From an uncultured Bacteroidota bacterium (lineage in GTDB: Bacteria > Bacteroidota > Bacteroidia > Flavobacteriales > Flavobacteriaceae): 35,119 nucleotides of DNA. The first letter of the stretch is position 1; every line of letters begins with the position of its first letter. Location: NCBI GenBank assembly GCA_902608795.1, contig CACLPI010000011.1, positions 1 through 35,119 of the forward strand, in the 5' to 3' direction. A model generated the notes under the pieces. The model searched no databases, was not told the origin of the DNA, and worked only from the letters and a program-made list of their open reading frames with translations. Shown here piece after piece: positions 1-35,119 of this stretch. Position numbers and translations under genes: made by a program.

Positions 1-2568
1 ATTACTCCTTTAATGCAGCAGTATAATGCTATCAAAGCAAAGTATCCTGATGCTTTACTACTTTTTAGAGTTGGAGATTTTTATGAAACTTTTGGAGAGG
101 ATGCTATTCAAGCATCTAAAATCTTAGATATTATTTTAACAAAAAGAGGAGCAGGGAGTCAAAGTGAAACTGAGCTTGCTGGATTCCCTCATCATTCTCT
201 AAATTTATATTTGCCAAAACTGGTAAAGGCAGGTTTACGTGTTGCAATTTGTGATCAATTAGAAGATCCAAAAAAAACAAAAAAAATCGTAAAAAGAGGA
301 GTAACTGAACTTGTAACTCCAGGATTAGCCTCTGTTGATGGTGTGCTATATCCAAAGAAAAACAATTTTTTAGCATCTATTTTTATAAGTAATAATATTG
401 GAATTTCTTTTTTAGACATTTCCACCGGAGAGTTTTTGCTCTCACAGGGTGATTCAGAATACATTGCTAAATTATTAGCAAACTTTAATCCAAGTGAAAT
501 ATTAATTGCCAAGCAGCAAAAGAAAATTTTTAATGAAAAATTTGGTGAGTCTTATAATTTATTTTTTCTAGATGAATGGGTTTATAACTCAGACTTCGCC
601 AATGAGCTTATTCAAAAGCAATTTAAAACTAATTCAATTAAAGGTTTTGGCATAAAAGATTTAAAAGAAGGTGTTATATCTACTGCAGGTATTTTACACT
701 ATTTAAGTGAAACTCAACATCACCGATTAAGTCATATAACAAAAATTAACAGAATTCCTATTGATGGTCATGTTTGGCTTGATAGATTTACAGTTAGAAA
801 TCTAGAAATATTTCATCCAAATAATTTTGAAGGAAAATGCTTAATTGATGTAATTGATAATACAATTTCCCCTATGGGAGGAAGATTATTAAAAAGATGG
901 TTAGCTCTACCTTCCACGGACAAGGATTTGATTTTTCAAAGACATAATATTGTTGATCACTTTATATCGGATGATGAGCATAGAAATTTTGTTTGTGAAT
1001 TACTTTCTTCTTTAAGTGATATGGAAAGATTAGTATCGAAAATAGCCACTAAAAAAATCACTCCAAGAGAATTACATAATCTGAAAGAGTCCTTAAAAAC
1101 TATTAAACCTTTAAAAAATAAATTAAAAAAAACTAGCTGCAAAGACTTAAATAAATTGATTAATTCATATACTTCTTGTGAAGATTTTATAAAAATAATC
1201 GACAAAACGCTTTCAGGAAATCCCCCTGTCAATATCAATAAGGGAAATTCGATTTCATCTGAATTTTCTAACGAATTAAAAGTGCTTCGGAGTCTGTCCA
1301 AGAACAATAAAGATTATTTAGATGATATGCTTAAGCAGCAATCAGAAATAACTAATATTCCATCATTAAAAATTTCTTCAAATAATGTATTTGGATACTA
1401 TATAGAAGTTAGAAATACTCACAAAGAAAAGGTTCCTGAAAGTTGGATTAGAAAGCAAACTCTTGTTAATGCAGAAAGATATATAACAGAGGAATTAAAG
1501 GAATATGAGTCCAAAATTTTAGGAGCTGAGGAAAGAATTATGGAATTAGAAATTAAATTTTTTGATGAATTGTTAGATTCTTGTCAATTATTTATCAGAG
1601 AAATTCAAAACAACTCTGTACTGATTGCGCGGCTTGATTGCCTTGCTTCATTTTCAAACCTCTCAATATCAAAAAATTATGTAAGACCCGAAATTAACGA
1701 TTCTTTTGAAATCGAGATCATAAACGGAAAACATCCTGTTATAGAATCTCAATTACCAATTAATAAGCCTTTCATTCCTAATAGTATATCGCTAAATAAA
1801 GAAAAGCAACAAATTATTATGATTACTGGACCCAATATGTCTGGTAAATCAGCTATTCTAAGACAAACTGCAATAATTTGCTTGCTTGCACAGATTGGTT
1901 GTTTTGTTCCAGCTGAAAAATTAAAGATGGGCATAATCGATAAAATATTTACCCGTGTTGGAGCATCTGATAATATAAGTATGGGCGAATCAACATTTAT
2001 GGTAGAGATGAATGAGACTGCATTAATTTTAAATAATATTTCAGAAAGAAGTTTAATTTTACTTGATGAAATTGGTAGAGGTACAAGTACTTATGATGGC
2101 ATTTCGATTGCTTGGTCAATTTCTGAATACTTACACCATCACAAGTCTAAACCAAAAACTTTGTTTGCAACTCATTATCATGAATTAAACCAGATGGCCC
2201 ATTCATTTGAGAGAATTAAAAATTTTAATGTATCGATAAAAGAAGAAAATAATCAAATTTTGTTTTTGAGGAAATTAATACCCGGAAGTAGTGAGCACAG
2301 TTTTGGAATCCATGTTGCAAAAATGGCTGGCATGCCTAAAGATGTTTTAGATAAAGCAAATGACATGTTAAAACAGCTTGAACACACTCGATCATCAAAA
2401 GAATTATCAATTAATACAATATCACCACAATTACAATTTTTTGAAATCAATGATCCCTTGCTTAAAGAACTAAAAAAAGAATTGGACAATCTAGTTGTTG
2501 ATGAATTAACCCCTATTGAAGCTCTTTTAAAACTTAATGAAATAAAAAGGAAGATTAAAAATGGTTAA
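1..2568 (+). CDS. mutS: DNA mismatch repair ATPase MutS (5' end cut by window edge)
   Basis: MutS binds mismatched or looped DNA and recruits MutL for repair. The frame is open from base 1. The four codons before the first ATG (base 13) read I-T-P-L, matching the usual ..TPLMxQY.. of MutS, so the true start lies left of the window and the ATG at 13 is internal. The mismatch-binding motif G-D-F-Y-E, with the Phe-x-Glu wedge, lies near residue 22 of the visible part. The clamp/lever region follows, then Walker A (GPNMSGKS, about residue 605), the signature ..GASDNISMGESTFMVEM.., Walker B (LLDEIGRGTST, about 683) and the ATPase His in FATHYHEL. The C-terminal helix-turn-helix/dimer region is present, so the 3' end is complete. 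Visible length is about 855 residues, near full length for the family. The following 128 bases hold no obvious terminator. Confidence 0.97.
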   Translation: MTPLMQQYNAIKAKYPDALLLFRVGDFYETFGEDAIQASKILDIILTKRGAGSQSETELAGFPHHSLNLYLPKLVKAGLRVAICDQLEDPKKTKKIVKRGVTELVTPGLASVDGVLYPKKNNFLASIFISNNIGISFLDISTGEFLLSQGDSEYIAKLLANFNPSEILIAKQQKKIFNEKFGESYNLFFLDEWVYNSDFANELIQKQFKTNSIKGFGIKDLKEGVISTAGILHYLSETQHHRLSHITKINRIPIDGHVWLDRFTVRNLEIFHPNNFEGKCLIDVIDNTISPMGGRLLKRWLALPSTDKDLIFQRHNIVDHFISDDEHRNFVCELLSSLSDMERLVSKIATKKITPRELHNLKESLKTIKPLKNKLKKTSCKDLNKLINSYTSCEDFIKIIDKTLSGNPPVNINKGNSISSEFSNELKVLRSLSKNNKDYLDDMLKQQSEITNIPSLKISSNNVFGYYIEVRNTHKEKVPESWIRKQTLVNAERYITEELKEYESKILGAEERIMELEIKFFDELLDSCQLFIREIQNNSVLIARLDCLASFSNLSISKNYVRPEINDSFEIEIINGKHPVIESQLPINKPFIPNSISLNKEKQQIIMITGPNMSGKSAILRQTAIICLLAQIGCFVPAEKLKMGIIDKIFTRVGASDNISMGESTFMVEMNETALILNNISERSLILLDEIGRGTSTYDGISIAWSISEYLHHHKSKPKTLFATHYHELNQMAHSFERIKNFNVSIKEENNQILFLRKLIPGSSEHSFGIHVAKMAGMPKDVLDKANDMLKQLEHTRSSKELSINTISPQLQFFEINDPLLKELKKELDNLVVDELTPIEALLKLNEIKRKIKNG

Positions 2569-2654
2569 AAATAAATATTAATTTGTAGGGTTAAATACAT
2601 TAGTATTGATAATATGTAAAGTCTAAAATAAATTTTATTTTACAAAAATTATTT

Positions 2655-2662
2655 TAAATTTG
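2655..2662 (+). promoter_or_regulatory. Bacteroidetes-type -7 box for the tRNA pair
   Basis: TAAATTTG followed by C matches the Bacteroidetes -7 consensus TAnnTTTGY exactly. It lies 34 bases before the first tRNA, in otherwise AT-rich DNA. I see no good TTG at -33, only a T-rich stretch near 2633. The start of transcription would be about 2666. This is inferred from motif and position alone. Confidence 0.5.
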
Positions 2663-2696
2663 CATCCGCAGATTAATCACATGTTCATTAAATAAT

Positions 2697-2771
2697 GCGA
2701 AAGTAGCTCAGGGGTAGAGCATCACCTTGCCAAGGTGAGGGTCGCGGGTTCAAATCCCGTCTTTCGCTCCA
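2697..2771 (+). tRNA. tRNA-Gly(GCC)
   Basis: A seven-pair acceptor stem, GCGAAAG (2697-2703) with CTTTCGC (2761-2767), is followed by discriminator T and an encoded CCA (2769-2771). The anticodon arm is TCACC-TTGCCAA-GGTGA, giving anticodon GCC for glycine. The T arm GCGGG-TTCAAAT-CCCGT is typical. It lies 11 bases before a tRNA-Leu and is probably co-transcribed with it. Confidence 0.97.
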
Positions 2772-2782
2772 CTAAAAAATTA

Positions 2783-2868
2783 GCTGAAGTGGTGGAATTG
2801 GTAGACACGTTGGACTTAAAATCCAATGGATAGTAATATCCGTGCGGGTTCAAGTCCCGCCTTCAGTA
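2783..2868 (+). tRNA. tRNA-Leu(UAA)
   Basis: The acceptor stem GCTGAAG (2783-2789) pairs with CTTCAGT (2861-2867) with a terminal G-U pair; the discriminator is A2868. The anticodon arm TTGGA-CTTAAAA-TCCAA gives anticodon TAA. A long variable arm (GGATAGTAATATCC region) marks a class II tRNA. The bases after the discriminator are CAA, so the CCA end is not fully encoded and must be added or repaired enzymatically, unlike the neighbouring tRNA-Gly. Confidence 0.96.
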
Positions 2869-2870
2869 CA

Positions 2871-2908
2871 AAACGGAAGAATTCATTAAGAAATCTTCCG
2901 TTTTTTTT
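2871..2908 (+). terminator. Intrinsic terminator of the tRNA pair
   Basis: ACGGAAGA (2873-2880) pairs perfectly with TCTTCCGT (2894-2901), extended by A-T pairs into the tail. The loop is 13 bases and a run of eight T follows (2901-2908). It begins three bases after the tRNA-Leu discriminator. Confidence 0.88.
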
Positions 2909-2980
2909 GTCAAAAATGTAATAAAATTTAATAAATATTGATATTTTTATATTTATAAATTAATTTCTATGTGATTTATT

Positions 2981-3009
2981 CATTAAATTTATAAAATCAT
3001 TAAATTTAT
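2981..3009 (+). repeat. Short AT-rich direct repeat just before a start codon
   Basis: CATTAAATTTAT occurs at 2981-2992 and again at 2998-3009, five bases apart. The second copy runs into the ATG of the downstream membrane-protein gene. It may be replication slippage in AT-rich DNA or a regulatory repeat; I see nothing that decides. Confidence 0.4.
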
Positions 3010-4171
3010 GAAAAGAATTAATTCCTTAGATATATTAAAGGGACTGATAATAGTACTAATGTCTTTAGACCATTTTAGAGACTATTTCCATTACGAAGCT
3101 TTCTTTTTTAATCCAACAGACCCTGAACTAACAAACAATGCTACATTTTTTATCCGATGGATAACTCACTATTGTGCACCTGTCTTCGCCTTTCTTGCAG
3201 GAATTTCAGCTTACATTGTTGGTAATAAGTATGATAAAAAATATTTATCTAAATTTCTTTTATCAAGAGGTATTTGGCTAGTTTTTGTTGAGATTGCCAT
3301 TATGAATTTTGGATGGAGATTTGATTTTGAATTTAATTTTATTGTCTTGCAGGTAATTTGGATGTTAGGGATATGTATGATTTTACTTTCAGGCATAATA
3401 TGGCTTTCATCCAAGCAAATTTTGATTTTTAGTCTATTTATAATTTTTGGACATAATTTATTAGATCTTTTCGATATTTCCGGAAATTTTATTTGGGCTG
3501 TAATTCATAAGTTAGATTTCTTTACTTATTCTGAATCAAAAACTCTTGTTTTAGCATACCCTATAATTCCGTGGATCGGAGTAATGTCTTTAGGTTATTT
3601 TTTTGGTCAATTTTATCAAAAAGGTTTTCCTCAAGATTTGAGGATTAAAATTTTGAAAAGAGTTGGGATTATTTCAATAATTGCTTTTTTTGCTGTTAGG
3701 TTTTTAAATTCATATGGAAATTCAAAAACTTGGATAAATTATGATTTATTTTCTCAAACGGTTTATTCATTTATGGATCCACAAAAATACCCACCCTCTC
3801 TCTCTTATTTGTTAATGACATTAGGCCCAATGTTTTTATTATTAGCGGTTTTTGAATTATACAAGAAAACAACTTTTTCAAATATTTTTATAGTGTTTGG
3901 CAAGGTCCCTTTTTTCTTTTATATTTTACATGTTTATTTTATACATTTTTTTGCATTGATTGCAGTTGAATTAACAGGTTTTGGATGGGAGTTAATGATA
4001 TTAAAACAGCCAATATGGATGTTGCCATCTAATCTAGAAGGGTTTGGGTTTAATACACTTACAATGTTATTATTGTGGGTGTGTTTTGTTGCATTTATGT
4101 ATCCAATGTGTAAAAAATTTGGAGAATACAAGATAAATAACAAACAAAAAAAATGGCTTAGTTACTTATAG
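3008..4171 (+). CDS. DUF1624 / HGSNAT-like integral membrane protein
   Basis: This 387-residue polytopic membrane protein begins with the hallmark of the DUF1624 (heparan-alpha-glucosaminide N-acetyltransferase catalytic) family: R-x-x-S-L-D-I-L-K-G followed by M-S-L-D-H (D21, H22) in the first membrane helix. After it come F-F-I-R-W-I-T-H-Y-C-A-P-x-F-A-F-L-A-G, and then about ten hydrophobic segments in all. Family members are thought to move acyl groups across a membrane to sugars, but the substrate here cannot be told. The start follows the second copy of a 12-base direct repeat and there is no obvious ribosome binding site. The gene stands alone between a tRNA terminator and a convergent helicase gene; its stop codon TAG touches the helicase stop codon with no spacer. 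An acyltransferase-3-like role is the main alternative. Confidence 0.82.
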   Translation: MKRINSLDILKGLIIVLMSLDHFRDYFHYEAFFFNPTDPELTNNATFFIRWITHYCAPVFAFLAGISAYIVGNKYDKKYLSKFLLSRGIWLVFVEIAIMNFGWRFDFEFNFIVLQVIWMLGICMILLSGIIWLSSKQILIFSLFIIFGHNLLDLFDISGNFIWAVIHKLDFFTYSESKTLVLAYPIIPWIGVMSLGYFFGQFYQKGFPQDLRIKILKRVGIISIIAFFAVRFLNSYGNSKTWINYDLFSQTVYSFMDPQKYPPSLSYLLMTLGPMFLLLAVFELYKKTTFSNIFIVFGKVPFFFYILHVYFIHFFALIAVELTGFGWELMILKQPIWMLPSNLEGFGFNTLTMLLLWVCFVAFMYPMCKKFGEYKINNKQKKWLSYL

Positions 4172-5884
4172 CTATCTAAATCTATATTTTTTTCTTTTTC
4201 TTGATGATTTGCTGGAATGATATTTTTTATTAGAATTTCTTCTGTCTTTTCTTCTCATCGATGGTTTTTGTTCAAATTCAGATGACTCTACTAAAAATAA
4301 ATCATTTCCTTTAAAATCAATTTTTTTAATATTTTTTATAAAATCTTCTTTATGATCTTGATCAATTTCAAAAAACGTTTGATTCCTGCTTAATTCAATT
4401 TTTCCAATTTCAATACTGTTAGATTTCAAAGCTCTATTTACGATTGAGATAATATCTAATGGAGTTGCCCTGTGTTTTCTTCCAATATTAATAGAGAAAC
4501 CTGTTAATGATTTTCGATTCCTATCACCCCTTTTAGAGTTTCTTTTATCTTTTGATCTTTTAGAAATAAGCTTATTTGATTCTTTATAATATTTTAAAAA
4601 TCTATTAAATTCAGCAGATACAAATCTTTTTATTAATTCTTCTCTACTTAGCCACTCGAGTTTTTTGTATATATTATCTAAGAAAGGTCCAATTTGTTTT
4701 TCATCAACATCAATATTTTCAATTTTATCTATTAGCTTATACAACTGATTTGAGCATATTTCGTTGCCAGTTGGGACCTCTTTAGGAATGAATTTTATAG
4801 CCCCTTTTTTCTCGATAGATTTTATTTTTCTTCTCTCACTATCATTAGAAATAGCAATTGAAATTCCGCTTTTTCCAGCTCTAGCTGTTCTTCCACTTCT
4901 ATGAACATAAACCTCTGGATCGTCTGGAAGAGAATAATTAATTACATGTGTGATATCATCAACATCTAAACCTCTTGCAGCAACATCAGTTGCAATTAGT
5001 ATCTGTAAAGACTTATTTCTAAACCTTTGCATTACTTCATCTCTTTGATTCTGAGAAAGGTCTCCGTGAATTGCATCAGCATTATAGCCTTCAGCCATGA
5101 ACTTATTGGCTATGTCTTTGGTATGCCTTTTTGTTCTACAGAAAATGATTCCGTAAATATTTGGATTAAAATCAGCTATTCTTTTTAATGCTTCATATTT
5201 ATTTCTTGAACTTACATTGTAAATATGATGCTCAATATTTTTTGCGGTTGAATTTACTTTAGAAACGGTTATTTCTTTAGCATCTCTCATATATTTTTTT
5301 GAGATACTTTTAACTTCTTTAGAAATTGTTGCTGAAAACAACATTGTTTGTCTATTTGATGAGGTTTTATCCAAAATAAAATCTAAATCATCCTTAAACC
5401 CCATACTGAGCATTTCATCTGCCTCATCAAGAATTACCTTATTAACTATTTCAAGTTTTAAATTTTTCCTTTTTAACAAATCTTTAGTTCTTCCTGGCGT
5501 TCCAACTACAATTTGAACTCCTTTTTTTAATGATTTAATTTGTGTTTCAATATTTGTACCTCCGTAAACTGATATAAGCTTAACCCCTTTAACATATTTT
5601 GAATAGGATTCTAAATCTTTACAAATCTGAATACATAATTCACGAGTTGGACATAATATAATTACTTGAACATTTTTATTTTCAACATCAACTTGTTGAA
5701 TGGCGGGTAACCCAAAAGCAGCTGTTTTCCCTGTACCTGTTTGAGCAAGCGCAATCAGATCTTCATTCTCTGTGAGTAAAAACGGAATTGATTCTTTCTG
5801 AACTTCTGTTGGCTTTTTAAACCCAAGTTCTTCAATTGCTTTACACAATTCATTATTTACACCTAATTCTTTAAAGTCCGTCAT
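4172..5884 (-). CDS. DEAD-box ATP-dependent RNA helicase (DeaD/CsdA-like)
   Basis: This 570-residue helicase unwinds RNA duplexes, typically in ribosome assembly or RNA decay in the cold. All family motifs are present in order: the Q-motif (F4, Q29), motif I AQTGTGKT (47-54), Ia PTREL (79-83), GG and TPGR (129-132), DEAD (153-156), SAT (184-186), then ATDVAARGLD and HRSGRTARAGKSG in the second RecA domain. A linker leads to a DbpA-type RNA-binding domain (about 465-540; KHRATPLDIISIVN..), followed by a very basic tail rich in Arg, Lys and Ser. That layout matches DeaD rather than RhlE. The ATG at 5884 is 18 bases from a likely -7 box and gives a complete Q-motif. It is divergent from the trp operon and convergent with the DUF1624 gene. 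Confidence 0.94.
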   Translation of the reverse strand: MTDFKELGVNNELCKAIEELGFKKPTEVQKESIPFLLTENEDLIALAQTGTGKTAAFGLPAIQQVDVENKNVQVIILCPTRELCIQICKDLESYSKYVKGVKLISVYGGTNIETQIKSLKKGVQIVVGTPGRTKDLLKRKNLKLEIVNKVILDEADEMLSMGFKDDLDFILDKTSSNRQTMLFSATISKEVKSISKKYMRDAKEITVSKVNSTAKNIEHHIYNVSSRNKYEALKRIADFNPNIYGIIFCRTKRHTKDIANKFMAEGYNADAIHGDLSQNQRDEVMQRFRNKSLQILIATDVAARGLDVDDITHVINYSLPDDPEVYVHRSGRTARAGKSGISIAISNDSERRKIKSIEKKGAIKFIPKEVPTGNEICSNQLYKLIDKIENIDVDEKQIGPFLDNIYKKLEWLSREELIKRFVSAEFNRFLKYYKESNKLISKRSKDKRNSKRGDRNRKSLTGFSINIGRKHRATPLDIISIVNRALKSNSIEIGKIELSRNQTFFEIDQDHKEDFIKNIKKIDFKGNDLFLVESSEFEQKPSMRRKDRRNSNKKYHSSKSSRKRKKYRFR

Positions 5885-5901
5885 TAACTTAATTAATCGT
5901 G

Positions 5902-5931
5902 CAAATGTCGACTATTTAATTCGTTATTCAA
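5902..5931 (-). promoter_or_regulatory. Likely promoter of the DEAD-box helicase gene
   Basis: On the minus strand a TTG (complement of 5929-5931) lies 19 bases before GACATTTG (complement of 5902-5909), followed by C. This matches the Bacteroidetes consensus TTG-N17-23-TAnnTTTGY at all fixed positions except the first T of the -7 box. Transcription would begin near 5898, leaving a leader of about 14 bases. This is motif-based inference. Confidence 0.45.
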
Positions 5932-5955
5932 TCAAAAAAAATAGATTAAAATTTT

Positions 5956-5985
5956 TTCATTTAAAATAATAGATTAGTATATTTA
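5956..5985 (+). promoter_or_regulatory. Likely promoter of the trp leader and operon
   Basis: TATATTTA (5978-5985) agrees with TAnnTTTG at all fixed positions but the last. TTC (5956-5958) lies 19 bases upstream, one base from the TTG of the -33 box. If this is the promoter, transcription starts near 5989, only a couple of bases before the ATG of the leader peptide (5991). No better -7 box is visible between the helicase start and the leader peptide. Confidence 0.4.
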
Positions 5986-5990
5986 CAGTA

Positions 5991-6047
5991 ATGAAAAAAT
6001 TGCAATTAAATATGTGGTGGTGGATACATGAAATATTCATTTCGTGA
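5991..6047 (+). CDS. trpL: trp operon leader peptide with three consecutive Trp codons
   Basis: ATG at 5991 opens an 18-codon frame reading MKKLQLNMWWWIHEIFIS and ending at TGA 6045-6047. Codons 9-11 (6015-6023) are TGG TGG TGG; random occurrence of this in a very AT-rich intergenic stretch is unlikely. It lies 26 bases before an intrinsic terminator and 122 bases before trpE, the classical arrangement for ribosome-mediated attenuation. Scarce charged tRNA-Trp would stall a ribosome at 6015-6023, whereas complete translation would bring it to the stop codon. The stop codon lies inside the 5' strand of a potential antiterminator (6042-6052). The peptide itself probably has no other function. 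No Shine-Dalgarno sequence is visible. Confidence 0.85.
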   Translation: MKKLQLNMWWWIHEIFIS

Positions 6048-6091
6048 GGTAGTCGCTATATTTTAATTTGAGAAAAAGCTTATCATCACGA
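6042..6091 (+). promoter_or_regulatory. Putative trp antiterminator helix
   Basis: Bases 6042-6047 (TCGTGA) pair with 6086-6091 (TCACGA). After a bulged A6085, 6048-6052 (GGTAG) pair with 6080-6084 (TTATC) using two G-U pairs, giving about eleven pairs. This helix takes up most of the 5' arm core and the first two bases of the 3' arm of the terminator, so the two structures exclude each other. Its 5' strand holds the leader peptide stop codon, so a ribosome that finishes the leader masks it and lets the terminator form. I paired it by hand and have no computed energy. Confidence 0.6.
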
Positions 6092-6106
6092 TAAGCTTTT
6101 TTTTTT
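6073..6106 (+). terminator. trp attenuator (intrinsic terminator)
   Basis: AAAAAGCTTATC (6073-6084) and GATAAGCTTTTT (6090-6101) form a perfect twelve-pair stem with a five-base loop ATCAC. The T-run covers 6097-6106. It lies between the leader peptide stop and trpE, so it would end transcription before the operon when tryptophan is plentiful. There is no upstream rightward gene it could otherwise serve. Confidence 0.9.
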
Positions 6107-6138
6107 ATTCATGATTAGTTTTAGTTTGTTTTTTTAAA

Positions 6139-6156
6139 GGGGGTGTTAAAGCCCCC
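6139..6156 (+). promoter_or_regulatory. GC-only stem-loop just before trpE
   Basis: GGGGG (6139-6143) pairs with CCCCC (6152-6156) around the eight-base loop TGTTAAAG. This is a strikingly GC-rich stem in AT-rich surroundings. It ends 13 bases before the trpE ATG and is not followed by a T-run, so it is not a terminator. It could protect the processed mRNA end or set the spacing for initiation; its function is unknown. Confidence 0.5.
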
Positions 6157-6169
6157 ATTAAAAGTAAAA

Positions 6170-7567
6170 ATGAAAAAATTTAAATTAAATACATACAAAA
6201 AGAAATTTTTAGTAGATACTATTACCCCTGTTAGTGTTTACCTAAGAATAAGAGATAAATACCCAAATAGCTTACTGTTGGAAAGTAGTGATTACAATTC
6301 TAACAATAATAGCTTTTCATATATATGTTTTAATCAAATTGCATCTTTTGAAGTTTTTGAAAATATTCTTTCAACTAAATTCCCAGATAATTCAAACTAT
6401 GAGATTTCTTCTTCTAAAGCTAATTTAATTCACGAACTACAAAATTTTATCAATCGGTTTGATGTTGAATTATCTGATCTACCATTTATTAATAATGGCC
6501 TTTTTGGATATACTTCTTATGACGCAGTAAAATATTTTGAGGATGTAGAAATTAGTATGAAAGATAATTCTATAAAAATTCCAGAAATGTACTATGGCAT
6601 CTACAAAAACATTATTGCAATTAACCACTTCAAGAACGAGGCATATATTTTTTGTCATTCTTTAAATGAAGAAAATAATATTGATAAAATATATCAACTT
6701 ATTAAAATATTAACCTCAAGTAATTATAAATTTAGTTCCATTGATGAGATAAACTCAAATCTAACTGATAAAGAATTTGTAAAACAAGTCAATTTTGCTA
6801 AGAATCATTGTAAAAGGGGAGATGTTTTTCAGCTAGTTTTATCAAGGCGATTTTCTCAAAAATTTTCAGGAGATGATTTCAATGTATACAGAGCATTAAG
6901 AAGTATAAACCCTTCACCATACCTTTTTTATTTTGATTATGGAGATTATAAAATTTTTGGTAGTTCTCCCGAGGCCCAATTGGTAATCAAGGAAAAGCAA
7001 GCTGAAATTCACCCTATTGCCGGAACATTTAAAAGAACTGGAAATGAAACAGAGGATAAACTACTTGCTGAAAAATTGTTAAATGATCCAAAAGAAGGAA
7101 GTGAGCATGTAATGCTAGTTGATCTGGCCAGAAACGATTTAAGTAGAAATTGTGAGTTTGTTAAAGTTGAAAAATTCAAAGAAGTTCAATATTTCTCTCA
7201 TGTTATTCATTTAGTGAGTAAAGTAACCGGCAAGCTAGAAAATAATGATAAAAATTTAAAAATAATTGCTGATACTTTTCCTGCTGGAACTCTTTCCGGA
7301 GCACCAAAACACATGGCTATGACGCTAATTGAAAAGTACGAAAAAACCAACAGGTGTTATTATGGAGGTGCAATTGGTATATTAGGTTTTAATGGAGATT
7401 TTAATCATGCAATAATGATAAGAACTTTCTTAAGTAAAAATAACTTTTTGTATTGGCAAGCAGGTGCAGGTATCGTAGATAAGTCTGATGAAAATAATGA
7501 ATTACAAGAGGTTTATAATAAATTAAATGCATTAACAAAGTCAATTAAAATGGCAAATAAATTATAA
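6170..7567 (+). CDS. trpE: Anthranilate synthase component I
   Basis: TrpE uses chorismate and ammonia from TrpG to form anthranilate, the first committed step to tryptophan. I take the ATG at 6170 (465 residues). An in-frame GTG at 6143 would add nine residues, but it lies inside a GC-only stem and the added residues look unlike the family N-terminus. The feedback motif L-L-E-S-S (36-40) that binds tryptophan is intact, so end-product inhibition is expected on top of attenuation. The chorismate-binding domain shows G-D-V-F-Q-L-V-L-S-R-R, F-G-S-S-P-E, P-I-A-G-T, A-R-N-D-L-S-R, F-P-A-G-T-L-S-G-A-P-K and the C-terminal Q-A-G-A-G-I-V. PabB is the usual alternative for such proteins, but the LLESS motif and the operon settle it. 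Confidence 0.96.
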   Translation: MKKFKLNTYKKKFLVDTITPVSVYLRIRDKYPNSLLLESSDYNSNNNSFSYICFNQIASFEVFENILSTKFPDNSNYEISSSKANLIHELQNFINRFDVELSDLPFINNGLFGYTSYDAVKYFEDVEISMKDNSIKIPEMYYGIYKNIIAINHFKNEAYIFCHSLNEENNIDKIYQLIKILTSSNYKFSSIDEINSNLTDKEFVKQVNFAKNHCKRGDVFQLVLSRRFSQKFSGDDFNVYRALRSINPSPYLFYFDYGDYKIFGSSPEAQLVIKEKQAEIHPIAGTFKRTGNETEDKLLAEKLLNDPKEGSEHVMLVDLARNDLSRNCEFVKVEKFKEVQYFSHVIHLVSKVTGKLENNDKNLKIIADTFPAGTLSGAPKHMAMTLIEKYEKTNRCYYGGAIGILGFNGDFNHAIMIRTFLSKNNFLYWQAGAGIVDKSDENNELQEVYNKLNALTKSIKMANKL

Positions 7568-7568
7568 A

Positions 7569-8132
7569 ATGAATAAAGTTTTAGTAATAGACAATTACGA
7601 TAGTTTTACTTATAATTTGGTACACCTAATTAAGGAAATGAATCATGATGTTACCGTTATTAGAAATGATAAGTTTGATTTAGATGATATTTCAAAATTT
7701 GATAAAATTTTATTATCACCTGGCCCTGGGATCCCAGATGAGGCAGGTTTATTAAAAAAAGTAATTTACAAATATGGTCCAACAAAAAGTATTCTTGGAA
7801 TATGTCTCGGCCAACAAGCAATCGCAGAAGTTTATGGAGGATCTCTGAAAAATTTAGATGAAGTTTTTCATGGAATTTCTACCAATATAAATTTATGTGT
7901 AGATGACGAATCAATTTTTCATGGAATCAAAAATAATTTTCATGCAGCCAGATACCACTCATGGGTGGTTGATAAAATTTCTGAAAATCTAGAAATAACA
8001 TCTGTTGATGATAATAATCAAATTATGTCAATAAGACACTCAAAATATGATGTTAGAGGGGTTCAGTTTCACCCCGAATCTATTTTAACTCCGTATGGAA
8101 AAAAAATTATAGAAAACTGGATAAATAATTAA
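7569..8132 (+). CDS. trpG: Anthranilate synthase component II (glutamine amidotransferase)
   Basis: This 187-residue class I glutaminase supplies ammonia to TrpE. The nucleophile C79 lies in G-I-C-L-G-Q-Q, where many relatives have His instead of the first Gln. The other triad members H168 and E170 are in F-H-P-E-S. The substrate-loop motif S-P-G-P-G-x-P is at 50-56. It begins one base after the trpE stop codon, pointing to coupled translation. In many bacteria the same protein also serves PabB for folate synthesis; that cannot be decided here. Confidence 0.95.
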   Translation: MNKVLVIDNYDSFTYNLVHLIKEMNHDVTVIRNDKFDLDDISKFDKILLSPGPGIPDEAGLLKKVIYKYGPTKSILGICLGQQAIAEVYGGSLKNLDEVFHGISTNINLCVDDESIFHGIKNNFHAARYHSWVVDKISENLEITSVDDNNQIMSIRHSKYDVRGVQFHPESILTPYGKKIIENWINN

Positions 8133-8133
8133 A

Positions 8134-9129
8134 ATGAAAGAAATTTTAACAAGATTAATAAATCATGAAAATTTAGATAAAAAAGAATCTAAAGAAATTC
8201 TTATCGACATTTCAAATGGAATATATAATCATGAACAGGTTGCTTCTTTTTTGACAGTCTTTATGTTAAGAGGAACATCAACTAATGAGCTTATTGGATT
8301 TCGAGATGCATTACTTGAATTATGTATAAAATTGGACTTTAGCGATTTTCAAACAATTGATTTATGTGGTACTGGTGGTGATAATAAAAACACATTTAAC
8401 ATTTCAACTTTGGCATCTTTTGTTACCGCTGGTGCTGGAATTCATGTTGCAAAACATGGTAATTATTCTGTCTCCTCAGCATGCGGTTCATCAAACGTAT
8501 TAGAATTTTTTGGGGTAAAATTTACAAATAAAGAAGACTTTTTAAAAACCTGTTTAAATAAGGCTAATATATGTATTTTACATGCTCCATTATTTCATCC
8601 TGCTATGAAAAACGTTGCACCTGTGAGAAAGGCATTAGGAATGAAAACATTTTTCAATATTTTGGGGCCTTTAGTAAATCCTTGTCGCCCAAACAATCAA
8701 CTTGTTGGTGTATATGGGCTGGATATTCTTAGACTTTATAAGTCTGTTTTTGAAACAACTAAAGGATTTAAATATTCAATTGTTCATTCTTTAGATGGAC
8801 ATGATGAAATTTCACTTACAGGAGATTCAAAAGTTGTTTTAAACAATAATGAGTTTTTGATAAAACCAAAAGATTTTAATTCTGAAATAATTTCATCAGA
8901 AAAAATTTTTGGGGGCAATACTATTAAAGAGGCTGCATCAATTTTTCATGATGTTCTAAATTTGAGAGCTACAAAAGAACAAACTGATGTGGTTCTTGCA
9001 AATTCTGCTTTGGCAATATCTACGGTCAAAGAAATTGGAATATCTGATGCTTTTGAAATAGCAAAAGACTCATTACTAAATAAAAAAGCTCTTAAATCAT
9101 TTAATACATTAATTGAATTAAGTCAATGA
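8134..9129 (+). CDS. trpD: Anthranilate phosphoribosyltransferase
   Basis: TrpD joins anthranilate to phosphoribosyl pyrophosphate. The 331-residue length is normal and it is not fused to TrpG, unlike in enterobacteria. The PRPP-binding motif D-L-C-G-T-G-G-D (about 81-88) is followed by K-x-T-F-N-I-S-T, then V-A-K-H-G-N-Y-S-V-S-S-x-C-G-S. The M-x-N-V-A-P-V-R-K and F-N-I-L-G-P-L-x-N-P motifs are also present. It starts one base after trpG and its end overlaps trpC by four bases (ATGA). Confidence 0.96.
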   Translation: MKEILTRLINHENLDKKESKEILIDISNGIYNHEQVASFLTVFMLRGTSTNELIGFRDALLELCIKLDFSDFQTIDLCGTGGDNKNTFNISTLASFVTAGAGIHVAKHGNYSVSSACGSSNVLEFFGVKFTNKEDFLKTCLNKANICILHAPLFHPAMKNVAPVRKALGMKTFFNILGPLVNPCRPNNQLVGVYGLDILRLYKSVFETTKGFKYSIVHSLDGHDEISLTGDSKVVLNNNEFLIKPKDFNSEIISSEKIFGGNTIKEAASIFHDVLNLRATKEQTDVVLANSALAISTVKEIGISDAFEIAKDSLLNKKALKSFNTLIELSQ

Positions 9130-9911
9130 ATATTCTAAATAAAATAATTCGTCATAAAAAAAATGAGATTGATTATCTCAAACTAAATTATTCTATTAGT
9201 CAATTAGAGTCTTCTTCACTTTTTGAAAGAGAAACTATTTCACTAAAAAGTAAATTAATATCAAGTAATTCTGGAATAATCGCTGAGCATAAAAGAAAAT
9301 CTCCATCAAAAGATATCATTAACAATAATCTAAAAATACAAGATGTCATTCGAGGATATCAGGATGCTGGAGTTTGTGGAATATCGGTACTAACAGACTT
9401 AGATTTCTTTGGTGGAACAAATGATGATTTAAAAATCACTAGAGAAATTTTTGAAGGTCCAATTTTAAGAAAAGAATTTATTTTAGATGAATTTCAAATT
9501 ATAGAATCAAAATCCTTTGGTGCTGATGTAATTTTATTAATCGCTTCAGTTTTAACCAAACAAGAAGTTTTTAAGCTATCTAAGCTAGCCAAAGAATTGA
9601 ACTTAGAAGTATTAGCTGAGGTCCATAATGAAAATGAATTGGACAAGGTATTAAATCCACACATAGATTTGATTGGAGTTAATAATAGAGATCTAAAAAT
9701 ATTTAAAACAGATATTAATATTTCAAAAAATATTTCAAAAAAAATACCTGCTGATTTTTTAAAGATTTCAGAAAGTGGGATTTATAATTATAATGTTGTA
9801 AAAGATTTAAGGGAATATGGATTTAAAGGTTTTTTAATAGGAGAATATTTTATGAAAACAATAAATCCTGGGTTTACTGCAAGCGAGTTTATAAAAAAAA
9901 TCGAAGTATGA
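9126..9911 (+). CDS. trpC: Indole-3-glycerol phosphate synthase
   Basis: TrpC closes the indole ring from carboxyphenylaminodeoxyribulose phosphate. It is a 261-residue TIM barrel and stands alone rather than fused to TrpF. Catalytic motifs seen are I-I-A-E-x-K-R-K-S-P-S (about 50-60), the strand I-S-V-L-T-D, L-R-K-E-F-I, the acid in L-A-E-V-H, G-V-N-N-R-D-L and the phosphate-binding S-E-S-G-I. Start and stop overlap trpD and trpF by four bases each, so translation is likely coupled along the transcript. Confidence 0.96.
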   Translation: MNILNKIIRHKKNEIDYLKLNYSISQLESSSLFERETISLKSKLISSNSGIIAEHKRKSPSKDIINNNLKIQDVIRGYQDAGVCGISVLTDLDFFGGTNDDLKITREIFEGPILRKEFILDEFQIIESKSFGADVILLIASVLTKQEVFKLSKLAKELNLEVLAEVHNENELDKVLNPHIDLIGVNNRDLKIFKTDINISKNISKKIPADFLKISESGIYNYNVVKDLREYGFKGFLIGEYFMKTINPGFTASEFIKKIEV

Positions 9912-10516
9912 AATTAAAGATTTGTGGCATGAAATATAAAGATAATATCAGTTTAATTTCAAAATTAAACCCTGATTATATCGGCTTTATATTTTATAAG
10001 AATTCAAAAAGATTTTTCGATAATGAGCCAGTACCAAGGATTAAAAAAAATATAAAGAAAGTTGGTGTTTTTGTAAATCCTGAAATTGAATACTTAAATC
10101 TAATTGTAAAAAAACATAATCTAGATTTGGTACAACTACATGGAAATGAGACACCTGATTTTATATCAAAAATTCGAGATGTTAAAATAATAAAGGCATT
10201 TTCAATTGATAAAAATTTCAATTTTAATTTAATTGAAAATTACATATCATGTGATTATTTTCTTTTTGATACTAAAGGAAAATTACCGGGAGGTAATGGT
10301 ATCTGTTTTGATTGGGCAATTTTAACTAATTATAAATTTAATAAACCATATTTCTTAAGTGGGGGTATTGGTTTACATAATATAAACGAATTAAAAGAAT
10401 TTTTTAATTCTAAAATTTCAAAAAACTGTTTTGGAGTTGATATCAATAGTCATTTTGAAATTGACTACGCAAAAAAAGATTATCAATTAATTAAAAATTT
10501 TAAAAATGAGTTATAA
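9908..10516 (+). CDS. trpF: Phosphoribosylanthranilate isomerase
   Basis: TrpF catalyses the Amadori rearrangement before TrpC. The 202-residue barrel begins with K-I-C-G (catalytic C6). It contains G-F-I-F-Y-x-x-S-x-R, V-Q-L-H-G-N-E, the catalytic Asp in F-L-F-D-T-K-G, G-G-N-G-x-x-F-D-W and S-G-G-I-G-x-x-N-I. The usual G-x-x-S-G-V-E near the end is G-V-D-I-N-S here, a small change at the C-terminal phosphate loop region. It overlaps trpC by four bases and trpB by eleven. Confidence 0.95.
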   Translation: MKLKICGMKYKDNISLISKLNPDYIGFIFYKNSKRFFDNEPVPRIKKNIKKVGVFVNPEIEYLNLIVKKHNLDLVQLHGNETPDFISKIRDVKIIKAFSIDKNFNFNLIENYISCDYFLFDTKGKLPGGNGICFDWAILTNYKFNKPYFLSGGIGLHNINELKEFFNSKISKNCFGVDINSHFEIDYAKKDYQLIKNFKNEL

Positions 10517-11690
10517 TGTAAATGCTAAAGGATATTATGGAGAGTTTGGAGGTGCATATATTCCAGAAATGCTCTTGCACAATATTGATGAGCTTAAAGA
10601 AAATTATATTAAAATAATTAGTGATGATAGCTTTCAGAAAGAATTTAATCAATTACTTAAAGATTACGTTGGCAGACCATCTCCATTATATTTTTCAAAA
10701 AATTTATCAGAAAAATATTCAGCTAAAATATATTTAAAAAGAGAAGATTTAAATCATACAGGAGCACATAAAATTAATAACACAATAGGACAAATAATTC
10801 TTGCAAAAAGATTAAAAAAATCCCGAATTATTGCTGAAACTGGAGCAGGACAGCATGGAGTTGCTACAGCTACAGTTTGTGCTTTAATGGGTTTAAAATG
10901 TATTATATATATGGGTGCTACTGACGTTAAAAGACAAGCTCCCAATGTTGCAAGAATGAAAATGTTAGGAGCCGACGTTATTGCTGTAACGTCAGGAAGT
11001 TCAACTTTAAAAGATGCAACAAATGAAGCTATGAGAGATTGGATTAACAATCCAATTGATACTCATTATATTGTTGGAAGCGTTGTTGGACCCCATCCTT
11101 TTCCTGATATGGTAGCTAGATTTCAGTCTATTATTTCAAATGAAATTAAAGAACAACTACTCGTTGTTGAAGGAAGAAATTATCCAGATTATGTAATTGC
11201 CTGTGTTGGCGGAGGCAGTAATGCAGCTGGAACCTTTTATGATTATTTGGATGATGAAAGAGTGAAAATTATTTGTGTTGAAGCATCTGGAAAAGGAGTA
11301 AATTCTGGAAAATCAGCTGCAACTACAAAATTGGGTAAAACTGGAATTATTCATGGAAGCAAGACTTTACTTATGCAAACCAATGATGGTCAAATTACTG
11401 AACCCTATTCAATTTCAGCTGGATTAGATTATCCTGGAATTGGACCTATGCATGCAAATTTATTTACCACAGGAAGGGGAGAATTTATTTCAATTGACGA
11501 TGACGAAGCGATGTCAGCCGGATTACAATTATCACAAATTGAAGGAATTATTCCTGCCATCGAAACATCACATGCTTTAGCTGTATTTAAACATAAAAAA
11601 TTTAATTCACATGATGTAATTGTTTTAAACCTTTCGGGAAGAGGTGATAAAGATCTTGAGAATTATATTAATTACTTTAATATACAATGA
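10506..11690 (+). CDS. trpB: Tryptophan synthase beta subunit
   Basis: TrpB condenses indole with serine using pyridoxal phosphate. The 394-residue protein is of the standard TrpB1 type. It starts G-x-Y-G-E-F-G-G-A-Y-I-P-E, then R-P-S-P-L-Y, K-R-E-D-L-N-H-T-G-A-H-K-I-N-N with the cofactor lysine K89, A-E-T-G-A-G-Q-H-G with the indole-side Glu, and the phosphate loop G-G-G-S-N-A. S-A-G-L-D-Y-P-G-I-G-P and S-G-R-G-D-K-D follow near the end. The eleven-base overlap with trpF and four-base overlap with trpA are tight even for this operon. Confidence 0.97.
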   Translation: MSYNVNAKGYYGEFGGAYIPEMLLHNIDELKENYIKIISDDSFQKEFNQLLKDYVGRPSPLYFSKNLSEKYSAKIYLKREDLNHTGAHKINNTIGQIILAKRLKKSRIIAETGAGQHGVATATVCALMGLKCIIYMGATDVKRQAPNVARMKMLGADVIAVTSGSSTLKDATNEAMRDWINNPIDTHYIVGSVVGPHPFPDMVARFQSIISNEIKEQLLVVEGRNYPDYVIACVGGGSNAAGTFYDYLDDERVKIICVEASGKGVNSGKSAATTKLGKTGIIHGSKTLLMQTNDGQITEPYSISAGLDYPGIGPMHANLFTTGRGEFISIDDDEAMSAGLQLSQIEGIIPAIETSHALAVFKHKKFNSHDVIVLNLSGRGDKDLENYINYFNIQ

Positions 11691-12457
11691 ATAGAATTGA
11701 TAAGACCCTTAAAGAAAGAGATAATATTTTATCTATCTATTTCACTGCTGGATTCCCTGAATTAAACAGTACAACTGAAATTATAAAAAGTCTTGAATCT
11801 GCTGGTGCTGATATGATTGAAATTGGTTTACCATTTAGTGATCCATTAGCTGACGGACAAACCATACAAATGAGTTCAAAAATTGCCTTGGATAATGGCA
11901 TGTCTACAAAAATACTGTTTGAACAACTCAAAATGATAAGAAATCATGTGAATATCCCTTTAATAATTATGGGCTATTTTAATCCTATTTTTCGATTTGG
12001 CGTTGAAGATTTTTGTAAAAAATGTAGTGAAGTTGGAATCGATGGTCTCATAATTCCAGATCTTCCAATAAACATTTATCTTTCAGATTACAAAAGAATA
12101 TTTAAAAAATATGAACTATATAATATGTTTTTAATAACTCCTCAAACTAGTCAAAAACGAATAGAATATATTGATAAAAATAGTAATGGATTTATTTATG
12201 TTGTAAGCTCATCTAGTATAACAGGATCTACAAATTATTTTGATGAAAAAAGTATTAATTATTTTAAAAGATTACAAAAAATGAAATTATCAACTCCAAA
12301 AATTATTGGTTTTGGTATCTCAAATAATGAAAATTTTATAATTGCTAGTAAATATTCACAGGGTTGTATTGTGGGTAGCGCTTTCATAAAATACATCCAA
12401 AATAGTGGAATAAATTCTATCAATAAATTTATCAATAAAATAAAAACCGGAAATTAA
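11687..12457 (+). CDS. trpA: Tryptophan synthase alpha subunit
   Basis: TrpA cleaves indole-3-glycerol phosphate and channels indole to TrpB. The 256-residue barrel has the catalytic pair E45 (in M-I-E-I-G-L-P-F-S-D-P-L-A-D-G) and D56. It also has the G-Y-F-N-P-I strand, G-x-I-I-P-D-L-P, the phosphate-side S-S-S-x-T-G, G-F-G-I-S-N and G-S-A-F-I-K. It is the last trp gene; the stop is followed by a convergent gene 31 bases on. Confidence 0.96.
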   Translation: MNRIDKTLKERDNILSIYFTAGFPELNSTTEIIKSLESAGADMIEIGLPFSDPLADGQTIQMSSKIALDNGMSTKILFEQLKMIRNHVNIPLIIMGYFNPIFRFGVEDFCKKCSEVGIDGLIIPDLPINIYLSDYKRIFKKYELYNMFLITPQTSQKRIEYIDKNSNGFIYVVSSSSITGSTNYFDEKSINYFKRLQKMKLSTPKIIGFGISNNENFIIASKYSQGCIVGSAFIKYIQNSGINSINKFINKIKTGN

Positions 12458-12469
12458 ATTCTTACGCTA

Positions 12470-12486
12470 TTTATTGACTCAATAAA
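12470..12486. terminator. Weak AT hairpin between convergent trpA and waaA
   Basis: TTTATTG (12470-12476) pairs with CAATAAA (12480-12486) around loop ACT. It sits in the 31-base gap between trpA and waaA. There is no immediate T-run on either strand, although a T-rich stretch lies inside the end of waaA. It is a weak candidate for ending both transcripts. Confidence 0.3.
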
Positions 12487-12488
12487 GA

Positions 12489-13712
12489 TTAATTTAGATT
12501 TTTTAAAATTAATTTAACTCCACCTTTATTTTTGTCAAAAAACTCGTTGCATTTTTTTGACATTTCTTTAATAATAGTTTTATTATTAATAATCGATTCA
12601 AGTGTTTTTTCGAAATCGTTATAATTTGAAATACTAATCAAATTACCGTTCTTAATCATTTTTTCTGCTTCATCAAACCCCTTGTAATTTTTTCCAATAA
12701 TTATAGGTTTGGAAAAGTAAGCTGGTTCTAATGTATTGTGTAGTCCTTTTTTCCCCATTCCTCCACCAACATAGGCAACTGTGCTGTATGAGTACAATGA
12801 TGAAAGCATTCCAATATTATCAATTATTAAACATGAAAAATCTTCCAATTTTGTGTTCGGGTTAATTTCTGAAAATAAAATTGATTTAGCTCCTAAGTGC
12901 TTTTTAATTCTATGAGAATTTTTATCTATCTCATGTGGAGCAATAATATATTTAATATTTCCTTTTTGATTATTAATGTATTTAATAATTATATTTTCGT
13001 CTTCCTTCCATGTACTCCCAAAAACAACACAATTATTGTTATCAATAAAACTTTCTATTACCTTTTTAGTTTTATTTTTTAATTTGGGTATAGTAATGTC
13101 ATATCTTAAATCACCAACAACAAATACATTTTGATTCCCAATGCCATCAACTATATTTTTTGACCTTTCATTTAAAACAAACATTGAATCAAATCTCTTT
13201 ATTGCTGAATTTATTCTAAATATTTTTTTTAAGTAGTTTGCTGTGAAATTACCACCAACTGAGTAAACTTTTGAGCCACTCATTTTTGCGTGTTTAATAA
13301 AATTTGGCCATATTTCATTTTTAATAAAAAATGTAGCCTTTGGTGATATTATTTTATAAAATTCAACACAATTTTTATTTGATTCAAGAGGTAGATAAAT
13401 AACACAATCAAACAAATCTTCATTAGTATTTTCATATCCTGAAGGTGAAATAAATGATAAAAGAAATTTATAATCTTTAAACTTATCCTTGAGATTGGTT
13501 ATTAATTTTTTGGACATTAAATATTCCCCGTGAGATGCGCAGTGAATATGTATAATATTATCTCCTTTTTTAAACGATAATTTTAGTTTTTTAAAACTAT
13601 TCTTTCTGCCGATGACACCTTTTTCAATTTTTTTTGAAAAAGGAGCGCAGATTCCCAGACCAAGTTCAAATATTTTAATTATTAGAGAATTAATATTGCC
13701 AGTTTTAAGCAA
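12489..13712 (-). CDS. waaA: 3-deoxy-D-manno-octulosonic acid (Kdo) transferase
   Basis: WaaA adds Kdo to the lipid A precursor at the inner membrane, in lipopolysaccharide core synthesis. The 407-residue length suits the family. It shows the N-terminal hydrophobic segment, G-R-K, the acceptor-side base in H-C-A-S-H-G-E-Y (usual form HxASxGE), S-P-S-G-Y-E, N-E-I-W-P-N, G-D-L-R-Y-D, F-G-S-T-W-K-E-D-E and the sugar-nucleotide region G-G-G-M-G-K-K-G-L-H-N-T-L-E-P-A. The frame has no ATG near the expected N-terminus; the likely start is TTG at 13712. It is the last gene of a leftward series, 75 bases after lspA. Confidence 0.9.
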   Translation of the reverse strand: MLKTGNINSLIIKIFELGLGICAPFSKKIEKGVIGRKNSFKKLKLSFKKGDNIIHIHCASHGEYLMSKKLITNLKDKFKDYKFLLSFISPSGYENTNEDLFDCVIYLPLESNKNCVEFYKIISPKATFFIKNEIWPNFIKHAKMSGSKVYSVGGNFTANYLKKIFRINSAIKRFDSMFVLNERSKNIVDGIGNQNVFVVGDLRYDITIPKLKNKTKKVIESFIDNNNCVVFGSTWKEDENIIIKYINNQKGNIKYIIAPHEIDKNSHRIKKHLGAKSILFSEINPNTKLEDFSCLIIDNIGMLSSLYSYSTVAYVGGGMGKKGLHNTLEPAYFSKPIIIGKNYKGFDEAEKMIKNGNLISISNYNDFEKTLESIINNKTIIKEMSKKCNEFFDKNKGGVKLILKNLN

Positions 13713-13787
13713 AAGTAACCAAAAATTAATATTCTTTTGATTAGTCCTATATCAATATTATTATAAAAAAAAGGGTAATTTTTAAAA

Positions 13788-14276
13788 TCAGGAACTTTTT
13801 TTAAAGCTAGAAATTAAAATTAAAATCATGCCCGTTGTGACGGATAAATCAGCAATATTAAATATACCAGTCTGAAATATACCCCAAAAATCCAAATAAA
13901 GGAAATCAGTTACTGAACCATAAATAATTCTGTCAAAAATATTAGCTATACCACCTCCGATTATTAATGAAAATCCAATTATGGATATTTTATCAAGAGC
14001 CTTGTCAAAGTAAGTATAAATAGATATTCCAATTAAAAATATTATGGGCAAAACAATTAGTAATAAAATTCTAAGTGTTTCTGTGAGTTCGCTTCCCATA
14101 CCTAAAAATGCACCTGTATTTTCAACCTTTATTAACGTAAATACATCACCAATTATACTATTTTCAATATAACTCTCAAAATTATTCCTAACCCAAATTT
14201 TTGAAATCTGATCAAGTATAATACTTAAAAAAACTATTGTTGTAATTAATAAATTACGATCTCTTTTATTCAACAT
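13788..14276 (-). CDS. lspA: Lipoprotein signal peptidase (signal peptidase II)
   Basis: LspA removes signal peptides from lipidated prolipoproteins within the inner membrane. The protein has 162 residues and four hydrophobic segments. The conserved early D-Q-x-S-K is at 22-26. The catalytic aspartates are D115 in A-N-I-F-D-R (usual form G-N-x-x-D-R) and D143 in F-N-I-A-D. The start overlaps the end of fabD by eleven bases, so the two are probably translated in a coupled way. Bacteroidetes carry many surface lipoproteins, which fits its place among envelope genes. Confidence 0.94.
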   Translation of the reverse strand: MLNKRDRNLLITTIVFLSIILDQISKIWVRNNFESYIENSIIGDVFTLIKVENTGAFLGMGSELTETLRILLLIVLPIIFLIGISIYTYFDKALDKISIIGFSLIIGGGIANIFDRIIYGSVTDFLYLDFWGIFQTGIFNIADLSVTTGMILILISSFKKSS

Positions 14277-15159
14277 TTTCCAAATTTAATGAACTTGAAT
14301 TTATATCAACATTAATTTTTCTTACCAATCCTTGTAGCACACGACCAGGCCCAACCTCGACAAACTCTTTGGCTCCATTTTCAACCATGTGGGTTATTGA
14401 CTGGGTCCACTTGACTGGACTAGTTAGCTGAGATATTAAATTTTCTTTTATCTCAATTTCTGACGAGTAGGGAAGACCACTAACATTTTGATATATTGGG
14501 CATATTGGATTAGAAAAAATAGTTTTATTTATTGCATTTTCAAGTTCTATTTTTGCTTCCTGCATTAAAGGGGAATGAAATGCACCTCCAACAGGCAGAA
14601 CTATAGCACGTCTAGCCCCTAAGTCCTTTAATTTTTCACATGCTAATTCTATAGCTTTTAATTCACCTGAAATAACCAATTGGCTTGGACAATTATAATT
14701 TGCAGGCACCACAGTGCCCTTAACTTCATTACATACATTTTCAATAAGTTTATCCTCTAAACCTAAAATAGCAGCCATGGTTCCAGGATTATTTTCACAA
14801 GCTTTTTGCATAGCATTTGCCCTTATTGAAACTAAATTCAGTCCGTCTTCAAATGAAATAGATTTATTTATAACAAGACCTGAGAATTCACCTAATGAGT
14901 GGCCAGCAACCATTGCAGGTGAAATTTCATTCTCTTTACTCATTGCCAATATTACAGAGTGTAAAAAAATAGCTGGTTGAGTGACTGAGGTTTGTTTTAA
15001 GTCTTCAGCGGATCCGTTAAACATCACATCACTTATTTTAAAACCTAAAATTTCGTTAGCATTATTAAAAAGTTCGTAGGCAGTCTTTGAATTTTCATAT
15101 AAATCTTTACCCATCCCTGAAAATTGTGCTCCTTGACCTGGAAAAATATATGCTTTCAT
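14266..15159 (-). CDS. fabD: Malonyl-CoA:ACP transacylase
   Basis: FabD loads malonyl groups on acyl carrier protein for fatty acid elongation. The 297-residue sequence begins with F-P-G-Q-G-A-Q. It has the nucleophile S88 in G-H-S-L-G-E, the catalytic H195 in G-A-F-H-S-P-L-M, Q-P-A near 61 and the E-V-G-P-G-x-V-L-x-G-L motif near the end. The start shares one base with the folA stop (TAATG on the coding strand) and the end overlaps lspA. No other fab genes are in the window. Confidence 0.95.
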   Translation of the reverse strand: MKAYIFPGQGAQFSGMGKDLYENSKTAYELFNNANEILGFKISDVMFNGSAEDLKQTSVTQPAIFLHSVILAMSKENEISPAMVAGHSLGEFSGLVINKSISFEDGLNLVSIRANAMQKACENNPGTMAAILGLEDKLIENVCNEVKGTVVPANYNCPSQLVISGELKAIELACEKLKDLGARRAIVLPVGGAFHSPLMQEAKIELENAINKTIFSNPICPIYQNVSGLPYSSEIEIKENLISQLTSPVKWTQSITHMVENGAKEFVEVGPGRVLQGLVRKINVDINSSSLNLENVE

Positions 15160-15659
15160 TACTTAATTTTTAAATATGTTTTATATGTAAATGAATATTT
15201 ATGGCGTTCATCCATTTCATGCTTTTCTTGATTAATTAATTTCCATTCGTCTTCGTTAATTTTTGGAAAGAAAGTATCAGCTTCAAACTCCTCATGAACC
15301 CTTGTCAATTCAATAGTATCGCTGTATTTCATGGCTAAATTATAAATTTGTCCGCCCCCAATTACAAATGGATTTTCATCATCATTAGTTGCTTTTATTG
15401 CATCCTCAAAATTATTTTCAACAATAACTTCTTCAGGAAAGTGGCTCTTAGGTTTTTTAGATATAACAATATGTTTTCTATTGGATAATAATCCAGGAAA
15501 TGAATCAAATGTTTTTCTACCCATAATTATGCAATGACCTGAGGTAAGCCTTTTAAACCTTTTTAGGTCATCTGGCAAACTCCAGATGAGATTATTATTT
15601 TTTCCGATAGCATTATTTTCAGCTGCAGCAACAATAATGGTTATAGTTTTTTTTATCAT
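15159..15659 (-). CDS. folA: Dihydrofolate reductase
   Basis: FolA reduces dihydrofolate to tetrahydrofolate with NADPH. The 166 residues show A-x-x-N-A-I-G-K-N-N-N-L-I-W-S-L-P-D-D (substrate acid in the L-P-D-D region), I-M-G-R-K-T-F-D-S-F-P, V-I-G-G-G-Q-I-Y and the C-terminal strands of the family. It starts eight bases after thyA on the coding strand. The pair forms the classical cycle in which thymidylate synthase oxidises the folate that FolA regenerates. It shares one base with fabD downstream. Confidence 0.96.
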   Translation of the reverse strand: MIKKTITIIVAAAENNAIGKNNNLIWSLPDDLKRFKRLTSGHCIIMGRKTFDSFPGLLSNRKHIVISKKPKSHFPEEVIVENNFEDAIKATNDDENPFVIGGGQIYNLAMKYSDTIELTRVHEEFEADTFFPKINEDEWKLINQEKHEMDERHKYSFTYKTYLKIK

Positions 15660-15667
15660 AGGATCGA

Positions 15668-16492
15668 TTAAACTGCAACTTTTCCTTTGATGTGAGGATG
15701 AGGATTATAATCTTCTAAAACAAAATCTTCATATTTAAAATCAAAAATACTTTTAATTTTTTTATTGACTTTAAGAGTTGGTAGCTTTCTTGGCTCTCTT
15801 GTTAGTTGTAGCTTCATCTGATCAAAGTGATTGCTATAAATATGAGCATCTCCAAAAGTATGAATAAAATCACCTACTTTTAAATCACACACTTGAGCTA
15901 TCATTATGGTTAAAAGCGAATATGATGCTATATTAAAAGGTACCCCTAAAAAAACATCTGCACTCCTTTGATACAATTGACAAGAAAGTTTCCCTTTAAT
16001 TACATGAAATTGAAAAAATGCATGGCATGGAGGCAATGCAGCCTTTCCATTAGCAACATTGGCTTCAAAAGATTTTGAAGTATCAGGCAAAACCGATGGA
16101 TTCCAAGCGGAAATAAGATGTCTTCTGCTACTTGGATTATTTTTTAAATCATTTATTAAGTTAGATATTTGATCAATCCCATCATTGTTCCAATTTCTCC
16201 ACTGAAAACCATAAACAGGACCAAGATCACCATTTGAATCTGCCCAAGCATCCCAAATTTTTACTCCATTTTCTTTTAGATATTTAATATTTGTATCCCC
16301 TTTTAAAAACCACAGCAATTCATAAATTATTGATTTAAGATGAAGTTTTTTTGTTGTTACCATTGGAAAGCCATAATCTAGGTTAAATCTCATTTGATAG
16401 CCAAAAACACTTTTAGTACCTGTTCCGGTTCTGTCTTTCTTTAGTTCTCCATTGTCGAGAACATGTTTAACTAAGTCTAAATATTGTCTCAT
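15668..16492 (-). CDS. thyA: Thymidylate synthase
   Basis: ThyA methylates dUMP to dTMP using methylene-tetrahydrofolate. The 274-residue protein has R-T-G-T-G-T near the N-terminus, W-D-x-W-A, G-P-V-Y-G-x-[13 protein letters not shown] and the nucleophile C156 in A-L-P-P-C-H. Y-Q-R-S-A-D-x-x-L-G-x-P-F-N-I-A and H-I-Y-x-N-H follow. A short insertion before the catalytic Cys makes it about ten residues longer there than the E. coli enzyme. It lies between nupC and folA. Confidence 0.97.
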
Positions 16493-16562
16493 AAATCCAG
16501 TTAGTAAAAATAATTAATAGTGATAATCTTAATTATAAAGAAAAGTAAAAGTTATTAACTTT

Positions 16563-17966
16563 TTAACCAATAATCATCCCTGCAATCGTTGCTGATAAAA
16601 GGGATGCTAAAGTCCCTCCGATTAAAGCTTTAAATCCAAATTTTGAAAGATTTTTTCTTTGTTTAGGTTCAAGTGCTCCTATTCCTCCTATCTGGATTCC
16701 AATTGACGCAAAATTTGCAAAACCACATAACATGTAGGTCGCAATAATTATCGATTTTTGATAATTTAGGTGAATCACATTGGTGGCATCTTTTAAATCA
16801 GATAATTGGATATATCCTATAAATTCACTAGCTGCTAATTTGATGCCAAGTAGTTGCCCCATCAATGTTACATCTTCTTTTGCAACTCCTATTAACCACA
16901 TCACGGGAGCAAAAATATATCCTAATATAAGCTCCAATGATAATTCAGAGTATACAGTTTTATCGCTAATCCAAGCATTTAAATTTGTCATATCACCAAG
17001 GTCACTTAGCACATAATTAATTAATGCTATAAAAGCAATAAAGACTAAAAGCATTGCTGCTATATTGGCTGCTAATTTTAGACCTTCAGAAGTTCCAATT
17101 GAAATTGCATCTAAAAAGTTTGAACCTATTTTATCTTTCGATACTTCAACATCAGAATTAATTTTTTCGGTTTCAGGATAAAGAATTTTAGAAATTACTA
17201 TTGCACCAGGTGCAGCCATTACTGATGCTGTTAAAAGATGTTTTGCATAATAGACCTTAAGTTCAGGATCTTCTCCTCCAAGGAAACCAATGTAAGCAGC
17301 CAGAACACCACCTGCAACTGTAGCCATTCCCCCAATCATAACTAATAAAATTTCTGATTTTGACATTTTTTCAAGATATGCTTTTATCATAAGTGGGGAT
17401 TCGGTTTGTCCAAGAAATATATTTCCAGCAACGCTTAGACTCTCAGGCCCAGAAACACCAAGAAGTTTTGACAATAGCAAAGCCATTACTCTTACTATTT
17501 TTTGTATGATTCCTAAATAAAATAGAATTGATGTTAATGCGGCAAAGAAAATTACTGTGGGTAAAATGGAGAAAATAAATACATTTCCAAAATTTTCTGC
17601 ACTTACTAAATCCCCAAATAAAAATTTGGTACCCTCCATTGTAAAATCAAGAATTTTAACAAAAACCTTTCCTGCACTTTCAAATATCATCTTTACCCAA
17701 GAAATTTTAAGGACTCCAACTGCTAGAATCAATTGAAGGATTAGGCCAGTCGATGCAGTTTTCCAGTTGATTGCTTTTTTATTATTTGAAAGAAGATAAG
17801 TTGTTAAAATTAGAAATGATATTCCTAAAAGACCCCTAAGAAACCCTTCAAGGGTAAATCCATTACTTGGAATAATATTTTGATCTTGTGCAAAAATCAG
17901 GGTATTTACAGTAATAAAAAATAAGGTTGTTAAAAGTATCTTTTTTTTATCTGTTTGAAATTTCAT
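16563..17966 (-). CDS. Concentrative nucleoside transporter (NupC/CNT family)
   Basis: This inner-membrane nucleoside importer is probably driven by Na+ or H+. The core motifs are G-N-I-F-L-G-Q-T-E-S-P-L-M-I (the G-Q-T-E-x-P nucleoside-binding signature) and, near the C-terminus, C-G-F-A-N-F-A-S-I-G-I-Q-I-G-G. About ten hydrophobic segments are present. The frame opens at a TTG (18011), but I choose the ATG at 17966 (467 residues). It gives a clean N-terminus, M-K-F-Q-T-D-K-K-K, followed by a signal-like segment ending ..IFAQ, typical of flavobacterial proteins, and it overlaps the upstream nuclease gene by only 20 bases. Other in-frame ATGs at 17999 and 17990 are possible. Lying beside thyA and folA, it may supply nucleosides for salvage. 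Confidence 0.9.
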   Translation of the reverse strand: MKFQTDKKKILLTTLFFITVNTLIFAQDQNIIPSNGFTLEGFLRGLLGISFLILTTYLLSNNKKAINWKTASTGLILQLILAVGVLKISWVKMIFESAGKVFVKILDFTMEGTKFLFGDLVSAENFGNVFIFSILPTVIFFAALTSILFYLGIIQKIVRVMALLLSKLLGVSGPESLSVAGNIFLGQTESPLMIKAYLEKMSKSEILLVMIGGMATVAGGVLAAYIGFLGGEDPELKVYYAKHLLTASVMAAPGAIVISKILYPETEKINSDVEVSKDKIGSNFLDAISIGTSEGLKLAANIAAMLLVFIAFIALINYVLSDLGDMTNLNAWISDKTVYSELSLELILGYIFAPVMWLIGVAKEDVTLMGQLLGIKLAASEFIGYIQLSDLKDATNVIHLNYQKSIIIATYMLCGFANFASIGIQIGGIGALEPKQRKNLSKFGFKALIGGTLASLLSATIAGMIIG

Positions 17967-18543
17967 CTCTGATTTTTGCAGCTGACTCATAATTTTCATT
18001 TTGAACAGCAATTTTTAATAATTCTTCTAATTCTTTAGTTGTTTTCACTTTAAGTTCACTATTTTCAACTTCTGAGTTTTCCTCTGAAAATAACTCTTTA
18101 AGCAATGACTTTTCGTCAATTTCTTTTTCTAATTTAATCACTACTCCTGCTTTTTCAAGAATATTTTCATAAGTGTAAATTGGGGCTTCAAATCTTATGG
18201 CCAAAGCAATAGCATCACTGGATCTGGAGTCGATTACTTCTTCAATTCCATCTCTTTCACAAATGACGCTAGAGTAAAACACACCATCGACCAGCTTGTG
18301 GATAATCACTTGTTTTATTTTGATATCAAATCTTACACAAAAATTTTTGAATAAATCGTGAGTCAATGGTCTTGGAGGTTTAATTTCTTTTTCAATAGCA
18401 ATCGCAATTGACTGTGCCTCGTTTGTACCTATTACTATTGGTAACTTTCTCTCACCTTCCAATTCACTTAAAATCAATGCATATGCACCATTTTGGGTTT
18501 GGCTGTATGAAATGCCGTTAATTAGCAGTTGAACAAGATTCAT
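17947..18543 (-). CDS. Bifunctional nuclease (BFN/DUF151) family protein with UvrB/C motif
   Basis: The 198-residue protein has an N-terminal BFN (DUF151) domain. Hallmarks are L-P-I-V-I-G-x-x-E-A-Q-S-I-A, R-P-L-T-H-D-L and the D-S-R-S-S-D-A-I-A-L-A-I-R-F run. A charged linker leads to a C-terminal UVR motif (about 170-198: L-E-E-L-L-K-x-A-V..E-N-Y-E-S-A-A-K-I-R-D-E-I), the helical hairpin UvrB and UvrC use to contact each other. BFN proteins have been reported as nucleases in plants and bacteria, but the physiological substrate is unsettled, so a role in DNA or RNA handling is inference. It follows etfA by 42 bases and overlaps nupC. Confidence 0.87.
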   Translation of the reverse strand: MNLVQLLINGISYSQTQNGAYALILSELEGERKLPIVIGTNEAQSIAIAIEKEIKPPRPLTHDLFKNFCVRFDIKIKQVIIHKLVDGVFYSSVICERDGIEEVIDSRSSDAIALAIRFEAPIYTYENILEKAGVVIKLEKEIDEKSLLKELFSEENSEVENSELKVKTTKELEELLKIAVQNENYESAAKIRDEISNR

Positions 18544-18585
18544 ATAGTAAATCTAATGTTATGTTTTAATTTAAAAAAATAAAGA

Positions 18586-19551
18586 TTACTCATTTACAGC
18601 TTTAAATTCTTTTAATTTATCAATCAATTTTGGCACAACTTCAAAAGCATCTCCAACAATTCCGTAATCAGCAGCTTTAAAAAAAGGAGCCTCAGGGTCT
18701 GTATTTATAACGACTTTTACTTTTGATGAATTAACTCCAGCAAGATGCTGAATTGCCCCAGAAATACCGATTGCAATGTATAAGTTTGACGACACAGGCT
18801 TACCGGTTTGTCCTACATGCTCACTGTGAGGTCTCCATCCTAAATCAGAGACAGGCTTTGAGCATGCTGTAGCACCGCCAAGGACTTCAGCAAGGTTTTC
18901 TACTAGATGCCAATTTTCAGGACCTTTTAATCCTCTTCCGCCTGAAACAACAATATCAGCATCGGCAATTGTTAGTTTATTAGTTGCTCTGTCAATTGAT
19001 TTTACTTTATTTCTAGATTCAGATATATTAAAATTTATTTCTACAACCTCAGACTTTACAGGTTTTTCTTTTAGACCAAAAGAATTTTTTGAAATAGCTA
19101 AAATAATTTTGTTTTTAATTATTTCTACAGTTTCAATAGCTTTATTTGTAAAGGTGTTTCTTACAACTGTCATTTTTTCACCATAGGTGAGTTTTGAAAT
19201 TACATTTGTAACATAACTTGAATCTGTTAAAACAGACAATATACCTCCTATATGCTTTGAATTTGAACTAGAACTTAATAAAAGTAAATTACATTTCTCG
19301 TTGTTAAAAACTTCACAAATACATTTTGAATAGTTGCTTGGGTCAAAATTCTTGAGTTCCTCGTTTCTAGAGTTTATTATTTTATTAACCCCATAATCTG
19401 ATAAGCTTTCAGTATTGGATGCGTTAAAACACAAAGCATTTACACTACCTCCATTTTCTAAGGAAATCTCTGAGGCATATGATGCAATTTCATAGGCATC
19501 TTTTTTAAGATTTCCTTTATCATCAGTTTCTGCGAAAATTAGTATTTCCAT
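18586..19551 (-). CDS. etfA: Electron transfer flavoprotein alpha subunit
   Basis: EtfA carries the FAD of the heterodimer that passes electrons from acyl-CoA and other dehydrogenases to the quinone pool. The frame extends to a TTG at 19587, but the ATG at 19551 gives the family-like start M-E-I-L-I-F-A-E and lies one base after the etfB stop; I use it (321 residues). The C-terminal FAD domain is intact: S-G-G-R-G-L, A-T-A-C-S-K-P-V-S-D, G-W, V-G-Q-T-G-K-P-V, Y-I-A-I-G-I-S-G-A-I-Q-H-L-A-G, I-N-T-D-P-E-A-P-F-F and A-D-Y-G-I-V-G-D. Confidence 0.95.
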   Translation of the reverse strand: MEILIFAETDDKGNLKKDAYEIASYASEISLENGGSVNALCFNASNTESLSDYGVNKIINSRNEELKNFDPSNYSKCICEVFNNEKCNLLLLSSSSNSKHIGGILSVLTDSSYVTNVISKLTYGEKMTVVRNTFTNKAIETVEIIKNKIILAISKNSFGLKEKPVKSEVVEINFNISESRNKVKSIDRATNKLTIADADIVVSGGRGLKGPENWHLVENLAEVLGGATACSKPVSDLGWRPHSEHVGQTGKPVSSNLYIAIGISGAIQHLAGVNSSKVKVVINTDPEAPFFKAADYGIVGDAFEVVPKLIDKLKEFKAVNE

Positions 19552-19552
19552 A

Positions 19553-20299
19553 TTATAATGCTTTGGCTTCGTTATGCAATAACTCAATTAACTTTTCAAT
19601 ATCATCTGGGGAGACTAAAGTAACATCTCCTTTTGGTTGAGGTTTTTCAAAACTTTTTGAATGAGTTGCGCTAGGATCTTCAGTAGTCTTTACAACAACT
19701 AGTTCTTTTTTTCTTGCCATCATTATTCCTCTCATATTTGGAATCCGCAAATCACTCTCTTCAACTAGACCTTTTTGGCTACCAATTATCAGAGGTAATT
19801 GGGTTGATATGTTTTCTTTACCACCCTCAATTTCTCTAGCGGCTTCGACAGAATTACCTGAAATATTTAAAGCAATGCATTTGTCAATAAAATTTATATT
19901 AGTAAGAGCTGAAATCATTCCAGGAACCATACCACCATTGTAATCAATAGATTCTCTACCTGCGATTATCAAGTCGTAACTGTTTTCATTAATATAATCT
20001 GATATAAATTTCGCTGCGGAAAAACCATCTTTAGGGTCATGATTGATTCTTATAGCCTTATCTGCCCCTATGGCAAGTGCTTTTCTAAGCGTTGATTCTG
20101 TGTCCTGTAACCCTACATTAATTACATCAATTGTAGCATCATTTTTTTCCTTAAACCAAATAGCTCTTGTTAATCCGAATTCGTCATTTGGATTAATTAC
20201 AAACTGTACACCAGCTTTGTCAAACTTACTGTTATTTTCGGTAAAATTAATCTTTGATGTAGTGTCAGGAACATGACTTAAACATACAAGGATTTTCAT
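19553..20299 (-). CDS. etfB: Electron transfer flavoprotein beta subunit
   Basis: EtfB is the AMP-binding partner of EtfA. The 248-residue protein begins M-K-I-L-V-C-L-S-H-V-P-D-T. It contains I-N-P-N-D-E-F, the A-l-A-I-G-A-D-K-A segment, A-G-R-E-S-I-D-Y-N-G-G-M-V-P and the loop N-M-R-G-I-M-M-A-R-K-K that reaches into the dehydrogenase partner. It is the first gene of the leftward series and is divergent from pdhB across a 131-base gap. A TAACTTTA box on the minus strand (complement of 20326-20333) is one base from the -7 consensus and could start this transcript. Confidence 0.95.
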   Translation of the reverse strand: MKILVCLSHVPDTTSKINFTENNSKFDKAGVQFVINPNDEFGLTRAIWFKEKNDATIDVINVGLQDTESTLRKALAIGADKAIRINHDPKDGFSAAKFISDYINENSYDLIIAGRESIDYNGGMVPGMISALTNINFIDKCIALNISGNSVEAAREIEGGKENISTQLPLIIGSQKGLVEESDLRIPNMRGIMMARKKELVVVKTTEDPSATHSKSFEKPQPKGDVTLVSPDDIEKLIELLHNEAKAL

Positions 20300-20406
20300 A
20301 AGATAGATATTCTATAATTCATCATTAAAGTTACTAATTTGAAATACAAAAAACTTTAATTAATAAATAATTTTAACTTATTAATGTTTAATTTTAACTC
20401 CTTTGT

Positions 20407-20414
20407 TATTTTTG
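20407..20414 (+). promoter_or_regulatory. -7 box for pdhB
   Basis: TATTTTTG followed by T fits TAnnTTTGY exactly, 17 bases before the pdhB ATG. The -33 region (20381-20389) is T/A rich without a TTG. The transcript leader would be about 13 bases. Confidence 0.4.
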
Positions 20415-20430
20415 TCAAAAATTAGATTTT

Positions 20431-21408
20431 ATGAGGACTATTCAATTCAGAGAAGCTGTTTGTGAAGCAATGAGCGAAGAAATGCGAAATGATGAAAGTA
20501 TATTTCTTATGGGTGAAGAAGTTGCCGAGTACAATGGTGCATACAAAGCATCTAAAGGAATGCTTGATGAATTTGGAGCTAAAAGGGTTATTGATACTCC
20601 GATTTCTGAAGCTGGTTTTGCTGGAGTTGCGATTGGTTCAACAATGACAGGGAATAGGCCAATTGTTGAATATATGACTTTTAATTTTTCATTAGTCGGA
20701 ATAGATCAAATTATCAATAATGCTGCAAAAATTAGACAAATGTCAGGTGGACAATTTAATTGCCCAATCGTTTTCAGAGGCCCTACTGCCTCCGCTGGTC
20801 AATTAGCAGCAACTCATTCTCAAGCATTTGAAAACTGGTTTGCCAATACCCCTGGACTTAAGGTAATTGTTCCTTCTAATCCTTATGACGCCAAAGGTTT
20901 ATTAAAATCGGCTATTCGCGATGATGACCCAGTGATATTTATGGAAAGTGAGCAGATGTATGGAGATAAAGGTGAGGTGCCTGAAGGAGAATATACAATT
21001 CCTATCGGGGTTGCTGACATAAAAAGAGAAGGTTCCGATGTTACAATTGTCTCTTTTGGTAAAATAATTAAGGAAGCATACAAAGCAGCTGATGAATTGG
21101 AAAAAGAAAATATTTCTTGTGAAATTATTGATCTTAGGACAGTCCGACCAATGGATCATGATGCTATCCTAAATTCTGTAAAAAAAACCAATAGACTTGT
21201 GATTTTAGAAGAAGCTTGGCCATTTGGTAATGTTGCTACAGAGATTACTTACCAAGTTCAATCCCAAGCATTTGATTATCTTGATGCTCCAATAGAAAAA
21301 ATTAATACTGCTGATACTCCTGCTCCATATTCTCCTGTTTTACTTAAAGAATGGCTTCCTAACCGTGAAGATGTTATAAAATCGGTTAAAAAGGTGCTCT
21401 ACAAATAA
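20431..21408 (+). CDS. pdhB: Pyruvate dehydrogenase E1 component, beta subunit
   Basis: E1 beta pairs with E1 alpha to decarboxylate pyruvate on thiamine diphosphate. The 325-residue protein has the standard layout. It starts R-T-I-Q-F-R-E-A-V-x-E-A-M. The thiamine-contacting Glu lies in G-E-E-V-A-E-Y-N-G-A-Y-K, followed by D-T-P-I-S-E-A-G-F-A-G-V-A-I-G. F-R-G-P-T-A-S-A-G-Q-L-A-A-T-H-S-Q is the substrate side. The C-terminal domain has V-S-F-G-K, I-D-L-R-T-V-R-P-M-D, E-E-A-W and P-A-P-Y-S. A branched-chain 2-oxoacid E1 beta is a less likely reading. No E1 alpha or E2 gene is adjacent in the window. A weak hairpin, AGAGTT (21413-21418) with AACTCT (21429-21434), follows the stop. Confidence 0.93.
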   Translation: MRTIQFREAVCEAMSEEMRNDESIFLMGEEVAEYNGAYKASKGMLDEFGAKRVIDTPISEAGFAGVAIGSTMTGNRPIVEYMTFNFSLVGIDQIINNAAKIRQMSGGQFNCPIVFRGPTASAGQLAATHSQAFENWFANTPGLKVIVPSNPYDAKGLLKSAIRDDDPVIFMESEQMYGDKGEVPEGEYTIPIGVADIKREGSDVTIVSFGKIIKEAYKAADELEKENISCEIIDLRTVRPMDHDAILNSVKKTNRLVILEEAWPFGNVATEITYQVQSQAFDYLDAPIEKINTADTPAPYSPVLLKEWLPNREDVIKSVKKVLYK

Positions 21409-21441
21409 TCAAAGAGTTTTTCTTAATTAACTCTATTTCAC

Positions 21442-21449
21442 TATTTTTG
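21442..21449 (+). promoter_or_regulatory. -7 box for hppA
   Basis: TATTTTTG followed by C is an exact TAnnTTTGY match, 24 bases before the hppA ATG. The -33 region is a T-run (21417-21421) rather than TTG. Together with the nearly identical box before pdhB it suggests hppA has its own promoter despite the short 64-base gap. Confidence 0.4.
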
Positions 21450-21472
21450 CCAACTAATTAAAAAAATTAACT

Positions 21473-24094
21473 ATGGATTCAATGATGATTTACATGCCAA
21501 TAATCATGTCAGCGTTAGGCCTTGCTTATGTTTTTATAAGAAGGTCCTGGGTGATGAAACAAGATGCTGGTGACGGAAAAATGAAAGAGATTTCTGATCA
21601 TATATATGAAGGTGCATTAGCCTTTTTAAATGCTGAATATCGTTTATTATCTGTATTTGTATTAGTGGTAAGTGCAGTTTTAGCAGGTATATCATTTATT
21701 GTACCAACAACTCATATTTTAATTGTGGTATCATTTATTTTTGGAGCATTTTTCTCTGCTTATGCTGGTAATATAGGAATGAAGATTGCTACCAAAACAA
21801 ATGTTAGAACCACTCAAGCTGCCAAAACCTCTTTACCAAATGCACTTAAAATTTCATTTGCTGGTGGAACAGTTATGGGATTAGGTGTAGCAGGTTTAGC
21901 TGTATTAGGTCTTACAGCTTTTTTTATCATATTCTTCAACCATTTTATGGATGGTGTTTGGGCAGATACTGATTATGGATCTGCCAGTGATACTATGACT
22001 ATAGTTTTAGAAACTCTTGCTGGATTTTCATTAGGAGCAGAATCAATTGCTTTATTTGCAAGAGTTGGTGGTGGAATTTACACAAAAGCAGCAGATGTAG
22101 GTGCTGATCTAGTTGGAAAAGTTGAAGCTGGAATCCCAGAAGATGATCCACGAAATCCAGCTACAATTGCTGATAATGTAGGTGATAATGTAGGAGATGT
22201 TGCTGGTATGGGAGCTGACTTATTTGGTTCATATGTAGCAACGGTCCTCGCTGCTATGGTCCTCGGAAATTATGTTATCATTGATATGGGAGGATCGATT
22301 GACGATACTTTTGGGGGAATCGGACCAATTTTATTACCAATGGCAATAGCTGGACTAGGTATTATTATTTCTTTGATAGGAACACTGTTTGTAAAAATAA
22401 ATTCTAATGATGCAAAGGAGGCCGAAGTCATGGGTGCTCTTAACAAAGGAAATGGAATTTCTATCCTACTAGTTGCATTATCCTGCTTTTTCTTAGTTCA
22501 ATATATGCTTCCTGAAACTTTAAAAATGGAGTTTTTTGGTGAAGGATTAAAAGATATCGCTTCAATTAATGTCTTCTACTCAACATTAACAGGTTTAATT
22601 GTTGGCTGGTTTATTTCTGCAATTACTGAATATTACACAGGATTGGGTAAAAAACCTGTTCTCGAAATCGTTCAAAAATCAAGTACTGGTGCAGCCACGA
22701 ATATTATCGCAGGTTTAGCAACTGGTATGATTTCAACTTTTGGATCAGTAATCTTATTTGCAGCTGCAATATGGGCAGCATATGCTTTCGCTGGTTTTTA
22801 CGGAGTAGCTTTATCTGCTTCAGCTATGATGGCAACAACTGGAATGCAATTAGCAATTGATGCCTTTGGCCCAATATCTGACAATGCAGGTGGAGTAGCT
22901 GAGATGAGTGGACAAGATCCTATTGTAAGGGAAAGAACAGATATACTAGATTCAGTCGGCAATACCACAGCAGCTACTGGAAAAGGTTTTGCAATTGCTT
23001 CTGCAGCTCTTACTTCTCTTGCTTTATTTGCAGCTTATGTCACATTTACTGGAATTGAAGGTATCAATATATTTAAAGCACCAGTTTTAGCAATGTTATT
23101 TGTTGGAGGTATGGTGCCTGTAGTATTTTCAGCCTTAGCGATGAATGCTGTCGGAAAGGCTGCTATGGAAATGGTTTATGAAGTAAGAAGACAATTTAAA
23201 GAGATTCCTGGAATAATGAAGGGTAAGGCGAAGCCTGAGTATGATAAATGTGTTGACATCTCAACCAAAGCATCTCTTAAAGAAATGATGCTACCAGGAA
23301 TATTAACAATAGGAACTCCGATAATTATTACAGTTTTACCAATGTTATTTGGACTAGATAACCAATTAATTGCTGAAATGCTTGGTGGATATATGGCTGG
23401 GGTTACTGTTAGTGGAGTTTTATGGGCAATTTTCCAAAACAATGCCGGTGGTGCATGGGACAATGCAAAAAAATCTTTTGAAGCAGGTGTTGAAATAAAT
23501 GGAGAAATGACTTTCAAAGGTTCTGAGGCACACAAAGCATCTGTAACTGGAGATACTGTTGGTGATCCTTTTAAAGATACTTCAGGACCATCAATGAATA
23601 TTTTAATAAAACTTACTTGTTTAATAGGCTTGGTGATTGCCCCAATATTAGGAGGTCATGGAGCTCATGATATTGAAGATAAATCAGTAACATATTTATA
23701 CGATGCTACATATCTTGATGCATTTGAAATTGGTAATGATGAGAAAGTATTGACTGTTCAGTTAATGATCAGAGATTTAATTGCTAAAGATTTCAAAAAA
23801 GTTGCTGAATACCTAACGAAGGACGTTGTTTTTAATCTTTCTGATGGTTCACTAATCCAAGGAAGGGAATCTGCTATGAAACATATTTCAGATACATATT
23901 CTGAAGTTGATATCGAGGATTACAGTGTCGCCGTTAACCTTGCTGTTACGGGGGATAATGGTGATGAATGGGTTCTACTATGGGATGAAGGGAAAATTGT
24001 TGAATCAAATGGTGAATCAACAATCAAAAGCTGGATGGAATCCTTCCGTTTTGATGGAGATAAAATTAATTTTATTAATATGTATTCCAAATAG
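21473..24094 (+). CDS. hppA: Membrane-bound ion-translocating pyrophosphatase with C-terminal NTF2-like extension
   Basis: HppA couples pyrophosphate hydrolysis to H+ or Na+ export across the membrane. The core (residues 1-728) has about sixteen hydrophobic segments and the invariant catalytic loops: F-A-R-V-G-G-G-I-Y-T-K-A-A-D-V-G-A-D-L-V-G-K, E-D-D-P-R-N-P-A-x-I-A-D-N-V-G-D-N-V-G-D, D-A-F-G-P-I-S-D-N-A-G-G and the C-terminal G-D-T-V-G-D-P-F-K-D-T-S-G-P. Ala in G-N-T-T-A-A-T is the mark of the K+-dependent class. The Glu of Na+ pumps in A-D-L-F-E-S-Y is Gly here (G252), while a Glu stands in the preceding helix (E190, G-A-E-S). Residues 729-873 form an extra soluble domain that looks NTF2/SnoaL-like. 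It stands alone between pdhB and a bidirectional terminator. Confidence 0.94.
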   Translation: MDSMMIYMPIIMSALGLAYVFIRRSWVMKQDAGDGKMKEISDHIYEGALAFLNAEYRLLSVFVLVVSAVLAGISFIVPTTHILIVVSFIFGAFFSAYAGNIGMKIATKTNVRTTQAAKTSLPNALKISFAGGTVMGLGVAGLAVLGLTAFFIIFFNHFMDGVWADTDYGSASDTMTIVLETLAGFSLGAESIALFARVGGGIYTKAADVGADLVGKVEAGIPEDDPRNPATIADNVGDNVGDVAGMGADLFGSYVATVLAAMVLGNYVIIDMGGSIDDTFGGIGPILLPMAIAGLGIIISLIGTLFVKINSNDAKEAEVMGALNKGNGISILLVALSCFFLVQYMLPETLKMEFFGEGLKDIASINVFYSTLTGLIVGWFISAITEYYTGLGKKPVLEIVQKSSTGAATNIIAGLATGMISTFGSVILFAAAIWAAYAFAGFYGVALSASAMMATTGMQLAIDAFGPISDNAGGVAEMSGQDPIVRERTDILDSVGNTTAATGKGFAIASAALTSLALFAAYVTFTGIEGINIFKAPVLAMLFVGGMVPVVFSALAMNAVGKAAMEMVYEVRRQFKEIPGIMKGKAKPEYDKCVDISTKASLKEMMLPGILTIGTPIIITVLPMLFGLDNQLIAEMLGGYMAGVTVSGVLWAIFQNNAGGAWDNAKKSFEAGVEINGEMTFKGSEAHKASVTGDTVGDPFKDTSGPSMNILIKLTCLIGLVIAPILGGHGAHDIEDKSVTYLYDATYLDAFEIGNDEKVLTVQLMIRDLIAKDFKKVAEYLTKDVVFNLSDGSLIQGRESAMKHISDTYSEVDIEDYSVAVNLAVTGDNGDEWVLLWDEGKIVESNGESTIKSWMESFRFDGDKINFINMYSK

Positions 24095-24100
24095 AAAATA

Positions 24101-24130
24101 AAAAAAGGCCTTAAATTAAGGCCTTTTTTT
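24101..24130. terminator. Bidirectional terminator between hppA and deoxynucleoside kinase gene
   Basis: A run of A then GGCCTT (24101-24112) pairs with AAGGCC then a run of T (24118-24130), with loop AAATT. The T-run on the plus strand and the A-run on its left give a proper U-tail for both directions. It sits seven bases after the hppA stop, and the kinase stop codon (complement of 24129-24131) lies at its edge. Confidence 0.9.
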
Positions 24131-24734
24131 ATTTCATCTTTTTATCAATTAACGAGATTATCTTATCTAGATCATCTTTATTTTCTACAAAGTCAAGCTC
24201 ATCAATATCTATAATTAGCAAATCACCTTTTTTGTAATTATATATCCAGGCTTCATATCTTTCATTTAATCTACTTAAATATTCGATACTAATCGAATTT
24301 TCATATTCACGACCTCTTTTATGAATCTGTGAAACAAGATTTGGAATAGAACTTCTTAAATATATCATTAAATCAGGAGCAGATACATTTTCTTCCATTA
24401 AATTAAATAGCGATTTGTAATTTTCAAAATCCCTACTTGTCATAAGTCCCATTGCGTGGAGGTTAGGTGCAAAAATATTAGCATCTTCATAAATAGTTCT
24501 GTCTTGAATTACATTCTTACCTTTTTCATGGATTTCTTTGACCTGTCTAAATCTACTATTCAAAAAATATATTTGAAGATTAAAGCTCCATCTTTCCATC
24601 TGATTATAAAAATCATCTAGATAGGGATTTTTAACCACGTCTTCAAGCTGTTTGTTAAATTTATAATGTTTAGCCAAGTATTTGGTTAAGGTAGTTTTCC
24701 CAGCACCAATATTCCCTGCGATCGCTATATGCAT
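24129..24734 (-). CDS. Deoxynucleoside kinase (dNK/dCK/dGK family)
   Basis: The enzyme phosphorylates deoxynucleosides for salvage. The 201-residue protein has the P-loop G-N-I-G-A-G-K-T-T (7-15) and the substrate-site helix with F-Y-x-x-x-x-R-W. The catalytic D-R is in Q-D-R-T-I-Y-E-D-A-N-I-F, and the arginine-rich lid is in I-H-K-R-G-R-E-Y-E. The exact base preference cannot be read from sequence. It follows an uncharacterised secreted-protein gene by one base on the same strand. The nucleoside transporter gene about 6 kb away may feed it, which is inference. Confidence 0.93.
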   Translation of the reverse strand: MHIAIAGNIGAGKTTLTKYLAKHYKFNKQLEDVVKNPYLDDFYNQMERWSFNLQIYFLNSRFRQVKEIHEKGKNVIQDRTIYEDANIFAPNLHAMGLMTSRDFENYKSLFNLMEENVSAPDLMIYLRSSIPNLVSQIHKRGREYENSISIEYLSRLNERYEAWIYNYKKGDLLIIDIDELDFVENKDDLDKIISLIDKKMK

Positions 24735-24735
24735 T

Positions 24736-25515
24736 TTAGTATGTTAAAATTAAATATTTATTTAAATAATCCTCATCATAAATATACAAGGTTTCATTGA
24801 TTACGGAAAAATCTTTTATAAATAATTTTTCGTGAATAATATTTACAAATATTTCATCACCATTTTTAAAATGTACTAATTGATTATTCTTTAAAAGAAT
24901 AATATCGTTTCTGAATAAACTTATTTTACTAAATCTGTAATTGTTTTCAGATCTGTAGATTATTGATCCATTATAATTTATTTTATAAAAGAATTCATCT
25001 GTCAAAACCCACAAATAATTATAATCGCTTTGAAAATCAATTAAGGTTCCATCTATCTTAGTTTCAACATTATCAATAAAAACTCTATTAAAAAAATCAA
25101 ACTTTTTTATTTTCATTCCTGTTTCATCGAAAACCCATACATTATTTTCATTTGCTGTGGATATATGAGAAATATTATTAGCAAATAAAATATCATTAAA
25201 ATTGATCCTGGTAATTTCATTTAAATAATTGTCTAAAACAATTAAATTATTATAATCTGAATACCAAATTTTAATTTTCATCGGGTCATTTAAATCGATG
25301 CTGGAAATATTTCCAAGTGACAAATCTGAAAAAGTTAAATTTTTTTCCTTACTTATTTGATTTCCTCTTTGGAAATATTTATTATTAAAATTATCAATGT
25401 TAATTAGTTTATAATCTTTATAGATTTTTACTTTATCTATTTTTTCAAAATAGATATTGTTTTGTGAATAAATAGCATTAAAAAAAACAAAAAAGAAAAG
25501 AAATTTTAATCTCAT
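24736..25515 (-). CDS. Secreted protein of unknown function, possible beta-propeller
   Basis: I do not recognise a family. The frame opens at a TTG (25530), but the ATG at 25515 gives M-R-L-K-F-L-F-F-F-V-F-F followed by ..NAIYSQ, a clear flavobacterial signal peptide, so I start there (259 residues). The mature part is rich in Asn, Asp, Ile and aromatic residues. It shows repeating short strands with W-x-F/Y and D/N patterns (..KIKIWYSDYNNLIVLDNY.., ..NVWVFDETGMKIKKFD.., ..YLWVLTDEFFYKINYNG..). This looks like blades of about 40 residues in a propeller. No catalytic motif is seen. Its stop is one base from the kinase start, so the two are probably co-transcribed. Confidence 0.7.
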   Translation of the reverse strand: MRLKFLFFFVFFNAIYSQNNIYFEKIDKVKIYKDYKLINIDNFNNKYFQRGNQISKEKNLTFSDLSLGNISSIDLNDPMKIKIWYSDYNNLIVLDNYLNEITRINFNDILFANNISHISTANENNVWVFDETGMKIKKFDFFNRVFIDNVETKIDGTLIDFQSDYNYLWVLTDEFFYKINYNGSIIYRSENNYRFSKISLFRNDIILLKNNQLVHFKNGDEIFVNIIHEKLFIKDFSVINETLYIYDEDYLNKYLILTY

Positions 25516-25599
25516 AATATCAATGTACAAAAATATTATGATTAATTTAACCTAGTATTAACAACTCGATTTCTGTTGAGTTATTATATTTAAAATATC

Positions 25600-26421
25600 A
25601 TGAACAAAATTCTATACATATTAATAATTTTTTTCTCCACTACTATTAATTCTCAAGATTTTCAAGGCCAAGCATTTTACAAAACTCAAACATCTATGGA
25701 TTTTGGATCTTGGGGAGACAGAATGTCTGCTGAACAAAAAAAATCAATGAAAGAAAGGATGAAGCCTTTTTTAGAACCCGTATATATACTAACATTTGAT
25801 AAAACTAAATCAATTTATCAGCAAGAGGAAAGATTAGACGCTCCAGGGAGTGGTGGAGGAAGAGGATGGGGAAGAATGTGGGCATCTTCGGGTGGCCCAG
25901 TATATAAGAATATTGCAACAAAAAAATCACTCCAAACTACAGAATTTATGGGTAAAAAGTTTTTGATCGCCAATGATTCAAATAAAATTAAGTGGGTTAT
26001 AGAAAAAGAGCAAAAGATGATTGGAAATTATCTATGCTTTAAGGCAACTGCCCAGCTTCCAAAGCCTAAGACAATGACTAGTGTTTGGAGAAAGGCCGAA
26101 AAAGAAAATGATTCAATTAAGGATAAAATTGAAGAAGAGTATCAGGATGTAATTGCTTGGTATACCCCACAAATACCGGTAAGCCACGGCCCTGCCGAGT
26201 TTGGTGGCCTTCCAGGATTAATTTTAGAGCTAACTACAGAAAGAACCATTATGCTTTGCACCAAAGTAGTAATGAACCCTGAAAGAAGAATACAAATTTC
26301 TGAGCCAACAAAAGGAGAATTTGTCTCCAGATCAGAGTTTGAAAATATTGTTGAGGTTAAGACCAAAGAAATGAGAGATATGTGGAGGGGAGGAAGGTCT
26401 AAATCAATAAGAAAAAACTAA
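25600..26421 (+). CDS. GLPGLI family secreted protein
   Basis: The GLPGLI family is confined largely to Bacteroidetes and is usually encoded beside an outer-membrane receptor; its biochemical role is unknown. The defining motif G-L-P-G-L-I is at 203-208, after W-Y-T-P-Q-I-P-V-S-H-G-P-A-E-F-G. The signal peptide ends ..TTINSQ (about residue 19), giving a periplasmic or surface mature protein of about 254 residues. A Gly/Arg/Trp-rich stretch (about 83-98) is unusual. The C-terminus is very basic (..WRGGRSKSIRKN). It begins a three-gene unit with an alkane monooxygenase seven bases on and an outer-membrane barrel after that. Confidence 0.92.
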   Translation: MNKILYILIIFFSTTINSQDFQGQAFYKTQTSMDFGSWGDRMSAEQKKSMKERMKPFLEPVYILTFDKTKSIYQQEERLDAPGSGGGRGWGRMWASSGGPVYKNIATKKSLQTTEFMGKKFLIANDSNKIKWVIEKEQKMIGNYLCFKATAQLPKPKTMTSVWRKAEKENDSIKDKIEEEYQDVIAWYTPQIPVSHGPAEFGGLPGLILELTTERTIMLCTKVVMNPERRIQISEPTKGEFVSRSEFENIVEVKTKEMRDMWRGGRSKSIRKN

Positions 26422-26428
26422 ATATCAA

Positions 26429-27523
26429 ATGTTTAACAGAGATCTAAAATTATTTAAAGGTTTTCTATTATCTGACTTCAAATACCTGATGGCTTACTCA
26501 ATTCCCTTAACCGCTTTAGTTGGGCTTTATTTTGGTGGCTATTGGTTATTCACCACCCCTTTTTACATATTTGTAATAATTCCAGCTGTAGAATTAATAC
26601 TAACTCGTTATGGAGTTGATGAGTTAGAAACCCACAGAGCTGAAAAAGGGATTCATAGTTTATTTGATTTAATGCTGTATTTAAATATTATCATTGTATT
26701 TGGTTTATTGATATATTCTTTGACCAAAATCATCACTTTTGAATATTTTTCAATTGAATTTTTAGGCTTATTACTTTCAATGGGGCTTGTAATGGCCTCA
26801 AATGGTATTAACGTAGCTCATGAATTATGTCATCGTACCAAAACCCTTGAAAGATTTTTTGGTAAATTTCTACTAATACCATCTCTTTACATGCATTTTT
26901 ATCTAGAGCATAATTATGGTCATCATCTAAAAGTTGCAACAAAAGAAGATCCCGTTACAGCAAAATATAATGAACCTATTTACATCTTTTGGATTAGTGC
27001 AATTAAAGGTGAGCTTTTAGGAGCAATTAAAATTCAAAAAAATAGATTGAAAATAAATAATAATTCATTTTTTTCTATTTATAACGATATGTTTTGGTAT
27101 GGGATAATTCAATTATCATACATCCTTTTAGTTTTTATTTTATTTGGTCTTAAGGGACTAATTTTTTGTTTCCTTGCTGCACTTTTCTCGGTTTTAATGT
27201 TTGAAAGTGTTAATTATATTGAACACTATGGCCTTTTAAGAAAAAAATTATCATCTGGAAGATATGAAAGAGTACAAGAAAGACATTCTTGGAATTCTAA
27301 TCATATATTTGGAAGAATAGTGCTTTATGAATTAACAAGACATAGTGATCATCACAGGATTGCAGAAACCGAATATCAAAATTTGAACTCGATTGATCAT
27401 TCCCCTCAACTACCTTATGGGTATCCTACAAGTATTCTACTATCTTTTATTCCAGTGATTTGGTTTAAATTAATGAATCCAAGGGTTCCTAGGGACATGT
27501 ATGAATTGTCATTAAAAAATTAA
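26429..27523 (+). CDS. alkB: AlkB-type alkane 1-monooxygenase (membrane diiron hydroxylase)
   Basis: AlkB hydroxylates the terminal carbon of medium or long alkanes at the inner membrane with electrons from rubredoxin. The 364 residues contain the nine-histidine diiron set: H-E-L-C-H (131-135), E-H-N-Y-G-H-H (160-166), the AlkB-specific N-Y-I-E-H-Y-G-L-L-R (262-271) and L-T-R-H-S-D-H-H (302-309). The N-Y-x-E-H-Y-G-L motif separates it from fatty acid desaturases and xylene monooxygenase. There are about six hydrophobic segments. It is shorter at the N-terminus than the roughly 400-residue Pseudomonas enzyme. No rubredoxin or rubredoxin reductase gene lies in the window. It is set between a GLPGLI gene (seven-base gap) and a barrel gene (three-base gap). 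The true substrate could be another alkyl compound. Confidence 0.9.
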   Translation: MFNRDLKLFKGFLLSDFKYLMAYSIPLTALVGLYFGGYWLFTTPFYIFVIIPAVELILTRYGVDELETHRAEKGIHSLFDLMLYLNIIIVFGLLIYSLTKIITFEYFSIEFLGLLLSMGLVMASNGINVAHELCHRTKTLERFFGKFLLIPSLYMHFYLEHNYGHHLKVATKEDPVTAKYNEPIYIFWISAIKGELLGAIKIQKNRLKINNNSFFSIYNDMFWYGIIQLSYILLVFILFGLKGLIFCFLAALFSVLMFESVNYIEHYGLLRKKLSSGRYERVQERHSWNSNHIFGRIVLYELTRHSDHHRIAETEYQNLNSIDHSPQLPYGYPTSILLSFIPVIWFKLMNPRVPRDMYELSLKN

Positions 27524-27526
27524 ATA

Positions 27527-30280
27527 ATGAAAAAATATATTATAATTCTTTTTTTACTAATAAGCTCAATGACATTTTCTCAAATAAAGATGAGTGGAAA
27601 GGTTACGGATAGTTTAGGCACTCCTCTAGAATTGGCTAATATCATTCTTATTGATTCTCAATCAAATACCCTTGAGACTTTTGCTATGTCAGATAATCAA
27701 GGAGTTTATAAGCTAAACTTAAAGAAGAATAATAATTATAATCTTCAGGTTAGTTATATAGGGATGGCTACATTCTCTCAGGCATTTAAATCTGGAGAAA
27801 ATGATATAAATAAAGATTTTTTACTTAGACCTGACAATCAGCTAGATGCCGTTGAATTGACTTATGAAATGCCTGTAGTAGTAAGTGGTGATACACTTGT
27901 TTACGACGCTGATTCGTTTAAAACTGGAACAGAGAGAAAGCTTGAAGATGTTTTAAAAAATCTGCCCGGTGTTGAAGTTAATGAGGATGGTGAAATAGAG
28001 GTCGAGGGTAAAGCTGTCACAAAAATTATGGTAGAAGGAAAAGATTTTTTTGATGGTGATTCAAAAATTGCTTCTAAGAATATTCCTTCAAACGCTGTTG
28101 ATAAAGTTCAAATTTTAAAGAATTATGCAGAAGTTGGTCAACTTAGTTCAGTTCAAAATAATCAGGATAATATTGCAATTAATATTAAGTTAAAAAAAGG
28201 AAAAGATAAATTTTGGTTTGGGAATATACTTGCAGGAGCTGGTGAATCACCTGGTGATACACAAAATCAAAATCTGAACCTGCATATTTTTCAACCAAAG
28301 CTTTTTTATTATAGCCCAACCTACAGTATAAATGTAATTGGTGATCTAAATAATATTGGTGAACAGGCCTTCACAAGAAGAGATTATTGGAATTTTTCAG
28401 GGGGCTTCAACAGACCAAGTGGAAAAAGCGGTACAAATATTTCTCTTGGAAATAATAATCTTAGTTTTTTACAGCTTCAAAATAATAGAGCAAAGGATAT
28501 TAATACTGAGTTTGTTGCAATAAATTCAAGTTATTCACCAGATAAGAAAATTGACTACTCTGCCTTTTTAATTCTGACAAATAGTGATACTGAAATACAA
28601 CAAAACAACAGTACTCAATATGTTGGTTTACCTCAAAATATTCCAGATGAATATACCCAAACAAATACTTCTCAAATTAGTGAGCTTGGAATTGGTAAGT
28701 TTTCATTAAAATATATTCCAAATATCAATAATCAGCTTGATTACGAGATTTTAGGTAGATTAACAAAAGAATCTCAAGATCAAAATTATTTATCATCTAT
28801 TATCGGAGCTATTGATCAATTAGATGATGCTAAAACATTTAGTATAAATCAGAATCTGAATTATTATTACACACTTAATGAAAAAAATATTTTTGCTTTA
28901 GAAGCCCAACATTTAATCAAGGACGAAGATCCTTTTTATAATGCTATTTTGGAAAATAACGAGAACTATCAAACCACAGCTAATGGACTAGGACTAGATA
29001 ATTCTCTTCCTTTTTATAATATTGCTCAGGAAAAAAAGGTTAATTCAAATCAACTAGATGCTAAAGTTGATTACTGGAATATTATAAATAAAAAGAGCGA
29101 TATTAATCTAACTTTTGGAACAATTTACAGTAAGCAGGAATTTGATTCAGATATTTTTCAGTTTCTCGCCAGCTCAAATGATGACATATATAATCCAACT
29201 CCTATAATAAATAATGGTTTAGATTATAATGATGTTAGCTATTTGTTTAATGACGTTTATCTGGGATTACATTACAGGCTAAAAACTGGAAAATTTACAA
29301 TTAGCCCAGGATTTACAGCTCATTCCTACAACTCTGAAAATTTTCAGAATGAGACTTTTGACGTAGGATTTGTAAATTATAAAAAATCATTTTTTAAACT
29401 TCTTCCTGATTTTAATATGATTATTCAACTTAAGGACAGCGAGACACTTAGGTTAAATTATGCTATGAGAACACAATTTACAGATGTTAGTAAAATTGCT
29501 AGAGGACTAGTATTAAATAACTACAACTCAATTTTTATCGGTACACAGGATTTACAAAATGCTATTTCGCATAACATAAGTTTAAATTATTACAGTTTTA
29601 ATCTTTTTAATTATACGAATATTTATGCTGGAATTAACTATAATAAATCTATTGATCAAATAAGAAACCTAACTAGTTTTGAAAGTGTAATTGCTACAAG
29701 TAGCCCCTTTAATTCTGGATTCGCGGATGAAAATCTATCTGCATACGGAAGATATCAAAGATCATTTGGTAAAATAAGAGGAACTTTAGGGACAAACTTT
29801 AATTTATCTAAATTTAATCAATTTATACAGGACACTTCAAGACCAAGCTTAAATGAAACATTCTCTCAAAATTATAATGCCTCTGTGAGGACTTTATTTA
29901 AGAATGCTCCTAACTTCGAAGCTGGGATGAAGTACTCCGTAAGTGAAACAAATATTGGAGATTTAGAAACTAAGTATTTCACAGAAAGTCCATTTATTGA
30001 AATAGATGCACTTATATTAAAATCATTTACTTTCAGATCAAATTATTCCACGACCAAGTTCAAAGATCAAAATTCAATTATTAACGATTATGAATTTTTT
30101 GATGCAGCTATTTCTTACAGAAAGGATAAGGACAGTAAATGGGAGTTTGAATTAAGAGCAACCAACTTATTAGATACAAAATCCCAAAGTCAATCAAATG
30201 TTTCTAATATCTCTGTTAGTACCAATGAATACTTTATTCAACCAAGATTTATCACATTAAGACTAATTTATAGTCTTTAA
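27527..30280 (+). CDS. TonB-dependent-receptor-like outer-membrane beta-barrel protein with carboxypeptidase-regulatory-like domain
   Basis: The 917-residue protein has a signal peptide ending ..MTFSQ (residue 19). A CarboxypepD_reg-like beta-sandwich follows (about 20-100: M-S-G-K-V-T-D-S-L-G-T-P-L-E-L-A-N-I). A plug-like segment (about 105-215) holds L-E-D-V-L-K-N-L-P-G-V-E-V and G-K-D-F-F-D-G-D-S-K. Long alternating strands to the C-terminus form the barrel, ending in aromatic-rich F-I-T-L-R-L-I-Y-S-L. This is the OMP_b-brl_3-like type commonly paired with GLPGLI proteins in Bacteroidetes. I see no SusD partner, so it is not a classical polysaccharide locus. It starts three bases after alkB, and by inference could move a hydrophobic substrate. 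The substrate is not readable from sequence. Confidence 0.87.
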   Translation: MKKYIIILFLLISSMTFSQIKMSGKVTDSLGTPLELANIILIDSQSNTLETFAMSDNQGVYKLNLKKNNNYNLQVSYIGMATFSQAFKSGENDINKDFLLRPDNQLDAVELTYEMPVVVSGDTLVYDADSFKTGTERKLEDVLKNLPGVEVNEDGEIEVEGKAVTKIMVEGKDFFDGDSKIASKNIPSNAVDKVQILKNYAEVGQLSSVQNNQDNIAINIKLKKGKDKFWFGNILAGAGESPGDTQNQNLNLHIFQPKLFYYSPTYSINVIGDLNNIGEQAFTRRDYWNFSGGFNRPSGKSGTNISLGNNNLSFLQLQNNRAKDINTEFVAINSSYSPDKKIDYSAFLILTNSDTEIQQNNSTQYVGLPQNIPDEYTQTNTSQISELGIGKFSLKYIPNINNQLDYEILGRLTKESQDQNYLSSIIGAIDQLDDAKTFSINQNLNYYYTLNEKNIFALEAQHLIKDEDPFYNAILENNENYQTTANGLGLDNSLPFYNIAQEKKVNSNQLDAKVDYWNIINKKSDINLTFGTIYSKQEFDSDIFQFLASSNDDIYNPTPIINNGLDYNDVSYLFNDVYLGLHYRLKTGKFTISPGFTAHSYNSENFQNETFDVGFVNYKKSFFKLLPDFNMIIQLKDSETLRLNYAMRTQFTDVSKIARGLVLNNYNSIFIGTQDLQNAISHNISLNYYSFNLFNYTNIYAGINYNKSIDQIRNLTSFESVIATSSPFNSGFADENLSAYGRYQRSFGKIRGTLGTNFNLSKFNQFIQDTSRPSLNETFSQNYNASVRTLFKNAPNFEAGMKYSVSETNIGDLETKYFTESPFIEIDALILKSFTFRSNYSTTKFKDQNSIINDYEFFDAAISYRKDKDSKWEFELRATNLLDTKSQSQSNVSNISVSTNEYFIQPRFITLRLIYSL

Positions 30281-30335
30281 GTTTTCCGAATAATTCTTTT
30301 TTTAATTGAAGAAAAAGTTTTTCTTTATAGATTAG

Positions 30336-30379
30336 ATTATCTATTTAAATTTATTTATATAGATAATTTTCTTTTTTTA
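30336..30379 (+). terminator. AT-only hairpin with T-rich tail immediately before ilvD
   Basis: ATTATCTAT (30336-30344) and ATAGATAAT (30359-30367) form a perfect nine-pair stem with a 14-base loop, followed by TTTTCTTTTTTT-like sequence up to the ilvD start. It has the shape of an intrinsic terminator but a single G-C pair. It may end the barrel-gene transcript, or act as an attenuator for ilvD. No leader peptide is seen: there is no ATG in the whole 102-base gap. Confidence 0.4.
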
Positions 30380-30382
30380 GAG

Positions 30383-32062
30383 ATGGAAAAATTAAATAAA
30401 TATAGTTCCTCGATTACACAGGATAATTCACAACCTGCTGCACAGGCAATGTTGTATGCTATTGGATTCTCAGATGAAGATTTCAATAAACCTTTGATAG
30501 GAATTGCAAGTACTGGATACGAAGGCAACCCATGTAACATGCATCTTAATAATATAGCTTTAGAAGTAAAATCGGGAGTTAACAATATTGATTTTGTTGG
30601 GTTAATTTTTAATACAATCGGGGTAAGTGATGGAATTTCTATGGGAACACCAGGAATGAGATATTCTTTACCATCCAGAGATATAATTGCAGATTCTGTT
30701 GAAACAGTAGTACAAGCGATGAGTTATGATGGTTTAATCACAGTTGTTGGATGTGATAAAAATATGCCAGGTGCATTAATGGGAATGATAAGGTTAAATA
30801 GACCATCAATTTTACTGTATGGAGGGACAATTGATTCTGGCTGCCACAAAAATAGAAAATTAGATATTGTTTCTGCATTTGAAGCATGGGGAGAGAAAGT
30901 TTCTGGCTCAATTGACAATAAAGAATACAAAGAAATTATTAGAAAATCATGTCCTGGGTCTGGAGCCTGTGGAGGAATGTACACTGCAAATACCATGGCT
31001 TCGGCTATTGAAGCACTTGGTATGTCTTTACCATTTTCTTCTTCAATACCTGCCAATAATAATACAAGAAATAAAGTTTCAATCGAGACAGGAAAGTCGA
31101 TGAAGAAACTAATAGAAGCTGATATTAAACCGTTGGATATAATAACTAAAAAATCAATCGAAAATGCTGTAACAACTGTCGTTGCCCTTGGAGGATCAAC
31201 AAATGCAGTTTTACATTTTCTTGCAATTGCAAGAGCTGCAAAAATTGATTTTGTACTTGATGATTTTCAAAGAATCAGTGAAAAAACCCCCTTTATAGCT
31301 GATTTAAAACCTAGTGGCAAGTATCTAATGGAAGATTTGCATGATATTGGAGGAATTCCTATTGTACTTAAATATTTACTTGAAAAAGGTTTTTTACATG
31401 GCGATTGTTTAACTGTAACTGGAAAAACTTTGAAGGAGAATTTAGATGATGTTGCAAATCTAAGTTTTGAACAAGATGTAATAAGATCATTCGAAAACCC
31501 CATAAAAGAATCTGGTCATATAAGGATACTATACGGAAATTTAGCTATTGAAGGGAGTGTTGCTAAAATAACTGGAAAGGAAGGCCTTCATTTTTGTGGT
31601 ACAGCAAATGTATTTGATTCTGAAGCAGAAGCAAATATTGGCATAAAAAACGGAAGCGTTAAAAAGGGTGATGTTATGGTAATTAGATATGTTGGTCCAA
31701 AGGGTGGCCCTGGAATGCCAGAAATGTTAAAGCCAACTGCTGGAATTATGGGTGCTGGCTTAGGAAAAGATGTTGCATTAATTACGGACGGAAGATTTTC
31801 GGGGGGCACACACGGCTTTGTTGTTGGCCACATAACCCCTGAGGCACAGGTTGGTGGAAATATTTCTGTTGTTAAAAATGGAGATAAAATATCAATTGAT
31901 GCTGAAAGTAATACTATAACGTTACATGTTTCCGATCAAGAATTGGAAGCAAGGAAAAAAAATTGGAAAAACCCTCCTTTAAGGACAGAAAAAGGATCAT
32001 TATACAAATATGCAAATGTTGTTTCTTCAGCTTCTTTAGGGTGTGTAACTGATGAATTTTAA
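30383..32062 (+). CDS. ilvD: Dihydroxy-acid dehydratase
   Basis: IlvD dehydrates the dihydroxy acids of the valine and isoleucine pathways with an iron-sulfur cluster. The 559-residue protein has the three cluster cysteines C51 (E-G-N-P-C-N), C124 (V-G-C-D-K-N-M-P-G) and C196 ([16 protein letters not shown]). It also has [16 protein letters not shown] and [10 protein letters not shown]. Sugar-acid dehydratases of the same superfamily are excluded by the ilv context. It leads the ilv gene run, ten bases before ilvB. Confidence 0.95.
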
Positions 32063-32072
32063 TTAAAATATT

Positions 32073-33761
32073 ATGTCAAAAATTACCGGTAGCGAGGCTG
32101 TTATAAAATGTTTGTTAGAGGAGCAAGTAGATATTATTTACGGTTATCCAGGAGGAGCAATAATGCCTGTTTATGATGAATTATATAAATATCAAGATAA
32201 AATACATCATGTGCTCACTAGACATGAACAAGGTGCTACTCATTCCGCACAAGGTTTTGCAAGAATTTCAGGAAGAGTAGGAGTTGCTATAGCTACTTCA
32301 GGACCGGGAGCTACAAACTTAGTAACTGGATTAGCAGATGCTCAAATTGATTCTACTCCAATGGTTTGTATTACTGGTCAAGTTAGCTCACACTTACTTG
32401 GGAGTGATGCATTTCAAGAAACTGATATTATCGGGATTTCAACCCCTATTACCAAATGGAACTATCAAATAACCAAAGCATCGGAAATTGCTGAAATATT
32501 TGCTAAGGCATTTTACATAGCTAAAAGTGGACGACCTGGGCCTGTTTTAATTGATATAACCAAAGATGCCCAATTTGAAAAAATTAATTTTTCTTATAAA
32601 AAAATTGAGGGTATTAGAAGTTATAAGCCAGTGCCAAAAATTAATCATAACAATATTAAACTTGCTGCTGAATTAATAAATAATGCAAAAAAACCTCTTA
32701 TCGTTTGGGGTCAAGGTGTTATTTTAGGTAATGCTGAGAAAGAGCTAATTAAATTTGTGGAAAAATCTGGAATTCCTGCTGCTTGGACGATTCTTGGAGC
32801 TTCTGCAATTCCAACAAGTCATCCACTCAATGTTGGAATGCTTGGAATGCATGGAAATTATGCTCCAAATATTCTTACCAATGAATGTGACGTGTTAATT
32901 GCAATAGGAATGAGATTTGATGATAGAGTAACCGGAGATGTTAACAGATATGCAAAACAGGCAAAGATTATACATTTTGAAATTGACCCCGCTGAGGTAA
33001 ACAAAAATATTCAAGTGGATGTTGCAGTTTTGGGTGATGCTAAACAAACTATAAATGAAATTTTAAAAAAAATAGATAATAAATCTCATAAAAAATGGCA
33101 TGAAGAGTTTAAAAAATTATATGAAGTTGAATACAAAAAAGTAATACATGATGACTTAAACCCAAAGAAAGAAGGGTTAACAATGGGTGAAGTAATAAAG
33201 GAAATTAATATTCAAACCAAGGGTGATGCAGCTATTGTTTCAGATGTTGGACAGCACCAAATGATTGCTTGTAGATATTCTAATTTTAATAAAACAAAAA
33301 GTAATATAACCTCAGGTGGGCTTGGAACAATGGGATTTGCATTACCAGCAGCAATAGGAGCCAAAATGGCTTGTCCAGAAAGAGAAGTTGTTGCAGTAAT
33401 TGGTGATGGCGGTTATCAAATGACCATTCAGGAATTAGGTACTGTTTTTCAAACAAAAGCAGCGGTTAAAATAGTTGTTTTAAATAATGATTTTTTAGGA
33501 ATGGTCAGACAATGGCAGCAATTATTCTTTGATAAAAGGTATGCTTCAACTGAAATGGTAAATCCTGATTTCGTGAAAATTGCTGAAGGATATTATTTAA
33601 AAGCTAAAAGGGTAACTAAAAGAGAAGATTTAGCTAATGCGGTAGAGGAAATGATAAAATCTGATGAGCCATATTTTTTAGAAGTTCTTGTCGAAAAAGA
33701 AGATAATGTATTTCCAATGATACCCACAGGTTCTTCAGTATCAGAAATAAGATTAAGCTAA
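32073..33761 (+). CDS. ilvB: Acetolactate synthase, large (catalytic) subunit
   Basis: The enzyme condenses pyruvate with pyruvate or 2-oxobutyrate on thiamine diphosphate. The 562-residue protein has Y-G-Y-P-G-G-A-I near the start, the cofactor-activating E52 in R-H-E-Q-G-A-x-H-x-A-Q-G, S-G-P-G-A-T-N, F-Q-E-T-D, and the FAD-side G-M-L-G-M-H-G-x-x-x-x-N. The thiamine motif G-D-G-G-Y-Q-M..N-N lies at about 444-470. The C-terminal W-x-x-x-F motif region (R-Q-W-Q-Q-L-F-F) is of the anabolic type. It is followed six bases on by the regulatory subunit gene. Confidence 0.96.
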   Translation: MSKITGSEAVIKCLLEEQVDIIYGYPGGAIMPVYDELYKYQDKIHHVLTRHEQGATHSAQGFARISGRVGVAIATSGPGATNLVTGLADAQIDSTPMVCITGQVSSHLLGSDAFQETDIIGISTPITKWNYQITKASEIAEIFAKAFYIAKSGRPGPVLIDITKDAQFEKINFSYKKIEGIRSYKPVPKINHNNIKLAAELINNAKKPLIVWGQGVILGNAEKELIKFVEKSGIPAAWTILGASAIPTSHPLNVGMLGMHGNYAPNILTNECDVLIAIGMRFDDRVTGDVNRYAKQAKIIHFEIDPAEVNKNIQVDVAVLGDAKQTINEILKKIDNKSHKKWHEEFKKLYEVEYKKVIHDDLNPKKEGLTMGEVIKEINIQTKGDAAIVSDVGQHQMIACRYSNFNKTKSNITSGGLGTMGFALPAAIGAKMACPEREVVAVIGDGGYQMTIQELGTVFQTKAAVKIVVLNNDFLGMVRQWQQLFFDKRYASTEMVNPDFVKIAEGYYLKAKRVTKREDLANAVEEMIKSDEPYFLEVLVEKEDNVFPMIPTGSSVSEIRLS

Positions 33762-33767
33762 CTAGTT

Positions 33768-34301
33768 ATGAAAAAAAAATTAATAAAATATACAGTTTCT
33801 GTTTACACTGAAAATAGTGTAGGTTTACTAAATAGGATTTCAGCCATATTCCAAAGAAGACATATCAATATTGAGAGCTTCAACTCATCAATGACAGAAA
33901 TTGAAAATGTTCAAAGATGGACTATTCTTGTCATTACATCTGAATCGTTCATAAATAAAATAGTTGGTCAAATTAACAAACAAATTGAAGTTATTCAGGC
34001 ATATTATCACACTGACGAAGAAACTATATATCAAGAATCATGTTTATTTAAAATAAAATCATCGCTGTTATTTGATGACAGAAAAATTCAAAATATAATT
34101 AAAGAAAGTAATGCAATTATTGTAACCGTCAATCCTGAATTTTTTGTGATAGAAAAATCTGGCAGAACACATGAGTTAGATAAGCTTTATGAAAAGTTAA
34201 ATAAATATGGGATTTTACAATATGTTAGATCTGCGAGAATTGCAGTAACAAAAGCTCCTTTAATGATTTCACAAATACTAACCAATTTTAAAAAAAAATA
34301 A
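33768..34301 (+). CDS. ilvN: Acetolactate synthase, small (regulatory) subunit
   Basis: The small subunit confers valine feedback inhibition and raises activity of IlvB. The 177 residues begin with an ACT domain: Y-T-V-S-V-Y-T-E-N-S-V-G-L-L-N-R-I-S-A-I-F-Q-R-R-x-I-N-I-E-S-F. The C-terminal half is the longer small-subunit domain (about 85-175) rather than a short ACT-only form. It fits in length and position between ilvB and ilvC, with a six-base gap on each side. Confidence 0.93.
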   Translation: MKKKLIKYTVSVYTENSVGLLNRISAIFQRRHINIESFNSSMTEIENVQRWTILVITSESFINKIVGQINKQIEVIQAYYHTDEETIYQESCLFKIKSSLLFDDRKIQNIIKESNAIIVTVNPEFFVIEKSGRTHELDKLYEKLNKYGILQYVRSARIAVTKAPLMISQILTNFKKK

Positions 34302-34307
34302 TACGAT

Positions 34308-35119
34308 ATGAGTAACTATTTCAATTCGCTTAGTGAATCAGAAAAAAAATTACAGTTGTCAAAGTGTAGATTTATGAATATTGATGAGTTTGATAATGAA
34401 AATAATATTTTAAAAGAAAAAAATATTGTAATTGTTGGTTGTGGTGCACAAGGTCTGAACCAGGGTTTAAATATGCGAGATTCAGGATTAAATATTTCAT
34501 ATGCCTTAAGAAATAGTGCAATTTCATCAAAAAGAAAGTCATTTATAAACGCTAGTAGAAATAATTTTAAAGTTGGACCTTTTGATGAGTTAATTCCAAA
34601 TGCTGATATGGTAATTAATTTGACGCCAGATAAGAATCATACTCACGTAGTTAATACTGTTATGCCTCTAATGAAAAAAAATTCAATTCTTTCATATTCA
34701 CATGGTTTTAATATAGTAGAAGAAGGAATTAAAATCAGAGAAGATATAACGGTAATTATGGTTGCCCCAAAATGTCCAGGAACAGAAGTTAGAGAAGAGT
34801 TTAAAAGAGGTTTTGGTGTGCCGACATTAATCGCAGTACATTCTGCAAATGATCCCAATATTCAAGGGTTAGATTTAGCAAAAGCATATGCGTATTCACT
34901 TGGTTCACACAGGGCTGGTGTTCTAGAATCATCTTTCATTGCAGAAGTAAAAAGTGATTTAATGGGAGAGCAGACTATTTTATGTGGTGTACTTCAGACG
35001 GCATCAATACTATTATTTGAAAAAATGGTTAACGAGGGTCTAGAAAAGACATATGCCGCAAAACAAATTCAAAATGGTTGGGAGATTATTACTGAGTCAT
35101 TAAAGCACGGAGGTATTTC
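34308..35119 (+). CDS. ilvC: Ketol-acid reductoisomerase, class II (3' end cut by window edge)
   Basis: IlvC isomerises and reduces acetolactate or acetohydroxybutyrate. The ATG at 34308 opens a frame that runs off the window after 270 codons. It begins like the long, E. coli-type (class II) enzyme of about 490 residues. The nucleotide-binding motif [16 protein letters not shown] is at 40-55. R68, R76 and S78 in the Y-A-L-R-N..K-R-K-S loop predict NADPH preference. H132 lies in S-Y-S-H-G-F, and the metal ligands D217 and E221 are in [13 protein letters not shown]. Numbering agrees with the E. coli protein at these sites. Spacing of six bases from ilvN supports one transcript. Confidence 0.95.

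Follow-up and report, generated by a model that had tools for sequence, protein, structure and literature searches.

The DNA upstream of trpE in the window, by which we mean the whole 35,119-nt stretch from an uncultured flavobacterium that was analysed, very probably carries a ribosome-mediated transcription attenuator of the trp operon, and we regard this element as a divergent member of the Bacteroid-trp RNAs (Rfam RF01692). The computation shows the parts of the element, their conservation in relatives, and RNA folding states that exclude each other. The attenuator itself is expected biology; the value of the observation lies in the breadth of its conservation and in the evidence on coupling between transcription and translation.

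Leader gene and trp operon

The leader gene (MKKLQLNMWWWIHEIFIS) is located at 5991..6047 on the forward strand. It consists of 18 codons, with the sensing codons TGG TGG TGG (6015..6023, forward strand) as codons 9-11 and a TGA stop codon at 6045-6047. The translation bears out the coordinates that the preliminary description had given for the 18-codon frame and its Trp run. The first ATG is taken as the start codon because an inner Met codon before the three Trp codons is absent in two of the nearest relatives (L005 and L006). The frame is thus short and carries neighboring codons for the amino acid that the downstream pathway makes, as expected for a trpL-type leader.

The controlled operon begins with trpE (6170..7567, forward strand; ATG at 6170), and an alternative start in the list of ORFs (GTG at 6143) was judged less likely. 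It is followed by trpG, trpD, trpC, trpF, trpB, and trpA (7569..12457, forward strand), giving the order trpEGDCFBA downstream of the leader. All seven genes matched NCBIfam models, and five of the seven passed the curated cut-off of the fitting model. The scores of trpE (424.8 bits against a cut-off of 517.7) and trpF (142.2 against 216) are below the cut-offs, but the identities of both are little in doubt, since the set of trp genes is complete and in order. On the other side, 106 bases separate the leader ATG at 5991 from a divergent neighbor on the minus strand, a gene for a DEAD-box-helicase-like protein (4172-5884).

Two features near the trpE start should be mentioned. The first bases of the leader gene (5991-6011) and of trpE (6170-6190) are identical at 19 of 21 positions; the agreement in the seven nearest relatives is 16-17 of 21 in five, 15 in L006, and 12 in L005. 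This likeness may reflect a common A-rich initiation context or an old duplication. In addition, a hairpin with five G and five C bases (6139-6156) is found between the terminator and the trpE start, and it is also present with altered sequence in the seven nearest relatives, L001-L007 (GAGAG/CTCTC in L005). A weak match to the Termite-leu family (6114-6176, 24.8 bits against a cut-off of 51, E 0.0022) overlies this hairpin.

Terminator, antiterminator, and protector stem

Folding places an intrinsic terminator at 6070..6106 on the forward strand, with 15 pairs (6070-6084 with 6090-6104), a 5-nt loop, and a run of ten T bases (6097-6106). The perfect twelve-pair terminator claimed earlier is present within it (6073-6084 with 6090-6101), and the lengthening to 15 pairs is due to the U-run lying opposite an A-run. 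The 5′ strand of the antiterminator, TCGTGAGGTAG (6042..6052, forward strand), contains the leader stop codon and is identified by folding and by the complementarity of seeds in relatives, as described later. Its 3′ strand (6080..6091, forward strand) is common to the 5′ arm of the terminator, the loop, and the first bases of the 3′ arm. The helix formed by these two strands consists of 11 pairs with A6085 bulged, and it excludes the terminator in folding, as the preliminary description had proposed.

In the minimum-free-energy fold, a protector stem (6012-6020 with 6053-6061, forward strand) encloses an inner hairpin (6027-6034 with 6039-6046) and partly conceals the antiterminator strand in ribosome-free RNA. 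The free energy of the region 5985-6110 (126 nt) is −35.7 kcal/mol, compared with −18.9 kcal/mol (sd 2.9) for shuffled sequences (z −5.7), and none of the 200 shuffles is as good.

In trpL of E. coli, adjacent Trp codons are located near codon 10, and the protector, antiterminator, and terminator helices share strands. The element in the window resembles this enterobacterial leader in encoding a leader peptide with adjacent Trp codons and in the sharing of strands between helices. It differs from E. coli trpL in that the predicted 5′ UTR is 0-1 nt long and in that the stop codon lies within the antiterminator strand, 22 nt from the terminator.

Folding with the ribosome at different positions

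The leader RNA was folded from 5990 at increasing lengths, with the ribosome footprint (−16 to +14 from the start of the A-site codon) kept unpaired. When the RNA ends at 6092, the antiterminator forms with a probability of 0.94 if the ribosome has stalled at either the first or the third Trp codon; the value is 0.12 without a ribosome and 0.00 when the ribosome occupies the stop codon. With the RNA end at 6096, stalling still keeps the antiterminator at 0.81-0.90, and the terminator reaches 1.00 without a ribosome and 0.87 when the stop codon is occupied. An exclusive choice between antiterminator and terminator by ribosome position, the hallmark of a trpL-type leader, is thus found in silico for RNA ends from 6088 to 6096. 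At RNA ends of 6098 and beyond, the terminator displaces the antiterminator in every state, the stalled ribosome included. Since the terminator wins in all states at full length, the switch in the window would work only through a kinetic decision. About the last 10-14 nt of nascent RNA lie inside the polymerase. We infer that the polymerase would be beyond the end of the T-run (6106) before the RNA in the stalled state could refold.

The same kind of nascent-RNA folding was applied across species to 161 leaders, comprising 86 from the family set and 75 from the wide set (best 80 of 279 loci), both of which are defined below. When the ribosome occupies the first Trp codon, at least four terminator bases are paired to the spacer in all 86 family leaders and in 74 of the 75 wide-set leaders. 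With the ribosome at the stop codon, the corresponding numbers are 2 of 86 and 7 of 75. The measure in the stalled state is weak by itself, because shuffled spacers often reach four bases too: they do so in 67% of family and 58% of wide-set trials with stalling at the first Trp codon, and in 32% and 22% when the ribosome occupies the stop codon. In a stricter joint test, at least four bases must be paired in the stalled state and fewer than 1.5 at the stop codon; 59 of 86 family and 56 of 75 wide-set leaders pass, compared with 90 of 430 and 106 of 375 for shuffled spacers. Without a ribosome, at least four antiterminator bases are still reached in 26 of 86 family and 10 of 75 wide-set leaders, indicating that termination by default in the absence of translation is not general and differs by species.

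Relationship to Bacteroid-trp RNAs

At the Rfam cut-offs, which are thresholds set by curators and not biological traits, only two tRNAs are found in the window, with no T-box or other riboswitch. RF01692 aligns over its full length with 5971-6084 at 37.6 bits (E 0.0048 for 301 bases and 4227 families), which is below its curated cut-off of 49 bits. A relaxed search of 5900-6200 gives 22 matches, among which RF01692 is the top by bits and is placed on the leader, though the E-value of Termite-leu (0.0022) is lower than that of RF01692. The Rfam Trp_leader family (RF00513) is found neither in the two gathering matches of the window nor in these 22 relaxed matches.

Among 13 wide-set loci tested, L006, whose trpE is 77% identical, is the only one that passes the RF01692 cut-off (51.2 bits). 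Among the 60 fetched loci of the family set, 38 pass it: 17 of 20 next best, 3 of 20 middle, and 18 of 20 lower-end matches to trpE. We built a model, R1, from 37 of these 38 loci, omitting L140, in which the leader had not been detected. R1 is mostly a sequence model, with 10 pairs that belong to the terminator. It matches 5970-6104 of the window with 76.1 bits (E 1.6e-15), while the next best place in the genome scores 25.7 bits (E 0.014). On the basis of this homology to accepted members, we call the window element a divergent member of Bacteroid-trp. It also lies where such RNAs are found, upstream of tryptophan-synthesis genes in Bacteroidota, and shares with them the leader with Trp codons, the stem, and the beginning of the terminator. 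The switch between antiterminator and terminator is outside the RF01692 model, because the Rfam consensus stops at the first bases of the terminator.

In a draw of 296 genomes from the phylum searched with strict Infernal filters, RF01692 matched 29, of which 27 are above the cut-off; 27 of the 29 belong to the family of the window and two lie outside it. The same search gave no match in the window's own genome or in any genome outside the class. In a separate draw of 158 genomes, the screen for a leader plus terminator was positive in all 19 trpE-bearing genomes that belong to the class and lie outside the family. These results suggest that the Bacteroid-trp model of Rfam catches only part of the real distribution.

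No published account of trp leader attenuation across the phylum was found in the open-licence full text of PMC. A study of attenuation in proteobacteria by Vitreschak and co-workers from 2004 reportedly predicts some attenuators in Bacteroidetes/Chlorobi. Bacteroid-trp is tabulated by Weinberg et al. as a probable cis-regulatory RNA of Bacteroidetes (2010; PMC2864571). A Bacteroid-trp RNA resembling the Trp leader is described as conserved before the trp operon of Flavobacterium psychrophilum (PMC6414381), and "strong clues" of leader-peptide attenuation ahead of amino-acid operons are mentioned for the same species (PMC9723704). Small ORFs in 5′ UTRs that recall leader peptides are described in Bacteroides thetaiotaomicron (PMC7366714). 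The relevant passages of these three reports give no detailed mechanism and do not deal with uncultured marine lineages (PMC9723704, PMC6414381, PMC7366714). The attenuator is therefore known in kind, and its novelty is low. The special compact variant seen in the preliminary description does not hold as such: the design is common before trpE in the class and is catalogued as RF01692 (PMC2864571).

Conservation of the leader and terminator in relatives

The screen for leaders looks for at least two TGG codons within four codons, a start codon no more than 15 codons upstream, and a terminator downstream. For the family set, 149 Flavobacteriaceae genomes (148 genera) were surveyed; 136 have a trpE match, and 90, one per genus, were examined. 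These 90 are the window, the 29 next best matches as loci, and the 60 fetched loci (20 next best, 20 middle, and 20 from the lower end). The wide set was drawn from named genome contigs and comprises the best 80 of 279 loci that had been located by matching the trpE peptide. A leader with a terminator is present before trpE in 86 of the 90 genera, compared with none of 900 dinucleotide shuffles, and in 75 of the 80 wide-set loci, compared with 3 of 800 shuffles. The preliminary description had named a lack of conservation in relatives as what would overturn it; the Trp codons and the terminator are clearly kept.

Some of the misses are explained by the loci themselves. In the family set, the contig of L095 starts within the leader, the Trp run and terminator being visible by eye; a leader with an imperfect terminator is visible by eye in L140, which scores 54.3 bits against RF01692; and the leader of L118 lies further upstream, moved by an insert, as seen via L267. 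No leader is seen by eye in the fourth, L142. In the wide set, L008 and L035 are located at contig ends, with the Trp run visible in L008, and none is seen in L014, L074, and L075.

We also drew 158 genomes from the phylum, 139 of which have a trpE match: 35 in the class of the window (16 in its family) and 104 outside the class. The settings of this screen are slightly wider (450 nt upstream and loops of up to 10 nt). All 35 trpE-bearing genomes of the class are positive, 32 of 32 in the wider screen, two of which also belong to the family set, and L081, L084, and L106 by the screen used for the family and wide sets. Outside the class, 35 loci were examined and 21 are positive, including 18 with three or more Trp codons; among 700 shuffles, 3 are positive with two or more Trp codons and none with three. 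In the other 14 of these 35 loci no leader plus terminator was found. One of the 21 positives, L261, which has two Trp codons and a TTG start, looks false. The outside-class leaders (L232-L266) mostly carry WWW and also WAWFW, WWLW, and WGW, and their sequence type is unlike that of Bacteroid-trp.

Some relatives show unusual features. In the Flavobacteriaceae genome that contains L118 and L267, an ORF that looks by eye like the GIY-YIG type lies between the attenuator terminator and trpE; the ends of the insert are the inverted sequences TTTCCGCGAAGGCGGAAA and TTTCCGCCTTCGCGGAAA, and the leader upstream is intact. In L017 (Maribellus maritimus), a second, tandem attenuator is seen by eye ahead of the WWW leader, in the 400 nt that precede trpE. 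Its extra leader encodes MKKLNTIWLPWWGLLT, ending at a stop codon, and the strand TTAGGAG is complementary to CTCCTAA in its own terminator; the WWW leader and terminator then follow. In L211 (genome G199), of the same family, one in-frame TAA occurs inside the trpE match, and the leader and terminator look intact.

The positions of the Trp codons bear on how tryptophan is sensed. Three Trp codons are present in 74 of 86 family leaders and two in the other 12. The earliest of them is codon 9 in 68 of the 86, and in the wide set (best 80 of 279 loci) it is codon 9 or 10 in 59 of 75. A terminator with a competing helix before trpE would fit equally well if tryptophan were sensed by a TRAP-like protein, a Trp riboswitch, or a tRNA-Trp T-box, the leader frame being incidental. 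This reading is highly improbable: in-frame runs of two or three TGG codons are found in 86 of 90 genera, beginning at codons 8-11 in 81 of 86 leaders, while the flanking residues are variable. The window has no riboswitch or T-box at the Rfam cut-off, and the genome, which is 65% complete, has no Pfam match to TRAP (PF02081; B. subtilis control positive). A search of the same genome for trpR (PF01371) likewise gave no match, with positive E. coli and B. subtilis controls. The absence of TrpR and TRAP from a 65% complete genome is not proof.

Complementarity between spacer and terminator

We define the seed as the longest exact complement between the spacer, counted from 9 nt past the last TGG, and the terminator hairpin. 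The mean seed length in the family is 6.59 nt, compared with 5.84 nt when terminators are swapped between species and 4.00 nt when the spacer is shuffled. Swapping is of little help in the family, because one main seed, TCGTGA, is common to its sequences. In the wide set (best 80 of 279), the mean seed length is 6.09 nt against 4.29 nt for swapped and 4.07 nt for shuffled sequences. Seeds of at least 6 nt occur there in 57% of own pairs and in 11% of swapped pairs, indicating that the strand and the terminator change together. Examples are TCGTAAAC, CCGAGAGTT, GGATTCAG, and GCTGTGTA, each of which is complemented in its own terminator. The mean energy of the spacer/terminator duplex, a blunt test, is −9.4 kcal/mol for own, −7.6 kcal/mol for swapped, and −7.3 kcal/mol for shuffled pairs.

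The position of the seed should be noted. Among seeds of at least 5 nt, the distance from the last TGG is 16-19 nt in 72 of 79 family leaders and 15-19 nt in 48 of 56 wide-set leaders. Overlap between the stop codon and the seed occurs in 36 of 79 family and 31 of 56 wide-set leaders; in the others the stop codon lies either upstream of the seed (21 and 16, respectively) or downstream of it (22 and 9). The spacing from the Trp codons is therefore steadier than the overlap with the stop codon. The idea that the switch consists of one strand that overlaps the stop codon consequently stands in part: such overlap is common, but it is not universal.

Covariation, which had been suggested as a check on both helices, was evaluated in a family alignment of 98 leaders (86 from the family set and 12 from the wide set). 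In the terminator, 97% of cells are standard pairs, and 54 cells with double changes are distributed over 10 of 12 pairs, compared with 2-7 cells in slid controls. The antiterminator pairs are standard in 82% of cells, against 20-49% in slid controls, but their covariation is weak (20 double-change cells against 5-17 and 6 pairs against 4-8 when slid). The inner protector hairpin is not conserved in the family, as 50% of cells are paired, within the 28-57% of slid controls.

These data also bear on a reading without regulation, in which the terminator merely stops stray transcription and the leader encodes a short functional peptide. An open leader frame with a plausible start would suit this reading. 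Peptides in the family set, however, range from 13 to 25 residues, and length and sequence both vary apart from the Trp run. The complementarity between the spacer and its own terminator exceeds that of shuffled or swapped pairs, and the terminator is located between the leader and trpE in 86 of 90 family and 75 of 80 wide-set loci (best 80 of 279). Such a peptide without regulation is, in our estimation, very hard to credit.

Predicted promoter and translation start

A probable sigma-A −7 box, TATATTTA, is located at 5978..5985 on the forward strand. It agrees with the consensus TAnnTTTG except that the last base is A, not G. It is the sole TAnnTTTR on the forward strand between 5885 and 5991, though the window contains about as many matches to this pattern as chance would give (160, with 163 expected). 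A distance of 4-5 nt from box to ATG is kept in the seven nearest relatives (L001-L007). In the relevant sections of published reports, the sigma-A box of F. psychrophilum is placed at −12 to −5 (PMC9723704), and probable promoters of F. johnsoniae have 4 or 5 nt between the box and the transcript start, with leaders longer than 10 nt in 87% of predicted transcripts (PMC6847099). Since the box in the window ends 5 nt before the ATG, the transcript is predicted to start at 5990 or 5991 with a 5′ UTR of 1 or 0 nt, that is, the leader RNA probably begins at the AUG or one base before it. The preliminary description had remarked that tight coupling is needed in a phylum that mostly lacks Shine-Dalgarno initiation; a very short 5′ UTR may answer the concern that this raises.

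A survey of boxes, based on the closest box and the earliest ATG within 15 codons, finds a strict box within 60 nt in 79 of 86 family leaders and 24 of 75 wide-set leaders. The distances from box to ATG in the family fall into two groups, 32 leaders with 4-10 nt and 43 with 12-22 nt. As a control, 305 ordinary ORFs of the same loci were examined, 32 of which have a strict box. Distances of 4-6 nt are found in 15 of 79 family leaders and in 6 of 32 control ORFs, so strict leaderlessness is not enriched against this small control, and the idea of a near-leaderless start as a special adaptation is partly rejected. Distances of up to 14 nt, which correspond to 5′ UTRs of about 10 nt or less, are found in 39 of 79 leaders and 7 of 32 control ORFs. 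Short 5′ UTRs thus seem to be over-represented among leaders, judging from these predicted boxes, and we regard this as a lead.

A promoter could also be located downstream of the attenuator. The attenuator would then be genuine but minor in this organism, with a large share of the transcription coming from a second promoter located between the terminator and trpE. In the window, about 65 nt separate these two, and this spacer holds one TAGTTTTA box (6116-6123) in addition to the hairpin, which would suit such a promoter. In many relatives, however, the corresponding spacer is only 7-30 nt long and leaves little room, and the box at 6116 ends in A, not G, such matches being at chance level in the window. 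We consider such a second promoter unlikely.

Proposed mechanism and implications

We infer the promoter, the translation of the leader, the stalling, and the regulation in cells from the features described above, and the following mechanism is proposed. The transcript would begin at the leader AUG or one base earlier, and a ribosome would load on this near-terminal AUG without a Shine-Dalgarno sequence. When charged tRNA-Trp is scarce, the ribosome would stall at codons 9-11, covering the RNA up to about 6029-6035 and opening the protector stem. The freed strand 6042-6052 would then pair with 6080-6091 as the latter emerges, the terminator would be blocked, and the polymerase would enter trpE. 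When tryptophan is plentiful, the ribosome would reach the stop codon at 6045-6047 and occupy the antiterminator strand, so that the terminator would form and transcription would end at the T-run. Without translation, the protector stem would mask the strand, and termination would be the default in the window. The enterobacterial type of attenuation logic claimed in the preliminary description is supported by the anatomy, the exclusive RNA states, and the conserved Trp codons and terminator.

Such a switch needs the ribosome to be within tens of bases of RNA polymerase, and its parts are found in all 35 class genomes with trpE. This implies coupling of transcription and translation at the trp operon of bacteria that initiate without Shine-Dalgarno sequences. 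We further put forward, tentatively and as a possibility somewhat short of even, that leader-peptide attenuation of trp is ancestral and near universal in the phylum, extending beyond the class, and that in a large part of Flavobacteriaceae the leader AUG lies at or within a few bases of the 5′ end. If this is true, tight coupling would operate in a phylum without Shine-Dalgarno initiation, and the very short 5′ UTR would load the ribosome in time.
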